DNA from: Gracilimonas mengyeensis | Lineage (GTDB): Bacteria > Bacteroidota > Rhodothermia > Balneolales > Balneolaceae | Assembly: GCF_900182705.1 (NCBI RefSeq) | Contig: NZ_FXTP01000003.1 | Span: 186,001 to 250,000 of the forward strand | Direction of reading: 5' to 3' | DNA length: 64,000 nucleotides | Shown here: positions 1-64,000 of the stretch, in pieces | Numbering within the stretch: position 1 is the first letter of the stretch | Layout: each line of letters begins with the position of its first letter | Made by a program: the position numbers and the translations under genes | The notes under the pieces: model-generated | What the model was told of the DNA's origin: nothing | The model's database searches: none | What the model saw: the letters and a program-made list of their open reading frames with translations, nothing else

Positions 1-100
1 GACAATAATGGATTTCAAGAATCTACCTAATGTCTAACATCAACAGCAATGACAACAACCCAATCTGTAATATGAAATTTCAAATCTGCAATTAATAAAA

Positions 101-129
101 AAAGCCCCTCTGTTTCCAGAGAGGCTTTT
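101..129 (-). terminator. Rho-independent terminator of the DUF2911 gene
   Basis: A 12-bp stem with a short loop, one U-G wobble on the minus strand, is followed by a T run on that strand. It lies about 25 bases downstream of the stop codon at 155, in the right orientation to end the leftward DUF2911/amidohydrolase transcript. Confidence 0.8.
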
Positions 130-154
130 GCTTTTCAATAATCAAGCGACCCAG

Positions 155-703
155 TTATTCCGTGGTAATGGGCACGGCTACTTTGGTTGCTCCCCAGTGT
201 AAATTCATGTGGGCTTTGTCAGCCGAGAGTTCATCAAAATAGATTTCAAACCACTCGGATTCGTCGGCTTCCATGGGAGATGCCATAACGCGTACTACAT
301 CTTCGGCTTCATCATATTGGGTTCCCCAAGACAGCTTGTTGTTCAAGATGATGGTCCATTCATCTTCGCCAGGAATGGTGTAGAGTGAATAGGTTCCGGC
401 ATCAACAGATTCTCCGCCAAAGCTCAAGTCATCAGAAAAGGTAATAGCGGTAGATTCGTTAGCGCCTGTTCTCCAAACGGTTCCAACCGGAGCCAATTGA
501 GAGCCTTCCCCAAAATAGGAACGCCCTTTCAAACCAGGACGTCCGTAGGTCACTGTTACTACGGTGGTACCAATAGTTTGGCTTACTGAAGCATTTGGAC
601 TTGCACGGTTTTGATCACTCCCACGCTCCTGTGCATAGCTAAATTCCGTCGCAAAAAAAGCGGTTACTACCATCAAAAAGGTTAGTTGCAGTAGTTTCTT
701 CAT
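155..703 (-). CDS. DUF2911 domain exported protein
   Basis: A 182-residue protein with a Sec signal peptide (about residues 1-24, ending near AQE). Nearly all the mature part matches what I know of DUF2911: a V-x-V-x-YGRPxxKGR motif near residues 50-61, then LAPVGTVWRTGANE and a GTYSLYTIP segment. The family is common in Bacteroidota, usually exported, and has no established biochemical role. The gene starts 23 bases below the stop of the upstream amidohydrolase, so the two probably share a transcript that ends at the hairpin at 101-129. The domain call is firm; the function is unknown. Confidence 0.88.
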   Translation of the reverse strand: MKKLLQLTFLMVVTAFFATEFSYAQERGSDQNRASPNASVSQTIGTTVVTVTYGRPGLKGRSYFGEGSQLAPVGTVWRTGANESTAITFSDDLSFGGESVDAGTYSLYTIPGEDEWTIILNNKLSWGTQYDEAEDVVRVMASPMEADESEWFEIYFDELSADKAHMNLHWGATKVAVPITTE

Positions 704-726
704 AGTATCCCTGTTAATTATTTGTG

Positions 727-1839
727 TTAGTTGGTTGTGAATAAAGATGCATCGATGCCCGGTACGACCTTGAGGGCATTTTTATAATACACTTTTTCTA
801 ACACTTCGTCCGGTAAATTCAATCCATACATTTTCCAGAATGCGTGGCGTTTTCTGAAATAGTCAAAATACTCGTCATCACTTTCCAGCACACGAAAATA
901 CACCCAATATTCTTTGGGGCGATAAGTATCTTTGCCGAATAAAATCCGGTCCTGATATTTAACGAAGAAGTCATGGGCAAATCGGGGCTGCCGACCGATC
1001 TCAGCCACCGCAGCAGAAATCTCGGTATACACATTCGGAAATTCATCCAGTAAATCACCCAGCCGGGCCAGGTCGTTGCCCATCCAGCCAAGATGTGCGT
1101 TAATGAAGGTGGTTTCCGGATGTTTGCGAAATACATTCCATTGTTCCTGCATCACCACTTCCCAGCTGGGATAGCGGGTAGAATCGCCCCGGTGTCGATT
1201 AGGGAAGTTCTTCATTTCCAGCCAACGCTCATTTTTTTCGTTGATGGGTGCCCAAAATACTTCCGGCTCGCCGGTATGGATAAGCACCGGAATACCCAAT
1301 TCCCCTGCTTTGGCCCACACCGGGTCCAGGCGGGGATCATCCGTGTGCAATCGGTTGCCTTCTGAATCTGTTACGGTAAGCCCGAGATTTTTGAAAATCT
1401 TGAGTCCGCGTGCTCCATTCTCGTAATCTTCCTGCAGTTGTTGCACGGTACGTTCGGTCCAGTCCGGGTCGTCAATGCCATCAAAATCGAGGTTGGCAAA
1501 TACGATAAATCGTCCGGGGGCCTGAGCCTCAGCCGCCTCCACCATTTGTTTGAGGCGCTCGCCGGAACGTCCGCTCAGATTCACCAGCACTTTCATATTC
1601 AGGCTATCCATCTCTTTTGCAGTGACCGACAGGTCCATCTCGCTCATCCGCCATAAGTGGCTATGTACATCCACAAAAGGATACTTCGCTGATTTAATGA
1701 CCTCGCCAGGTACTACCAGCGTGGATTCGGGGTCATATTCCTCGAAACTCATAGTAGTATCGGGTTCCTGTGCCAGGGTAGTGTTGCCGCTTAAGAGAAG
1801 AACAGCAACGATAAAGTAGAATAGTCGTAGATTTTTCAT
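727..1839 (-). CDS. Exported amidohydrolase family protein (Amidohydro_2 type)
   Basis: A 370-residue protein with a signal peptide (residues 1-23) and a metal-dependent hydrolase TIM barrel. Visible metal-site candidates are the HxH of VDVHSH (H59, H61), H188 in LIHTGEP, H249 in NAHLGW and D304 in LFGKDTY; K148 in GLKIFK sits where some members carry a bridging lysine. The layout matches the amidohydrolase-2 branch (decarboxylases, lactonases). The substrate cannot be told. It is the first gene of a probable two-gene unit with the DUF2911 gene. Export is unusual for this branch but common for such genes in Bacteroidota. Confidence 0.85.
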   Translation of the reverse strand: MKNLRLFYFIVAVLLLSGNTTLAQEPDTTMSFEEYDPESTLVVPGEVIKSAKYPFVDVHSHLWRMSEMDLSVTAKEMDSLNMKVLVNLSGRSGERLKQMVEAAEAQAPGRFIVFANLDFDGIDDPDWTERTVQQLQEDYENGARGLKIFKNLGLTVTDSEGNRLHTDDPRLDPVWAKAGELGIPVLIHTGEPEVFWAPINEKNERWLEMKNFPNRHRGDSTRYPSWEVVMQEQWNVFRKHPETTFINAHLGWMGNDLARLGDLLDEFPNVYTEISAAVAEIGRQPRFAHDFFVKYQDRILFGKDTYRPKEYWVYFRVLESDDEYFDYFRKRHAFWKMYGLNLPDEVLEKVYYKNALKVVPGIDASLFTTN

Positions 1840-2232
1840 GCCTAAGTATAGCTAATGCACGGTTTTTGTGCTACTGGTTTTGGGGTGATGATTTTATCAA
1901 CCCGCTCATCCCCAAAAGTGAATTCGAAACAATACCATAGCCCACGGATAAATCCGTGCGCTATGGGTTTATTTCTAAGAACAAATTACCTCGAATTGGG
2001 CTACTCAATGGATTGATTTCTTCGGAACAACTTCAAGCAAGTGCCTGTACTAATTATAGCTAATTCAACCGGTTTTCTTGTAGCAAATTGGTAATTATTT
2101 CTTGGCTAAGGTTCTACGCTGTCGCTCAGAATCATAAAAAAAATCTGTAATCTGCAATCAACATAATTTCAGGATTGATACCTTCCTACATTCTGTTTAA
2201 CGTGTGTATTACTCAAAACAAAACAGGCAATA
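1840..2232. other. Intergenic region with a strong palindrome
   Basis: About 390 bases between divergent genes, holding promoters for both sides. It contains the hairpin at 1935-1966 and, at about 2086-2117, a segment (TTGGTAATTATTT then TGGCTAAGGTTCT) that recurs at about 26279-26309. No coding sequence is seen. Confidence 0.6.
1935..1966. repeat. 15-bp near-perfect hairpin with 2-base loop
   Basis: Left arm CCATAGCCCACGGAT, loop AA, right arm ATCCGTGCGCTATGG, with a single mismatch. The central ACGGAT..ATCCGT core recurs in the hairpin at 55416-55437. It has no T run and lies about 95 bases above the amidohydrolase start, so it reads as a dispersed palindrome and not a terminator. Confidence 0.6.
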
Positions 2233-3228
2233 TTGAATTTTAACATACCGCCTCAACAAAAAAACCAGGACGGCAATGAACGCTCGGTGGGCTTCGAGTT
2301 TGAGTTTACCGGGGTAGAGATTAAAGATGCCGCCAATATGATCTCTGAGTTATATGGAGGCAAAGTTTCGCAACTGAGCGGGTATGAGTATAAAGTTTCG
2401 GATACCAGGTTTGGTGATTTTTCTCTGGAACTGGATGCTAGTCTTTTTCTGAATAAGAAATATGAAAAAGCCCTGAAGTCAATAGGGATAAATATCGACA
2501 AGCTTAAGAATAAAGATAAGCTGGAAGACACCCTACGCGATATGGCCTCAACCGTAGTGCCCTTTGAAATTATCACCCCGCCTATACCACTCCCGAAATT
2601 ACTCCACCTGAACGAACTGGTGGATAAGTTGCGCGAGTGGAAAGCCAAAGGAACCGGCAGCTCGTTCTTTTATGCGTTTGGGTTACATTTGAACCCTGAA
2701 GTACCCGAACTAACGGCCGACAGTATTTTGCGGCACTTGCAGGCCTATGTGATGCTGGATGGCTGGATCCGCAAGGATGCAAAAATTGATCTTTCCCGTA
2801 AAATCACCCCTTACATCAACGAGTACGAAATTGATTACATACGGCACATTCTGCAGCCTGATTATCAGCCCGACTTACAAACACTGATAGTCGATTACTT
2901 TGAATTCAAAAACTCGCGTAACCGCCCTCTGGATTTGCTTCCTGTGTTTATGTTTATGGATGAAGAAATTACCTCCTCGCTACTGGAGGAAGAACTAACC
3001 TCGGCACGCCCTACCTTTCATTACCGATTGCCTAATTGTAATATTCAGGATGAAGAATGGTCGTTGGCGGAGGAATGGAACCGTTGGGTACTGGTAGAAC
3101 GTTTAGCTAAAGACCGCAAAGCATTAAACCAATATGCACGCGCTTTTTTAAATATGGATGAAAAGTCAGTATTTGGTATTAAGAAGAAATGGATAAAACT
3201 AATGGACCGGTGGGTAAATGATGGATGA
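2233..3228 (+). CDS. Amidoligase enzyme (COOH-NH2 ligase, Amidoligase_2-like)
   Basis: 331 residues from a TTG start; no ATG lies before the conserved N terminus. Family hallmarks are VGFEFEF (residues 19-25), the acidic LELDAS (65-70), PFEIITPP (110-117) and FGLHLNPE (149-156). These match the amidoligase fold related to glutamine synthetase/gamma-glutamylcysteine ligase, which joins a carboxylate to an amine with ATP. No signal peptide, so it acts in the cytoplasm. The stop overlaps the start of the next gene by 11 bases, so the two are translationally coupled. Comparative work on amidoligases has noted pairing with class I glutamine amidotransferases and proposed roles in making or modifying small peptides. 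The substrate is unknown. Confidence 0.82.
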   Translation: MNFNIPPQQKNQDGNERSVGFEFEFTGVEIKDAANMISELYGGKVSQLSGYEYKVSDTRFGDFSLELDASLFLNKKYEKALKSIGINIDKLKNKDKLEDTLRDMASTVVPFEIITPPIPLPKLLHLNELVDKLREWKAKGTGSSFFYAFGLHLNPEVPELTADSILRHLQAYVMLDGWIRKDAKIDLSRKITPYINEYEIDYIRHILQPDYQPDLQTLIVDYFEFKNSRNRPLDLLPVFMFMDEEITSSLLEEELTSARPTFHYRLPNCNIQDEEWSLAEEWNRWVLVERLAKDRKALNQYARAFLNMDEKSVFGIKKKWIKLMDRWVNDG

Positions 3229-4027
3229 TTATGAACCGGTGATTGGTATCACGGGCCCCGACGAAGGGGGACAGGCTGCGTGGCTTTTTACCGCGTTTTC
3301 GGTCATTATTGCAGGTGGCAAACCCTTGCGCATCACCCCCAATATGCCTCGTGATATTGAACAAATTGATGGTTTGATATTAGGAGGCGGGGCGGACATT
3401 GAGCCTTTGAAATACGGCCAGCAGCGCATAGAAAGAGCGGTACTTACCCGCGACAAACGCACGCTATTTGAATGGGTTCTGTCTATTTTATTCTTCCCCA
3501 TCTATTGGCTTGCCCGCTACTTTCAACATACCAAACGCTCTCCCATAGATATGAAACGGGACAAGCTGGAGTTTAACCTTCTTCAGCAGTCCGTAGAACG
3601 AAACCTACCTGTATTAGGAATTTGCCGAGGAATGCAGCTAATCAATGTGCACTTTAAAGGCACCCTGTACCAGGATATACGTGGGTTTTATGCGGAAAAA
3701 TCACAGGTATCATCCATTTTCCCCAAGAAGCGTATTGTGATAAAAGATGACACCAGGTTGTGTGAGTTCCTGCAAACCGACATCTGTAACGTAAACGCCC
3801 TGCACAATCAGGCTATAGATGAAACTGGTGACGGCATAGAAGTGGCTGCCCGGGAGCTCAATACGGAAGTACGGCAAGCTATCGAGCATCGGGACTATCC
3901 TTTTGTAATCGGCGTACAATGGCATCCGGAATACCTGATCCAGATATCCCGCCAACGTAATATTTTTAAACAGCTGGTGAAGGCTGCTCAAGAACAATTA
4001 CACATGCAGCGAGTTAATACGCTCTAA
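3218..4027 (+). CDS. Class I glutamine amidotransferase / gamma-glutamyl hydrolase-like (peptidase C26)
   Basis: 269 residues. The catalytic triad is visible: C136 in LGICRGMQ, then H236 and E238 in GVQWHPEY; LGGGADIEP (55-63) and HNQAID (196-201) match PuuD-type gamma-glutamyl hydrolases. Between the usual RD (78-79) and the helix before the Cys there is an extra segment of about 30 residues with a strongly hydrophobic stretch (roughly 84-102), which could be a membrane-contacting helix. It overlaps the amidoligase gene by 11 bases, so the pair probably makes and breaks the same amide bond. Its last 30 bases overlap the convergent LytTR gene. Confidence 0.85.
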   Translation: MMDDYEPVIGITGPDEGGQAAWLFTAFSVIIAGGKPLRITPNMPRDIEQIDGLILGGGADIEPLKYGQQRIERAVLTRDKRTLFEWVLSILFFPIYWLARYFQHTKRSPIDMKRDKLEFNLLQQSVERNLPVLGICRGMQLINVHFKGTLYQDIRGFYAEKSQVSSIFPKKRIVIKDDTRLCEFLQTDICNVNALHNQAIDETGDGIEVAARELNTEVRQAIEHRDYPFVIGVQWHPEYLIQISRQRNIFKQLVKAAQEQLHMQRVNTL

Positions 4028-4708
4028 AAAGTCCTCTCTATTATTTTCACTCAGCCTGGCTTTCCCGGTCTCAAAATGAATTATTCTTCGTTCCACCGAT
4101 TCAATTTTTTTCAGGTTTACAATGTACGACCGGTGAGTTCGCATGAATAATGACGCTGGTAATTTTTCTTCCAACTTCTTTAAATTGATAAGTGAATGCA
4201 CCGGTTTTTTGGTAGACGACAGATGAAACTTCACATAATCTTTTAAGCCTTCGATAAAAAGGATATCCTCAAACCTGAGCTTCACCAATTTGTATTCTGA
4301 ACGAACAAAAATAAACTCCGCTTCGGAATTTTTCTCAGAACTTTGGCTCATATGCAAGAATTCTTTTGCTTTATGTGCAGACGACAGGAATTCTTCATAG
4401 CTAATGGGCTTCAGTAAGTAATCTAAAGCTTCTACTTTATAGCTTTCTACGGCATATTGGTCATAGGCTGTAGTAAAGATAATTTTTGGCGGATTCTTCA
4501 GCGATTTGATAAAGCTGAGTCCAGATATATCTGGCATCTCAATATCTATAAATAATAGTTCAGCTTCTCTTAACAGATCATCTTCCATCAAATCAAGAGC
4601 ACTATTCGACGCTTTCAATAAGTTCAGGAATGGGGTTCTGTTGATATAACTGCACATTAGTTCCAATGCAGGCGGCTCATCATCTATGGCTATACATTTA
4701 ATCATCAT
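3998..4708 (-). CDS. LytTR-family response regulator
   Basis: 236 residues. The receiver domain (1-120) has acidic pocket D9-D10, phospho-acceptor D55 in LLFIDIEMPD and the LDYLLKPI switch segment. The LytTR DNA-binding domain spans about 135-236, with the typical FIEGLKDYVKFH and RTHRSYIVNLKKI motifs. It overlaps the histidine kinase gene by 4 bases (ATGA type), so the two are a coupled pair. It is the last gene of the leftward operon running from 9397. The natural targets are the operon itself or nearby outer-membrane genes, which is inference. Confidence 0.93.
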   Translation of the reverse strand: MMIKCIAIDDEPPALELMCSYINRTPFLNLLKASNSALDLMEDDLLREAELLFIDIEMPDISGLSFIKSLKNPPKIIFTTAYDQYAVESYKVEALDYLLKPISYEEFLSSAHKAKEFLHMSQSSEKNSEAEFIFVRSEYKLVKLRFEDILFIEGLKDYVKFHLSSTKKPVHSLINLKKLEEKLPASLFMRTHRSYIVNLKKIESVERRIIHFETGKARLSENNREDFLERINSLHV

Positions 4709-5904
4709 ACAGGAATCTTTAGATATACAATAAAACGTTCTCCCTTATCCCTGACCTTCAGTGAATAATTATCTTTATACAACAGGTCTAATCTACGTTT
4801 AGCGTTCTTGAGTCCTATCCCTTTTTGATCTGTATTGTTCACAGGCTTGTATACATTATTTTGGGTCAAGAACTCAATAAAATCTTTGGTTTGGCGAATG
4901 TATATGGTTACAATTGCGGGGTCGTTTTGGCGCACTCCATGTTTAAATACATTTTCCAGAAAGGGAATAAAAAGTAAAGGCGGTATTGTTAGTTCATCAT
5001 CTTCTACTTCTTTAATAAAGTCAACGGAAATAGCTTGAGACAACCGTACTTTTACCAGCTCTATGTAATTTTCCATGAAGTTTACTTCCATACCCAAGGT
5101 CACCTTCTCACGGGATGACTCATACAGCATATAGCGCATCAGCTTGGATAACTTGTGAACGGCTTTTTGTGCCCGATCCGGTTTTGACTGAATAAGTGAA
5201 TAGATATTATTCAGCATATTGAAAAAGAAATGCGGGTTTACCTGGTTCTTGAGGAATGAAAGTTCTGTTTGCAGCTTTTCTCTACCGATCTCTTCTTTCT
5301 CCTGCTCGTTACGATACCACTGCTGTCCAAATTGAATTCCGGTACCTAACAATACGATAAACATTGAAGATAAAAGCGCCAGAAAATCAAATGCCCCTCT
5401 TCTTTCGGGTCCGCGATCTTCCGGAGGTGGCATAGGAGAGATTAGTAAACTATCCACATCCATACCTACCCCAATTACCGGGTTGACCGTATCTCCAATT
5501 CCTTGAAAAGGGGGAATAAAACTCACCGGTCTGTTTGGATCATTTCTACGAGCCTCTCTAAATGCCTCATTCACATTTAATACATCATGCATTAGATTGT
5601 TTGTCATCATGGTGAGCAAAACAATGGCTACAACTGATACTGCATAACCCAAGAACTTTCGCTGAAAAAGCATTTTAGGTATTAACAGAAAGTAATTGAG
5701 ATAAAACAGCACCAAAAGCAAAAAGATGAACAGATAATTTTTCACCTGAACTTCCCACGGCAATTCAAAACCAAAAGGGTGATTAAGTTGCAAATAGGTA
5801 GGCAAGGAAAAAAGGAGCAGCCACCCAAATACATGAATGCCTGCAACTATCCACTGGGTCTTATGGATTTTTATCTTTTCTATAAATTGATTTTCCTTAC
5901 TCAT
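4705..5904 (-). CDS. LytS/YehU-type membrane sensor histidine kinase
   Basis: 399 residues. Four hydrophobic segments are seen (about 19-37, 57-75, 86-102 and 174-191). A roughly 70-residue loop lies between the last two, probably periplasmic and rich in Pro and acidic residues. The His_kinase domain follows: H225 within LKNQVNPHFFFNMLNNI, then an N box around PPLLFIPFLENVFKHG and a glycine motif KGIGLKNAKRRL. This is the LytS/YehU type that pairs with LytTR regulators. It overlaps both neighbours by 4 bases. The signal is unknown; the loop is the obvious sensing part. Confidence 0.92.
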   Translation of the reverse strand: MSKENQFIEKIKIHKTQWIVAGIHVFGWLLLFSLPTYLQLNHPFGFELPWEVQVKNYLFIFLLLVLFYLNYFLLIPKMLFQRKFLGYAVSVVAIVLLTMMTNNLMHDVLNVNEAFREARRNDPNRPVSFIPPFQGIGDTVNPVIGVGMDVDSLLISPMPPPEDRGPERRGAFDFLALLSSMFIVLLGTGIQFGQQWYRNEQEKEEIGREKLQTELSFLKNQVNPHFFFNMLNNIYSLIQSKPDRAQKAVHKLSKLMRYMLYESSREKVTLGMEVNFMENYIELVKVRLSQAISVDFIKEVEDDELTIPPLLFIPFLENVFKHGVRQNDPAIVTIYIRQTKDFIEFLTQNNVYKPVNNTDQKGIGLKNAKRRLDLLYKDNYSLKVRDKGERFIVYLKIPV

Positions 5905-6257
5905 TTTAGTTGAATTTTTAGGCTATCCAACTCATAAACTGATAAGGCAGGAGTTTTATGATGTTTAATTTTTTGTAAGACTAAATTCCCGGCTTTATTG
6001 GCTTCTGCCTGATTTCTGAAAGGTTTTTCCCCGGGAACAGCAGGTATGTAAGGTTGCTTTATCAGAGGTTGGCCGGAGCGTAGTATCTCATACCCCCAGC
6101 CTGTACCTGATTGAAATGTCTGTACCTGAAAACTCATGCCTGCTGGCGTTTCCTGATCACCAGAACGAGCCAGCATTACTGACCCTATAAGTATCACACA
6201 AAGTAATCCGGTAAGAATATACTTCAGATTCATCTTGTTAATAACTGTCTTCATCAT
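5901..6257 (-). CDS. DUF4907 domain protein
   Basis: 118 residues with an N-terminal hydrophobic anchor or signal (about 11-31). The rest fits DUF4907: a WGYEIL segment, a predicted strand with QPLIKQPYIPAVPG, then FRNQAEANKAGNLVLQKI. The C-terminal half looks like a small alpha/beta fold seen beside Kelch and DUF4270 proteins in Bacteroidota. It overlaps the Kelch gene by 20 bases and the kinase gene by 4, so it is firmly inside the operon. Function unknown. An alternative start is M9 (MNLKYIL); the longer start is kept because it preserves the coupling. Confidence 0.75.
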   Translation of the reverse strand: MMKTVINKMNLKYILTGLLCVILIGSVMLARSGDQETPAGMSFQVQTFQSGTGWGYEILRSGQPLIKQPYIPAVPGEKPFRNQAEANKAGNLVLQKIKHHKTPALSVYELDSLKIQLK

Positions 6258-7293
6258 TTTCTATGTTCGGATTGTATTCCCAAAAATCATCGTAATACAA
6301 ACTTCCGTTATTCCCGGTGCCTACATATGCAAGATTGTTAATCGTAAAAGCCACGGCATCTCTGCGGGCATTGCCTTCAAAAACAGCCAAATCTTCATCC
6401 GTCCAGACATCCGTTTCGGGATTATACTGCCATATATTTGATTTATTGCCGCCACTGTAGCCTAACGCTATATAGCCCTTTCCATCCAGTGTAAATGAAA
6501 CAGCTTTACTGCGGGGTATATCTCTGCTGTTCTCATCCCGGTCTTCATCAAGATTCTGCAGGTTACTCCAAAGCCCGCTCTCTGGGTTATATACCCAAAA
6601 ATCTGGCTCATATATACCATTACTGGTTCCGGTGCCAACGTATGCTTTGTCATCAATAACAAAAGCCGTGGCGTCAATACGTTTTTCTCCGGGGATACTC
6701 ACCACCTGCGCCCATTGATCGGTTTCAGGGTCGTATCGCCAGAAATCTTTAAGGTCGTTATCGTCATGTCCGGTCCCAACATAACCCTTATTATTTAAGG
6801 CAAATGCAACGGCACCATAGCGAGCTGACCCTCCAAAAGCGGCAACGGAATCCCAGCTATTTGTGGCCGGGTCATAAGCCCAGAAATCCCGCAGGTAGTA
6901 ACCATCCACATCGTCATTGTAGCCTGTTCCTACATACCCTTTTCCGTCAGCCACAAAAGCCACAGCCGAATTCCGTGGAATACCGGGAAAATCAGCTTTT
7001 TGGGTCCAGAAATTCATCTCCGGATCAAACTCCCAGATATCTTTCAAGCGATCCTGGTCATCATCCTGGTCACCATTATAACCGGTGCCTACGTATCCTT
7101 TTCCATCAATGGAAAAAGCCACAGCATTGCTTCGTGGAATGCCTTCGTAGGAAGAAATCCGGGCCCAGTCTCCCCATTCTATATTTTCGGTATCACTGTT
7201 AAACACGTTACAAGCTGTGAAAGACAAAGCCGTAAGTGAAAGAATCAAAACCGTTTTTATGTAATTGCTATTCATTCTATGTTGCTTATTCAT
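6238..7293 (-). CDS. Kelch-repeat beta-propeller lipoprotein
   Basis: 351 residues. The signal ends at a lipobox-like LSFTAC near residue 27, so it is probably a lipoprotein. Six repeats of about 50 residues follow, each with a GKGYVGTGYN-like strand and a DFWxYDPxTxxW strand, as in six-bladed Kelch propellers. No enzyme residues are evident; a binding role at the outer membrane is likely. It starts 5 bases below the DUF4270 stop and overlaps DUF4907. An alternative start is M7 (MNSNYIK). The very regular GTG(Y/H)(N/D) motifs put an acidic or polar patch on one face, which could bind metal or sugar; that is inference. Confidence 0.88.
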   Translation of the reverse strand: MNKQHRMNSNYIKTVLILSLTALSFTACNVFNSDTENIEWGDWARISSYEGIPRSNAVAFSIDGKGYVGTGYNGDQDDDQDRLKDIWEFDPEMNFWTQKADFPGIPRNSAVAFVADGKGYVGTGYNDDVDGYYLRDFWAYDPATNSWDSVAAFGGSARYGAVAFALNNKGYVGTGHDDNDLKDFWRYDPETDQWAQVVSIPGEKRIDATAFVIDDKAYVGTGTSNGIYEPDFWVYNPESGLWSNLQNLDEDRDENSRDIPRSKAVSFTLDGKGYIALGYSGGNKSNIWQYNPETDVWTDEDLAVFEGNARRDAVAFTINNLAYVGTGNNGSLYYDDFWEYNPNIENDEDSY

Positions 7294-7298
7294 TTTAC

Positions 7299-8597
7299 TT
7301 AATTCAATTTGGTAACTACAAGGCTTACGTACATTTTGTAACCGGCATTTGCTGGCCCACCCAGAATAGTTCGGTTAACATTTCCTTGATATTGGGAAGC
7401 AGGAGCAGTGAGTAATAATCCATTCCCGGTTATTCGGTCTGTGTCTAGTTCCTCCCGTACAAACTCCGAGATATCCAGCTTATAGTATGTTTGTTGATTA
7501 AACTCTTCATCTACCGTGGGAGAAGCAGAAATAGTATTCCCATCATCATCCGTGTATGACCCGATTATCCGGTGCCGAACATCTCCCACATAAACCATGA
7601 GAGGATCAGGAAGGGGCGTTTCCTCTTCATAGCTTTGCGCAAGGGGGAAAAGATACAGTTCGGCACCGTTGATAATCAGGTTTGGTCCAACATCAAAAAG
7701 ATTATCTATGGTTGGGAAATCGAGGCGGGTCATGATACCCACACCATTCTGAATAAATACCTGGTTGCCACTTTCTGTACTTTTAATACTCTCTTTTGGA
7801 CTTTCCAGTTTATTCAAAGGTGCTTTGCGATCACCCTGTATATTTGAAAAATGGGAATAGAGATTGAAATCATAATACTTCTGTTCCACAACTCCATCTG
7901 TAGTTTCAGTGTAATGCAGCCTAAGCGAGAGGTAAGCCGTACTATCTGCCTGAAACCCAAAGATCGAGGTGTTAGATGCGTTGCCGTTAGAAATGGCAAT
8001 GCCTTTTAAATAATCCTCAAAGTGCTCCTGATCCTCTACTATCTTTCCTTCATTCTGAAAAGCCTCAAACAAAGGCAAACCGAGGGCCTGTGGCAGTAGT
8101 ATCTCCAGGCTGTCTTTATTTTCCGGGGTGATTGTTACCGAGGCAAGACTTGCACTTTCCGTCTCAAAATCATCAAAGTTATATAACTGGGTATTATCCC
8201 CGGCGGGCTCAATGTCTTCCAACACACGGTATAGCGAAAACTGCTGCCTTGCCCCAGCATCTCCGTAATGATAATTTACCTTTAGGCGAAGGCTCAAAGA
8301 GTCGTATTGTGCTGTTTCACTTATGGTTACTCCGCTGCCTACACTAAAACGAACAAAACCTTTGGCATATACAGTACCCAAATAATCGTCCTGATAAGAG
8401 CCTACCAGCAGGTTTGTAGCGTCATCGGTAACTACAGAATCCATCAAAACACTGGATGCCTTTATGGTGAGGGTATCTGTTGCTATAACCTCCATTGAGC
8501 TATCTACAAACCCGGAGCCAATCATGGTTCCGTCCTCACCGCAGCTCACCAAAAAAATCAGTATAAAAATTACCACCAAGCACTTTACGAATTTCAT
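7299..8597 (-). CDS. DUF4270 domain lipoprotein
   Basis: 432 residues from the ATG at 8597, chosen because it overlaps the upstream stop as ATGA and puts the lipobox LIFLVSC at residue 19; a start 12 codons further up is possible but less natural. DUF4270 features: IGSGFVDSS soon after the lipid Cys, TDTLTIKASSVLMDSVVT, and LLVGSYQDDYLGTVYAKGF. The rest is beta-rich and likely sits on the outer membrane. DUF4270 proteins occur widely in Bacteroidota without a defined role. The operon context (Kelch, DUF4907, two-component pair) suggests a surface module under its own sensor. Confidence 0.88.
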   Translation of the reverse strand: MKFVKCLVVIFILIFLVSCGEDGTMIGSGFVDSSMEVIATDTLTIKASSVLMDSVVTDDATNLLVGSYQDDYLGTVYAKGFVRFSVGSGVTISETAQYDSLSLRLKVNYHYGDAGARQQFSLYRVLEDIEPAGDNTQLYNFDDFETESASLASVTITPENKDSLEILLPQALGLPLFEAFQNEGKIVEDQEHFEDYLKGIAISNGNASNTSIFGFQADSTAYLSLRLHYTETTDGVVEQKYYDFNLYSHFSNIQGDRKAPLNKLESPKESIKSTESGNQVFIQNGVGIMTRLDFPTIDNLFDVGPNLIINGAELYLFPLAQSYEEETPLPDPLMVYVGDVRHRIIGSYTDDDGNTISASPTVDEEFNQQTYYKLDISEFVREELDTDRITGNGLLLTAPASQYQGNVNRTILGGPANAGYKMYVSLVVTKLN

Positions 8598-9397
8598 TCT
8601 GCCTCGCCCTGTTTTAAAGTGAACTGAAACCAAACTTCGGTTGCTTTGTCAAGCCCATTTTCCTGCCTTCTGTCTTGGGGTGGTGGCATTTGTTTGTTGC
8701 CGCCGCCGGGGAAACCTCCCGGAGGACCTCCGGGAGGCGTCCTTCCATCACCCGGTCCCGAGGGCCTCCTAAACGCCCCGGTTTCTAAGCCAATAGTGAT
8801 GGGTTCATCAGCAGCTTCCTCCTTAAATGGTTGAGCAGCTAACTGCTCAAACGGTATAATGGCGGCATAGATTAAATTCCTGGTAGTTGGGTTTTCCCAT
8901 ACTCTTGCATTCACAATCCCATCAGCTAAGTGGTAATATTCTTCGTTCTCCGGGATTTTGGGAAAGTTGATCAGCTTTAAAAACGTTTTCTCCTCTACGA
9001 GATCTTCTAGTCCTTCCTTAGAATGGCCGGCCCCAGTCCTCCTTTCCATATTTTTCGCCAATGGATATTGTATACCCAGGCTTTTCATCTGTTTTCCCTC
9101 GAGATCAACCCATAAAGTGGAGCCGGCGACCAGCATTTTTTGCCCAATCGCAGCACTGTTAAACTCGATCGTCACGTACAAGTAATTAGAATCGTTAGAA
9201 ATAGAATAAAAGAGCTCTTGTTTATCTGAATAGTAGAGGCTATCCGGCTCTCTGTTATATTGGCCCGACAGATCAACCTTCGAAGATTGCCAGCTGCTTT
9301 GGGCTTCAATGATAGCTTTGCTATTTCTACATCCTGTAACTGCCATAAGGCAGAGTATTATGAATATGGAATATTGAAAAAAAGATCTAAACAACAT
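8594..9397 (-). CDS. Lipoprotein of unknown function with Gly/Pro-rich tail
   Basis: 267 residues. The signal has a lipobox ending at C23 (LMAVTGC). Residues 30-200 look like a beta-rich domain in which YYSDKQELFYSISNDSNYLYVTIEF recalls carbohydrate-binding-like strands, though I do not recognise the family. Residues about 210-245 are very rich in Gly and Pro (PPGGPPGGFPGGG), and the last stretch returns to an ordered TEVWFQFTLKQG. First gene of the six-gene leftward operon; its stop overlaps the DUF4270 start by 4 bases. Placement at the cell surface is likely; function unknown. Confidence 0.75.
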   Translation of the reverse strand: MLFRSFFQYSIFIILCLMAVTGCRNSKAIIEAQSSWQSSKVDLSGQYNREPDSLYYSDKQELFYSISNDSNYLYVTIEFNSAAIGQKMLVAGSTLWVDLEGKQMKSLGIQYPLAKNMERRTGAGHSKEGLEDLVEEKTFLKLINFPKIPENEEYYHLADGIVNARVWENPTTRNLIYAAIIPFEQLAAQPFKEEAADEPITIGLETGAFRRPSGPGDGRTPPGGPPGGFPGGGNKQMPPPQDRRQENGLDKATEVWFQFTLKQGEAE

Positions 9398-9736
9398 GTG
9401 ATATGGATTGATGGATATATTTGGTTACTATTTTTGCACCGTAGCGTTAGATCCATATGCTATGCTGAAGACAAACTATTAAAGACTTTTCCGGCATGAA
9501 ATGACATCGGGATAAGCTTCTCTTTGAAATTATTCTGTAATGATATTGCCGCCATTTTGGTCTCTTTTACTCTTGTAGTACTCAATGAACGCTTCAAAGA
9601 TCAGCAGCTGTAACCAGAATTAAAACATTATTAGATAAACCGTGGAATTGAATAGACGAATGTGCAAATTTTATCTACGTTGGATATAATTTCATTACTC
9701 ATGATTCATTTTTCTTAGTTAAGCTTGTTAAGCTGA
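9398..9736. other. Intergenic region with a possible gene remnant
   Basis: About 340 bases between the upstream end of the Kelch/DUF4270 operon and the end of the efflux operon. It must hold the promoter of the operon starting at 9397; no clear TAnnTTTG box was found. On the minus strand at about 9537-9622 a 28-codon stretch (LQLLIFEAFIEYYKSKRDQN and a few more, then stop) looks protein-like but is closed upstream by a stop. Confidence 0.45.
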
Positions 9737-11080
9737 TCACTCATCATCGATGATACCGCCAGTAAGTCTCATAAGAGTATGATAGCTTTCTATAACGTTA
9801 TAAATAGCTCGATTATAGTTGACATCAGCATTCGAATAGACCTGTTGAACATCCCGATAGATAAACGAATTGATCGAACCACTTTCGAATTTCTTTTTTG
9901 AAATTTTGAGATTGAGTTCGGCTGCTTCCAGATTTTCGTGGGCAAGTTCAAGTTGCTCTTTCCGCAGTTGGTACAGCTCATGTTCCTGGAACAGTTGATT
10001 TTTCAGCGAGGCTTCCATCTCACTAGTTTCAACTTCGCTGATCTGTTTTTCGATTTGCGCAGCTTCCAAAACGCGTTTTCGTTGCCCCCCATTGAACAAT
10101 GTATAGGATACGGTCAGCGAGGCACTATGGCTAAGGCCTGAGCCTGTCTGCGAGCTAAATCCAGAAGTACCAATATCATAACCCGAGCCACTATATCCAC
10201 CGCTGGCACCAATACTTACGGTTGGATAGTAGTTACTCCTGGCCAATTTAGTTTGCTGGCGGGCTAGTTCAAGGTTAATGTACTGGTTCCGTAGATTATT
10301 GTTGTTCTGAAGCATACGATCTGCCAGAGTTTTCCGATTAAAACTGGTGGTATCAGCCTGGAATTCGCTGATAAGCTGGTAATTTTTTTCTAATGGCGCA
10401 GCCATCAGATAATTGAGCTCTCGCATAGCGTTATGATAGGAAGTTTTAGCTGAGAGGTAGTTGGACTTATCTTCAAGATAGGCATTTTGAGCCTGTAACA
10501 GATCATAGGTTACAGAGCTTCCGATTTCTTTGCGCCTCTTGGCCAGATCATACCGGTCTTCAGATAACTGCATCAAATCGTTAGCAAGTTCCATGTTCTG
10601 TAGTTGAAGTAAAATGTTATAGTAAGATAAGATGATATCTATAACAGCGTTTTCTACATTAATAGCCATATTACCTTCTGAAAGTTTTTGGTACTGTTCC
10701 AGCATTTCTTTTTCAATTCGAGCCCCAAAACCTCTAAAGATCGTCCAATCAAGATTGACGGTTCCGCTATAATTGGTTCCGCTTATATCGTTTTGGTCCT
10801 GGTAGCCCCCAGAACCGGAGAGAGAAATGGTTGGCAAGGCTCCTGTTTCACCCCAGTGGTTTTCAATACGGCTGATTTCCACATTTTTTCGTTGTATAGT
10901 AATACCGTAATTGTTTTTAAGCGCCATACTAATAGCTTGGTCTACTGATAGAGAATCGACACTACTGGTTCCCACATTCAGTTTGTCTTGACCCTTTACA
11001 GTTGAAACGAAGAGACTTATGAGGAATATACTTGTGATTGTAAACGGTAAAAGGGATTGTATGTTTTGACGAATGTTCAT
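9737..11080 (-). CDS. TolC-like outer membrane efflux protein
   Basis: 447 residues with a signal peptide (about 1-30) and two OEP repeats. The first runs about 45-245 and the second about 260-440; both are long amphipathic helices with internal strands such as GYQDQNDISGT and YSGSGYDIGTSG. This matches trimeric TolC-type channels. Third gene of the MFP-RND-OMP operon, 12 bases below the RND pump gene. It would form the outer-membrane exit of the pump. Confidence 0.94.
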   Translation of the reverse strand: MNIRQNIQSLLPFTITSIFLISLFVSTVKGQDKLNVGTSSVDSLSVDQAISMALKNNYGITIQRKNVEISRIENHWGETGALPTISLSGSGGYQDQNDISGTNYSGTVNLDWTIFRGFGARIEKEMLEQYQKLSEGNMAINVENAVIDIILSYYNILLQLQNMELANDLMQLSEDRYDLAKRRKEIGSSVTYDLLQAQNAYLEDKSNYLSAKTSYHNAMRELNYLMAAPLEKNYQLISEFQADTTSFNRKTLADRMLQNNNNLRNQYINLELARQQTKLARSNYYPTVSIGASGGYSGSGYDIGTSGFSSQTGSGLSHSASLTVSYTLFNGGQRKRVLEAAQIEKQISEVETSEMEASLKNQLFQEHELYQLRKEQLELAHENLEAAELNLKISKKKFESGSINSFIYRDVQQVYSNADVNYNRAIYNVIESYHTLMRLTGGIIDDE

Positions 11081-11092
11081 AATTAATAGAAG

Positions 11093-14000
11093 TTATACGT
11101 CCGTTTGTTGTTCAATTTTGTAGTTGATGACGGCTGGTTCTATCGATTCGGCCGTAGCTTCAGTATTACCCTTCATTTTCTGAATAAACAGTCGGACTCG
11201 GTTAATTAACAGTATAACATGAGGCAATAACATCAGAATGAAGAAGGTGCCGAAAAAGATACCATATGCAAGTGCAATAGCCATTGGCACCAACATCTTA
11301 GCGTCGCCGCTGCTTTCAAGGATGAGCGGTGACAATCCAATAGTAGTTGTTACAGTAGTAAGCAAGAGGGGGCGAAACCGGTTTCGGGCAGCATCAAAAA
11401 TGGCCTCCATTAGGGGTTGGCCTTCTTGCAGGTTTTGATTGTATTTCGCCAAATAGATAATAGCATCATTAATTATGGTACCCGACAGGGCTATTAGCCC
11501 CCAGAGGCTCATTAATGATAAAGGTTCCTGATGAATGCCATGCCCCCAAACGGCACCAATCGCACCAAATGGAATCATAATCAAAATGATGATGCCCTGC
11601 ATAGCCGACCGGAAATAGAGCATAATGATAAGTACAATCACCAGAAAGGCCACCCCGAAATAGAAAGCCATATGGGAGACCTCCTCACCGGACTCTCTGG
11701 ACTGCCCCTGGTGCATATAGGTAACATCAGGATAATTTTCCATGATGTCGGGCATAATTTGCTTATCAATATAATCGAGAATGGGAGGTACCGCATCTTC
11801 TGAATTTCTCAGATAGGCTTCAACCCGTATTTCTCGTCGGCCGTTGTAGTGGTTAATACGATTCAGACTTCGGCCTTTTTCGAGATTGGCTACCTCATTC
11901 AGAGGAAACGAACCCTGTTCGCTCTTTACCTGCATTGTCTCCAACTGACCCAAAGTTTTACGGTTACTTTCGGGGTAGCGTACATACACCCAGAGTTCAT
12001 CCCGTCCATCCTGGATGCGTTGAGCCAGTGCGCCAAAGTAGGCTGAACGGACCTGTTGCATCAGACTGTTGTAATTGAAACCCAGGTTGTAGGCTTGTGG
12101 TTTCAGGGAAATGCGGATCTCTTGGCTGCCCAGCTGGCTATTATCAAGCACATTATAGAGTGCGGACATCTTACGAAGTTCCCGTTTTAAATCGGAACTG
12201 GCACTCTCGAGCTGTTTTGCATCGCGCCCAAAGAGGCTGATTTCTACAGGTGCACCGAATTGATTGGAGGCACCAACTCCAAATTTGTATGCTTCCGGTA
12301 TTTCGCCTACGATCTCGGAGATTCTGTTTTTGATATCACCGTCTCGTACCGAAGTTTCGCTCATATCATCATTTAAAAAAACGCGAATATTTCCTGCATG
12401 TGTACCCGATTCGGTCCCTGTAAAGGCAGAGCCAACAGTAACCTGGGTAAGATCTACATAGGATATGGTATCCTGAGGATTAGATTCCATGAATTTCTGA
12501 TTAGCCTCCCAGACCGCCCGTTCAACCTCAAATAGTTTTTCTTGGGTAATCTCTTCATTAACTCCGGGTTTGAGTGCAAGATCAATGGTAAACGAGTCTG
12601 ATGGCGGCGAAGGAAAAAACGTCATTGGAATGTAGCCACCCCAGATCAATCCCCCGGTTATCATAAATACCGACAGTGTTATGGCTAAAGTTATACTTTT
12701 CAGGTTCAAACTGCGTTTGAGCAGTGGCAAATAAAGTTGTTCTCTTACCCAGGTGATATACTTTTCACATTTATCTCGAAAACGGCCATAGAGCGATTTT
12801 TTCTTAATGTCTTGCAAGGCATTGCCTGAAATCAAGTGGCCCGGTAATACAAACATTCCCTCTACCAGAGAAAAACCCAGTGCCGCTACCACTACTATAG
12901 CCATTTCCTTCATCATCTCCATAGTACCTGTAATAAATATCAGTGGGATAAATGCAATAATGGTCGTAGATATAGAGGTGAATACAGCAGGAAGAATTTC
13001 CATGGTACCGTCCACGGCAGCCCGTTCCGGTGATTTACCTCTTTCGTAGTGAGTAAAGATGTTTTCACCAATCACAATACCGTCATCCACCAGAATGCCG
13101 ATTATCAGAATCATGCCAAACAACGAAATCATATTGATGGTAATACCTGCCAAATATCCGACAATAAACATGCCCAGAAAAGACGCTGGTATGCCCCAGG
13201 CTACCCAAAGCGACAAGCGATAATTCAGAAGTAAAGACAGTGAAATGAATACCAGAAGGATACCCATCAGGCCATTGCTGGCCAGGATGGAGAGCTGATT
13301 GTTAATGACCTGCAGGAAATCCTGCATTACCGTTAACTCGTAATCATCATGATTGGTATTAAACTCCTCTATATAATCATTCACATAATTTGAAATTTCC
13401 TCCAAATCCTCATTTGCCAGCTTCTGAATCTGGATCGTCACATTACGTTCGCCTTCCACATAGCTTACGTTGGGAGATTCCTCGAACTGTCGGTTTACCG
13501 TTGCCACATCCCCCAGGCGTATCAGGCGACCATCAGGATGGGTAATCACCACAATATTGGCAATTTTCGAGGCATCTACAGATCGATTGCGGGAAACTAC
13601 CAGCAATTCCTCCCGGGGATTACGAATGGTGCCCCCGTGGATATCAATATTATTATTGGCAATGGCGCTTTGAATCTGCTCAAAAGTCAAACCATAGCGC
13701 TCAAGTTGGGTCTCATCAATTTCAATTGCCATCTCAATGGTATTCGGAAATCCCGTTACAGAAATTTGAGAGATGAATCCTGAAGCAAGTAAATCTTCTT
13801 CTATGCGATTGGTCTGATTATGAAGTGCCATCAGGTCATCATTGTTGGAAGTCAAAGAAAGAAACATTGCCAAATCAGTTCGCCGGTTCTTAGATACAAT
13901 AGGCTGTTCGGCATTGGTAGGCATATTAGAGATACCATCAACAGAATTCTTTACATCCGTGTAAAGCTCGTCAATATCGTAATTCGACTGCCCCTCGATG

Positions 14001-14281
14001 GTGATTGTAGCGCTGTTTTCAAGTGATTGAGACTCAAATTCTTTGATTCCCGGAATGCCGCGGATCTCTTCTTCGATAACGGTTGTTACGCCCTCTTCCA
14101 TCTGCTCCGGGGTAGCTCCGGGATAACTGACAGTTACAGTAATCGTACGGGATTCAACGATGGGGAAGGTTGCTTTGTTCAAGGAAGAGTAAGAGATAAC
14201 ACCCAAAAGAATCAGGGTAATGATCACCAATTTCCCGTAAAACGGATATTTAACAAAAGTGGATACGATGCGTTTTAACAT
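11093..14281 (-). CDS. RND-family efflux pump (AcrB/HAE1-like)
   Basis: 1062 residues, the normal length. It begins with a cytoplasmic helix and TM1 (about 17-35), then a large periplasmic porter half, TM2-6 (about 335-480), TM7 near 525-545, a second porter half and TM8-12. The proton-relay aspartates of TM4 are present as D399-D400 in GILVDDGIVIGEN, so it should be an active proton-driven antiporter. Sequence style is closer to the broad AcrB/MdtB group than to heavy-metal CusA pumps. Substrates are not predictable. It lies between MFP and TolC genes in one operon. Confidence 0.95.
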   Translation of the reverse strand: MLKRIVSTFVKYPFYGKLVIITLILLGVISYSSLNKATFPIVESRTITVTVSYPGATPEQMEEGVTTVIEEEIRGIPGIKEFESQSLENSATITIEGQSNYDIDELYTDVKNSVDGISNMPTNAEQPIVSKNRRTDLAMFLSLTSNNDDLMALHNQTNRIEEDLLASGFISQISVTGFPNTIEMAIEIDETQLERYGLTFEQIQSAIANNNIDIHGGTIRNPREELLVVSRNRSVDASKIANIVVITHPDGRLIRLGDVATVNRQFEESPNVSYVEGERNVTIQIQKLANEDLEEISNYVNDYIEEFNTNHDDYELTVMQDFLQVINNQLSILASNGLMGILLVFISLSLLLNYRLSLWVAWGIPASFLGMFIVGYLAGITINMISLFGMILIIGILVDDGIVIGENIFTHYERGKSPERAAVDGTMEILPAVFTSISTTIIAFIPLIFITGTMEMMKEMAIVVVAALGFSLVEGMFVLPGHLISGNALQDIKKKSLYGRFRDKCEKYITWVREQLYLPLLKRSLNLKSITLAITLSVFMITGGLIWGGYIPMTFFPSPPSDSFTIDLALKPGVNEEITQEKLFEVERAVWEANQKFMESNPQDTISYVDLTQVTVGSAFTGTESGTHAGNIRVFLNDDMSETSVRDGDIKNRISEIVGEIPEAYKFGVGASNQFGAPVEISLFGRDAKQLESASSDLKRELRKMSALYNVLDNSQLGSQEIRISLKPQAYNLGFNYNSLMQQVRSAYFGALAQRIQDGRDELWVYVRYPESNRKTLGQLETMQVKSEQGSFPLNEVANLEKGRSLNRINHYNGRREIRVEAYLRNSEDAVPPILDYIDKQIMPDIMENYPDVTYMHQGQSRESGEEVSHMAFYFGVAFLVIVLIIMLYFRSAMQGIIILIMIPFGAIGAVWGHGIHQEPLSLMSLWGLIALSGTIINDAIIYLAKYNQNLQEGQPLMEAIFDAARNRFRPLLLTTVTTTIGLSPLILESSGDAKMLVPMAIALAYGIFFGTFFILMLLPHVILLINRVRLFIQKMKGNTEATAESIEPAVINYKIEQQTDV

Positions 14282-14347
14282 ATGTATTTTTGCATATTAA
14301 TTTTTTGAAGCGGCATAATAGCTGAGCTAACTACACAGTACGACTGG

Positions 14348-15460
14348 TTATCTTGTCTCTACCTCCTGATTCTCTCTTACATCCATCAGGGATTCAGTTA
14401 CTACTTGTGTCCCCTCAGGCAAACCATTGATGATTACATGATCATCCATTTTTAGCACAACATGTACATCATATAGGTTTAGCTGCCCATTGGTGACAAC
14501 ATAAACCTGATTATTATCAAGTAGTGCCTCGCGGGGTAGTTTATAACCTTCGATAAAATTTGAACGAGTAAAACGTGCCTCTACATACTCACCAGCCCGA
14601 ATTTCTGGGATTTGTTGATAAATATTGACAAACACGCTTACCGATTGAGTGCTGAGATCAATAAAATCAGCAATACGATTAATTTTCCCGATGAGGCGGT
14701 CTCCGTTTTCCCGGATCAACTCCACCGCCATACCTTCAACAAGCCATTCAGCATCTACAGGCATGACAGAAATTGTGGCTTCCAGATGATCCGTTCGTAT
14801 GATGGTAGCTAATTCAGTATTCACCCCCGCTACTGCTCCTACATGTTTATTCACCGTTTTATAGGTACCATCGAAAGGAGCCTCAATGATATATTTCTTG
14901 TAATTTATTTCCTGTTGTTCAATAGCATAGTATTCGGAGAGAATATTCCGCGAGGCTAGGAAAACACGTTCCTGCTCACTGTCGAATTCAGGAAGCGGTG
15001 GCAGCTCCTCATTGATATCTATGTTGTTGAAAAATGTCTTCCACTTGTCGTACTGTTTGGGGTAGTCAATGCTGATGTCAGCCAATTCTTCTGCCAGCAG
15101 TTGCAAATAGCTGCTTCGCGCCGATCGCAACGTGGCATGCGCATCTTCCGAATAAATACGAATAAGCTGATCTCTCTTTTTAAATGATTGCCCCTCTTTT
15201 AAAGGAACATCTCCGCTAAGAATACGGCCTGTCACCTCTGATGAAAGTGCCACCTCTTCATAAGAGGAAACCCGTCCCTTATATTCAGCCACCGCATCAA
15301 GCGTATCATAGAATACTTCCTGTACTTTTACATGCAGAACATCCCGTTGTTGCTCATCAATCACAGGTTCTTCCTGAAAACTGATCATTCCATAGGCTAA
15401 AAGTGCTGCAGTTGCCATTAGTGTTGCGGCCAACAGATATGGGAAAAATTTGCTTTTCAT
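14348..15460 (-). CDS. RND efflux periplasmic adaptor (membrane fusion protein)
   Basis: 370 residues with one N-terminal membrane segment (about 7-26). The adaptor order is visible: beta-barrel/lipoyl half (SSEVTGRILSG about 73-83), a helical hairpin of about 90 residues, the second lipoyl half (IIEAPFDGTYK about 190-200) and the membrane-proximal domain to the C terminus. First gene of the efflux operon, 66 bases above the pump gene and about 275 bases from the divergent kinase gene. The helical hairpin is short, as expected for partners of TolC in Bacteroidota. Confidence 0.93.
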   Translation of the reverse strand: MKSKFFPYLLAATLMATAALLAYGMISFQEEPVIDEQQRDVLHVKVQEVFYDTLDAVAEYKGRVSSYEEVALSSEVTGRILSGDVPLKEGQSFKKRDQLIRIYSEDAHATLRSARSSYLQLLAEELADISIDYPKQYDKWKTFFNNIDINEELPPLPEFDSEQERVFLASRNILSEYYAIEQQEINYKKYIIEAPFDGTYKTVNKHVGAVAGVNTELATIIRTDHLEATISVMPVDAEWLVEGMAVELIRENGDRLIGKINRIADFIDLSTQSVSVFVNIYQQIPEIRAGEYVEARFTRSNFIEGYKLPREALLDNNQVYVVTNGQLNLYDVHVVLKMDDHVIINGLPEGTQVVTESLMDVRENQEVETR

Positions 15461-15533
15461 ATTTATTCAAGTATTACAGTTGAAAAAGATTTCCCCCATA
15501 TATAACCTGAATTACTAAGGATCAGCGAATAAA

Positions 15534-15658
15534 TTGAACGAAATGGCGGTTTGAGTAAACGAATAACCTGACAAACCATAAAAAATGGAATAAGCCGGTT
15601 TTATCAGTTTATTGAACGATTGGTGTTACTCGTTAACCAGAAATGAACATTGGTTCAT
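15534..15658. promoter_or_regulatory. Candidate LytTR operator cluster in divergent promoter region
   Basis: Three related boxes lie between the efflux operon and the LytS/LytTR pair: TTGAACGAAATGG at 15534, TTGAACGATTGGT at 15612, and the perfect inverted repeat ATGAAC-ATTG-GTTCAT at 15643-15658. LytTR proteins bind paired short repeats. The spacing and position make these good candidates for sites of the neighbouring regulator; no binding consensus is known for it. Confidence 0.4.
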
Positions 15659-15661
15659 CCC

Positions 15662-15694
15662 TTTTTGTATTTGTAAATGAGGTAGGTACGTTTT
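15662..15694 (+). promoter_or_regulatory. Probable promoter of the LytS/LytTR pair
   Basis: TTTTTG at 15662-15667 and TACGTTTT at 15687-15694, 19 bases apart, fit the Bacteroidota TTG/TAnnTTTG promoter with one mismatch in the -7 box. The start codon follows about 43 bases later. Confidence 0.4.
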
Positions 15695-15736
15695 AGATAC
15701 ATATTGTATTATCTATGAAAACTTAATCCAACATCA

Positions 15737-16765
15737 ATGCTTGTATCTTTAAAACGAAAGACTCTTTTTCAGCTGCTTTTTTGGATTTTTATTGCCAGTA
15801 TTAATTACATGTTCGCCTTTAATATTATGTCGCCAAAGAGTGCACTGCTGGCCTGCAGTGTAAATACGCTCTTTCAGATGTTGGCCTTTTATTTAAATAC
15901 GTTTTGGGTATTTCCAAAATTTTTTAACAGGCCTAATTACATACATTATTTTTTAGTCAGCTTATTCACAATTCTTCTTATAGCAACAATGCAAACAGGA
16001 ATAGAGCTCACTTGGCTACAGCCACTGATTGAGGCGAAAATCCCTAATATTCAAATACCTCGTTTTTTCATAGCACTTCGTATTTTTGTGTGGCTATCAT
16101 TAATGTACGTTATCAGCTTGGTTTTTTTGACACAAGAGAAACTAAACCAGGAAATGAGTTTTAAAAATGAACTAGTGGAAGAGAAGCTCGAGGCTGAATT
16201 GGAACTGCTCAAAAACCAAATACAACCGCATTTTATCTTTAATGCACTTAATAATATCTATTCGCTGGCCTATCGCAAATCAGATGAAACTCCCGACAGC
16301 ATTCTCAAACTTTCAGAAATGCTCCGTTACGTACTGGAAGATTGCGCAAAGGACAATGTACTGCTACAGCAGGAGATCGATTATATCAAAAACTATATCA
16401 GCTTTAAAAAGATGAAAACCCCCTACAAAGAGCATATCAGCTTTGACTATTCTGAGGCCGATCCAGCGGTTCAACTGGCCCCAATGCTTTTTATCCCATT
16501 TATCGAAAATAGTTTCAAATACAGCCGCATCGAAGAGTTCCCGAATGCTTATATAGATATCTCACTTCGCACTTCGCTAAAGAAGATATACTTTCATTTA
16601 CAGAATTCAATTCCACCAGGTTCCGGAGCAAAATCAGGATCGGGCACAGGAATTAAAAATGTACAAAAGCGGCTGGACATTCTTTATCCTGAAGATAATA
16701 AACTGGATATCACAGACGAAGAATATTGTTTTGATGTAAAGCTTGAATTGAATATAGGTGAGTAA
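15737..16765 (+). CDS. LytS/YehU-type sensor histidine kinase
   Basis: 342 residues. Four membrane segments in the first 135 residues (about 11-29, 36-58, 70-88 and 112-131) with almost no extracytoplasmic domain, so it probably senses through the membrane part. H165 lies in LKNQIQPHFIFNALNNI; the N box is around PMLFIPFIENSFKYS and the glycine motif is GSGTGIKNVQKRL. It is 2 bases from the LytTR regulator and divergent from the RND operon, which makes control of that pump the natural reading. It resembles the kinase at 4705-5904 but lacks its large loop. Confidence 0.93.
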   Translation: MLVSLKRKTLFQLLFWIFIASINYMFAFNIMSPKSALLACSVNTLFQMLAFYLNTFWVFPKFFNRPNYIHYFLVSLFTILLIATMQTGIELTWLQPLIEAKIPNIQIPRFFIALRIFVWLSLMYVISLVFLTQEKLNQEMSFKNELVEEKLEAELELLKNQIQPHFIFNALNNIYSLAYRKSDETPDSILKLSEMLRYVLEDCAKDNVLLQQEIDYIKNYISFKKMKTPYKEHISFDYSEADPAVQLAPMLFIPFIENSFKYSRIEEFPNAYIDISLRTSLKKIYFHLQNSIPPGSGAKSGSGTGIKNVQKRLDILYPEDNKLDITDEEYCFDVKLELNIGE

Positions 16766-16767
16766 AC

Positions 16768-17529
16768 ATGGAGCCCTCCCTGAAATGTGCCATTGTGGAT
16801 GATGAATATCTGGCCCGAGAGTATATTAAGGATTATATTCACAAATTATCCTTTGTTGAACTCAAAGGCGATTTCAACTCTCCACTTAAGGTAATGGACC
16901 TGCTAAAAAAAGGGGAGGTTGATCTGCTTTTTCTTGATATTGAGATGCCCGACCTTTCTGGACTCGATTTTTTGAAAACACTTGATCAACAGCCGTATAT
17001 TGTCATTACTACAGCCTATAGCGATTATGCCCTAGAAGGATATGAACTAAATATTTCTGACTACCTGCTGAAACCTTTTTCTTTTTCGCGTTTCCTAAAA
17101 GCGGTGAACAAGGTTTCAGAAGCCGTAGAAAAAGATCGAAAGCTCTCCTCACATACCGCAAGGCGCGCGGCCTCTAATGATGCAGATTCTCCGAGGGAAT
17201 CTGCACCGCCCGACATCTACGATGATTACCTGATCGTGAGAGCCGACCGCAAATACTACAAGATCAACTACGAGGATCTAATTTATATAGAGGGACAAAA
17301 AGCGTACGTAACCTTCCATACCGAAAACAAGAAGATAACGGCGCTGTTTTCCCTTAAAGAATTGGAAGAACAACTTCCCTCCGACCGTTTCGTACGTATT
17401 CACAAATCATATATTATTTCGGTCCGAAAGTTGTCTTCACTGGAAGGGAATATGGTGGAAATTGCTGATCAGTATTTACCTATTGGGCGTACCTATCGAT
17501 ATAAAATTGAAGAGTTATTTGGTTTGTAA
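16768..17529 (+). CDS. LytTR-family response regulator
   Basis: 253 residues. Receiver domain 1-125 with D11-D12, phospho-acceptor D57 in LLFLDIEMPD, and ISDYLLKPF. A linker of about 30 residues rich in Ser, Ala and Asp (about 130-150) precedes the LytTR domain (about 153-253; IYIEGQKAYVTFH, RIHKSYIISVRKL). It follows the kinase by 2 bases. Its stop lies only 2 bases from the convergent GH2 stop, with no room for a separate terminator. Probable target: the divergent efflux operon. Confidence 0.94.
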   Translation: MEPSLKCAIVDDEYLAREYIKDYIHKLSFVELKGDFNSPLKVMDLLKKGEVDLLFLDIEMPDLSGLDFLKTLDQQPYIVITTAYSDYALEGYELNISDYLLKPFSFSRFLKAVNKVSEAVEKDRKLSSHTARRAASNDADSPRESAPPDIYDDYLIVRADRKYYKINYEDLIYIEGQKAYVTFHTENKKITALFSLKELEEQLPSDRFVRIHKSYIISVRKLSSLEGNMVEIADQYLPIGRTYRYKIEELFGL

Positions 17530-17531
17530 TT

Positions 17532-20321
17532 TTAAAACAAATTTTTCAATTGCTCCTCACTCACTTCCGTTTGTGGATTGAACTCTTCCGAATTCATGTA
17601 ATCCAAAATTGACCGATACAGCTGACGGGCTGCGGGCTTGTCTTCCAACTTATCTAACTGAGACATACAGACCAGCAGTTTGCCATCTCCTACTTTAAAT
17701 TCAAAAATGAGTCCCAGCTTGTGATTACGTTGCAGGTTATCAATCACCTGAACCGTGGGACGGTACTCAGCCGGCGTGTCATCCAGAATCAGCGGATTGC
17801 TTTCTTTGATGATAGAGAACCATTGCCAGTTGGTGTGGAAGTCGGTTGGGAAAGCCTCAAAAAGCGGGTGCTTCGGTTCCATGAGCAGTCCCAGCGTTCC
17901 CGGTGAATACGGCTTGTTGTTACTTTCACTAATACCTTTAAACATCTCGTAATTCCAAAAATTGGGAGGAAATAATCCGCCCACACTCTGCCCTGCCACA
18001 TCCTCTTCCCTCGGAAACAACAATACTTTATCACCATTCTCTAATGTGGACAACGCTTTTCGGCTCAAGGCGTCATCAACCCAAACCACACCGGTTTCCA
18101 GTTCTTTCTCCACAGGCGGATAAATCCATACCGGGTATTCATTGGCATAATCCGTCCCTTTCAGAGAAACCTCTACGGTCAATGCTGTGGGAGCTGTAAA
18201 ACCGGCCAAATCCAACGTTATATCTGCAACAATTGGAGCTGTACCCTGCTTAACCGTATTGTAGGATATGGTTTCTTGTTGTATTACAGTACCGTCTTTG
18301 TCTTTAACCCTCCATTTCAAGGGTTGGCTGATACCACCTTGTCCATAATTGGCTATTTGAATTTCGGTTTGAAACTTCTCACCGGTAGTCCACACGTATT
18401 TGGGGAAACGAAGCAGCAAGACAACCTCATTATTCGATTGCAGCCACTTTTCTTTGGAAACAACGCCTTTGTCATCCATAAAGGCATCCAGAATACCAAC
18501 CAATGCCGTGCCTTGTCCTGGGAAATCCTGTAAGTCTAATAACTGATAACCGGCCATACCTTGTGTTCGAAGTGCTGCTTCCATCTCAGCTTTGTAGCTA
18601 AGTGCCGACCACGCCCCGGAAGCCTTCTGAAAAATACTGTCCATCTCTCCCATACCAGAAGCTTCAAGTCTTTCCTGAAACTTCTCCAGATTCCAGGCCC
18701 GAAGCACTCCATCATATTTCTCAATTTCATCGTAATCCGGATAAATCTGGTATTGACCAATTTCATGCGAAACTACCGGGATATCAATTTGTGAGATGGG
18801 GTAGCTGTAATCAAAATCGGTAGAAGGCGTTTGGGTGTTCAGGATGCCGCCATCGCGGGAATCCACAAAAGCGTGAGTGAGCCGTGTGTGGGTGCGAATG
18901 GTATCGCCGGCAGAAGGCGTGCGGGCCCCGATGAAGAAGTCCGAAACCTCACGCGGGGGCGCATAGCCAATGCTGTTATTGGAACCCATGGTGTAGAGAG
19001 GGCGCGGGTCAAACTCTTTAAGCGCCTCCATATTGGCTTCTACACGATCGTGCCCGCTCCAGATCTCGTTGCCGTGTGAGAACATTACAAAAGAAGGATG
19101 ATTAGCGTATTCTTTGAGCAGCGCAAAACCTTCTTGACGCTGCATTTGTGCCACAGAATCGCTTTCCAATCCTCCCCAAAATGGAAGTTCCGGTTGCATA
19201 TAAATGCCCACCTGATCGGCAGCCTCAAACGCCGCCCTGGGCGGGGTGTAGGAATGAAAGCGATAGTGATTGATGCCCCAAGATTTGGCAATTTCCAGTA
19301 CCCGTTTCCAGCTTTCCACATCGGTGGGGGTGTAGCCTGTTTCCGGGAAAACCGCCGCTTCGTGTTTGCCCCGCAGAAAAGTGGTGCGTCCGTTGATGGT
19401 AAAATGCGTGCCATTAGCCTCAAAATTTCTCATCCCAAAGCTAACCGTTTTAGCATCTTTGATGTGGCCATTGGAAATGACAGCCGTAAGCTCATACAGC
19501 GGTTGGTCGTATTCATCCCATAGCTGCATATTGTCTCCCAGGTGGTAGGCAAGTTCCAAACTTTCCACCACGGTAGTATCTGTTTGTTGAACCGGAAGCG
19601 TTCTTGAGGTGCCATCTTCGGTGACATGCATGTGCAACTCCACCGAAATCTGCTCCAGGTTTAAGGCATTGTCGATATCCAGTTGGATGCGAGCGGTTTC
19701 ATTTTCCACATCAGGAGTAACCTGCAAATTGCTGATGTAGGTTTTGGGCATGGCCGCCAGGTGTAAGTCTCCAATTACGCCGTTCCAGTTGGTTTGGGTG
19801 TCATCAGAGTACAGGTGATTGTGTCCGTATGGGGTGCGATCCAGGCTATTGTCGATGCGTAAGGTGATAGTGTGTTCGCCGGGAGAGAGGTATTCAGTTA
19901 CATCAAAGCGCTGTGGGGATTGCATGATGATGGAGCCGCCGACCAATTCCCCGTCAATCCACACTTTGCTGGGTTTGGTGCGTTCCAGGAATAGCTGAAT
20001 GCGTTTATCCTGAAAGTTCTCTGGTACCGTTACCTTTTTTTGATACCAGGCGGGGCCTTCGTAATCAAACACACGGTTCAGATGCATGGTGGTGGTATCT
20101 GTTCGTTTGAATCCTTTTTGATTGGAATCGGTGGTACCGGGGAGCTCCACGGAGTCTGAAAAATCATTTAGGTACCATTGCTCTTCTATCCCCACTTCCG
20201 CAGTATCAAGGGCAAAGGCCCAGGTTCCGCTTAGGTCTATATATTCGCGATGTTCTGTTGTTTGTGAACAGGAAATGGCGATTATAAGAAGCAGTGGGAA
20301 GAGCCAGAAATGGGTTTTCAT
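17532..20321 (-). CDS. Glycoside hydrolase family 2 lipoprotein (beta-galactosidase/glucuronidase-like)
   Basis: 929 residues with a lipobox ending at C18 (IIAISC). Domains: jelly-roll sugar-binding (about 27-190), immunoglobulin-like (about 195-300), TIM barrel (about 303-620), and a beta-rich C-terminal part. Acid/base E419 is in FSHGNEIW and the likely nucleophile E520 is in VVSHEIGQYQ, the standard GH2 pair. The lipid anchor suggests surface or periplasmic action. The exact specificity (galactoside, mannoside, glucuronide) cannot be told from these motifs. It stands alone, convergent with the LytTR gene and divergent from the serine hydrolase gene. Confidence 0.9.
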   Translation of the reverse strand: MKTHFWLFPLLLIIAISCSQTTEHREYIDLSGTWAFALDTAEVGIEEQWYLNDFSDSVELPGTTDSNQKGFKRTDTTTMHLNRVFDYEGPAWYQKKVTVPENFQDKRIQLFLERTKPSKVWIDGELVGGSIIMQSPQRFDVTEYLSPGEHTITLRIDNSLDRTPYGHNHLYSDDTQTNWNGVIGDLHLAAMPKTYISNLQVTPDVENETARIQLDIDNALNLEQISVELHMHVTEDGTSRTLPVQQTDTTVVESLELAYHLGDNMQLWDEYDQPLYELTAVISNGHIKDAKTVSFGMRNFEANGTHFTINGRTTFLRGKHEAAVFPETGYTPTDVESWKRVLEIAKSWGINHYRFHSYTPPRAAFEAADQVGIYMQPELPFWGGLESDSVAQMQRQEGFALLKEYANHPSFVMFSHGNEIWSGHDRVEANMEALKEFDPRPLYTMGSNNSIGYAPPREVSDFFIGARTPSAGDTIRTHTRLTHAFVDSRDGGILNTQTPSTDFDYSYPISQIDIPVVSHEIGQYQIYPDYDEIEKYDGVLRAWNLEKFQERLEASGMGEMDSIFQKASGAWSALSYKAEMEAALRTQGMAGYQLLDLQDFPGQGTALVGILDAFMDDKGVVSKEKWLQSNNEVVLLLRFPKYVWTTGEKFQTEIQIANYGQGGISQPLKWRVKDKDGTVIQQETISYNTVKQGTAPIVADITLDLAGFTAPTALTVEVSLKGTDYANEYPVWIYPPVEKELETGVVWVDDALSRKALSTLENGDKVLLFPREEDVAGQSVGGLFPPNFWNYEMFKGISESNNKPYSPGTLGLLMEPKHPLFEAFPTDFHTNWQWFSIIKESNPLILDDTPAEYRPTVQVIDNLQRNHKLGLIFEFKVGDGKLLVCMSQLDKLEDKPAARQLYRSILDYMNSEEFNPQTEVSEEQLKNLF

Positions 20322-20623
20322 GATCTTGGAAATTAAGAGGTTGGTAGTAGGCTAACGATTTAATCAAAACGAATGATTAAATAATATAGTAAAAAATTTA
20401 GTGTTTACTTTTTTCTAAGACCGGAAGGGGATGTATTGAAAACCGGGGGAGTCCTAAACCGCAAAAAATTTTCACCTTCTAATTCCTTTCACCTCATTGA
20501 AACAATTTGGCGCAACAACCGAACACGCACGGGCAATCATCTTCGGTTGACCATTTCTATCTTTTGGTTAATTTACGGCATTCGGAGATGGACATATCGG
20601 GAACTAAAATCAAACATGCTCTT
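20322..20623. other. Divergent promoter region with an operator-like inverted repeat
   Basis: About 300 bases between the GH2 and serine hydrolase starts. ATTTAATC (20358-20365) and GATTAAAT (20375-20382) form a perfect 8-bp inverted repeat with a 9-base spacer, 36 bases above the GH2 start, the size of a dimer-binding operator. TATCTTTT at 20558-20565 resembles a -7 box for the rightward gene. The rest is AT-rich with no coding potential. Confidence 0.45.
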
Positions 20624-22621
20624 ATGAAAAAAGCTACAACCTTGCTTACGGCCCTCCTTTTAACTACTACCTGGGTGTTTGCCCAGACATCAACCCAAAC
20701 AGAAAAACCCATTACCCAAGGAGAAACCTATTCGGACTCGCTCGCCTCAGTAAGCGTGCATGCGTACTCGGTAGCGCTGGATTCTGCACAGTATGTGTTT
20801 GGTTTCGTCAATCAACAGACGGTGGATGTGGTGGTAACAATTTTCAATCCCGAAGGGGATAAAGTTGCCGAGTTTGACGGGCCGGCTCGTGGTAAAGAAT
20901 CGTTCCAGTTTGATAGCCGTGCGGCCGGAGAGTACCGCATCGAGATAACCCCGTTTGAAAAAAAGGAAGGCCGGTACAGCATCACACTAAAGCTGGTTGA
21001 AGCTGTGGCTGAAGATCCCGCCGGACGTGTAAATCAGTTGATGACAGAATATTCGGGTGATGACGTTCCGGGAGCCGCCGTTTTGGTGATGGAAAATGGC
21101 GAAGTCACTTTCCAGGAATCTTATGGCATGGCTAACCTCACTTATGATATCCCTATGCAGGAAAAAACCCGTCATAACATCGGGTCTACCTCCAAGCATT
21201 TTTTGACTTTTGGTTTACTTTTGTTGCAAGAGCAAGGCCAGCTTTCGCTGGATGATGACGTGCGGGATTACATCCCCGAACTTCCGGAATTTGACCATCC
21301 TGTAACGCTGCGGAATATTGTAACCCACACCAGCGGCTATCGCGAGTTTCTAAATACCATCGCCATGACCGGCCGAAATCCGAGTACGGATTTAAGCCAG
21401 GAGCAAATCATTAACATTGTGCAGCGCCAGCCAGAATTGCAAAACGTGCCGGGTGCGGAATGGAATTACAATAACACCGGCTACGCTCTGGCTACCGAAG
21501 TTATTGAGCGCGTTACGGACGAGTCTTTCCCGGAATGGATGCGTAAGAATGTGTTTGAGCCTATTGGTATGATGCATACGGTGGTTCGCCACAGCCCGGC
21601 ACAGATTGTGGAAAACCGTTCGGTGGGTTACGAGCCAGCTAAAAGTGGCGGCTACAAAGAGGTTACAGACCTTGGTGGCGCCATGGGCGCCGGAGGCATT
21701 CATTCTACCATGGATGATTTAGCTAAATGGATTCAAAACCTGCTGGAACCCAAGGTGGGAACCCAGGAAATGATTACAGCTATGACCACCCCGGATACCT
21801 TGAATAACGGACATTCTTCAGGCTATGGGCTGGGACTTTTTATCCAGGAATATAAAGGGCTCACGCATTATCACCACGGCGGAGCCGATTTAGCGCACCG
21901 TTCTATGCTGATGATTTTCCCGGAAATTGGAGGAGCCGTTGTGACACAAAGCAATTTCTCAAATTTTAATGGAAGCATCCCCAATAAAATAGCGGACTTG
22001 TTTTTTGAAGATCATCTTAAGACGGAGCCTGAACAAGCAGAAGAGGATACTACGGGCGAATCCGAAGAGTTTGCCTATGATGTTGAACAGTTTGATGCGC
22101 TCACCGGTCGCTACGAGTTAAGCGTAATGCCTGGTTTTGTACTCACCTTTTCGCGGGATGGAGAGCGTATTTACACCCAGGCTACCAATCAGCCAGAAAT
22201 TAATCTGACCGCCACATCCGATTCTACCTTTAGCCTGGTGGGCGTGAATGCTGCTATTACATTTCATCGGAATGAAGACGGTTCGGCGGATTCTTTGACG
22301 CTGCATCAAAATGGACACCATACTGCCAAACGCATAAGCTGGGAGCCTGCCCCCGAAGAGCTGGCAAACTACACCGGCCGTTATTTCAGTGATGAGATAG
22401 AAACGGTGTACACCGTTGCCCTGGAAGACAGCAGCCTGATGCTGCAACATTATCAAATGGAAGAGGATCTTGAGCTTAGCCCCGGAGATGTGGATTCTTT
22501 CAGTGCCGGATTTCCCATTGCTGATGTAGCTTTTGTGCGGGATGAGGAGGGCAACATCACTGGATTCAACGCCTCCAATGGCCGCACCCGCGGGGTGTTT
22601 TTTGAGAAGATGGAGGAGTAA
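20624..22621 (+). CDS. Exported serine hydrolase (class C beta-lactamase / PBP4*-like)
   Basis: 665 residues from the ATG at 20624, chosen because it begins a clear signal peptide (MKKATTLLTA, cleavage near VFAQ); an in-frame TTG 39 codons upstream would bury it. Residues about 40-125 form a beta-sandwich like a PPC domain. The hydrolase domain has S188-x-x-K191 (GSTSK), Y282-N-N and H417-H-G, the three motifs of serine beta-lactamase-fold enzymes. Residues about 505-665 carry a beta-rich C-terminal domain typical of the S12 peptidase-like group. Likely a periplasmic peptidase or esterase and not a resistance enzyme. Confidence 0.9.
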   Translation: MKKATTLLTALLLTTTWVFAQTSTQTEKPITQGETYSDSLASVSVHAYSVALDSAQYVFGFVNQQTVDVVVTIFNPEGDKVAEFDGPARGKESFQFDSRAAGEYRIEITPFEKKEGRYSITLKLVEAVAEDPAGRVNQLMTEYSGDDVPGAAVLVMENGEVTFQESYGMANLTYDIPMQEKTRHNIGSTSKHFLTFGLLLLQEQGQLSLDDDVRDYIPELPEFDHPVTLRNIVTHTSGYREFLNTIAMTGRNPSTDLSQEQIINIVQRQPELQNVPGAEWNYNNTGYALATEVIERVTDESFPEWMRKNVFEPIGMMHTVVRHSPAQIVENRSVGYEPAKSGGYKEVTDLGGAMGAGGIHSTMDDLAKWIQNLLEPKVGTQEMITAMTTPDTLNNGHSSGYGLGLFIQEYKGLTHYHHGGADLAHRSMLMIFPEIGGAVVTQSNFSNFNGSIPNKIADLFFEDHLKTEPEQAEEDTTGESEEFAYDVEQFDALTGRYELSVMPGFVLTFSRDGERIYTQATNQPEINLTATSDSTFSLVGVNAAITFHRNEDGSADSLTLHQNGHHTAKRISWEPAPEELANYTGRYFSDEIETVYTVALEDSSLMLQHYQMEEDLELSPGDVDSFSAGFPIADVAFVRDEEGNITGFNASNGRTRGVFFEKMEE

Positions 22622-22751
22622 AAATTATGCGGATTTTATGCCATTTGTGGGTCATGCAAATTTCATAGACGCCATTGTTGCCCAATTTTCTGGCAACTTA
22701 ATTTCAAAAAAGACATCGATACGAAAATTTTCTTTTTCCAATGTTCCATAT

Positions 22752-22812
22752 CTACCCACCAACCGTTCCTTCGGAACGGAAAAGATGATCCTTAGGATCA
22801 TCTGGTAGGTAG
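22752..22812. repeat. Twin-hairpin element with outer stem (three-way junction)
   Basis: Outer arms CTACCCACCA (22752-22761) and TGGTAGGTAG (22803-22812) pair over 9 of 10 bases. Inside are two perfect hairpins, CCGTTCC-TTC-GGAACGG (22763-22779) and GATGATCC-TTA-GGATCATC (22784-22802). It sits between convergent genes, so it may also act as a bidirectional terminator, though there is no T run. The same architecture recurs at 55412-55487 with different sequence. Confidence 0.65.
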
Positions 22813-22907
22813 CCCTGTAGAACCAAAAGAATAAACCTCCGCCCCAATGGTGTGAGTGTAGCGTTATTTACCGGAGGTTAGTTTCCGCTATCGTTGAAGG
22901 AATGGAA

Positions 22908-23879
22908 TCACCCCAGCTCCTCTCTCAAACGCTCAAGCAAACGTCTGGTAGCAATAATGCCATTTTCGGCAGATAGAGAGTCACCTTCATATTCCACGCC
23001 GATGTAGCCGCCACTCCAGCCAGATTCTTTCACGATAGTTAACAGTCGTTTATAATCTAAACTACTTTCATTCCCATCCTCATCAAAAGCATAGGTTTTG
23101 GCGCTTACGCCTTTGGCAAAAGGCATCAGTTCTTTTACGCCTTTGTAGGTATCGTACTGCTCGGCACAGCTATCGCCCCAGCGCTCGTTGTTTTCACGAC
23201 GGATGCAGAAATTGCCAAAATCAGGCAACGTGCCGGCGTATTCGCTATCCACTTGCCGCATCACTTCCGTCAGGTGCCCGGCATGGGATGACAGTCCGCC
23301 ATGATTTTCAACCACTACGCTAATTTCACGTTCAGCCCCATATTCAGCCAACCGACTGAGGCCATCGGTTCCGGCCGATATCCATCCCTCCACATTATTC
23401 TCTGCTTTCTCTGAACCAAATAAATTTATTCGGATGGCATGGCAGCCAAGATACGCCGCGGCATCAATCCACTTGTAGTGATTTTCAACAGCTTGAGTGC
23501 GTTCGGCGTCATCCTGTACCGCCACAAGACCTTCATTATCCACCATAATCAGTACGCTTTCTACCCCGCTGGCATCAGCACGAAACTTAAGCTCCTGCAG
23601 GTACTGCTTGTCTTTGGCTTTATCCGCAAAAAACTGGTTCACATATTCTACTGCGCTAATTCCATATTTCTCTTTGGCAACCACCGGGAAGTTCAGGTTA
23701 TCCAGTTCGCCGCCAAAAATCTGTTTATTCAGCGACCATTCCGCCAGCGATATCTTGAAATCAAAAGCACTTTTTGAGGAAGAGCCTGCGGATAATAAAC
23801 CCGGCGAGGAAGCCAACATAAAAGCTCCGCCGGCAGCCAAAGCCGATTTTTTTAGAAATTCGCGTCTTGAGTTATTCAT
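22908..23879 (-). CDS. Tat-exported sugar phosphate isomerase/epimerase-like protein
   Basis: 323 residues. The twin-arginine signal SRREFLKKSALAAGGAF at the N terminus predicts Tat export, meaning the protein folds, perhaps with metal, before export. The mature part is a xylose isomerase-like TIM barrel (AP endonuclease 2 superfamily), with VVVENHGGLSSH near 195-206 and YIGVEYEGD near 295-303 supplying typical acidic and His metal ligands. It starts 26 bases below the stop of the clan GH-A hydrolase, so the two are probably co-transcribed and act on the same sugar. Substrate unknown. Confidence 0.87.
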   Translation of the reverse strand: MNNSRREFLKKSALAAGGAFMLASSPGLLSAGSSSKSAFDFKISLAEWSLNKQIFGGELDNLNFPVVAKEKYGISAVEYVNQFFADKAKDKQYLQELKFRADASGVESVLIMVDNEGLVAVQDDAERTQAVENHYKWIDAAAYLGCHAIRINLFGSEKAENNVEGWISAGTDGLSRLAEYGAEREISVVVENHGGLSSHAGHLTEVMRQVDSEYAGTLPDFGNFCIRRENNERWGDSCAEQYDTYKGVKELMPFAKGVSAKTYAFDEDGNESSLDYKRLLTIVKESGWSGGYIGVEYEGDSLSAENGIIATRRLLERLREELG

Positions 23880-23905
23880 AGGATAGATAAAATAATTTTT
23901 GTGGA

Positions 23906-25870
23906 TTAATTGGTTGAAATCGAGTCGCTAAACAGCGAAGTAAAACTCCATGCCCCGGCCGTAAAAGTGGTTGAGCCGTCCTTTACCGATACTGTTTGAA
24001 GCCGTTCCATACTACGATTTTGATCGGTGACATACACGTGCAATTTGGTTACTCCGTCCGGAAGTCCGTGGATGGTAGCTTCCCGCTCTGCTCCGTTATT
24101 CACCACGTGCACCGCGTATTTTTGGTTGGAAAGATCGCCAAAAGCCGCTGCAGTAATCGTCTCGGAATCATCTTCGATGGGTAGATGAAACGAATTTTTT
24201 GGGGTAGATGCCAGTTGTTTCAGGTTCCAGAAGCGCTGCATGGGCTGCAGTTCTTCCTCGTTATTGCCAAACACTCCGCCGCCTTTTAGCAGGGAATAAT
24301 CAGACGTCAGCTGCCATTGCAAAATGGTTTTGGCCTGGGTGATGGACAAGATTCGCAAGTACAGGTTGATTTCATGCATGGCAAAGGTGGCTTCGTCGAA
24401 AATGTCGTTGTAGCGCCAGGCGGCCGCATCGGTGCTTCCTTCCCCAACAATTACGGGGATATTCAGCTCCTCCGAAATATCGCGCCACTGCTGCAGGGTT
24501 TCATCGGCCCATCCCCGCCAGGAATGAAAGGAAACCGCACTGATGTACTTATGCGCGGAGGGATCGTTTTTAGCAGGATAGGTGAAAGCGTAGCCGTTGG
24601 CATCAGCCGTATCGCCCAGGTATAGCTTGGTCATCAGCCCGCGTTCCGCCAGATGCTCCCCCAAGCCTTTAATAAACTGCCGGTGCTGTTGGGGCATTTG
24701 GCGTACGTCAATACCCAAATCCGATTCATTGAACGAAAAAGCTGCCGCTTCCACGCCGTATTCTTTTTTCAGGTACCAGATGTAATCCCCAATTGACTGA
24801 TAGATTTTCTGAATTTTATTTTGATTGAGCAGGTTGCCCCGTTCGCCATTGGGGCCGGGGCCGCGCCGACGTTCCCCCACAATGGCCCACTCCGGTGCAA
24901 ACCAAGTGCCCAGCGAAACCGGCATGCCCATATTATGCAGGCGCTGCGCCATGGTCATGGCCGCTTCTACCCTCGGATGAATATTACCAGCTTCTGCCTG
25001 CGCAATGGGGTCTTGGTCTTCCTCAGCATGCCAGAACCACCAGGGCATTTCCACACGTCCGTAGGCCACGCGCATATTTTCCAGATTATAATCGATTACT
25101 TTTGGATCCACCCGCTCGTTTTGCAAGCGGAAGTTTCCGCCCATCCCGATAAACTCCCGCCCAGGCTCACTGGCATCCAGCTGCAGACTCACCGGCTCCC
25201 GGTATATTTCTCCGGAGGCTTCCAGTGTGAAAGTGTTGGAAGCCGTCTGTCCATCGGAAGCATTGCCATCGATAAGCGCAAAGTAGATGCGGGCGGGCTC
25301 AGCTTTTGCCTCTTTTTTCAGGTAAATTTGGGTTGATTGTTCGGCCCGTATAGACACGTCCATATCGGCAAAGCTGACCGACACTTCATTCCCTTCGGCT
25401 TCTGTTTCATCATTAAAACTCAATGCCTCAGAGCCCTCAATCTCAATGCTTCCTCCCTCTGCAATTTTATCTTCAGGAAATTGAAGGCAAAAGAAAGCCC
25501 CGCCAATGACTGTATCAGCTCGGGATGCTACTTTAACTTTCACCTCTGCTTTTCCCTTCGAAAGGTCCCGCACCGTTTCTGTAAAAAACAAGCTATCAAG
25601 TCTGGGGGTGATGATTTGGCGTTCACCTTCCCGTTCGTAATCGGTATAATGTCTTTCTTTTGCGGTATGACGCACTTCACTCCAATCCGGCGTAGGCGTG
25701 CATAAGGTGGCTTTAAACTCCATGAGCTGCCCTTCTACCCTGATACCATTTAGGTTTCCCCAAGCCATCACTTCAGCCTGAGCTTGTATTTCTGTTGAGA
25801 GTATGGGCGATAATAACAGGATTCCGGCAAAAACTGCCAGAACAAACTGGGAGCGCTTTTTTAATTGCAT
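23906..25870 (-). CDS. Exported clan GH-A glycoside hydrolase (GH30-like)
   Basis: 654 residues with a signal peptide (about 1-31). Residues about 32-230 form a beta-rich region I do not recognise. From about 232 a TIM barrel begins (EFIGMGGNFRLQ), and the clan GH-A catalytic pair is visible as E382 in FSFNESDLG and E477 in PVIVGEGST. About 95 residues between them and a beta-sandwich at the C terminus (about 560-654) fit a GH30-like layout. It leads an operon with the Tat isomerase-like gene. Family assignment within the clan is uncertain, and the substrate is not predicted. Confidence 0.72.
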   Translation of the reverse strand: MQLKKRSQFVLAVFAGILLLSPILSTEIQAQAEVMAWGNLNGIRVEGQLMEFKATLCTPTPDWSEVRHTAKERHYTDYEREGERQIITPRLDSLFFTETVRDLSKGKAEVKVKVASRADTVIGGAFFCLQFPEDKIAEGGSIEIEGSEALSFNDETEAEGNEVSVSFADMDVSIRAEQSTQIYLKKEAKAEPARIYFALIDGNASDGQTASNTFTLEASGEIYREPVSLQLDASEPGREFIGMGGNFRLQNERVDPKVIDYNLENMRVAYGRVEMPWWFWHAEEDQDPIAQAEAGNIHPRVEAAMTMAQRLHNMGMPVSLGTWFAPEWAIVGERRRGPGPNGERGNLLNQNKIQKIYQSIGDYIWYLKKEYGVEAAAFSFNESDLGIDVRQMPQQHRQFIKGLGEHLAERGLMTKLYLGDTADANGYAFTYPAKNDPSAHKYISAVSFHSWRGWADETLQQWRDISEELNIPVIVGEGSTDAAAWRYNDIFDEATFAMHEINLYLRILSITQAKTILQWQLTSDYSLLKGGGVFGNNEEELQPMQRFWNLKQLASTPKNSFHLPIEDDSETITAAAFGDLSNQKYAVHVVNNGAEREATIHGLPDGVTKLHVYVTDQNRSMERLQTVSVKDGSTTFTAGAWSFTSLFSDSISTN

Positions 25871-26455
25871 AAAACTGTTTTCGGTTGACTAAAAATGTGA
25901 AATACTAATTTGTAAAATAAATTGATAAAAAGCAGGCCCGGGAGAACATTGAGCATTCAACAAGGAATGCAGAACATTGAACGGGATACTGCACCCCTTT
26001 ACGCTCTGCGCATTTTCAACACAAGCCTGTAGGGACTGAATGAAAACACCGCTTTCGATCTGACGGCTGACTCACCTATCCGTACTCCCAATCCTGAAAA
26101 GAAGCCTTCGGACCGAAGAGCTGGAGGTCAACTAAACTCCTGCACTGAAAGCCCCTGTATTCTATCCACACGGTCATCCTGAGAATACTTTCGAAGGATC
26201 TTTCATTTTGCGGAGCCTATCCAGCCAATTCCCTGAACCACTTTTTCCAGTGACTCTTAGATCAATATCTTTGGCCTGTTGGTAATTATTTTCTGGCTAA
26301 GGTTCTTCGGGAGTACCCTCTGAATGACCCATTATTTTAGTCACTAGATTTCTTCCGAATACTGAAGTGCCGGGTTTTAACCGTTGGCTATGCCCAAACA
26401 AAAAAGGCACAGCGGTTAACTGTGCCTTTGAAATTATTCTAAGAAAAGAAATTCT
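25871..26455. other. Intergenic region with degenerate repeats
   Basis: About 585 bases with no credible gene. It holds a copy of the GAACATTGAA-type repeat (25945-25983), a GGTCATCCTGAG...TTTCGAAGGATCT segment near 26170-26213 of a kind I have often seen between genes in Bacteroidota, the second copy of the TGGCTAAGGTTCT segment (about 26279-26309), and a terminator at 26403-26429. Confidence 0.55.
26403..26429 (-). terminator. Rho-independent terminator of the M1 peptidase gene
   Basis: A perfect 10-bp stem (AAAGGCACAG and CTGTGCCTTT) with a 7-base loop and a T run on the minus strand, 27 bases beyond the stop codon at 26456. Confidence 0.9.
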
Positions 26456-28336
26456 CTAATCTTCCAGGAGAGCTTCTACATCAAATACATCATTCTTTTC
26501 GTTTAGATCAGCTAAACGATCGGTAGGATCAATGGTGATGGTTTTGATTTCGGAAGCAGGAGCATCAATAGTGAAGTGGTAGTCGGGTTCAACCCACGGC
26601 CAGTCTTCCAATACGGTGCGTTCCATCTCGTTCTCCGCCGGCTTTTCATTGCGCATCATACGCAGAGGAATGTAAAACATCTCCTTGCTGCCGTCTTTGT
26701 ATTCCACCACGATATCCAGCGGCATCGGCATCAGGTCCACACGCTCCAGCATCACTTTGGTTTCTACCGGCGTGCCAATTACGGAATTGATGCCGTAGTC
26801 AATGGTTTTAGTGGTTTGTACAAAGTACTCGTAATACCAATCCAGTATCATACCGGATTCTTTTTCCATCACCTGAAGAAAATCGAGATCGGTGGGGTGC
26901 TTCATTTTCCAGTCCTGATGATACTGCTTCATCCCGTCACGAAATGCTTTTTCTCCTATAATGTATTCCAGCTGATTTAGAAAAACAGCGCCTTTGGAAT
27001 AAGCTGCCACACCATAAGCTGAATTGGTATTGTAGTGATCGGCATGAGTAGTCATGGGTTCTTCTTTCCCGCTTTCCACAATGTAATTGTAGCTTCGGTA
27101 AGAACCTGAATGCACATTTCCTTCCCTGTTAAACAGGTGGGCCATCGTTTCGGCCGAGGCAAAACTGGTAAAGCCCTCATCCATCCATTCGTACAGACTT
27201 TCATTGGTAGCTATTACATTCTGGTACCAGCTGTGATACATCTCATGCACCATCACCCCAACCAAACTTTGAAGGCTTCTTCCACCGGTAATCAAAGTTC
27301 CCATTGGGTATTCCATGCCACCGTCGCCCCCTTGCAGGTTGGTGTACTGGGGATACGGATATTCCCCAAAATGCTCGTTCGCATATTCAAAAGCACCGAT
27401 GGTGTAATCCACCAGCTGCTCCCAGTTTTCAGTGTACTGGGCATTTTCTTGCTCTGAAGCTTCTTCTACAACAGCGGGCTGCTGATACAAGAAGTGCAGC
27501 TTCGGTCCATCTGGAACCTGGGCGGTTACATGTTTGAAGTCAGGATCTGCGCCCCAGAAGAAGTCAATCACGTTGTTGGCCTGAAAGTGCCAGGTCATTT
27601 TATCACCAGAGGGGCGGTTTACTTCCGCGCCTTCCTCTTCGTATCCATATCCAATTTCATTGGGATTTTGCAGGATACCGGTTCCACCCAGCACATAATT
27701 CTGGTCGATGGTAATTTTCACATCAAAGTTGCCAAAAGGAGCATGAAACTCGCGTCCCACATATTCATTTGGATGCCATCCCTGGTGGTCGTATTCAGCC
27801 AGTTTAGGGTACCACTGACTCATGGAAAACTCCACGCCCTCTGCGTTATTCCAGCCCGAGCGACGGATTTGCAGCGGCACCTGGGCGTCCCACTCCATTT
27901 TGAAAGTCGCCATCTCTCCGGGCTCGATTGGGTCGTTCAGCTCTACCACCAATACGGTTCCATCGGTGGTGTATTCCACGGGATCACCATCTTGCGTAAG
28001 GCTGCGTACTCTTTGATAACCGATTTCATCTTCGCTGAGATGATAGATGCGGTCCTGTACGCGCCGGTCGGGATCTTCGATAGTATGGGAGCGTACATCC
28101 ATCATGCTACCCGGCTGAAAAGCGTTGAAGTAGAGATGATAGTACACGCGGTCCAGCGTTTCAGGGGAATTATTGGTGTACACCAGCGTCTGCTTACCGG
28201 CATATTGATGATTCTCAGCATCCACATCAATTTCCATGGTGTAATCCACGTGTTGTTGCCAGTAGTCACTTCCCTGGGCGTGGATTAGGGAATAAGGGAA
28301 TAGGGTGATAAGGAAAAGAGTCAGTAGTTTTTTCAT
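26456..28336 (-). CDS. M1 family zinc aminopeptidase, exported
   Basis: 626 residues from the ATG at 28336, which begins a clean signal peptide (MKKLLTLFLI, cleavage near IHAQ); an in-frame ATG 10 codons upstream is less likely. The N-terminal beta-saddle domain is followed by the gluzincin domain: GGMEYP (339-344), zinc motif H364-E365-x-x-H368 and the third ligand E387 in EWMDEGF. All catalytic residues are present. This is the M1 group common in Bacteroidota, probably periplasmic or surface-located, releasing N-terminal amino acids from peptides. It is a single gene with its own terminator. Confidence 0.94.
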   Translation of the reverse strand: MKKLLTLFLITLFPYSLIHAQGSDYWQQHVDYTMEIDVDAENHQYAGKQTLVYTNNSPETLDRVYYHLYFNAFQPGSMMDVRSHTIEDPDRRVQDRIYHLSEDEIGYQRVRSLTQDGDPVEYTTDGTVLVVELNDPIEPGEMATFKMEWDAQVPLQIRRSGWNNAEGVEFSMSQWYPKLAEYDHQGWHPNEYVGREFHAPFGNFDVKITIDQNYVLGGTGILQNPNEIGYGYEEEGAEVNRPSGDKMTWHFQANNVIDFFWGADPDFKHVTAQVPDGPKLHFLYQQPAVVEEASEQENAQYTENWEQLVDYTIGAFEYANEHFGEYPYPQYTNLQGGDGGMEYPMGTLITGGRSLQSLVGVMVHEMYHSWYQNVIATNESLYEWMDEGFTSFASAETMAHLFNREGNVHSGSYRSYNYIVESGKEEPMTTHADHYNTNSAYGVAAYSKGAVFLNQLEYIIGEKAFRDGMKQYHQDWKMKHPTDLDFLQVMEKESGMILDWYYEYFVQTTKTIDYGINSVIGTPVETKVMLERVDLMPMPLDIVVEYKDGSKEMFYIPLRMMRNEKPAENEMERTVLEDWPWVEPDYHFTIDAPASEIKTITIDPTDRLADLNEKNDVFDVEALLED

Positions 28337-28533
28337 GCTTCGTAATTTTAACCGCAGAGGGCGCAAAGGTCACGCAAAGAACGCGGAATTATTATTTGAA
28401 CAAAAATGAGAAATTGGAGATTAAAAATTTCGTAAAAGTAAGGGGCAAACCCCAACAAGTTTGTGCGGGATAAGCGCAGAGCTTATGTAGTCAGGTGGTG
28501 ATTCACTTCCAATATTCGAATTAAAAAAGTAAA

Positions 28534-28578
28534 AGTCTCTCCTTGAGGAGAGTACGGCTTTAGCCGGGAGAGGTGTTG
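28534..28578 (+). repeat. GAGAGTACGGCTTTAGCC dispersed repeat, copy 1
   Basis: Shares GGAGAGTACGGCTTTAGCC, then GGGAGAGGTGTTG, with copies at 42207-42270 and 45122-45187. All three are preceded by a GTCTCTCC or GTTTCTCC box 10-35 bases upstream and lie between genes in the same orientation. Confidence 0.75.
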
Positions 28579-28722
28579 GTGCCAAAAGCTATAAAGTTCT
28601 AAATTAAGCAAATTACGCACTTGCACTAACACCCTCCGTCTTGCTCCGCATTCGCGTCGCAATCCACCTCCCTCAAGGGAGGACTATTCTTGGCAATAAT
28701 ATTTCTTTTAGCCCCATGGCTA

Positions 28723-28788
28723 AAGCCCGTCTGACCAAGGGAAAATCAACGAATCATACCATAATCAAACAATCCATCAGACGGGCTT
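28723..28788. repeat. 12-bp perfect inverted repeat with 42-base spacer
   Basis: AAGCCCGTCTGA (28723-28734) and TCAGACGGGCTT (28777-28788) pair perfectly. It lies 88 bases beyond the recR stop; no T run follows, so a dispersed palindromic element is more likely than a terminator. Confidence 0.6.
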
Positions 28789-28876
28789 GAAGCCGTCAGA
28801 TGGAGAGCCATTTTCTCGCTCCTACGCTCTGCACCAGAACGAAATCAATCATCCGTCAAAAATCATCAATAATAAA

Positions 28877-29479
28877 TCAAAAAGAATTCCGGCTGGCAAA
28901 GGCCCGGCTGAGTGTAGCCTCATCAATAAATTCCAACTCGGTACCCATCGGGATTCCATAGGCGATGCGCGTTACATCCACTTCGTAATTCTTCAGCAAC
29001 TTGTTGATGTAATAAGACGTCGCTTCCCCTTCGGCGTCGGGATTTAGAGCCAGAATCACCTCTTTGATTTCATCATCCTCCCCGACCCGTTTCAGCAGTT
29101 CCTGAATACGCAACTTATCCGGACCGATGTTATCCATGGGAGAAATCACCCCGCCCAGCACATGGTAGCGCCCGCGAAACTCATTGGATTTCTCGATGAT
29201 ATACACATCATTAAATTCCTCCACCACACAAATGGCCGAAGGATCGCGCTTGGGGTTATCGCAAATTTTGCACGGATCGGAATCGCTCACATTGCCGCAT
29301 ACCGAGCAGCGGGTTACTTTTTCCTTGAGGTCCACGATAGCCTGGGCCAAGTTCAGCGCGTAGTCGTCATTCTGTTTCAGCAAGTGAATGGCAATGCGCT
29401 GGGCCGATTTCCGTCCCGTACCGGGAAGCTTGGCGAGCTGTTCAATCGCCCGCTCCAAATATTCTGAAGTTATCTGCAT
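28877..29479 (-). CDS. recR: Recombination mediator RecR
   Basis: 200 residues, the normal length. N-terminal helix-hairpin-helix region (LPGTGRKSAQRIA, 18-30), a four-cysteine zinc finger (C58, C61, C70, C73) and a Toprim domain (about 81-175; VVEEFNDVYIIE, then ILALNPDAEGEATSYYI). It acts with RecO and RecF to load RecA on gapped DNA. Third gene of the conserved dnaX-ybaB-recR order, 74 bases below ybaB; the gap holds a TTAGGCGCAAGG repeat. Confidence 0.97.
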   Translation of the reverse strand: MQITSEYLERAIEQLAKLPGTGRKSAQRIAIHLLKQNDDYALNLAQAIVDLKEKVTRCSVCGNVSDSDPCKICDNPKRDPSAICVVEEFNDVYIIEKSNEFRGRYHVLGGVISPMDNIGPDKLRIQELLKRVGEDDEIKEVILALNPDAEGEATSYYINKLLKNYEVDVTRIAYGIPMGTELEFIDEATLSRAFASRNSF

Positions 29480-29489
29480 GTAGTAAGTG

Positions 29490-29550
29490 GCAAGATGTTA
29501 GGCGCAAGGCTCAAGTACTTCTTGTACCTAACACCTTGAACCTTGTAACT
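29490..29550. repeat. TTAGGCGCAAGG / CCTAACACCTTG inverted-type repeat, copy 1
   Basis: GTTAGGCGCAAGGCTCAAG is followed by CTAACACCTTGAACCTTG. A longer relative lies at 47711-47805 with the same TTAGGTGTTAGG...CCTAACACCTT elements. Both occupy short gaps just upstream of start codons or downstream of stops. Confidence 0.55.
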
Positions 29551-29553
29551 AAT

Positions 29554-29901
29554 TTAGAGTCCGAGTTTTGACATGTCCATGCCGGGGATGCCGCCGCCGG
29601 GAATCATGCCTTTGTACATCTCCTGCATTTTTTCTTTGGAAGCTTCTTCGGCCTTCTCCAACGCCTTGTTCACGCCCGCCACAATCAGGTCTTCCAGCAT
29701 CTCCTTGTCTTCAGGGTCAACAACGTCTTTATCCATTTCAATGGAAATCACCTGGCGCTGTCCGTTGGCTTTCACCTTCACCATGCCGCCGCCGGCTTCA
29801 GCCTCCACGATTACATCTTTGAGGCCTTCCTGCGCCTCTTCCATTTTCGATTGCATTTCCTGAATCTTGCCGAACATATCGGCCATATTAAAATTGCTCA
29901 T
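29554..29901 (-). CDS. ybaB: YbaB/EbfC family nucleoid-associated protein
   Basis: 115 residues. N-terminal helix (FGKIQEMQSKMEEAQEGLKD), a three-stranded sheet (VEAEAGGGMVKVKANGQRQVISIEM) and a C-terminal helix, the full EbfC dimer fold; the tail is Gly/Met/Pro-rich (GMIPGGGIPGMDMSKLGL). It binds DNA as a dimer. It lies between dnaX and recR as in most bacteria; the 155-base gap from dnaX is filled with a CGCAAAG-type repeat (about 29968-30054). Confidence 0.95.
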   Translation of the reverse strand: MSNFNMADMFGKIQEMQSKMEEAQEGLKDVIVEAEAGGGMVKVKANGQRQVISIEMDKDVVDPEDKEMLEDLIVAGVNKALEKAEEASKEKMQEMYKGMIPGGGIPGMDMSKLGL

Positions 29902-29965
29902 TGTTCTATATTTGAGTTAATTAAATTCTTTTTCTTGCCACTAAATCACGAAAACACAAAATATG

Positions 29966-30054
29966 CTAACCGCCAAGGGCGCTAAGGTTTCGCAAAGACC
30001 GCGGAATAATTACCTTGCGAACTCCGCGCCATCTCCGTGTTCTCTGCGGTTAAA
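29966..30054. repeat. CGC(C/A)AAGGGCGC(A/T)AAGG dispersed repeat with terminal inverted ends
   Basis: AACCGCCAAGGGCGCTAAGG at the left and CTCTGCGGTTAAAAATTA at the right give an AACCGC...GCGGTT pair. The left half is shared with 28350-28393, including the CGCAAAGA-CGCGGAATAATTA stretch. It separates dnaX from ybaB. Confidence 0.6.
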
Positions 30055-30056
30055 AA

Positions 30057-32030
30057 TTAGTATTCCAGCTCGGCGCCGAAAATATCCACGATATCTTTGA
30101 TAATCGGATCCTTCTGCTGGATTTGCTTAAAGCGCTCGTACACGCTCATCGGCTTATCTTTTTCACTTTGTTTCGCCACCGAGATATTAAAACGCAGCAA
30201 GGTGCCCACGCATTCCTTCAATTTCTTCTGCAGGTCCGTTTTCTGTTCCTCCAGAATCTTATGCGAAAATTGGCTTTCACATTCCAGGTATAAATCCTTG
30301 CCCTTCAGCTTCAGCACTTTCACACGCTCCACCTGCATTTGCAGCAGCTTGGGGAATTCATCTTCCAGCGAGTTCACATAATTAACCCACTGCTCCTGCA
30401 CATATTCTGCCGTAATTTTCTCAGGCGCCGGTTTTTCTTCTTTTTGCGGGAATGATGCCGCAGCTGCCGCTTCCCGTTTCGGCCTTGAGGGCTTTACCGC
30501 AACACCTGCTTTTTTGGAAAGATTGGTTACAATAGCGGGAGCACCTATATCAAATTCGTCATCCTCGTCTTCTTCCGGCTCTGGCTCCATTGCCGGCTCT
30601 TCGTAATCAGGTTCTTCCACTTCAAACTCTTCTTCGTACTGCTCATCAGAAGACTCTTCGACACTATTGGTTTCTGATGGCTCCTCTTCAGCCGAATTAT
30701 CTGCTTTAGCCTCATGCTGTAATTCGGGTTCAGATTCCGGTGCCGGTTCTTGATCTACCGAAGCCTGTTGCCCGTTTCTTTCCGGGGTTGCCTGAACCTG
30801 TTTAGGCTCTTCTGCTTCAGAAGCATCCTGGCCGTTTGCATTCTGTTCAGCTTTCGCCTCAGCCGTTGTTTTTTCTTGGCTTGAGCCGTTTTCAGAGGGG
30901 CTTACGAAGTTACCGGAGTTTTTTTTTAACTCCTCAAGACCAGCCAACAGTTCACTTAATTTTTCCGAGCGCTCCATGTGGATGAGCTTCAGCAGGGTAA
31001 TCTCAAACTGTATGCGGGGCTGACTCGCGTCCTTCAGTTTAATCTGCGCCTCGCTGATGATGTGCAACATCCGCATCAAATCATCCCGCGAAAAATGCTT
31101 GGCCGTCTGCTGATAACGTTTCTTCGTCTCTTCGGATTCTTCCACCAAATACAACTGCTCCGTTTCATGAGCAATGTACAGGTTGCGCAGGTGCTCGGTC
31201 AGTCCGATTAAATATTCCTGAATGTCATAACCTTCCTGCAACAGCGTATCAATAAGCGAAAGACCGGCATCGGCATCGTGGTTTTTCACACATTCCATAA
31301 ACTGGAACAGTCGCTCGGAGCCTACTACGTTCAGTGCTTGCAGCAGCTCGTCATGGGTGATGGTATCCCCGCAAAAAGCAATCGCCTGATCCATCAGCCC
31401 AAGCGCATCACGCAACGCGCCGTCAGCTTTCTTGGCAATTACGTGCAGCGATTCATCATCAATGGAAATATCCTCATCCAAAGAAATCTTGCGAAGGCGC
31501 TGCACAATTTCATTCACCGAGATCCGCTTAAAATCAAAACGTTGTACGCGGGATAAAATCGTGGGGAGTACTTTGTGCGGTTCCGTCGTCGCGAAAATAA
31601 AGATGGCGTGCTCGGGGGGCTCTTCCAGCGTTTTCAGCAGTGCGTTAAAAGCTGCCTTGGAGAGCATGTGCACCTCATCCACGATAAATACTTTGTACTT
31701 CCCGTTCTGAGGCGGAATGCGAACGCTTTCCCGCAGGTGATGCACGTCATCCACTTTGTTATTGGAAGCGGCATCCATCTCCACGATGTTCAGCGTCTGG
31801 TTCAGCGACTCGCCGTCCACACTGGTGTCAATCTCGTTGATGGTGCGGGCAAGCACGCGGGCCATTGTTGTTTTACCCACGCCGCGCGGACCACAAAACA
31901 TATAGGCATGCGAAAGCCTGTTTTGCTTAATGGCATTTTTGATGGTATTGCTCACATGCTCCTGCGAGACAATATCGTCAAAAGAAGTAGGCCGGTATTT
32001 TCTTGTAAGTGCGCGGTAGGTTTCTGACAT
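30057..32030 (-). CDS. dnaX: DNA polymerase III subunits gamma and tau (DnaX)
   Basis: 657 residues. AAA+ ATPase: Walker A GPRGVGKT (47-54), Walker B VFIVDEVH (114-121), sensor 1 around FIFATTEPHK. Clamp-loader domain III ends near 365, then a Glu/Pro/Ala-rich linker (about 372-555) and the tau C-terminal domain (about 565-657). Two oddities: the four-cysteine zinc module normally found between residues 65 and 90 is absent (INEIDTSVDGESLNQTLN instead), and an A9 tract at codons 368-371 contains the slippery heptamer A AAA AAC, followed by a stop two codons on in the -1 frame, predicting a 373-residue gamma form. First gene of dnaX-ybaB-recR. Confidence 0.97.
   Translation of the reverse strand: MSETYRALTRKYRPTSFDDIVSQEHVSNTIKNAIKQNRLSHAYMFCGPRGVGKTTMARVLARTINEIDTSVDGESLNQTLNIVEMDAASNNKVDDVHHLRESVRIPPQNGKYKVFIVDEVHMLSKAAFNALLKTLEEPPEHAIFIFATTEPHKVLPTILSRVQRFDFKRISVNEIVQRLRKISLDEDISIDDESLHVIAKKADGALRDALGLMDQAIAFCGDTITHDELLQALNVVGSERLFQFMECVKNHDADAGLSLIDTLLQEGYDIQEYLIGLTEHLRNLYIAHETEQLYLVEESEETKKRYQQTAKHFSRDDLMRMLHIISEAQIKLKDASQPRIQFEITLLKLIHMERSEKLSELLAGLEELKKNSGNFVSPSENGSSQEKTTAEAKAEQNANGQDASEAEEPKQVQATPERNGQQASVDQEPAPESEPELQHEAKADNSAEEEPSETNSVEESSDEQYEEEFEVEEPDYEEPAMEPEPEEDEDDEFDIGAPAIVTNLSKKAGVAVKPSRPKREAAAAASFPQKEEKPAPEKITAEYVQEQWVNYVNSLEDEFPKLLQMQVERVKVLKLKGKDLYLECESQFSHKILEEQKTDLQKKLKECVGTLLRFNISVAKQSEKDKPMSVYERFKQIQQKDPIIKDIVDIFGAELEY
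30919..30927 (-). promoter_or_regulatory. dnaX: Putative programmed frameshift / slippage site in dnaX
   Basis: Nine consecutive A on the coding strand, read TTA AAA AAA AAC in frame 0. A -1 shift, or insertion of one A in the transcript, leads to CTC CGG TAA, a stop after two codons. Position (codon 368-371) is at the domain III/linker boundary, where gamma ends in other bacteria. No stimulatory stem-loop was recognised downstream. Confidence 0.65.
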
Positions 32031-32110
32031 ATCGACGTCGGTTTTACGGTCGCACCAATGTACAAAAAGTGTGGCAAAATTTTGGGAGGAAAAAGGAGGA
32101 AGGTGAACTT

Positions 32111-32151
32111 TTGAATATCGAATATTGAATACTGAACATTCAATTTCGAAC
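32111..32151. repeat. GAACATTGAA-type repeat, copy near dnaX
   Basis: GAATATCGAATATTGAA and ACTGAACATTCAATTTCGAA. Relatives in this window are at 25945-25983, 32297-32321, 36802-36842, 41969-42028, 45021-45060 and 46661-46699, each 25-60 bases and between genes. The unit is nearly self-complementary (TTCAATATTC). Confidence 0.7.
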
Positions 32152-32500
32152 TGATGCCATTTCAGCCGAGTTTCCGAAAAAACGTAACGATGGATTTTAA
32201 GCTACAGCTCCATCATTCGGCTCAGCTGGTACAGGCAACAATCTATCAAATAGAACGAGCCGGGTGATGGAAGCGGGCCAATAAGAAAAATCTCTCGAAT
32301 ACCGAACATTCAATCTCAAAGTTTTCCGGAACTGGGTTTCTTGATCTTGTTCGATATTTTAAAAAATATATTAATTACACCCCGAATAAGTCTCTCCGTT
32401 GCCTGTTCGGTATTCGAGTGCGCATCATGATTCCCCAACTCTGTGCAGACTCCCTGTTGCATAAGCTATGGAAGAATCATTGGAAATTAAAGAAAAACGC

Positions 32501-32588
32501 CTAACGCAAGCATCCAGCTTGTTTGGCTTCAAATTAGGTAAGATATTTTTTCATACCTGCGTTGGTCCAAGCGAGACGCTTGAACCAG
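32501..32588 (+). repeat. REP/BIME-like element, copy A (diverged)
   Basis: Left arm CTAACGCAAGCATCCAGCTTG and right arm GGTCCAAGCGAGACGCTTG then AACCAG, about 50 bases apart. It matches the ends of copies B-F but with more changes in the left arm. Confidence 0.65.
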
Positions 32589-32735
32589 AATACAGACGAG
32601 TGAATATCAAACTTTCAATATTTATCACAGTTGTTACAAACAATGAATAATCTCCTACGTCAATCCGGTTTTTTATTATTTGTAGCTTGATAAAGCTATA
32701 TTCGGTCGCCACATCAAATTAAAAGGGTCGATTCA

Positions 32736-35700
32736 TTGGATAAGGTACAGCTGGTTATTGGTCTGCTATTTGGGGTCTTTTTATGGGGTGAAATTTCGGC
32801 CCAGGAAACCAATCAAACCATACATTCGGGAATGCCCTATTTTAAGGTTTTCACACCTGCAGATTATCCCGGAGAACAACAAAACCGGTGGATCACGCAA
32901 TGGAATGACGGCAGCATGCTCATTGCCAATTCCGGGGGTATGCTCCAGCACGCTGACAGCAAATGGAGAATTTTTGGAGCTGAAGACATCTCCTTTATTT
33001 CATCCCTTAAACGAAGCAAAATTGACAGCTCGAAAATATGGTCGGGCAGCTTTTCCAATATCGGATATTTTCAACGGTCCGACTCTGCCCTATTTGTTTA
33101 TAAGTCGTTAACCGCATTATTGCCTGATAGTCTTCGTGATTTCAGTAACATCACCGCCATAGAAGAATTTAATGGAAGGGTCTTTTTCCTGAATGATTTG
33201 TACTTGTTTCAATACCATCCAGAAACACAGAAAGCAGGCTTAGCTGAAGCCGTGTACGAATTTATGGACAATCAATCTTTCCGGATTACGCACATAAGTG
33301 TATGGCAAAATGCACTGTTTGTTTTTGGGAACGATGGCAGGGTATTAAAACTGAATAGCAACGGAGAACCCGAATGGATTGGAAGTAGCCCCGAAGAAGA
33401 CATGCTTGGGGTTACCGCGTCCGTTGCATGGCAACAATCTCTGTTAATTACCGACCGAAACCGTGGGCTCGTGCAATTTGACGGCGTATCATTTCAGGAA
33501 TTTGAAACCTCTGTAAATGCCTACCTGATTGAACATGTCCCCTCTGATATCGCCATCTTCCGTAATGGTTCAATAGCTGTTTCAACGGATGATGGCGGAA
33601 CGGTTGTAATTGATCAAAACGGATCGTTTGAATACCTGTTGGCCTCCAAAACCGGTTTGGTAGAAAATATTCACAATTCGTTATATATCGACCATAACGA
33701 GGACCTCTGGATTTCAGGAAATGAAAGCATAACCAAAGTGCATACCGGTGTTCCCGTGCGGCATATAAGTGGGGAAATTTTTGGCTTTGGGGATGCTTTG
33801 CAGATTACTCACTTCCGGGATCAGTTTTACATTGGCTCAATAGACGGCTTGTATGTTCAGGAATATCCGTTTCAGCAAATGCTTGATGCTTCTCCGCTGG
33901 ATGTATTCACTCAAATAAGTCCTTCGCCATCTCCCTACTGGGATTTTCAGGTGGTTGAAGGAGAACTTTGGACGGCAGGAAATTCAGGCATATATCGCAT
34001 TGACGGGCGGGAGCTAACACGGCTTTTTAATATTGAAACCTATTTTCTGCGACCTTTTGGAGAGGATAAAATCCTGGTAGTAACCAGTAACGGTGTGGAA
34101 CTGCTGGCCATGCAAAATGGACAATGGAAACATGAGGGCACCTTGGATGTAGCCGCTTTTTATGTGTATTCCCTGGTGGTAACTAACGAGCACACCTTTT
34201 GGGCAGGAGGCGTACAAGGCCAGTTGGTAAAGGTGACCTACGACGCCAAAACCAATCGGTTCAGCCAAAAAAAATATGAAAGGGAAGACGGCCTGCTTCC
34301 CAGTGATTCCTACGAACCCACCCTTCAAAATGGAGAGTTGATCATCAACTCAAACAGCGGATTTATGAAATATGATGTACAGTCTGATCGGCTTATCAAG
34401 TATGATGTATTAAATGACGAGCTGGGTGGCTGGGGTGAATACTTATCAGTAGATGAGGCCGGGAATTATTGGGTGAACTACATTACCAGCGACTACCGCG
34501 GCATTATTCAATTAGAGAAAACATCGAGGAATGAATGGGAAAAAAGAGATACCGAATTTGAGATTTCACCGGATCATTTCGGGGATTTTATTGAAATAAA
34601 CGGGCCGCATTTATGGGTAGGTTCGACCGAATCGGTGATGTACCGGGATTTAAATGTGCAGTTCGACCGTAGCGCCCCGGAGGTATATATATGGCAAATT
34701 CAGTCCTTGTTTGATCAGCAACTGTTAAGTCATTCAGGTCAGGTTAAAGAAATCCCCTATGACCAGCGCAACATCGGAATCACCCTGGCCTCCACATCCT
34801 ACCGCTTTCCCGAAAAAAATGAATTCCGTTATAAAAAAGTAGATGGAGGCGAATGGTCGGGTTGGCGTGCCGAACCCGAAGTGAGTGTAAACAGTTTCTT
34901 CCCCGGCACCTATTCACTGACGGTTCAAACCAAAAATTTTGTACAGCAGGTATCCGCGCCGGTATCATACGCAATTACTATAGCGGCTCCCTGGTACTTA
35001 TCAAACCTGGCCTATGGATTATATTTAATTGTGATCATCGGTGGACTTGTATTTTCGGTTCGCACCTTATCCAATTACCGTGTCCGCCGCGAAATGGAGC
35101 AATTGAAACTGCAGGAAGCAGAAAGATTATTTGAGCTGGATGCCATGAAAGACCGACTGTTTGCCAACATTTCCCATGAATTTAGGACGCCACTAACGAT
35201 CAGTCATGGTCTGGTAAAGAAAGCATTGCAGCAATTTTCGGACGATGAGAATCATGAAATAAAAAAAAGAGATTTGTTGGTGATGAACCGAAATATGATC
35301 CGGCTGAAGGATATGGTAGACCAGATCATTGACCTTACTAAATCAGATCAGAATCACTTAAAACTCAAGCAGAAATATTATCCTGCAGAAAAACTTACTT
35401 CCCTTTCAGTGGAGTCATTTCGATCACTGGCTGAGTTTCATGGCCATCAGTTTGAATTCATAGATGAAACCAAGGATGCGATATTATTTGCCGACCGCTC
35501 CAAAGTGGAAATCATGATCAATAACCTGATTTCCAATGCCATCAAATTCACCCCAAACGGCGGTAAAATTATTATAAAAGCGGAAGTAAAGGATGACCAG
35601 TTTGTTTTGACAATATCTGACACTGGTCCCGGTATCCCGGCAGGTGATGAGGAAGCGATTTTTGAACGATTTCACCGAATTGAACGAAGTGAGGAAGACT

Positions 35701-36653
35701 ATGTGGAGGGTATGGGAGTTGGATTAGAACTGAGCCGTACGCTAGCCCGTTTACATAGTGGTGACATTGTAGCTCAACCAGATGTTGCGCAGGGAGCCAC
35801 TTTTATGCTTAGCCTTCCGGTTGCTAAAATTGAGGATACCACGCCCGTTATCATGCTGGAAGACTTTGAACACGAAGCTCCGCCACTTGTGGAAGACAGA
35901 ACTGAAAAAAGTAAGCTGGAAAGACTGGAGCGTATCACCCGTAGGATTCTGCTTGTTGAAGATAACGCGGATATGAGGAGCTATGTGGAGGGTATACTGG
36001 CCGATCTCGGAGAAGTAACTACGGCCAATGATGGTGAAGAAGCATTATCGGTGATAGGCGATCTTCGCCCCGATTTAATTATTACCGATTTGATGATGCC
36101 CAATATGGATGGCAAAAGCCTGATTGAGAAATTAGCCGCACATGACTTATGGAAGGAAATACCGGTCATAGTGTTAACCGCAAAATCTCTTGAGCAGGAT
36201 AAAACCGAGTTACTGCGTATCGGGGTGGTAGATTACATCACTAAGCCCTTTGAACCGGAGCAACTGATGCTTAAATCACGTAACCTGCTTACCTACTACA
36301 AGCGGAGACTCAGTGCTATGTCCGAGGCTTCTGATAATGAAGAAGAAACGCTGACGCAGCAACTCATTTCATATATCCGGGAACATTTTTCGGATTCCAA
36401 CCTCACGGTAGACAGGCTGGTGGGTGAATTTCCCCAAAGCCGTCGTTCGCTTTACCGGAATATCCAGAAAGAAACGGGGATGACGCCTTCCGAACTGATC
36501 CGGGAAGTCCGACTGACTGCCGCCCGCGACCTGGTGAACCGCAATGAAAAAGACTACCGCCTGGCAGAGCTTGCCGATGCCGTAGGCTATAAAAGTGCCA
36601 GCAGCTTCCGCAAAGCCTATGAAACCCGGTTTGGAGTGCATCCTTTGGGGTGA
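32736..36653 (+). CDS. Hybrid two-component system (propeller sensor, kinase, receiver, AraC output)
   Basis: 1305 residues from a TTG start that opens a signal peptide (about 1-22). Domains: a sensor region of propeller type (about 30-690), Y_Y_Y domain (about 695-760), one TM (about 763-785), HisKA with H814 in NISHEFRTPL, HATPase (N box NLISNAIKFTPNGG, G boxes SDTGPGIP and GMGVGLELS), receiver with D1118 in LIITDLMMPN, and an AraC-type HTH (about 1200-1303). This is a complete one-protein signalling path. Such proteins usually control polysaccharide loci. Here the next gene is instead a surface RCC1 protein, and no SusC/SusD pair is close. Confidence 0.94.
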   Translation: MDKVQLVIGLLFGVFLWGEISAQETNQTIHSGMPYFKVFTPADYPGEQQNRWITQWNDGSMLIANSGGMLQHADSKWRIFGAEDISFISSLKRSKIDSSKIWSGSFSNIGYFQRSDSALFVYKSLTALLPDSLRDFSNITAIEEFNGRVFFLNDLYLFQYHPETQKAGLAEAVYEFMDNQSFRITHISVWQNALFVFGNDGRVLKLNSNGEPEWIGSSPEEDMLGVTASVAWQQSLLITDRNRGLVQFDGVSFQEFETSVNAYLIEHVPSDIAIFRNGSIAVSTDDGGTVVIDQNGSFEYLLASKTGLVENIHNSLYIDHNEDLWISGNESITKVHTGVPVRHISGEIFGFGDALQITHFRDQFYIGSIDGLYVQEYPFQQMLDASPLDVFTQISPSPSPYWDFQVVEGELWTAGNSGIYRIDGRELTRLFNIETYFLRPFGEDKILVVTSNGVELLAMQNGQWKHEGTLDVAAFYVYSLVVTNEHTFWAGGVQGQLVKVTYDAKTNRFSQKKYEREDGLLPSDSYEPTLQNGELIINSNSGFMKYDVQSDRLIKYDVLNDELGGWGEYLSVDEAGNYWVNYITSDYRGIIQLEKTSRNEWEKRDTEFEISPDHFGDFIEINGPHLWVGSTESVMYRDLNVQFDRSAPEVYIWQIQSLFDQQLLSHSGQVKEIPYDQRNIGITLASTSYRFPEKNEFRYKKVDGGEWSGWRAEPEVSVNSFFPGTYSLTVQTKNFVQQVSAPVSYAITIAAPWYLSNLAYGLYLIVIIGGLVFSVRTLSNYRVRREMEQLKLQEAERLFELDAMKDRLFANISHEFRTPLTISHGLVKKALQQFSDDENHEIKKRDLLVMNRNMIRLKDMVDQIIDLTKSDQNHLKLKQKYYPAEKLTSLSVESFRSLAEFHGHQFEFIDETKDAILFADRSKVEIMINNLISNAIKFTPNGGKIIIKAEVKDDQFVLTISDTGPGIPAGDEEAIFERFHRIERSEEDYVEGMGVGLELSRTLARLHSGDIVAQPDVAQGATFMLSLPVAKIEDTTPVIMLEDFEHEAPPLVEDRTEKSKLERLERITRRILLVEDNADMRSYVEGILADLGEVTTANDGEEALSVIGDLRPDLIITDLMMPNMDGKSLIEKLAAHDLWKEIPVIVLTAKSLEQDKTELLRIGVVDYITKPFEPEQLMLKSRNLLTYYKRRLSAMSEASDNEEETLTQQLISYIREHFSDSNLTVDRLVGEFPQSRRSLYRNIQKETGMTPSELIREVRLTAARDLVNRNEKDYRLAELADAVGYKSASSFRKAYETRFGVHPLG

Positions 36654-36701
36654 TGTTTCCCACACCCATTCAGTCCGGCCCATCTCCCACTACCTCACCC
36701 C

Positions 36702-36793
36702 CTAGCGCAAGCGTACCGCTTGTGCGGTGTTAGAATAGTACAGGATGTTTACTTCACACATTCGTTTGGTCCAAGCGGGACGCTTGAACCAGT
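36702..36793 (+). repeat. REP/BIME-like element, copy B
   Basis: CTAGCGCAAGCGTACCGCTTG then TGCGGTG, a 50-base middle including GGATGTTTACTTCACACATTCG, then GGTCCAAGCGGGACGCTTG and AACCAGT. The arms are inverted copies of each other, and each is itself an imperfect palindrome. Confidence 0.8.
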
Positions 36794-36893
36794 ACATAGG
36801 CTGAATATCGAACATTCAATATGGAACGTTGAATATTGAAGTCCGCCCATCTCGCAAGCGATAGAAAGGGTATTAAAAATACCCCTTTACCCA

Positions 36894-36984
36894 CTAGCGC
36901 AAGCGTCCCGCTTGTGCGGTGCTGGAATAAGACAGGATGTCACTTCACACATCCGTTTGGTCCAAGCAGGACGCTTGAACCAGT
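36894..36984 (+). repeat. REP/BIME-like element, copy C
   Basis: CTAGCGCAAGCGTCCCGCTT and, about 65 bases on, GGTCCAAGCAGGACGCTTG with AACCAGT. The middle part is closely related to copy B (CAGGATGT.CACTTCACACATCCGTTTGG), so B and C look like a tandem duplication around the GAACATTGAA-type repeat. Confidence 0.8.
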
Positions 36985-37126
36985 TCGTGAGTGCCACGGC
37001 TTTTAACATAAAACGGCTATAAGCGTCCTTAAACCCACATTTGGCACACTAAATCAGAAAGTTGGCACACCTGAACCGATAAAAAAAGATAGGTTTTGAG
37101 TGGATTTTTAACTCACTCAACACGCT

Positions 37127-40100
37127 ATGTATTTATTATTACGAATGGGCTTTTTCGGGGTGCTTTTATTTTTTATTACTTCTTTCATTGCGCAAGCTCA
37201 GCAAACGGAAGCCCAGATAGCTGCCGGTTATAACCAAAGCATGGTTCTTACAGAGAAAGGAGAACTTTATACTTTTGGTGCCGGGTATTTTGGTTCCACC
37301 GGGCAGGACATCAAACGAATTGATATACCCGGACTGGCAGAACGGTCACTATTAAATGGACAAAAGATCGTTGATCTTGCAATCGATGAAGATGGATCAG
37401 CTGCGATCATACTTTTAGCAGATGGCCGTATGTTGGGTGTAGGAGAAAATGATTTCAGCCAACTGGGTGGAGGCGCAATTAATTATCTAAATATGGCTGA
37501 AATATCTCGTCCAACCCTTGATACGCTGAATATTGTAGATGTGGAGATGGGGGATCGAACAACGTATTTCATCACAGATTCAGGTAAAGTTTATACGTCG
37601 GGAAGTAATGCAAATGGACATATTGGAACAGGGACCAATACTGACCCCATTGCAAAGCCCACTTTGGTGACAGGTATTTCCGATAAAAAAGTAAAAAGCG
37701 TCTCTACCAGCACTCTGCACACCTTCTTACATATGGAGAATGGAGAAATTTGGGCGTTTGGGCGGAATAGCAATGGAGAATTGGGTATTGGTAGTACAGT
37801 ATCACAGGATATCCCAGTTCGAATCGATCACATATTCCCGGCAACCGGGGATTCATTGGTGAAAGCAGTTGCGGGGAATGGACTGAGTTTGTTTCTAACC
37901 GATTCCGGCAAAGTATATAGTGCAGGTTTTAAAAATTCAGCTCTGGGGTTTGATCCTTCACCTGCAGGGGACATACGTACCCCACAGTTGATCGACCAAA
38001 CCAATATTTCATCCAAAAAAATTGTTGATATAGCACTAAGAGATCTTGATGCTGATTTTACCGCCCTGCTATTAGCTTCAGATGGTACAATATATAGTTT
38101 CCGGGGAAACAGCAGTTATGAGATAGGTCGATCCAAAGGCAGTCAACTGATAGCCGGACAAATTACAGGTCCTTCTGTTGCCGGGAAAACAGTGGTAGAT
38201 ATATACCCTTCAAATTCAGGGTTTATGTATTTCAAAACAAACGATGATTCCATTTGGGTTTTCGGAGGTAATGCTTCAGATAAGAGTCTTCGATATCTTG
38301 ACATGCCATCCGGAACAGGAAGAGGGCCTGCTGCAGAAGTATATCCGCGGGTACTTGACTATACCCAAATGGAAGGTAGAGCCGTTTCAAAAATCTTTTC
38401 ATCGCAATATCGTACCTATGTAATTACAAAGGATAGCCTACTTTACACCTTTGGAAATAATAGTTCGTATCCGAAGGAAATGCTGCTCAGAAAAGCCACT
38501 TCCGAGGTGGCTACTCCTACGTTGTTAAGCAAATCAAAATTAGGAGGTTACGCGGCAAAAAAAATATTCGCCGGGGGCAGACAATCATTCGTTCTGAACA
38601 GCAATAACGAGTTATACGCCTTCGGTAAAAACAGTCAGGGTGAGCTGGCTATTAAAGACAGTATGGATAAATATCAGCCTGTAAAATTAGACGCCTCCAT
38701 GTATGGTCATAAAACCATAGAAGATATCGTGGTTGGTTATCGGGATTCAGTCAATGTTACCTTTATTCTAACAGAAGATGGTTCGGTATACGGGTATGGC
38801 AATAATTATTATGGTCAGCTTGGATTGGGGAACAACAGTTTTCAGGATAAGCCCGCACAGCTTACTCATTCCAATTTGTCCGGAAAAAAGATCATTCATG
38901 TAGCCACCAATGGTTATTCCAGTTTACTGGTGGCTGATGATGGTACTGCCTTTACCTTTGGATACGGTGCAAATGGGTTTCTGGGGCATGGTGGTTCTTC
39001 CAATCTGAATGTACCGACCGCGCTCACCCATAATACGGTAGCGTCAGAAAAGATCATCTATGGATCGGTAGGAGGAGAACGGAAGGACAGAATATTTTTT
39101 GTATTAGTTACTGAAAGTGGAAAGGTTATTAGCTTCGGAGAAAATTCGAATGGTGAATTGGGGGTTGGTTCGAAAACAGATACACCCACGCCGACCCTAG
39201 TCAGCAGTTCAAACATCAGCGATAAAAAAATCATAAAGGTTGCAAGCGGTTTTGATGGGTCTTTACTGTTGAGTGCAGATGGAGAAGTATTTGGTTTTGG
39301 GAAAGGAAGATCGGTTGGTTTTGATGTTTTTACCTTTCTTGACTACACCGAACCAACTCTATTAACTTCTGATAAAATAGACGGACGCTTTTCGGTCAAT
39401 ATTGCTTACGATGCAGAGCATTCATTAATTTTACTTGATGATGGTACCGTATTAACTGCTGCCCAAGATGGTTCCAGTACTATTTTGGACTATAATCGAG
39501 GTGTAAATGGCGTAGATGACCCAAGTGCCCCTTATGCAGAGCACATCGAAATTCCCGGTTTAACCACCTACAGTTCTCCAGTCCCCACCACAGATCTTGC
39601 ACTCCATTTAGATGCCGGCAGGGGCTTTACTCAATCCGGAGATACCATTTCGGTGTGGGCCAATTTAGCCGATAGTTTGGATGCCCACGAAAGCACGGCT
39701 GCCTATCAACCCAAACGTGTAGACAGTGTGATCAACAACCAGCCCGGGGTGTTATTCGATGGAACTGATAATTCGTTAACCTTGCCTTCAGCTGCTGATC
39801 TCGGCATCAGCAGTTCTGATTACGAGGTGTTTATCGTTGCCCGTTCAGCTACTGTGAATTCAGAAATAGATTTTTTGATGGCCGGAGGAAATGAGCAATT
39901 TGAGTATCACCTGAATGGTTCTGCAGGCGGGCGGTTTATTCCAACAACCAGCCATTATAATGATCTTGGGCCTATTGGTGAATATAGTGACACTACTGCC
40001 TATCTTTTTAATTTCCGGGCAACCGAAACAAGCTCATTCAATGCAGTGAACAGAGCCTTGTCGCAAGTTTCTGCAAATGCACACAGTTCCTATACCGGAG

Positions 40101-41686
40101 ACCTTTTCCTTGGAAAGCGAGCTGATGCTACCTACTTCTTTAATGGCTATATATCGGAAGTGATTATTTACAATTCGATACTTTCGTCTGCTGACCGCGG
40201 GCGTATAGAAGATTACCTCTATGCCAAATATGGTCTCGATAATAGAATTAATGAGCAATTTACTCTAACAGGAACGGAGGGTTGGAGGTTGCTGGCAAGT
40301 CCGGTGGCCGATTCCAGTTTTGCCCCGTTGCTATCCGATCTATGGACGCAGGGCTTTCCAGGATCTGACTCCCCTGATTACGGCTCTCCCAATGTGTTTA
40401 CCTGGGATACCACTACGGCAAATGGAGATAACACCAATTGGAAGGCGCTCTCCCGTATGGACACCACTATGCAGCCGGGAGCGGCCGCCCTGGTATATGT
40501 TTTCAGTGATGATAATTATACTGAGGAAGGGGATACAGGCTTCCATAAAACCCTGACTGTTAAAGGAATAGAACCATTGGGTACCCAGGATCTTTCCAGA
40601 TACCTGAATCCAAACGCAAACGGATTTGCCCTTATCGGAAACCCATTCCGCTATGATATCAACTGGGATGCAGTCACCAAAAACGGTCTGTCAAACTCGG
40701 TCTATGTATACGATCACAATGCCTCTGAGTGGAAAACCTGGAATGGCTCCACCGGCAGTTTAACTAGCGGAACCATTGGAGCATATAACGGCTTTTTTGT
40801 ACAAACGCTTGGAGAGAGTGCCACATTGGAAATTCCCGACAGCGCAAAAACCTACACCGCCGAAGAGTTTCTGGGAAAAGAAGTAGCCAAGCCCAATCCT
40901 CACCATTTTTCCATCAAAGTGGCCAGTAAATCTGGTTTTACCAACAAAGCATGGTTCCAATTCTCAAAGTCGGCCAAATTAACAATTGATGCATCGGACG
41001 CCTATAAACTCCTCCCACTTTCAAGCCAATACGTGAGCTTGGCTTCAGTACTTGATGAATCCGCAGTCTTAGACATCAACCACCTCCCTTTGTCAAATGA
41101 GACCTTGGAAATTCCTTTAGAGTTGAATACGACAGAGGCCGGAGCTCACACCTTCTCACTTACAGATACGAACCTTCCGGAATCATGGAGGATAGAATTA
41201 TATGACCGGGAAACTGAAATTACTACTCCCCTGGCGGAAGACTATAACTTCACCATAATAGCAGGCAAGACAAAAAAGACAGCTACTCTGAACCCCGCGT
41301 CTCCACCCGCACTGGCTACTGTTATTCAACCGAAGAAATCACAAGCCAATCCGGCTCGGTTCAGCCTTATTATCACCGCCTCTACGGTCGTATCGAATGA
41401 GGAGGAAATGAATGTCCCGGATATGGTTGAGCTTGCACAGAACTATCCAAATCCGTTCAACCCCAGCACCAACATAAATTATGGTCTCCCAAAAAATGCG
41501 GAAGTCACGCTGGAGGTGTTTGACCTGCTGGGCCGAAAAGTATCTACGCTCATAAACCGGGAAACCAAGCAAGCTGGAAGACACACCGTTCGTTTCGATG
41601 CGGGCAGCCTGGCTTCGGGATTATATCTATATCGCCTGAAGGTCGGCAACACCGTTATCACCCGGAAACTCACCCTTATTAAGTAA
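37127..41686 (+). CDS. Large surface protein: RCC1-repeat propellers, LamG-like domain, T9SS sorting tail
   Basis: 1519 residues with a signal peptide (about 1-24). Residues about 25-800 hold around a dozen RCC1-type repeats (strands such as GEIWAFGRNSNGELGIG and GKVISFGENSNGELGVG), enough for two seven-bladed propellers. Residues about 825-1045 form a concanavalin/LamG-like domain (DLALHLDAGRGFTQSGDTIS, YISEVIIYN). A beta-rich region and a type IX secretion C-terminal domain follow (about 1437-1519; NYPNPFNPSTNINYGLP, ending in VITRKLTLIK). Predicted to cross the outer membrane by T9SS and stay on or leave the surface. It follows the hybrid sensor gene, which may control it. No catalytic motif seen. 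Confidence 0.9.
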   Translation: MYLLLRMGFFGVLLFFITSFIAQAQQTEAQIAAGYNQSMVLTEKGELYTFGAGYFGSTGQDIKRIDIPGLAERSLLNGQKIVDLAIDEDGSAAIILLADGRMLGVGENDFSQLGGGAINYLNMAEISRPTLDTLNIVDVEMGDRTTYFITDSGKVYTSGSNANGHIGTGTNTDPIAKPTLVTGISDKKVKSVSTSTLHTFLHMENGEIWAFGRNSNGELGIGSTVSQDIPVRIDHIFPATGDSLVKAVAGNGLSLFLTDSGKVYSAGFKNSALGFDPSPAGDIRTPQLIDQTNISSKKIVDIALRDLDADFTALLLASDGTIYSFRGNSSYEIGRSKGSQLIAGQITGPSVAGKTVVDIYPSNSGFMYFKTNDDSIWVFGGNASDKSLRYLDMPSGTGRGPAAEVYPRVLDYTQMEGRAVSKIFSSQYRTYVITKDSLLYTFGNNSSYPKEMLLRKATSEVATPTLLSKSKLGGYAAKKIFAGGRQSFVLNSNNELYAFGKNSQGELAIKDSMDKYQPVKLDASMYGHKTIEDIVVGYRDSVNVTFILTEDGSVYGYGNNYYGQLGLGNNSFQDKPAQLTHSNLSGKKIIHVATNGYSSLLVADDGTAFTFGYGANGFLGHGGSSNLNVPTALTHNTVASEKIIYGSVGGERKDRIFFVLVTESGKVISFGENSNGELGVGSKTDTPTPTLVSSSNISDKKIIKVASGFDGSLLLSADGEVFGFGKGRSVGFDVFTFLDYTEPTLLTSDKIDGRFSVNIAYDAEHSLILLDDGTVLTAAQDGSSTILDYNRGVNGVDDPSAPYAEHIEIPGLTTYSSPVPTTDLALHLDAGRGFTQSGDTISVWANLADSLDAHESTAAYQPKRVDSVINNQPGVLFDGTDNSLTLPSAADLGISSSDYEVFIVARSATVNSEIDFLMAGGNEQFEYHLNGSAGGRFIPTTSHYNDLGPIGEYSDTTAYLFNFRATETSSFNAVNRALSQVSANAHSSYTGDLFLGKRADATYFFNGYISEVIIYNSILSSADRGRIEDYLYAKYGLDNRINEQFTLTGTEGWRLLASPVADSSFAPLLSDLWTQGFPGSDSPDYGSPNVFTWDTTTANGDNTNWKALSRMDTTMQPGAAALVYVFSDDNYTEEGDTGFHKTLTVKGIEPLGTQDLSRYLNPNANGFALIGNPFRYDINWDAVTKNGLSNSVYVYDHNASEWKTWNGSTGSLTSGTIGAYNGFFVQTLGESATLEIPDSAKTYTAEEFLGKEVAKPNPHHFSIKVASKSGFTNKAWFQFSKSAKLTIDASDAYKLLPLSSQYVSLASVLDESAVLDINHLPLSNETLEIPLELNTTEAGAHTFSLTDTNLPESWRIELYDRETEITTPLAEDYNFTIIAGKTKKTATLNPASPPALATVIQPKKSQANPARFSLIITASTVVSNEEEMNVPDMVELAQNYPNPFNPSTNINYGLPKNAEVTLEVFDLLGRKVSTLINRETKQAGRHTVRFDAGSLASGLYLYRLKVGNTVITRKLTLIK

Positions 41687-41768
41687 TTAGAAATCAGGAA
41701 TGATGAATGTTGAATGAGCCGCGTTGCCTAATAAATCATTCCCTATTAATCGTTTAACATCTTCTATC

Positions 41769-41960
41769 ATGAAAATTTCCTTCATCCTTTTATTCACAAT
41801 CTTTATCTCACTCATACTGACTACTCTGGCATTCGGTCAACCACCGGGCTTACCGTCCACCGCTCCCTCACAGGCTCCCATTGACGGAGGCCTTGGGCTG
41901 CTGGCAGCAGCCGGCGGGGCCTATGCCTGGAAAAAGCTCCGGGATAAAAAAGCGGAGTAA
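41769..41960 (+). CDS. PID-CTERM-like miniprotein
   Basis: 63 residues from the ATG at 41769, which starts a signal peptide (MKISFILLFTIFIS, cleavage near AFGQ); an in-frame ATG 15 codons earlier is less natural. After a Pro/Ser-rich linker comes APIDGGLGLLAAAGGAYAWK, then KLRDKKAE: a PIDGG motif, a short hydrophobic helix and a basic tail. This matches the PID-CTERM protein-sorting signal described in Bacteroidota, thought to be a substrate of an exosortase-type or similar processing enzyme. It follows the RCC1/T9SS gene by 80 bases and may be co-transcribed. The mature part is only about 15 residues. Confidence 0.75.
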   Translation: MKISFILLFTIFISLILTTLAFGQPPGLPSTAPSQAPIDGGLGLLAAAGGAYAWKKLRDKKAE

Positions 41961-42089
41961 TGCCCGGTGAATATCGAACATTCGCTTGTCCCGACTTATT
42001 CGGGAAACAATGGACATTGAATGTTGAAGTTCATTCCCGGCGAAAGTAATGGAATAAGTATTGGAAGTATAAAAATATCCCTTCACTTA

Positions 42090-42180
42090 CTAGCGCAAGC
42101 GTCCCGCTTGTAAGGTGTTGGCATGGGCCACATAACTTACACTTCGCTTCCGGTTGATCCAAGCGGAACGCTTGAAACAG
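42090..42180 (+). repeat. REP/BIME-like element, copy D
   Basis: CTAGCGCAAGCGTCCCGCTTG, then after about 50 bases GATCCAAGCGGAACGCTTG and AAACAG. Middle part differs from B and C. Confidence 0.78.
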
Positions 42181-42206
42181 GACGGAGTCAAGAAATCCCC
42201 CGAATA

Positions 42207-42270
42207 AGTCTCTCCTTTGCCTGTCCCGTTCCGATGGAGGAGAGTACGGCTTTAGCCGAGAGAGGTGTTG
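42207..42270 (+). repeat. GAGAGTACGGCTTTAGCC dispersed repeat, copy 2
   Basis: AAGTCTCTCC, a GCCTGTCCCG spacer, then GGAGAGTACGGCTTTAGCC and GAGAGAGGTGTTG. Directly follows REP-like copy D. Confidence 0.75.
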
Positions 42271-42295
42271 GGACCAAGGCTTGGAGTGCTAAACT

Positions 42296-44017
42296 TTACT
42301 CCCCCACCCTGCGAAACACCTCAAAAGCCAGCCACCAGTTTAGTTCACCGGCCAGGTTTGTATTCTTTGCATCATAAAAACCGGAGACCAGCTGTTGTAC
42401 TTTTTGTTGATTGTAGGCTGGGTATTCCCTTGCTGATTGGGATTGAGCTAAATCCCTTACATACTCTTCAATCTCAAAAAGAAAATCCGCCTGGCGGGTG
42501 GATTGATACTGCATTCCCAGTTTTTGTTTGATGCGCATCCACACGGCCGAACTCAAATCTCCCATCCAGTATGGATAGCTGACATCGCCTTTTACTAATG
42601 GAATTTTCTGTAATTCCGGTGCATTTTCACGGATAATTTCACGAAACAAACGAGCGTTCTTGCGATAGCTAAGTGGTAGCCCCAGCGCCTGACGAATAAG
42701 TTGCGGCTGCAGAAAAGGCATGTAGTTAAAGAGCTGGGCATCGGATCGTGCCTGCTCCGGCCCGGCCCCGTTGGGAACCCGCGTGCGGATGGAAAAAAGA
42801 TCCAGCCAGTTTTCCAGTCCAATATCTTCTGCATTGGGCATGGCCTCCAGTTCCTGCTGAAGCTCTTCGCGGAAGCCCCGATGCATTTGCCGGCGGACTT
42901 CCTCCACAAAAAAATCACCCCGAATCAGAGTTAAATACGGAAGCAAGGTCTCAGCGTCTTTATCGAGCACAGCCTGTTTGGCTCGCAGCATCACCGACAC
43001 CATAAAGCGGCGCCGGGCAATTTCTCCAAAACCACCATCTACCACGGCAAGGTTCAACTCACAAATTTTCTGATAAGCCTGAAACCCAACCAAATGTGAG
43101 GGAGAAGACGTAAACAAGGTTTGTCCGATGAAATCAGGAATAAGGGTTTCCAGTTTTTCGGCAGGAGGAATGGCTTCATGAAAAATGTGCTGCGTTCGAC
43201 CAAAAGGCTGATTTAATTGGGCGGCGGTATGCAAGTCGGGATGATCAGGATCGCCAAAGGTGTGTAACCGCCAGTCTTCCTCAGACGCCTGCAGCAAGCT
43301 TGCAAAAAGCGTGCGTGAATCCATGCCGCCAGAAAGTCCCAGAGAAAGTTTTCGATTCTCTTTCAGGGGTAAAGAAGTGAAATTAAATAGAGATTGCTTG
43401 AAAGCTACAGGTTCAGTTTCTGCAAAATCGCAAGTCCAGCGCAGGTTGGTAAGTTTTTCAATTTTCCCGGATTTCACTACCGCATGTCCGCCCTGAGATA
43501 ATCGCTGAACGCCGTTTACGAAACCCTGAGATGAAAACTGATTGATAGCCAGCCAGCGGCTTCCAAATCGTTCCCAGTTAATGTTCGCTTCTGGAACCAG
43601 CTTCATGAGCCAATCCAGTCGGGTTGAAAACAGTGTAAACCCATCGCCTTCGTGCAGAAATATGTTACGCATTCCCAGCTGGTCGGTAGTGCACTCAAGG
43701 CGATCTACATCCCATTGCACCACTGCGAAATGCCCGTTTAGCTGATGGAGAAATTCTTTTCCTTGAGATACCGCTTTCTCCCAATCATTGGCTTTCATCA
43801 GCCGGGGATTTTCAGTCTGACTAATCCCTATTCCCGATGCCAACCAGCCTTTTTGCTGTTCAGGATTGCGGTAGTAATGGGTGGTACTTTCCAGCCCTCC
43901 GCCGATGAGATATAAACTCTCAAATTCGACCTCTAAAAGCGGAGGAGCACCAGCTAAAACTTTAATTTTTTCTTTCAGGGATTGATTGTGCCCCGTAATA
44001 CCTACAAACCAACTCAT
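42296..44017 (-). CDS. Asparagine synthetase-like protein lacking the glutaminase cysteine
   Basis: 573 residues. An N-terminal Ntn-type domain (about 1-190; HLNGHFAVVQWD-like segment near 92-103) precedes an asparagine synthase domain with PP-loop SGGMDS (229-234) for ATP pyrophosphatase activity. The residue after Met is Ser where AsnB has the catalytic Cys, so glutamine hydrolysis in the usual way is not expected. The protein may use another nitrogen donor or make a different amide, as lasso-peptide cyclases and beta-lactam synthetase relatives do. The start codon overlaps the TPR lipoprotein stop by one base (TAATG), so the two are coupled. Substrate unknown; no precursor peptide seen nearby. 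Confidence 0.82.
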   Translation of the reverse strand: MSWFVGITGHNQSLKEKIKVLAGAPPLLEVEFESLYLIGGGLESTTHYYRNPEQQKGWLASGIGISQTENPRLMKANDWEKAVSQGKEFLHQLNGHFAVVQWDVDRLECTTDQLGMRNIFLHEGDGFTLFSTRLDWLMKLVPEANINWERFGSRWLAINQFSSQGFVNGVQRLSQGGHAVVKSGKIEKLTNLRWTCDFAETEPVAFKQSLFNFTSLPLKENRKLSLGLSGGMDSRTLFASLLQASEEDWRLHTFGDPDHPDLHTAAQLNQPFGRTQHIFHEAIPPAEKLETLIPDFIGQTLFTSSPSHLVGFQAYQKICELNLAVVDGGFGEIARRRFMVSVMLRAKQAVLDKDAETLLPYLTLIRGDFFVEEVRRQMHRGFREELQQELEAMPNAEDIGLENWLDLFSIRTRVPNGAGPEQARSDAQLFNYMPFLQPQLIRQALGLPLSYRKNARLFREIIRENAPELQKIPLVKGDVSYPYWMGDLSSAVWMRIKQKLGMQYQSTRQADFLFEIEEYVRDLAQSQSAREYPAYNQQKVQQLVSGFYDAKNTNLAGELNWWLAFEVFRRVGE

Positions 44018-44949
44018 TACCTGCGGGCCAGTTCTGCTTCACTGGCAATGTAGCCAAAAGCTGCCCAGTTGCCGTTTTCAACCACATCTTCCCAAATACC
44101 GTAAGCTCGTTCTTCCCGACCGTTGATGTGATGCCAGAACCCAAGTCCATAACCCAAAGTGGCGTTATCCAGTGCAGAGTTATCGTCATCCAGCACTTCT
44201 TTTTCGGTGAATTCACCTTTGAAGACCATCAGCAATTCATGATAACTGGTGTTTTCAATGAGGTCTAAATCAGGAGAAACCTGTTCCAGCAACTGACCGG
44301 CTTTTAGGTCGTTGCCCACTTTACGCAGACTCATATAGTACCAGTACAAGAAAGCCACGCGCATATCGTCGTTATCGGCTACCTGCAGTCCCGCATCGTA
44401 AGCCAAATTAGCCTGATCGTATTCGCCTTTCAAATAATGGGCCAGTCCCAGATGATACCAGGTATTGGTTTGAAGCGAGCTAAGCGGAATGCCCTGCGCA
44501 TTTGGTAAACCGTCCGGTTCGGTTTGATCTTCCTGCCCTTCAAATAGTTGAGCCGCTGTTTGAAAGTCATCGATGGCTTCATCAAATTGGCGTAGCGTTA
44601 AATACCGGTGTCCGCGATGACGATATAGCCAAGGGTTTTCGGGATAGGATTCTATGGCTTCGCTAAACTCTTCCAAAGCCTGACGATAATCACCGGAATA
44701 GGCCGTTTTTCGGGCTTCCCAAATCAAGTGATTTACCGTATCACCCTCGGCCAAAGCTGCTGCACTGAGGGAATCAATACGGCTTGATAATTTTTCTGGC
44801 AAGGGCTGGATGTTGGTTTGAAGTGTATCCCCAATAAGCGAGAGGGCCTGTACATCTGCAGGTAAGTCCGCCGTTTCAGGAGAGGATTCTTTCTGTTGGC
44901 AGGCTACACTTATCAATATCACAAAGACCAATAATGGATAAAATCTCAT
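44017..44949 (-). CDS. TPR-repeat lipoprotein
   Basis: 310 residues from the ATG at 44949 (MRFYPLLVFVILISVAC; lipid Cys at residue 17). The longer in-frame start 28 codons upstream would push the lipobox inward and is rejected. TPR-type helices run about 90-250: AAYSGDYRQALEEFSEAIESYPENPWLYR-type units, FDEAIDDFQTAAQLF, and YDQANLAYDAGLQ. A protein-binding scaffold at the membrane is likely. It precedes and overlaps the asparagine synthetase-like gene, which points to a joint role. Confidence 0.85.
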   Translation of the reverse strand: MRFYPLLVFVILISVACQQKESSPETADLPADVQALSLIGDTLQTNIQPLPEKLSSRIDSLSAAALAEGDTVNHLIWEARKTAYSGDYRQALEEFSEAIESYPENPWLYRHRGHRYLTLRQFDEAIDDFQTAAQLFEGQEDQTEPDGLPNAQGIPLSSLQTNTWYHLGLAHYLKGEYDQANLAYDAGLQVADNDDMRVAFLYWYYMSLRKVGNDLKAGQLLEQVSPDLDLIENTSYHELLMVFKGEFTEKEVLDDDNSALDNATLGYGLGFWHHINGREERAYGIWEDVVENGNWAAFGYIASEAELARR

Positions 44950-45020
44950 AGGATTATATTGGGTTAGAAAGAGTTCAGTAGGATTCCACAATTTCCTTGT
45001 GTGGAAGCACTTAAGCAAAT

Positions 45021-45060
45021 GAATATCGAACATTGAACAAGGAACATTGAATGTCGAAGT
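45021..45060. repeat. GAACATTGAA-type repeat, canonical copy
   Basis: GAATATCGAACATTGAAC, AAGG, then AACATTGAATGTCGAAGT. It is the most complete form in the window and the best seed for a genome-wide search. Confidence 0.75.
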
Positions 45061-45121
45061 TTTCGAACTAGAATTATGCCTCCTAGCCTTTACTCAAGAG
45101 CAAATCTTAATACCACCACAA

Positions 45122-45187
45122 AAGTTTCTCCTTGCCAGTTCCGAGACTTCAGGGAGGAGAGTACGGCTTTAGCCGGGAGAGGTGTTG
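45122..45187 (+). repeat. GAGAGTACGGCTTTAGCC dispersed repeat, copy 3
   Basis: AAGTTTCTCC, a GCCAGTTCCGAGACTTC spacer, then GGAGAGTACGGCTTTAGCC and GGGAGAGGTGTTG. The spacer is similar in length to copy 2 but differs in sequence. Confidence 0.75.
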
Positions 45188-45283
45188 CTGCAAAGGCCTC
45201 TCAGATAAACTTAATTCTTCAGACCGCAGAAGCGTAGAGTCCTGCATAAATCACTGAAATAAGCGGTCGGACAAAGTTTTCCT

Positions 45284-46582
45284 CTACATCCCCGTAATCA
45301 CCAGATTAATAGCTGACAATATCCCAACAATCCACATCACCCATCCGATTTCGCTAAACTTCCCTGACCCTATTTTGAGGAATATCCAAGCCAGGAAACC
45401 AAAAGTGAGTCCCAGGCTGATGCTGTAGGTGAGCGGCATCAGGATGATGGCCAGAAAAGCCGGAACCAGGTCGCCCCAGTCATCCAGGGGAATTTGGCGG
45501 ATGTTGCGAAACATGAACACCCCTACAACCACAAGCGCCGGGGCTGTGGCATAGTCGGGCACTAATGCTATCAACGGACTAAAAAATAATGCAGCTAAAA
45601 AAAGCAGAGCAGTAACCAGTGCGGTCAGGCCGGTACGTCCTCCATCTTCAATGCCTGATGCTGATTCGATATAGGTGGTGGTAGTGCTGGTACCCATCAA
45701 GGAGCCGAACACCGTTGCTGCCGCATCGGCCTCAAGCATCGTATCAATTTTGTGAATGGAACCGTCTTCCTCTACCATGTCGGCTTCGTAAGAGCAGGCC
45801 ACCAGCGTCCCTACCGAATCAAACAAATCCACAAACATAAAAGAGAACACTGCACCAACCAGCCCCCACTGCAAGGCTCCCAAAACATCCAGCTCAAAGG
45901 CTACAGGCGCCGGAGAAGGCGGCATGGAAAAGAACGAACCATCCCAATGTACATGACCGGTGATAATAGCCAGTGCCGTTGTCACAACAATCCCGATCAA
46001 AATGGAGCCTTTTATTTTTTTGGATTCCAGCATCACAATGATCAGCAATCCAACCAAACCCAACAGCAGTTCAGGGCCAAAAGACCCCAGAGCCAGCATG
46101 GTGGCCTCATCCGGCACAATCAGCCCCATGTTTTGAAAGCCGATGAAGGTGATAAAAAGTCCGATACCCGCCGGAATAGCCAGTCGCAACGAAAGAGGAA
46201 TGGCGTTCACGATTTTCTCCCGGATGCCGGCTAGCGTCAACACCAAAAATACCACGCCTGAGATAAATACTACGCCCAAGGCCGTTTGCCAGCTGATGCC
46301 TTCGCCAACCACCAGCGTGTAGGCGAAAAAGGCGTTGAGTCCCATTCCGGGCGCCATAGCCAGCGGTGCCTTTACCCAGAAAGCCATCAGCAGCGTACCG
46401 AAGCAAGCGGCCAGACCGGTGGCCGTAAGTACCGCATCAAAGTCCATTCCTGCATCGCCCAAAATCATCGGGTTCACCAGCAGGATGTAACTCATGGTTA
46501 GAAAAGTGGTGAAGCCGGCAGCCACTTCTTTGCCGGCTGGGGTTTCTTCACTCATCCCCAGAGTGGAGCGTAACCAATTCAT
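45284..46582 (-). CDS. NCS2 family purine permease (AzgA/PurP-like)
   Basis: 432 residues with about 13 hydrophobic segments. Family motifs: LTMSYILLVNPMIL (29-42), APGMGLNAFFAY near 77-88, a TM8 motif FVDLFDSVGTLVACS near 250, and GTSTTTTYIESASGIEDGGRTG near 297-318, which mark the AzgA branch (adenine, guanine, hypoxanthine) and not uracil/xanthine carriers. Inner-membrane proton symporter for purine salvage. Single gene; no purine riboswitch was recognised upstream. Confidence 0.93.
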   Translation of the reverse strand: MNWLRSTLGMSEETPAGKEVAAGFTTFLTMSYILLVNPMILGDAGMDFDAVLTATGLAACFGTLLMAFWVKAPLAMAPGMGLNAFFAYTLVVGEGISWQTALGVVFISGVVFLVLTLAGIREKIVNAIPLSLRLAIPAGIGLFITFIGFQNMGLIVPDEATMLALGSFGPELLLGLVGLLIIVMLESKKIKGSILIGIVVTTALAIITGHVHWDGSFFSMPPSPAPVAFELDVLGALQWGLVGAVFSFMFVDLFDSVGTLVACSYEADMVEEDGSIHKIDTMLEADAAATVFGSLMGTSTTTTYIESASGIEDGGRTGLTALVTALLFLAALFFSPLIALVPDYATAPALVVVGVFMFRNIRQIPLDDWGDLVPAFLAIILMPLTYSISLGLTFGFLAWIFLKIGSGKFSEIGWVMWIVGILSAINLVITGM

Positions 46583-46781
46583 CGGTCATCTTTTTTGGGT
46601 TGATAGTTCGGTCACGAAATTAGTGAAAAATATGGTAGCTGTTTTAAGATCAGCCCCTGGGATATCGAAGATTGAATAAGGAATATTGAATAGCGAAGTG
46701 GTCGGGATGTATTTCATTACCATGAACCTTCATCAAGCATTCGGGCCAAAATGGATATTTATACCGAAGTTACGTTACCTA

Positions 46782-46875
46782 CTAGCGCAAGCGTCCCGTT
46801 TTTGCGTTGTTCAATTGGGGGGGGCGGATCATTGAAACGAACCAATTTTAGTCCAAGCGAGACGCTTGAACCAGT
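46782..46875 (+). repeat. REP/BIME-like element, copy E
   Basis: CTAGCGCAAGCGTCCCGTTT, a G-rich middle (nine G in a row near 46817), GTCCAAGCGAGACGCTTG and AACCAGT. Confidence 0.75.
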
Positions 46876-46974
46876 TGAAATTTGATAGTTTCCAGGTTGG
46901 AGTATCATTACAAGATTCACCTTCCCCCGACTCTTCCAAATGTCGCACCAAAAAACACTTTCCGTCACTACTTA

Positions 46975-47059
46975 CTAGCGCAAGCGTCTCGCTTGTGCAT
47001 TAGGGTACGGATCATTGAAGCCAACCATTTTTCGGTCCAAGCGGGACGCTTGCACCAGT
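46975..47059 (+). repeat. REP/BIME-like element, copy F
   Basis: CTAGCGCAAGCGTCTCGCTTG then TGCATTAGGG; right arm GGTCCAAGCGGGACGCTTG then CACCAGT. Middle part (CGGATCATTGAA..CCAA) is shared with copy E, so E and F form a second tandem pair. Confidence 0.8.
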
Positions 47060-47130
47060 TGGTTGTTAATAGATCTTTTGAGGTTGCACCTCAAAAGTAA
47101 AAGCCCGGCGAGGCTGTGCCTCGCAGTTGC

Positions 47131-47646
47131 CTACAAATTCCGCACGTAACCATCCAGGTCAAACACTTCGGGAGGGGCAGTTTTTTTGAGGTAGAGCGGA
47201 TGATGAGGATGTCCGGCTTTGGAGATGCGTCCGCGTTTAAAATACGTACAGCCACTTCCGTCCAGTACCTCATAAATATCGGAGAGGCAGCGGCTCAGGT
47301 AATCACGCTTTTCAATCAAGGTACCCCAGGCGCACCAAACATCCAGCGATTTACCAGACACCCATTCTTCAATGGCATCTACATTTTTTAGATGTAGCTG
47401 CTTTTGAAACCGTTTATGCATCTTATCGGGATTGGTGGCGCGCTGTGGGTAAAGATTAAACATCAGCCAGCCATCATAGCCACGGGCTTCGGCAAAACGA
47501 GCCACAGAAGCCACCGTTGGATCGAGGTTACCGGGTACGGCTGTACTGGGATTCACCCCAAAACAAACGAGCGGATTGTCTCCTTCCTCGCCCAGAGAAT
47601 AGCGCGCTTTGGGTTCATCGTGATCGTAAATCCAGTTGTCAGACAT
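47131..47646 (-). CDS. DUF1643 domain protein
   Basis: 171 residues from the ATG at 47646 (MSDNWIYDHDEPKARYSLG); the 25 codons above it in frame overlap repeat-like sequence and are not conserved-looking. DUF1643 features: CFGVNPSTAVPGNLDPTVA near 29-47, WLMFNLYPQRATNPDK near 59-74, and DVWCAWGTLI near 100. The family is widespread, often in single copy, sometimes in mobile contexts, and has no proven activity. Cytoplasmic. Confidence 0.87.
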   Translation of the reverse strand: MSDNWIYDHDEPKARYSLGEEGDNPLVCFGVNPSTAVPGNLDPTVASVARFAEARGYDGWLMFNLYPQRATNPDKMHKRFQKQLHLKNVDAIEEWVSGKSLDVWCAWGTLIEKRDYLSRCLSDIYEVLDGSGCTYFKRGRISKAGHPHHPLYLKKTAPPEVFDLDGYVRNL

Positions 47647-47710
47647 AAAATTTGTTGGTTTAAATGACGGGCGCAAAACTAAATGATTATTTGCGGAAAG
47701 GGTAGTGGAG

Positions 47711-47805
47711 ATTAGGCACAAGTCGCAAGATTTTAGGTGTTAGGTATTAGTTTTTAGGTTTTAGATTTTTCTTGCGCCTTGAACCTAAAGCCTAACACCT
47801 TACAC
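47711..47805. repeat. TTAGGTGTTAGG / CCTAACACCTT repeat, copy 2
   Basis: TTTTAGGTGTTAGGTATTAG and, after about 30 bases, CTTGCGCCTTGAACC with CTAACACCTTACA. The two halves are partly complementary. Related to 29490-29550. It fills the gap between the UPF0316 stop and the DUF1643 start. Confidence 0.55.
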
Positions 47806-47807
47806 AA

Positions 47808-48383
47808 CTATAATCCCTTACGGATGCGGAGGAGGCGATCAATGGGGCTACGCTGATCGGGATCTACCATGTGGTCATGATGTTTGTTGGAGTACTTAAC
47901 ATCCTCGGAAGAGAAAAAAGCATCCTCATCAATTTCTTTTACGATATCGAATACCTGATTCAGCTTCTTGCGCTTCATCACACTAAAAATAACTTTTACG
48001 TCATTGAAGCCTCCTTTGCCATCTACACTGGTGACCGCTACCCCCGCTGCTTTTAATGCCTCAATGAGTTCTTCAGCTTTTTGTAAGGTAATAATACGCA
48101 CCAGTACCGTGCCCACCTTCACCTTGTCTTCAATGTACAAACCGATGAACGTTCCGGCAGAAAAGCCCGCAGCATAAGCCACGTAATTCACCCAGTGATC
48201 CAGGTTGGTGAGTAGCTGAGCTACCACAATCACCCAAATAAGCACCTCGAAAAAGCCGAGAGCCGCAGAGGCCAATTTATATCCCCGTGAGACCATGGTA
48301 ATACGCAGTGTTCCCAAAGAAACATCTGCTATACGTGCAAAAAAGATGAGTACAGGTAAAATGTAGGCCGGAAATTCAGGCAT
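47808..48383 (-). CDS. UPF0316 / DUF2179 membrane protein
   Basis: 191 residues. Three membrane helices in the first 95 residues (about 5-22, 38-58 and 64-82) with ARIADVSLGTLRITMVSRGYK (17-36) matching UPF0316 (DUF5698), then a soluble DUF2179 domain (about 100-175; GVAVTSVDGKGGFNDVKVIFSVMKRKK) of the kind that in other proteins binds small ligands. Function unknown. Single gene, divergent from ffs. Confidence 0.9.
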   Translation of the reverse strand: MPEFPAYILPVLIFFARIADVSLGTLRITMVSRGYKLASAALGFFEVLIWVIVVAQLLTNLDHWVNYVAYAAGFSAGTFIGLYIEDKVKVGTVLVRIITLQKAEELIEALKAAGVAVTSVDGKGGFNDVKVIFSVMKRKKLNQVFDIVKEIDEDAFFSSEDVKYSNKHHDHMVDPDQRSPIDRLLRIRKGL

Positions 48384-48546
48384 GAGATTCTTACTTATTT
48401 AGATGATATAAAGCATTAAAGATAAAAATAAACACGGGGCTGTTATACCGTTATTTTCCTAAAAGTTCAGATTAGTCTCGCTCTACAAAATCATCTCAAA
48501 TTATTTCTTGATAGTGGCGTAGGATAAGCCTTATCTTTGAGATTCA
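48384..48546. other. Promoter region between UPF0316 and ffs
   Basis: About 160 bases, AT-rich, with the clear ffs promoter at 48508-48539. Nothing else recognised. Confidence 0.6.
48508..48539 (+). promoter_or_regulatory. Promoter of ffs
   Basis: TTG at 48508-48510 and TATCTTTG at 48532-48539, 21 bases apart, an exact match to the Bacteroidota sigma-A consensus TTG-N(17-23)-TAnnTTTG. The RNA begins about 8 bases later. Confidence 0.85.
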
Positions 48547-48646
48547 TGGGCAAGTCCTATACAGCCAGCTCCCTTTGAACTCCGTCAGGGCGGGAACGCA
48601 GCAGCGGTAATCTGGTCGTAGCGGCGTGATATAGGTCGCTTGCCCA
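48547..48646 (+). ncRNA. ffs: Signal recognition particle RNA (bacterial small type, 4.5S)
   Basis: About 100 bases folding as one hairpin. Ends GGGCAAG (48548-48554) and CTTGCCC (48639-48645) pair. The conserved apical region GTCAGGGCGGGAACGCAGCAGCGG (Ffh-binding internal loops and tetraloop) is at about 48584-48607. The promoter is just upstream, and a T run with TTATTCTTTT follows from 48647 as terminator. It binds Ffh for membrane targeting of nascent proteins. Confidence 0.93.
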
Positions 48647-48898
48647 TTTTTTTATTCTTTTCTTTTTCTGATACCTACCCCGCCATTCATCTATATTTTC
48701 ATTCCTTAAGTTGCCAAAAACGCCGTTCTTCGCCCTTTTCGGAACTTTTGCAGCATATCAAAGTAGTAGTGTGTATAAAGTTGCACCGCATTTGGTGCAA
48801 TACGTTGACCAACAGGGGTATTTCCATTGCTGACACCATGGAATATGACAAAGTCCTGTTACTTTCACTTTTTTGAACACAAATAAATCTACTAAACC
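48647..48898. other. Region after ffs without a credible gene
   Basis: About 250 bases. A 78-codon reading frame starts inside the RNA end and is Ser/Leu/His-rich without signal or motif, so I do not call it. The last 50 bases probably carry the promoter of the small membrane protein gene. Confidence 0.5.
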
Positions 48899-49096
48899 AT
48901 GAAAAAGACCATAGGCAGTATACTAGCAGGTGGGGGATTATTAGGAGTCATTTACTTTTCCTACCAATATTTCCAAAACTCAGAATCATTTGAAGCCTTC
49001 GGTGCAGATGTAGCCGTTAGTACCGGCAATTACGTACCCATCATTATATCAGCTGCTGTGATGATAGTGGGTGTATTAGTTACCAGAATGAAATAA
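48899..49096 (+). CDS. Small two-helix membrane protein
   Basis: 65 residues: helix 1 about 4-24 (TIGSILAGGGLLGVIYFSY), a short polar loop with EAFGADVAVSTGN, helix 2 about 46-62 (VPIIISAAVMIVGVLVTRM). The arrangement recalls DUF3185-type miniproteins (helix, small loop, helix), but the family is not certain. ATG start with an A-rich upstream stretch. Single gene between ffs and a convergent SDR gene. Function unknown. Confidence 0.65.
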   Translation: MKKTIGSILAGGGLLGVIYFSYQYFQNSESFEAFGADVAVSTGNYVPIIISAAVMIVGVLVTRMK

Positions 49097-49122
49097 AGCT
49101 ACGTTGTGAGCTATTTAGACAA

Positions 49123-49959
49123 TTAAATCCCACACAACTTTTTACTGATATCCCAAAGCAATTCGGCCGCTTCTTCATCTCTTGCTGTTTTAGAAGGAGT
49201 GGCCGCTTTTTTGTCTTTAAAATAAGCCCCGTTAACGCCTTCTACTTCTGGCGAACTTGCAAGATAAATTGAGGTTTCCGCACCCTTTTCCGGGGAGGTG
49301 AGGAACGGCCCCATCAGCTTAAACATGGTGCTCATAAACCAGCTGCCACTTTGCGCAAAATTAGATGCTATCACTCCCGGATGTAAGCAGTTGGCGGTTA
49401 CACTGGTCTCAGCCAGACGGTTAGCCAGTGCTGTAGTAAACATGATATTGAATAGCTTTGAGTTGCAATACGCTTTGAATGGTTTATAGCCTTCATGCAG
49501 CTGCAGGTTATCCGGATCAAAGGTCCCACCCTGATGGGCATCCGAGGCTACGCTGACAATACGTGCCGAATCAGCTTTTTTGAGCTGTGGCAATAGCAGG
49601 TTCGTAAACAAAAAGTATCCAATATGGTTAACGGCAAAGGTTTTCTCCAGGCCATCCACCGTTTCCTCTTTTTCTGATGCGAGGAAACCATGATTATTAA
49701 TCAGCACATCAATCTGTTTGTACTCATCTGTTATCTTTTGGGCAGCCTGGCGTATTTCTGACTGGATGGCAAAATCACACAGCACTATTTCAATGCCACG
49801 ATTTCCGGTTTCATCTATGATTTTTTGGCGGGCTTGCTCGGCTTTATCTTCATTCCGGCAAACCATCACCGTATAGGCGCCTTTTTCCGCAAGAGCTTTC
49901 GTTGTTTCGAAACCAATGCCTGAATTAGCACCGGTTATAACACAAAGTTTATTATTCAT
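49123..49959 (-). CDS. Short-chain dehydrogenase/reductase (retinol dehydrogenase-like)
   Basis: 278 residues. NAD(P) motif TGANSGIG (9-16), NNHG (88-91, variant of NNAG), catalytic S139 region VSVASDAH, and Y164-x-x-x-K168 (YCNSK). The long C-terminal part and LHPGVIASNF match the retinol dehydrogenase/WWOX-like classical SDR group. Arg at 35 (VCRNEDKA) suggests NADP preference. Substrate unknown. Divergent from the GroES-like gene. Confidence 0.92.
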   Translation of the reverse strand: MNNKLCVITGANSGIGFETTKALAEKGAYTVMVCRNEDKAEQARQKIIDETGNRGIEIVLCDFAIQSEIRQAAQKITDEYKQIDVLINNHGFLASEKEETVDGLEKTFAVNHIGYFLFTNLLLPQLKKADSARIVSVASDAHQGGTFDPDNLQLHEGYKPFKAYCNSKLFNIMFTTALANRLAETSVTANCLHPGVIASNFAQSGSWFMSTMFKLMGPFLTSPEKGAETSIYLASSPEVEGVNGAYFKDKKAATPSKTARDEEAAELLWDISKKLCGI

Positions 49960-50045
49960 GAATGATGAGTGAGTTTCTGTGATTTTTCATTATAAGATTT
50001 GCTGCAATCCCGTAACACAATGATTTACCAAAGCAGCAAATTCCT

Positions 50046-50053
50046 TATCTTTG
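50046..50053 (+). promoter_or_regulatory. -7 box of the GroES-like gene
   Basis: TATCTTTG, identical to the ffs -7 box, 24 bases above the ATG at 50078. No good TTG was found at the -33 position. It supports the downstream ATG over the TTG at 50069. Confidence 0.55.
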
Positions 50054-50077
50054 TCCTTTTACTAATAATTGCGCTGT

Positions 50078-50449
50078 ATGATACAAGAATATCTGAACTC
50101 AGTCGAAAAATTTGTGGTAGTGGGCGATCGCGTGCTCATAAAACCGCGTGATATGGAAACCCATACCCGCAGCGGGTTGGTACTTCCGGCCTCTGTTAAA
50201 GAAAAGGAAGAAATCCAGAGCGGCTATATTGTTAAAACCGGTCCGGGCTATCCCATCCCCAACACCGAAATTGAAGAAACCTGGAAAGGCAGTACCGATA
50301 CCAAATACATTGGCATGCAGGCAATTGCGGGTGACCTCGCCATATTTCTAAAAAAGCAGGCCTACGAGATTGAATTTGAGAACGAGAAGTACCTGATTGT
50401 GCCTCATGCCGCCATATTATTACTCATAAGAGACGAACCCAATACTTAG
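50078..50449 (+). CDS. GroES-like co-chaperonin (Cpn10 family, divergent)
   Basis: 123 residues from the ATG at 50078 (a TTG three codons upstream is also open). Cpn10 features: VGDRVLIKPRDMETHTRSGLVLP near 15-37, EIQSGYIVKTGPG near 46-58, GDLAIFLKKQAYEIEFENEKYLIVPHAAILLLI to the end. An insertion of about 20 residues (PIPNTEIEETWKGSTDTKYI) replaces the usual short turn before the GD strand. No GroEL gene is next to it, so this is probably the second, stand-alone GroES-like protein known in Bacteroidota and not the main GroES. Directly abuts yitT-like gene. Confidence 0.85.
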   Translation: MIQEYLNSVEKFVVVGDRVLIKPRDMETHTRSGLVLPASVKEKEEIQSGYIVKTGPGYPIPNTEIEETWKGSTDTKYIGMQAIAGDLAIFLKKQAYEIEFENEKYLIVPHAAILLLIRDEPNT

Positions 50450-51115
50450 ATGACCGATACGGACTCAACCACTACCTCTGTAAAAAATACCCAAAACAAA
50501 GAAAAGCAACTCCCCGACCCTCCCAAACACAGTATTTTGGATGACGTACAGGGCATTCTTATGGGTGCCCTTTTTGCCTCTTTTGGTATCGCTATTTTTA
50601 CCCACATGAATTTTTTGATTGGAGGAACCGCCGGTGTGGCTTTTCTTACTCAATATTCAACTTCCCTCACTTTTGGCCCGGTTTTCTTTGTCATCAACCT
50701 ACCCTTTTATGTACTGGCTATAAAAAAGCTGGGATGGGAATTCACTATCAAAACCTTCTTAGCCGTATTCACGGTTTCTTTTGCCAGCGAGATGGTTCCC
50801 ATGGTTTTTGAGTTTGGAGAGATCAACCCCTTTTTCGCAGCTCTTTTTGGCGGCTTCCTGATTGGCAGCGGCCTGTTGATGTTGTTTCGTCACAATGCAA
50901 GTCTGGGCGGGCTTAACATCATGGCTATATTCCTGCAGGATAACTATGGCATTAGCGCCGGTAAATTCCAGATGCTCATTGATACCATCATTATCCTCGC
51001 TGCCTTTTTTATTGTAGATTGGAAAGCGCTGGCTTTTTCAGTTCTTGCAGCGGTGGCTTTAAATATTATACTGGCTATCAACCACAAGCCGGGCCGTTAC
51101 CGCGTAATGACTTAA
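50450..51115 (+). CDS. YitT family membrane protein
   Basis: 221 residues, about six membrane helices (about 34-52, 55-75, 80-98, 103-122, 131-150 and 176-205) after a polar 30-residue N terminus. The family motif FIGGTAGVAFL-like stretch (LIGGTAGVAFLTQY, 60-73) and SLGGLNIMAIFLQ (150-162) are seen. It lacks the C-terminal DUF2179 domain of full-length YitT proteins. Its ATG follows the GroES-like stop with no gap, so the pair is co-transcribed. Function unknown. Confidence 0.88.
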   Translation: MTDTDSTTTSVKNTQNKEKQLPDPPKHSILDDVQGILMGALFASFGIAIFTHMNFLIGGTAGVAFLTQYSTSLTFGPVFFVINLPFYVLAIKKLGWEFTIKTFLAVFTVSFASEMVPMVFEFGEINPFFAALFGGFLIGSGLLMLFRHNASLGGLNIMAIFLQDNYGISAGKFQMLIDTIIILAAFFIVDWKALAFSVLAAVALNIILAINHKPGRYRVMT

Positions 51116-51144
51116 GAACTAAAGCATCCTGAATATTAAAGCTC

Positions 51145-53985
51145 TCAAAACGTCATAATCAATTCAGTAAGGTTGGTATCGGTGGAGAGGTCCAAACGTT
51201 TGCGAAGCCGGTAGCGGCGTTCTTCTACGCCCCGAACAGAAATATTCAGCAGCGGAGCAATTTCTTTCGAGGAAAGGTTCATCCGCAAATAAGCACACAA
51301 GCGTAAATCACTGGGCGTGAGCTGAGGATAGGTTTCTTTTAAGCGTTTAAAAAAGTCGCCGTGCGCTTCATTATAAAGCTGTTCAAAAATTTCCCACTCA
51401 TGTTCATCCTCAATGCCATCTTCAATCAGCTTATTTAGTTTTTTGTAGTATTTGTCGGGCAGCTGATCGCCAAGGTCTTCTTTCTGTTTTTCCAGTTCCT
51501 GTTGAATGGTATTTAGCAGGTTATTTTTCCGCATCATGGCCATGGTATTGGAGGCCAGTTGAGCTGACCGGTGCTCTATCTTTTCCTGCAGCTTCTCATT
51601 GTTTAGTTTGATGATTTTTTTCTCTGCTTTTTCACGATCCCTCACCATCTTTCTATGCTTCTCTTCCAAATCCTTACCTAATTCTTTCCAGCGTTTTCTG
51701 GAGATATAAAAACGTCCCATCAGCACTAAACTGATGAACAAAACCACATACAGGATGAACATCTGAGTTGAAGAGTACCAAGGCGGATTGATCGAAAAGG
51801 GAAAAGACGCAGTCTCTGTGACAAGTCCATTCGGGCCAATGGATCGTACTGAAAATGTATAACCACCCGGTGGCAGGCGCAGATACCGGGTCTGAGTATC
51901 GGTAGTCCAGCTGTTCCACTCCGTTTCCAGCCCTTCCAGTTTGTATTGAAAAAAGGCGCGATTACCCGCTACTTGCGAAGTAGACCAGTTAAACTCCACC
52001 GTATTATCACGGTACGAAAGTTCTGTGTCAGGTGCTTTAACCATGGTAATTTCACCCTGAGAGCTGGTTGCCACGGCGGGTTGTATATCAACCGAGGGTA
52101 CGGGATACTTTGAGCGTTCAACCATATCCATGTTTAGGATGGCAAACCCATCGTCCAGGCAAATAAGGTGTAGGTTTTGATTTAGGGGGATGATTTTTTC
52201 ATATCCCTCAATCAACTTAAAATCATACATCTGGGGCAACAAACGGTAGCGCAGCTGTATGGAATTGAAATAAATCTCAAACAAATTGATTTCTTCTCCC
52301 TTTATCACCCAGTACTGCTCCTGGCCCGCCGGCGATATGTTAGCAACGCTCCCTTTTTCCGTGAAGTACTCATCCAGGCCGGTATAGGGCACAAACTGTT
52401 CATCAATGGCATTCCACTGGTACAGCGTATCCCCGATTGAAGTCATAATGCGGGTGTCGAGCTTAAATAATTTATTGGTGCTTTGGGGCAGCCCATAATT
52501 GCTTCCCATCTCTGTAACCTGGTCAATCTTATTGAGCTGTATATTGGGCTGGAGACGAAAGAGGCCTTTTACCGTATGCCCCAACCAGATATTTCCCATA
52601 TGATCAAATTCCAGGAACCGGGCCGGCGACTGAAACCCGGATAGCGGATAGGCCTGTTCCCAGATACCGCTCTCATTTTTTTGATAAGCCACCAAGTCGC
52701 TGTAGGTGCTTTGTAACAATAAATCCTGGTTTTCTTTTGGATAGGCTTTCAGGTTGTATCCGCCATGCACCATCCCAATTTTTTGTAGCTGCTTGTTCTC
52801 AATTACGTAGGTGCCGTCGTTAAGGCCGCTGTATAATTTTCCATCAAATTCCTTAATGAACCATACCTGACCCTGCGAACCGGGCACCAGCTCCTTATCA
52901 TAAAAATTGCCGTTTTCATCCTGTTTGAACCAGTAAATGCCTTGGTTGGTGCCGATATACAGCTCGCTATTGAACAGAGCGGCGGCATACACACTGCCAA
53001 TGTCCTCCAGCTCTTCACGGTAGCTATGCACCGGGGTGTCAAATGCAATGTAGTCCAGCCCCTTGTCCATACCCACCCACAGGTTTTGGAAAGGATCTAC
53101 TTCCAGTGACAAAATTGTATTGTTTTGAAGGCGATTTTGGGTGTTCAGGTTTTTCAGAAGCTGGAAGTTAAGATCATAAATGTACAGCCCGTTCAAAATA
53201 GTCCCGATGATGATCTTATCTTCGGTGCGGATCATGGTGTTGATATTATTACGCACCACTTCTTCCTTGTTCTCGGCCTGCCAGCTGGTAAACGTATCGC
53301 CATCATACCTATATAGCCCTTTTGAAGTACCGATAAGAAGCAGGCTGTCGGGCAGGCTTATGACAGATTTCACCTCTTCATCTTGCAGAAAATTGCTGCC
53401 TTCAACGGGAATAAACGCATCATCCTGCAGTCGGTACATGGGTCCCTGTATAGCCTGGGTGTATACCTTCCCTCCGGCAGGGTTCAGAAACATCATGGAG
53501 CCGGGCGTGGGCAGTCGGTACACGTCTTCGGTTTCGGGGTCATAGCCGTATACCGTCCCAAAGCTGTGGAAATAGACCTTGCCTTGATGTTCTATGATTT
53601 TCCAGATTTCATCGTTGTTTAAGTCCGGGTTCTCGAGGCGGGTAGCAAGGGAATGATACCGAAGCTCCCCGGACTCATCCTCTTCCCAAAAACCAAAATC
53701 CTCAAATGATCCGGTAAAGATCTTTTCATTAATGTAGGCCACCGAACGGAAGATGGTACGGCCGGGTAATTCATGAAGGCTAAAGTTTGAATTTTCCAGC
53801 ACCAACAGGCCGTAATTATTGGCCACAAAAATTTGTTGTGAGCCATCGCTGGCAATATCCCAGTTTTGATTGCCGGCTCGTGATTCATTCACCCGGTAAT
53901 TGCTAACCTGATAGCTAACCTGAGCTATACCGGTTGAAAAATCTGCGACCAAAGCTACCAGTAAAAAGGCCAAAAAACGGCGCAT
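51145..53985 (-). CDS. Membrane-anchored propeller/Y_Y_Y regulator with LuxR-type HTH
   Basis: 946 residues with a signal peptide (1-21). Periplasmic propeller (about 30-650), Y_Y_Y domain (about 660-730), one TM (about 738-760), a long charged coiled coil (about 765-870) and a C-terminal LuxR-like HTH (about 880-946; LTPSDLRLCAYLRMNLSSKEIA, then VEERRYRLRKRL). No kinase or receiver domain is present, so sensing and DNA binding are in one membrane protein. The propeller is clearly related to that of the hybrid sensor at 32736-36653. It stands alone beside YitT; targets unknown. A TATCTTTC box on the minus strand (54033-54040) is a likely -7 element. Confidence 0.9.
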   Translation of the reverse strand: MRRFLAFLLVALVADFSTGIAQVSYQVSNYRVNESRAGNQNWDIASDGSQQIFVANNYGLLVLENSNFSLHELPGRTIFRSVAYINEKIFTGSFEDFGFWEEDESGELRYHSLATRLENPDLNNDEIWKIIEHQGKVYFHSFGTVYGYDPETEDVYRLPTPGSMMFLNPAGGKVYTQAIQGPMYRLQDDAFIPVEGSNFLQDEEVKSVISLPDSLLLIGTSKGLYRYDGDTFTSWQAENKEEVVRNNINTMIRTEDKIIIGTILNGLYIYDLNFQLLKNLNTQNRLQNNTILSLEVDPFQNLWVGMDKGLDYIAFDTPVHSYREELEDIGSVYAAALFNSELYIGTNQGIYWFKQDENGNFYDKELVPGSQGQVWFIKEFDGKLYSGLNDGTYVIENKQLQKIGMVHGGYNLKAYPKENQDLLLQSTYSDLVAYQKNESGIWEQAYPLSGFQSPARFLEFDHMGNIWLGHTVKGLFRLQPNIQLNKIDQVTEMGSNYGLPQSTNKLFKLDTRIMTSIGDTLYQWNAIDEQFVPYTGLDEYFTEKGSVANISPAGQEQYWVIKGEEINLFEIYFNSIQLRYRLLPQMYDFKLIEGYEKIIPLNQNLHLICLDDGFAILNMDMVERSKYPVPSVDIQPAVATSSQGEITMVKAPDTELSYRDNTVEFNWSTSQVAGNRAFFQYKLEGLETEWNSWTTDTQTRYLRLPPGGYTFSVRSIGPNGLVTETASFPFSINPPWYSSTQMFILYVVLFISLVLMGRFYISRKRWKELGKDLEEKHRKMVRDREKAEKKIIKLNNEKLQEKIEHRSAQLASNTMAMMRKNNLLNTIQQELEKQKEDLGDQLPDKYYKKLNKLIEDGIEDEHEWEIFEQLYNEAHGDFFKRLKETYPQLTPSDLRLCAYLRMNLSSKEIAPLLNISVRGVEERRYRLRKRLDLSTDTNLTELIMTF

Positions 53986-54353
53986 TGGCTGAACTCCACT
54001 CCACTAAATGGTTGTACTTGTTTTCTGCCCGGGAAAGATAACAAATTAAAGCTTGTGTGCTTATTGGGCGCCCCATTTATTTATACTACCTCAATGAACC
54101 AGCAAACAGATAACTTACACCTAAAAACATGAAGAGGTATGGGCCGGAGATAACACACATTCTGGAGAAAATCACGGATAATATTTTGAAACATGATCGA
54201 AGGATGGAAGCATTTTCAGGATTTCCTATGCATCATTCCGCCTGCAAATCTCCACCCAATGGATAAAAGTAGCATGGTTGTTGGCCGAGGCTGGGTTGAG
54301 GAACAGTACATATTTAAGTTGAGCAAAACTGTACCCGTTTTAGCTATTCTATT
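53986..54353. other. Intergenic region
   Basis: About 370 bases. Apart from the probable -7 box at 54033-54040, nothing recognisable; a 45-codon frame at 54129-54266 lacks signal, motif or ribosome site and is not called. Confidence 0.5.
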
Positions 54354-54875
54354 TTACTCACTCCAGGGTGGCGTCACATTGTTCATCCGGGCATACGCTA
54401 TGGACTGTCCTACATGCTCGCTTGTATGATTTAGAATGAACATGAGTACACCTTCACCATTAGTCGTTCTGCCAAACAGTTCCACCTGTTCAGATAGTTT
54501 CTCCGCAGGCAAATCTTTCACAGCCGCCGACACAAAGCTAATAGATTCAGCCAGTGCTTCTACAATTTCATCTTTCTCAGTCAATGAACCGATAGCTTCC
54601 ACATCAACGCCTTCGGGGGCTGATATGCCAAGCGAGTTTAGCATCATATAATTGGCTTGCACAATATGTGTGTACACTTCCCCAACGGATCGAACATCCT
54701 CTTCCGGCCGCCAGGAATACGTATCCGCCGGCATCGTTTCAGCTAACTCTAAAATTCGTGATGCATAGTTGAACTGCCCCTCAAACAGAGTCTTCATCTC
54801 ATCCTGTGCCTGTAGTGGAACGGCTATCAGGGCAATCAAAAACATGCTTACAAAGAACGTGCTTACTTTTTTCAT
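54354..54875 (-). CDS. Exported DinB-like protein
   Basis: 173 residues with a signal peptide (1-23, ending LQAQ). The rest is a four-helix DinB-like fold: LFEGQFNYASRILELAETMPADTYSWRP (30-57), VGEVYTHIVQANYMML (64-79) and LMFILNHTSEHVGQSIAYAR (144-163). The metal-ligand histidines are H71 (YTHIV), H150 and H154. Export of DinB-type proteins is common in Bacteroidota; they may act as thiol- or metal-dependent enzymes. Substrate unknown. Confidence 0.85.
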   Translation of the reverse strand: MKKVSTFFVSMFLIALIAVPLQAQDEMKTLFEGQFNYASRILELAETMPADTYSWRPEEDVRSVGEVYTHIVQANYMMLNSLGISAPEGVDVEAIGSLTEKDEIVEALAESISFVSAAVKDLPAEKLSEQVELFGRTTNGEGVLMFILNHTSEHVGQSIAYARMNNVTPPWSE

Positions 54876-55411
54876 GGTAGTTTCATTTTGTTGATAGGTA
54901 TGATGAACAGAGAATATGGTGAACTACCCGTTGATTTTCAAAGATTGAAGCGAATAAATCACAGCTTATGAAAGCTGAGGGTCACTTTAGTATAACATCC
55001 GCAAGTTTTGGTTTGCTACAAAAGCTCGAAACTGTGAAAGGTAATGGAACACAGATAGAGGGGACGATCTCGGTTCATATTTCGAACCTTGATTTTAGGG
55101 ATTGAAGGGTTACCGTGATTTCTTAGGTGTCGACCCCGAACGGGGTCAAATGTGGGTAGCCGCGGGAAATGATTGATGAGAGGCTGGAGGAGATTGAGGC
55201 GTATTATGATTGAAAATTGCAGATTAAAGATTGAAGATTTTTCAGATACTCGTTTTAGCCCAACTGCTTAATTGCAGCTTCCGTTTTTAACTGTGATGGG
55301 TGTGATGATGTTGATCCACCTTGGTAATCAATAAGCTACTATCACAGCATATCAAACAAATCACAGATATCACAGTTTATCTTGCGATTCCTACAATTCA
55401 TTTGTTTAAGA

Positions 55412-55487
55412 CGTAGGACGGATAGATTTATCCGTCCATGTTGGCAGCTGTGCTCACCAATTGTCGGGCAAATCTGCCCGACCTACG
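55412..55487. repeat. Twin-hairpin element with outer stem, second example
   Basis: Outer arms CGTAGG (55412-55417) and CCTACG (55482-55487). Hairpin GGACGGATA-GATT-TATCCGTCC (55416-55437) shares its first two bases with the outer stem. Hairpin GTCGGGCA-AATC-TGCCCGAC (55463-55482). Layout is as in 22752-22812 with unrelated stem sequences. Confidence 0.6.
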
Positions 55488-55829
55488 AATCTTTGGCAAA
55501 AACAGGCCGGCTTTCTCGGAGAATTCATGGAAAATCGGTTGCCGGAAATCAATCATCCATTCCTTGACACCATTACCCACCCCTTAATCCCTTCCCCGGA
55601 GGGGAACTCTTTTGCGATAGCTGAAACAGTTTCACCTGTCCGAATGGGAAAAAAGTTGGAGCCGAACTGTCCATCATACAAATCCCAAACATCACAGTTA
55701 ATGCCACTAAGATTCAACCAAAAAATCCCATAGGGATGGCCGAATATAACCACGGAGTTCACTCCGTGGTAGAAGTGAATTGGGAAAGAAGTCCCGTGGG
55801 GACGGCCCGAAAATAGGACCACCACAAAT

Positions 55830-55854
55830 CTCCAAGGTTTTAAAAACCTTGGAG
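55830..55854. repeat. 12-bp perfect palindrome
   Basis: CTCCAAGGTTTT and AAAACCTTGGAG with one central base. No gene ends near it, so a terminator role is unlikely. Confidence 0.55.
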
Positions 55855-56347
55855 GTTTCGATGAATCCATATATTTCAATAATAAAACTATTAGTGATCT
55901 TTTCAGTCTTTAGCGAAGCGGAGACTGGAAAGTAAAGGCTATTACGAGTCTCCAGACTCGTGTGCTAAAGAAAGGCCATTTGTTGAAATAAGTCAGGAGA
56001 CTTACAGTGCTTAAACTCTTTAAGTCACCGCTCGAATGACAAGAGGGTCTTGGCTACTTTTTTGCCTCGCTAAAGACTTAAGAGATCCCGGGAATGATAA
56101 GTTTTTAGTGGACAGATATGTTACCCTCACAATACATCATAATAATTTTATCACTTGGATTATACTAACTACCAAGAATATCACCACAGCGTCCCCTTGC
56201 CCTGCGGCAATGCCAATGATAAAATAGTTTGATTCTACTCGCCGGAGGGAAAGGGACAGGGTTAGGGTCCTGTTGAACTGAGCAATTTGTTTTATCGATA
56301 GGCTTCCTGCACAATGCTACTTAGATGAACCTATACAACAAATTTTA

Positions 56348-56367
56348 CACGGCTCAGGCGAGCCGTG
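56348..56367. repeat. 8-bp hairpin beyond the GH3 gene
   Basis: CACGGCTC-AGGC-GAGCCGTG, 20 bases past the GH3 stop. The run after it on the minus strand is TAAAATTTG, a poor terminator tail, so it could be either a weak terminator of the PUL operon or another palindromic repeat. Confidence 0.45.
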
Positions 56368-56387
56368 CTATATTTTATAGAAATACC

Positions 56388-58625
56388 TCACTCCTCAAGC
56401 ACAAACTCTGCGGATTGCGTGTCGCGGGAATTCCCTCCTACAAATACCACAAACTCCCCCGGCTCGGAGCCGTAATTCATGCCTTTACGGTAAAATGAAA
56501 GATCATCGTTAGTGATGGTGAATTCCACTTTTTCGGAAGCACCAGGTTCCAGCTTTATCTTTTTGAATCCTTTTAATTCCTGAACCGGGCGAGCTACCGA
56601 GGCTACTTTATCCTGTATATACAGTTGAACCACTTCTTCGCCGGCATACTCCCCGGTATTGGTCACAGTGACTTCCACCTGCAGACTGTCGGAGGTCTTC
56701 ATATTTCGGGAAGACAGGGACACCGGGCTGTAATCAAAAGTGGTGTAGCTGAGGCCGTGCCCAAATACGTACAGCGGCTCGTTGGGAGAATCCAGGTATT
56801 TGGAAGTGTATTTGTTATCCGCATCAAATGGACGGCCGGTGCTCTTCATATCGTAATGGATGGGAATTTGCCCCACGCTGCGCGGAAAGGTAACCGGAAG
56901 TTTTCCGGAGGGGTTGTAGTCGCCAAACAGCACGTCGGCAATGGCATCGCCGGCGGTGGTGCCCAGGTACCAGGTTTCCAGGATGGCGGGAATGTTCTCA
57001 TCCAGCCAATTGATGGTTAGAGGGCGGCCGTTCATGAGCACTGCGGCTGTAGGCTTGCCTATTTTATGGATTTCTTGAGCCAGTTCTTCCTGCACGCCGG
57101 GCAGACTGATGTCGGTACGGCTGGCTGCTTCGCCGCTCATCCAGTAGGCTTCGCCCAGGGCCAGTATCACAAAATCAGCCTGACGGGCGGCAGCAATAGC
57201 TTCAGCAAAACCTTCACGGCTGTCGCCTTCAATATCGGCGCCTTTGGCGTGTATAAAATCCACCTCCGGCATATTGTTTTTCAAGCCTTCCAGTAAACTC
57301 ACCGATTTTGCCCAGTCGCCGGCGGCCGACCAGCTGCCGATCATATCCCGTTGGTTGTCGCCCATTGGCCCAATCACAGCTACCGTTTCTACGGATTTAC
57401 TGATGGGCAGCGTTTGGTTATCGTTTTTCAAAAGCACCATAGCACTGCGGGCCATTTCCCGGGCCGTTTCTATATTCTCCGGCTTCATGATTTCAGCTTT
57501 CTGCCGCTCTTCCGAACTGTAGCGGTAAGGATCATCAAATAAACCCAGCTGAAACTTAACGCGCAGAATATTCGCCACGGCCTCATCAATCTGGGCCTCG
57601 CTGATGCGGTCCTGTTCCACCAAATCCGCCAGCGTTTCCTGGTAAAAACCGTCCTGCATACTCATGTCCACACCGGCATCCAGGGCCAGCTCGCTGGCAT
57701 GTGCTGCATCTTTGGCTACCCGGTGGTGCAGCAACTCCATGATGGCGGTATAGTCGGTCACCACAAAACCGTCAAAACCCCATTCATCCCGCAAAATATC
57801 CTTAAACAAGTACTCATTGGCGGTGGCGGGGATGCCGTTCAAATCATTAAAAGCTGTCATAACAGAGACTGCGCCGGCATCAATGGCTGCTTTAAACGGC
57901 GGCAGATAGACCTCACGTAGCTCCCGGTCCGACATATCCACACTGTGATAATCGCGTCCGGCTTTAGCGGCTCCGTAGCCCACAAAGTGTTTTACGGTGG
58001 CTGCTACTGTTTCCAGCTCTGAGAGGTCATCTCCCTGAAAGCCTCGTACTTTAGCAGCAGCTATTTTAGATCCCAAGTAAGTGTCTTCTCCGGCTCCCTC
58101 CACGATTCGTCCCCAGCGCGGATCGCGGGAAATATCCACCATAGGAGCAAAGGTCCAGTGGAGGCCTTCGGCGGCCGCTTCACGGGCAGCGACCTCTGCG
58201 GTTTTTTGCATCATATCAATATCCCAGCTGGAGGCTTCGGCCAGGGGCACCGGAAAGATGGTTCGGTGTCCGTGCACCACATCATATCCAAACAACAGCG
58301 GGATACCGAGGCGACTTTCTTCCACCGCCATCCGTTGCAGCTCGCGGGTGTATTCGGCGCCATAGGCATTAAAAATAGCCCCCACCCGGCCTTTCTTTAT
58401 ATCCGATTTGTATTCCGAACGCAGGAATGCTCCCGTCTGGTCCATATCGCTGGTAAACAAGGTCATTTGCCCTATTTTTTCCTCCAGCGTCATCATCGCT
58501 AACACCGAATCTGCTTTTTGGGCAATGCGCTCTTCTTCAGAATCTCCGGGGGACGGACTGGTACAAGCACCGGCAATCAACATTATCAGGCTTAGGCTAA
58601 ATAGAACTACACTTCTTTTTTTCAT
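56388..58625 (-). CDS. bglX: GH3 beta-glucosidase (BglX-like lipoprotein)
   Basis: 745 residues with a lipobox ending at C21 (LIAGAC). GH3 N-terminal TIM barrel (about 35-370), with KHF (212-214) and nucleophile D291 in GFVVTDYTA; the C-terminal alpha/beta sandwich (about 400-610) and a fibronectin III-like domain (about 655-735; VTVTNTGEYAGEEVVQLYI) complete the BglX layout. Last gene of the PUL operon, 48 bases below the GH144-like gene. It probably finishes oligosaccharides released by that enzyme to glucose in the periplasm. Confidence 0.94.
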   Translation of the reverse strand: MKKRSVVLFSLSLIMLIAGACTSPSPGDSEEERIAQKADSVLAMMTLEEKIGQMTLFTSDMDQTGAFLRSEYKSDIKKGRVGAIFNAYGAEYTRELQRMAVEESRLGIPLLFGYDVVHGHRTIFPVPLAEASSWDIDMMQKTAEVAAREAAAEGLHWTFAPMVDISRDPRWGRIVEGAGEDTYLGSKIAAAKVRGFQGDDLSELETVAATVKHFVGYGAAKAGRDYHSVDMSDRELREVYLPPFKAAIDAGAVSVMTAFNDLNGIPATANEYLFKDILRDEWGFDGFVVTDYTAIMELLHHRVAKDAAHASELALDAGVDMSMQDGFYQETLADLVEQDRISEAQIDEAVANILRVKFQLGLFDDPYRYSSEERQKAEIMKPENIETAREMARSAMVLLKNDNQTLPISKSVETVAVIGPMGDNQRDMIGSWSAAGDWAKSVSLLEGLKNNMPEVDFIHAKGADIEGDSREGFAEAIAAARQADFVILALGEAYWMSGEAASRTDISLPGVQEELAQEIHKIGKPTAAVLMNGRPLTINWLDENIPAILETWYLGTTAGDAIADVLFGDYNPSGKLPVTFPRSVGQIPIHYDMKSTGRPFDADNKYTSKYLDSPNEPLYVFGHGLSYTTFDYSPVSLSSRNMKTSDSLQVEVTVTNTGEYAGEEVVQLYIQDKVASVARPVQELKGFKKIKLEPGASEKVEFTITNDDLSFYRKGMNYGSEPGEFVVFVGGNSRDTQSAEFVLEE

Positions 58626-58673
58626 GACAATTAAGCTTTTTTTGGTCTTTAAAAATATCTTGTTGAACGGTTG

Positions 58674-60668
58674 CTAATCAGAGCTAAAACCCAATTCGTC
58701 CAGAGCGTCCTCTATTTCAGGCGCTTTCATAAACAGGTCCCACAATAAACCGGAGCGGTGGTTTTCAATCATTATAATAATGGGACCCTGGTCGATGGCC
58801 AGGTACGAGTTGGCCCACCAGGTTTCGGTGGGGTTGAAGGCATCGTGGAAACCGTATTCACCCCACAGCTTATCGCCCAGCACGTAGTAAAAGTGGCGGA
58901 TGGCATCCATGGATTCTTCCGGAGTGTAAGGCAATGACGAAACTGCCGCCGTAGGGGTGATGGTTCCGTTGTCGCGGGTGGGCTCATGCGCTTGGTATCC
59001 AAAGGGATTGTCGCTGGCGGTGAGGCCCCAACTGTCGGCGCTGTAGCCCACATAGCTGTTTGGATTCCGGATACTGTGCTCGTGGTTTATGAGGGTATGA
59101 TTTCTGTTTTGCTGCCAGTAATCCGCATAGGTATCGGACAGGTTGCGGGGATCTAATCCCAAAAATGAGTAGTGCGCAAAAAAGAGCGGCCCGCCATAAT
59201 CGTAGCCCACCGGCAGGTTGATTCCATAAAATTCCTGCCCGTTCTCGATAGCACCGGAGGAAGCCCAGCCTTCGTGATAAACCTCAGGCTCAATTCCGTG
59301 AGTTTCAGAAGCAGCCGCCAGCACATACACAATCAGCGCCTCATTATATCCTTTGATCGGCATATTCATCCGCCATTCGTGCTCGGGCGACCAGTGCCAG
59401 TACAGCACATTTTGTCCGCCCCGGGTGTACCAGTCCCATTCAATGGTATCAAGCAACCCGTCAATGCGATTGATCAGTTCCGTTTCATTGGGGGCCTCTT
59501 GTTTCAGGTATTCGCGAACGGTGATAAGTCCCTGGGCCATAAAAGCTGTTTCCACCAGGTCGCCGCCATCGTCGTAGGTGCTGAAGGCCACGGCATCGCC
59601 GGTTGCGCCGTTCATCCAGTGGGCCCAGGCTCCGTGAAAACGATCAGCTTTTTGCAGGAAATCCGTGATTTTATCCAGCCGCTCAACACCTTGTTGTTGG
59701 GTGATAAAGCCCCGGTGTATGCCCACCAGGATCGCCATCAACCCAAAACCGCTGCCGCCGGTGGTTACAATATCGCCGGAGGTGTTACGCTCGCGCGACA
59801 AGCCGCTTACGGGGTGGGCAAAATCCCAGAAATACCCGAAAGTGGCTTCCTGAATGTTGGTGAGCAACTGCTCGTCCGAAATCTCGGGGAATTTGTACTC
59901 AGGATTGAGCCCGGTTTGAAAAGTGGCCTGGTAACCTTCAAAAGCAGCTCCGGCAGCGGAAGTGAGGTTGCCGCTGATGCTGACGGTATAATGCCGGTAG
60001 TAATCCGCGGCTTCATTGTTTGTGATGGTAACCCGCAGGCTGTCTTCGGATAGCTGAATTTGATTAGGTACGGTCGGGCTCACACTGATGTAAGACTGGA
60101 AATCTTGCGGGTTCAGCGGTTCTGAAAAGGTGAAGGAAAGTTCAATGTTATCGTAAGCTACTTCACGAAGCACCTGCCGCTCAGACAACTCTTCACCATT
60201 TGCCGTTGCCGAGGTGAGCATAACTTCGCCCTGTTTGGTTTCAAAAGAGTAGCTCACGCCGGGGAATTCCCCGCCTTCAGCAGATTGGATGTTTTCGGTG
60301 ATGTCCAGCCGGTAGGCCGTCTTTCGTTTCAAGGAGTGTACAGGGGTAGCGGTAATGGTCCGTTGTTCATCTTCAAAAGAGAACTCCAACTCCACAGGTG
60401 CACCCGATTCCTGTTCGGCAATAAGTACGTTATTGGGTACTGCAGCCGTATCCACCGGGGCTGAAAATTCAACCCGGAATACTGCCATAATAGAAATTTC
60501 GTTATTAGCCTGGCTGGCCGATAAGGTCTTGCCGTCGGCTTGCACCTTCAGTAATTGGAACGTGCCCGGTTGCTGTCCCGGACTGTTATCCTTACAGCCT
60601 GCAAGAATCAACAGGGTTAACAATGCCCGTATAAAATGTTTAAAGAGAGAAAATCTGTGATACATCAA
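58674..60668 (-). CDS. GH144-like endo-beta-1,2-glucanase / glucoamylase-family lipoprotein
   Basis: 664 residues with lipid Cys C25 (LLILAGC). Two Ig-like domains of the SbsA/Big_5 type (about 35-145 and 150-255) precede an (alpha/alpha)6 barrel (about 270-655) of the glycoamylase-like Pfam family: ATFGYFWDFAHPVSGLSRER, SGFGLMAILVGIHRG, WAHWMNGATGD, DDGGDLVETAFMAQGL, and a C-terminal PTAAVSSLPYTPEESMDAIRHFYY. In CAZy this family includes GH144 endo-beta-1,2-glucanases. With the SusC/SusD and GH3 genes it suggests a beta-1,2-glucan locus. The specificity is inferred, not shown. Confidence 0.88.
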   Translation of the reverse strand: MMYHRFSLFKHFIRALLTLLILAGCKDNSPGQQPGTFQLLKVQADGKTLSASQANNEISIMAVFRVEFSAPVDTAAVPNNVLIAEQESGAPVELEFSFEDEQRTITATPVHSLKRKTAYRLDITENIQSAEGGEFPGVSYSFETKQGEVMLTSATANGEELSERQVLREVAYDNIELSFTFSEPLNPQDFQSYISVSPTVPNQIQLSEDSLRVTITNNEAADYYRHYTVSISGNLTSAAGAAFEGYQATFQTGLNPEYKFPEISDEQLLTNIQEATFGYFWDFAHPVSGLSRERNTSGDIVTTGGSGFGLMAILVGIHRGFITQQQGVERLDKITDFLQKADRFHGAWAHWMNGATGDAVAFSTYDDGGDLVETAFMAQGLITVREYLKQEAPNETELINRIDGLLDTIEWDWYTRGGQNVLYWHWSPEHEWRMNMPIKGYNEALIVYVLAAASETHGIEPEVYHEGWASSGAIENGQEFYGINLPVGYDYGGPLFFAHYSFLGLDPRNLSDTYADYWQQNRNHTLINHEHSIRNPNSYVGYSADSWGLTASDNPFGYQAHEPTRDNGTITPTAAVSSLPYTPEESMDAIRHFYYVLGDKLWGEYGFHDAFNPTETWWANSYLAIDQGPIIIMIENHRSGLLWDLFMKAPEIEDALDELGFSSD

Positions 60669-60789
60669 AAGTGAGTGCTACTTGTTCTCAGGTAATAAAT
60701 GCCCGGTATGAAATGGTAAATAATGGGAGAGAGGTGCAGGCACCGTCCCTCCCATTTACTACTGTTTGCTACTATGCTACTGATACGGC

Positions 60790-62055
60790 CTATTCTTCAG
60801 ACTCATACATCAGCCGGATTTCTGTTTCCGTAAGCACTTTGTGATAGATTTTTATGTCATCTAACTGACCTTTGAAATGGTTTGCTCCCGGGAAGTCGTA
60901 ACCGCCCCAGGGCTCTTGATCCCACATGGTGCCGGCGCGGGAATGGATAAATCCAAAGGCCAGCTCATTTACTACATCTGGCTCATTCCCGGCATAGGTC
61001 ATGCCGCTAACGGTGCGTTTGGCATCGCCTTCAGGCCACAGGTCAAAGTCGAAGCTTTTCATAATTTCGCCGTCGTAATACAGTATTCCTTTACGTTCGG
61101 CGCCATTAAAGGTGTAGGTTACGTGCAGCCAGTTGTCTTTAAGTTTGGCCTGCATTTCTTCCACACTCAGGCTGCGGGCGTAATCCCATCCCTGCCATCC
61201 GCCGCTGTTGGCATCGGTTGCTTCGGCGGGGAACCACATGTCTTCGGCAGCAGAGCCTTCGGCATGCTCATACTGGATGGCAAATTTAGCTCCGTCGTAA
61301 TTGCCGAAGATCTCAAACTGCAGCCCCATGTGTGCGCCTAACCCCATTACAAAATGTCCGGCAGGATTGCCGTCTGCATTCATGTGATCGGAGTTAGCTT
61401 TCACCCAAAAACTGATGGTGAAGTCATCGGTAGTAATCAAGTCGTCACCGTTGGGAATTTCGATGATGCTGGTGTTGCCATTGAAGGTAGCGGCTTGTCC
61501 GGCAGCGGAATTCCGGCTGGCGGTATACTCGATATCTACCACGCCATTTGCAGTGGGATTATATGAACCCGCCTGGTCGTCGGCGGTGCCTTCAAAGGTC
61601 CAGTTAGCAATCATACCCGGAGGGCTGAATGTGCCGGTGGTAGTGAAAGTACGTGAGGTTTGGGCCAGCGGCTGATCGTCGGAATTAAGTAAACCTGCAG
61701 TCAGGTTCAGCTGATACAGGGCACCGGTTCCCAAATCAATTTCCGGGTCGATGGTTAAGGTGGCTCCTTCCACTGAAATATCAATGGGGATCATGGAATC
61801 ATCATAATCCTGTACCAGGGTGATGTTGGCTGAAGTAGCCGTCTCTGCCTTGATATCGGAATTAAAAGTGACTTCAATGGTTGCGTCCACAGCCACATCT
61901 TCGGGAGAGGTAGCCGCGTTCAGGTCAGCACCTCCTACCGTCATGGATTCTATGTTTAGTTCTTTCGGGCCGCTGTCGTTACCGCAGGCCTGGAACAACA
62001 CAGCCACCATGGCAAGAGCTGCTATCAGGGTTAGTAGTGAGTTTTTAGATTTCAT
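60790..62055 (-). CDS. LamG-domain lipoprotein of the PUL (probable surface glycan-binding protein)
   Basis: 421 residues from the ATG at 62055, which puts the lipobox VLFQAC at C24; a start 10 codons further up is possible. An SbsA/Big_5-like Ig domain (about 30-145) is followed by a LamG/concanavalin domain (about 150-415; ANWTFEGTADDQAGSYNP, DDFTISFWVKANSDH, HFKGQLDDIKIYHKVLTETEI). It lacks catalytic motifs and lies directly after SusD, the usual place for a surface glycan-binding protein. The Ig domain resembles those of the GH144-like neighbour. Confidence 0.87.
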   Translation of the reverse strand: MKSKNSLLTLIAALAMVAVLFQACGNDSGPKELNIESMTVGGADLNAATSPEDVAVDATIEVTFNSDIKAETATSANITLVQDYDDSMIPIDISVEGATLTIDPEIDLGTGALYQLNLTAGLLNSDDQPLAQTSRTFTTTGTFSPPGMIANWTFEGTADDQAGSYNPTANGVVDIEYTASRNSAAGQAATFNGNTSIIEIPNGDDLITTDDFTISFWVKANSDHMNADGNPAGHFVMGLGAHMGLQFEIFGNYDGAKFAIQYEHAEGSAAEDMWFPAEATDANSGGWQGWDYARSLSVEEMQAKLKDNWLHVTYTFNGAERKGILYYDGEIMKSFDFDLWPEGDAKRTVSGMTYAGNEPDVVNELAFGFIHSRAGTMWDQEPWGGYDFPGANHFKGQLDDIKIYHKVLTETEIRLMYESEE

Positions 62056-62101
62056 AGCGATTGGATTTAGGTTGGATTGTTTCAATTAAAAACCGGGGTG
62101 A

Positions 62102-63580
62102 TTACCATTCTTCGTTTTGAGTGAGTGTACCTTGTGAGAGATCGATTTCGCTTTGCGGGATTGGCAGTACTTCATGTTTGCCTTCAGTAAAACCAAGCGG
62201 ACCCAGTACGTCCGGGGCTTCCCCGGTGCGAACCAAGTCCCAGAACCGATGCCCTTCCAAAGCCAGTTCTACCCTTCTCTCATGCAGAATAATGTCGCGA
62301 AGGGCGTCTTTGTTTGTCTCAGTGATATCGGGGAGGATAGAAGCATTTCCCTGCCGTGCACGCTCACGTACCTGGTTCAGGTAAATGAGAGCAGCCACGG
62401 GCTGGTTGTTTTCATTCAGGGCTTCGGCAGCCATCAGCAGCACATCGGCATATCGGATGAGGCGCCGGTTGTGGCCAAATTGGGTATTAGTGGAGGTGCC
62501 GGGAATCCACACCTTGCGGTTATAGCTTTCAATCTGGATTACATTACCCTGCTCGTCGGTCATCTCGTCTGGAGTGCTGCTATCGCCGAGAATTTCGATG
62601 CCGTCAATCACATCACCCAGCTCAATAATGGTTCCGCTCTCCCGGGGATCGCCTTCAGCAAAGGCTTCCCGCAAATCAATAGATGGACGGTTAAAGCCCC
62701 ATCCGCGGTTTGGAGTACCTCTTACGCCTTGGGTGTTGGCATACTGGTTGCCTTCCACGCTGCCCGTGGCTACCGCGCCAATTTCAAATACGGATTCTAT
62801 CCCGTGTTCCCCATCTTGTCCGTTGGCATCTACGAACTCAGGTTCCAGACCATATTCGCCGGAGTCAATCACATCCATTGCGTAGCTCTCGGCCTGTGCA
62901 AAATCACCCCGGAATAAATACACACGGGCCAAAAGTGCCTGGGCTGCACCGCGTGTCGCCCGGCCGAGGTCATCACCGCCGTATTCACTTTTTGGAGGCA
63001 GGGTTTCAGCTGCGAATTCCAGGTCTGCAATAATTTGGGCAAAAGTATCATCTCTTGAAGCTCTTGGAACCTGCAATTCCGGTTCTGGTGAGGTGACCAG
63101 CGGTACGCCACCAAAAGCACGTACCAAATCAAAGTAGTACAGCCCCCGCAGAAAGCGCGCTTCGGCGAGGTAGCGGTTCTTCAGGTTTTCATTCATTTCA
63201 ATAGTTGGTACTTCCTGCACCACAATATTGGCGCGCCGGATGCCTTCATACAGCACGTTCCACCAGCGATCTAACCCGTCCTGCGTAGGCGAATGGGTGA
63301 AGTCATCATACGGACCAACGGTATTGGCGGCATCATCGGGACTACTGCCTTTGTGGGCATCATCCGACATAATATCCAGGATGGGAAAACCGCCGCTGTG
63401 GTAGTGCCAGTCGCGCAAGGTGGCGTACACGGCATTGGTGGATTGCAAGGCATCCGCTGCGGTAGTGGGATAGGCCTCTTGCGTGAGCTCACTTTGGGGA
63501 TTTACGCTCAGAAAATCCTCGCAGCCCCAAAGCAGGAACGTTAACAGTACAATGGAAAGAATATTCTTGATGTTCTTCAT
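62102..63580 (-). CDS. SusD/RagB family starch-binding-like outer membrane lipoprotein
   Basis: 492 residues from the ATG at 63580 (MKNIKNILSIVLL), with lipid Cys at C20 (LLWGC); the longer frame upstream overlaps the SusC gene and is rejected. SusD hallmarks: CEDFLSVNPQSELTQEAY after the Cys, TPR-like helices (RYLAEARFLRGLYYFDLVRAFGGVPL), and a C-terminal RERARQGNASILPDITETNKDALRDIILHERRVELALEGHRFWDLVRTGEA block. It closes the SusC channel as a lid. 10 bases below the SusC stop. Confidence 0.97.
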   Translation of the reverse strand: MKNIKNILSIVLLTFLLWGCEDFLSVNPQSELTQEAYPTTAADALQSTNAVYATLRDWHYHSGGFPILDIMSDDAHKGSSPDDAANTVGPYDDFTHSPTQDGLDRWWNVLYEGIRRANIVVQEVPTIEMNENLKNRYLAEARFLRGLYYFDLVRAFGGVPLVTSPEPELQVPRASRDDTFAQIIADLEFAAETLPPKSEYGGDDLGRATRGAAQALLARVYLFRGDFAQAESYAMDVIDSGEYGLEPEFVDANGQDGEHGIESVFEIGAVATGSVEGNQYANTQGVRGTPNRGWGFNRPSIDLREAFAEGDPRESGTIIELGDVIDGIEILGDSSTPDEMTDEQGNVIQIESYNRKVWIPGTSTNTQFGHNRRLIRYADVLLMAAEALNENNQPVAALIYLNQVRERARQGNASILPDITETNKDALRDIILHERRVELALEGHRFWDLVRTGEAPDVLGPLGFTEGKHEVLPIPQSEIDLSQGTLTQNEEW

Positions 63581-63590
63581 GGGTCTGTCT

Positions 63591-64000
63591 TTAAAATGTT
63601 GTGTTGAATCCGAGATAAACGACGCGCGGGATAGGATATATCCCCGTATCAATACCGTTTGAAAGCACATCTCCGCTGCCAATTTCCGGGGTGTAGCCGG
63701 TGTATTTGGTCCACGTGAACAGGTTGGTTCCTTTCATATACACACGGGCGCGGCTCAGGCCTAATTTTTCTGTGAGATTAACCGGAAGGCTGTAGCCGAT
63801 CACCAGGCTTCGAAGCCTCAGGTACGAGCCATCCTGAATAAAGCGATCGGAAGGCAGATAGTTATAGCCGCCATAAGAAGGCCGGGGTTCGGAATTGCTG
63901 GTGCCCTCGCCGGTCCAGCGATCCCACACATGGGCCTCAAAGTTGTAGGGATCGGGGCGGACTACGTTTTTGCCGTTAAAGATTTCGTTGCCATATTGCC
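63591..64000 (-). CDS. SusC/RagA TonB-dependent receptor, C-terminal part (cut by window edge)
   Basis: Only the last 135 residues are present; the frame is open to the window edge. FIQDGSYLRLRSLVIGYSLP and LSRARVYMKGTNLFTWTKYTGYTPEIG are strong marks of the last barrel strands of SusC proteins, and IPRVVYLGFNTTF is a normal C terminus with a terminal aromatic. It begins the PUL operon. TonB-dependent import of oligosaccharides with the SusD partner. Confidence 0.96.
   Translation of the reverse strand, partial: QYGNEIFNGKNVVRPDPYNFEAHVWDRWTGEGTSNSEPRPSYGGYNYLPSDRFIQDGSYLRLRSLVIGYSLPVNLTEKLGLSRARVYMKGTNLFTWTKYTGYTPEIGSGDVLSNGIDTGIYPIPRVVYLGFNTTF

Follow-up and report, generated by a model that had tools for sequence, protein, structure and literature searches.

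Transcriptional slippage in dnaX is well known from Thermus, and to our knowledge its spread has hardly been described. In E. coli, dnaX undergoes -1 frameshifting at A AAA AAG, with a Shine-Dalgarno (SD) sequence on the 5' side and a stem-loop on the 3' side. The slippage of Thermus thermophilus dnaX (Larsen 2000, as described in PMC1088944 and PMC5009743) concerns an unrelated phylum and is biochemically proven, whereas the case presented here is predicted from sequence. Reversed (two-ORF) dnaX genes were first described by the GeneTack survey, which included Chlorobi and species with A10 runs; the same paper gives a frameshifting level of 40% in E. coli for an A9 run belonging to an unrelated gene cassette (PMC3711429).

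The dnaX gene studied here lies in a stretch of 64,000 nucleotides from Gracilimonas mengyeensis (hereafter the window). As far as the accounts cited above describe the Thermus gene, both have a sense-strand A9 run, a zero frame that corresponds to tau and near stops in both other frames, so that the window gene appears to match the Thermus anatomy in every feature that can be tested on sequence. The location of the run is different: in those accounts the Thermus run lies about seven-eighths of the way through the gene, whereas the window run, at codon 368 of 657, lies right where domain III ends. As in E. coli dnaX, gamma would come from within tau, and a near -1 stop follows an in-phase A AAA AAN heptamer; unlike in E. 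coli dnaX, no stem-loop was found at the window site or in its relatives, and the SD-like purines 5' of the run show no clear conservation. The reversed genes of the GeneTack survey, with poly-A at the boundary and gamma and tau in adjoining frames, have counterparts among the relatives (L124/L125 and many other Bacteroidota), but the zero frame of the window gene is tau and a slip would be needed for gamma. The type of slippage is already known from Thermus, and the Balneolaceae would constitute a new, well-supported clade of such dnaX genes. The production of gamma from the window gene is in all likelihood programmed, and we consider it probable that the gene is a Thermus-type transcriptional slippage cassette in which RNA polymerase is the main slipper. 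The existence of both tau and gamma, and the ratio between them, are what we infer from these features.

The A9 run and the predicted products

The features of the gene, all on the minus strand of the window, are the following:

30057..32030, minus strand: dnaX coding sequence (ORF), whose zero frame is tau, 657 aa
30930..30935, minus strand: GAGGAG, Shine-Dalgarno-like, 2 nt 5' of the A run, not clearly conserved
30919..30927, minus strand: A9 slippery run, codons 368-371 (TTA AAA AAA AAC), from the sequence and its conservation in the family
30910..30912, minus strand: TAA that ends the -1 reading (gain of one A; CTC CGG TAA), for a computed 373-aa gamma ending in ...ELKKKLR
30902..30904, minus strand: TAA that ends the +1 reading (loss of one A) five codons on, for a computed 375-aa gamma ending in ...ELKKTPVTS
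30910..32030, minus strand: putative gamma reading, clamp-loader domains I-III only, deduced from the stops, the run and the end of domain III at residue 359

The product matches the NCBIfam model TIGR02397 (dnaX_nterm, E = 8.8e-119), and Pfam DNA_pol3_gamma3 covers residues 233-359. The coding strand around the run reads GAG GAG TTA AAA AAA AAC TCC GGT AAC TTC GTA AGC, and the acidic linker (34% Asp+Glu) is entered at codon 368, where the run starts. A synonymous version in which the run is broken is TTGAAGAAGAAC.

In the mechanism that we favor, RNA polymerase would slip on the A9 run and produce mRNAs with more or fewer As. Messages with nine As (or six, or twelve) would be translated into tau, 657 aa plus or minus one lysine, and those with ten or seven, or with eight or eleven, would be cut short by a stop at two or five codons beyond the run, giving a gamma of 372-376 aa, a clamp-loader ATPase that consists of domains I-III and lacks the tail to which the polymerase and the helicase bind. 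The computed products are 657 aa for A9, 373 aa for A10 and 375 aa for A8, and A6 and A12 messages respectively give tau minus and plus one lysine.

The sequence-only reading had placed an A9 at 30919-30927 in the phase TTA AAA AAA AAC TCC GGT AAC, at the edge between domain III and the acidic linker, and had derived from the -1 reading CTC CGG TAA a product of 373 residues beside a tau of 657. Position and phase are correct, the sequence and the ORF agree with both lengths, and the Pfam end of domain III at 359, with the run from codon 368, bears out the location. The 41 kDa proposed for the short form has to be corrected to a computed mass of 42.7 kDa. The A AAA AAC heptamer is indeed in phase, but this phase is no evidence for frameshifting, since any A9 run contains an in-phase A AAA AAN whatever its own phase. 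The closure of the +1 frame by the TAA at 30902-30904 was absent from that account.

No second A9 occurs in the window on either strand, compared with 3.7 predicted by dinucleotide shuffles. A9 is scarce genome-wide, with 41 distinct runs of at least nine As in 4.67 Mb, 14 of which, dnaX among them, are read in sense within ORFs of 150 aa or more (mechanical ORF calls).

Conservation of the run and closure of both wrong frames

We gathered 172 distinct dnaX genes from relatives; in a FastTree phylogeny of the DnaX N-terminal domains, the Balneolaceae clade comprises 82 rows. An A9 (63 rows) or A10 (11 rows) stands at codons 368-371 in 74 of these 82, and A9 is found in all ten genomes of the window's genus. 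An assembly error is an unlikely source of the run, which these ten separate assemblies all show. The remaining rows are one gene truncated by its contig (L052) and a subclade of seven rows (g4) in which codons 368-371 differ; five of these seven genes have A8 or A9 runs at other places. Most genes of sister families f3 and f4 have no run at the codon-368 site, and in family f5 (genus g25) the A9 is shifted one codon later. The absence of the run at this site from g4, f3 and f4 implies that a second product is not a universal requirement.

The simplest explanation for the run would be an incidental one: KK[NK] at the domain edge would be a protein constraint, AAA would be the preferred codon, and tau alone would be made. 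The KK motif is indeed conserved in the clade, and AAA is the commoner Lys codon (median 66%). Nevertheless, in the 74 run-bearing genes codon 368 is TTA, GTA, CTA, ATA or GCA, five codons for four amino acids whose third base is invariably A, and both Lys codons of the run are AAA in 74/74, compared with 40-87% AAA in other well-filled Lys columns. Given the amino acids and the codon usage of each gene, 6.1 of the 74 genes should have the run, and a chance origin is rejected on this ground. The summed log10 probability of the run is -47 for 39 representatives of less than 78% identity, a figure that ignores shared ancestry; reduced representative sets agree with the full set, whose p-values overstate independence because its rows are related. 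In the 88.5 kb made up by codons 1-361 of the same genes, there is no run of nine or more As. Across these relatives, as the sequence-only reading would have it, the run and the stops in the alternative frames are kept while the flanking codons and the linker drift, and the sequences show nucleotide-level selection across the Balneolaceae, on the run as well as on the stops in the two wrong frames. The incidental explanation is further weakened by the twin stops that travel with the run and by the reversed genes, which depend on slippage for tau (see below), and we regard it as very improbable.

Both wrong frames are closed shortly after the run. Among the 72 genes of standard layout, 85% have a -1 stop no more than two codons on and 93% a +1 stop no more than nine codons on; both fall within nine codons in 92%, versus 24% at N-terminal and 19% at linker control positions. 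None of 4000 draws from these controls reaches the observed value, neither in the full set nor with 38 representatives of less than 78% identity (-1 stop 82%, +1 stop 89%, both 89%), although the local amino-acid make-up could help to place some of the stops. In the 27 relatives without a run at the site, both stops lie within nine codons in 7%. Depending on the lineage, the -1 stop stands at codon +1 or +2 and takes the form TAA, TAG or TGA; as its codons vary, it is the stop itself that is kept. The closed +1 frame favors slippage of the Thermus type, since slippage of RNA yields messages in all three frames, and the stops in both wrong frames lend support to the Thermus-type mechanism that had been proposed from the sequence.

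The main alternative is -1 ribosomal frameshifting of the E. coli type at A AAA AAA or A AAA AAC, which would give gamma from uniform transcripts. In-phase heptamers do exist and the nearest stop is the -1 stop, yet a stop in the +1 frame is unnecessary for a -1 shift and it is present too. Similarly, the Balneolaceae runs are nine or ten long in 74/74 genes and never 6-8, though A6-A8 would suffice for a heptamer. No downstream structure was detected either: four 3' windows folded in 74 genes gave mean z values from 0.0 to -0.4, nothing above shuffles, and the window's own site has z = 0.1, so that the lack of a stem-loop stimulator in the sequence-only reading holds for the whole set. No Rfam match was found around the window gene, and scanning the coding strand for terminators gave nothing terminator-like at the A run. 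More in favor of the ribosome is a purine-rich, SD-like tetramer 5' of the run in 32/74 genes (43%, against a background of 15%). Its spacing of 2-5 nt is short, as known -1 SD stimulators stand farther from the slip site (~10 nt in E. coli-type dnaX), and it is not clearly conserved; the excess results in part from the frequency of Glu-Glu upstream of the run, where Glu codons are mildly enriched in GAG (58% vs 38% elsewhere). These purines are weak evidence for a possible ribosomal contribution. Moreover, as a frameshift site in E. coli, A_AAA_AAC is weak next to A_AAA_AAG (PMC5009743). Altogether, ribosomal frameshifting seems an unlikely main source of gamma.

Phase variation at the DNA level has also been considered, in which replication slippage would maintain a mixture of A8, A9 and A10 cells in the population. 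The occurrence of A9 and A10 and of standard and reversed layouts among relatives could be read in this sense. Yet A9 is fixed in all ten genomes of the genus, and off cells would lose tau in a gene that is essential in known bacteria. Furthermore, the tau frame stays open in the A10 genes of standard layout, which means that changes in run length have been compensated. Among the explanations examined, this is the one to which we give the least credence. If transcriptional slippage is the correct reading, the dnaX cassette would be, judging by sequence, the rule in a whole family.

Reversed layouts in Bacteroidota

In two Balneolaceae genes of genus g21 (L124 and L125), the site reads GCA AAA AAA AAA GAT TAA; the run is an A10, the zero frame ends after 372 aa and the tau C-domain is carried by the -1 frame (E = 5e-24). 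A further 25 Bacteroidota genes with a short zero frame have A9-A11 at the boundary and a tau-like C-domain, mostly in the -1 frame and with some weak matches (E down to 0.002, in L208); these genes come from a phylum sample that was picked partly for short zero frames and gives no frequency estimate, and single-assembly homopolymer errors are possible among them. In one of them, L221 (family f24), the dnaX run is an A10 and the tau-like domain lies in the +1 frame. The mixed direction of the shift (-1 and +1) suits RNA slippage, the +1 case being one assembly (L221). The reversed genes also argue against an incidental run, because slippage would be needed for them to make any tau. Standard and reversed layouts coexist in one family and, on single assemblies, in one genus of another family. 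The clade may offer a natural experiment on how frequent slippage lets a gene swap its default product.

Two minor observations concern individual genes. L237, a genus mate of L221, has an A11 and an unbroken tau frame, and the pair may represent a one-base swap of the default product. L219 is a divergent dnaX of 461 aa with an A10 at the boundary, and a tau-like domain is found in neither of its other frames.

A second candidate run and the surroundings of dnaX

Outside the window, the same genome has an A10 in an exonuclease-DnaE fusion gene (G000:C1:43524-43533; loci L240 and L278), where it stands at codon 235, in the linker between the Pfam domains RNase_T (3-182) and PHP (257-429). Such linker runs of A9 or A10 are present in 33 of 72 distinct Balneolaceae fusions, when synonymous resampling predicts 7.9, and none occurs in the exonuclease or PHP parts of the 72. 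All 33 are among the 35 rows whose exonuclease domain is closest to that of the query, with 75% identity or more; 10/10 of the window's genus are among them, and 37 other fusions do not have a run. The position of the run shifts, with about 45, 34 or 60-80 residues separating it from the exonuclease. In genus g17 the alternative-frame stops are near, at 1 and mostly 3-4 codons, but in the window's genus they are 6-12 codons away. A sober explanation for this run would be that the linker is rich in Lys and the genomes are richer in AT. Alternatively, slippage might serve two replisome genes in this clade, dnaX and the exonuclease-DnaE fusion, the latter releasing a free proofreading exonuclease alongside the exonuclease-polymerase fusion; we put this forward tentatively, at somewhat less than even chances. 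If it were true, transcript slippage would set the stoichiometry of the clamp loader and of the polymerase core, and slippage on the fusion run would bring the polymerase itself under the same principle.

Concerning the surroundings of dnaX, ORFs resembling YbaB and RecR, named from their translations alone, follow on the same strand (window 28877-29901), dnaX-ybaB-recR being the usual gene order. An intergenic CCGCCAAGGGCGCTAAGG-like repeat is present at window positions 29970-29987 and 28352-28369; it was found at 15 places in the genome with at most three mismatches, and a reversed control at 0. Upstream of dnaX, GAATATTGAATACTGAACATTCAATTTCGAA-like direct and inverted repeats lie at window positions 32113-32150, 32294-32320 and 32399-32418.
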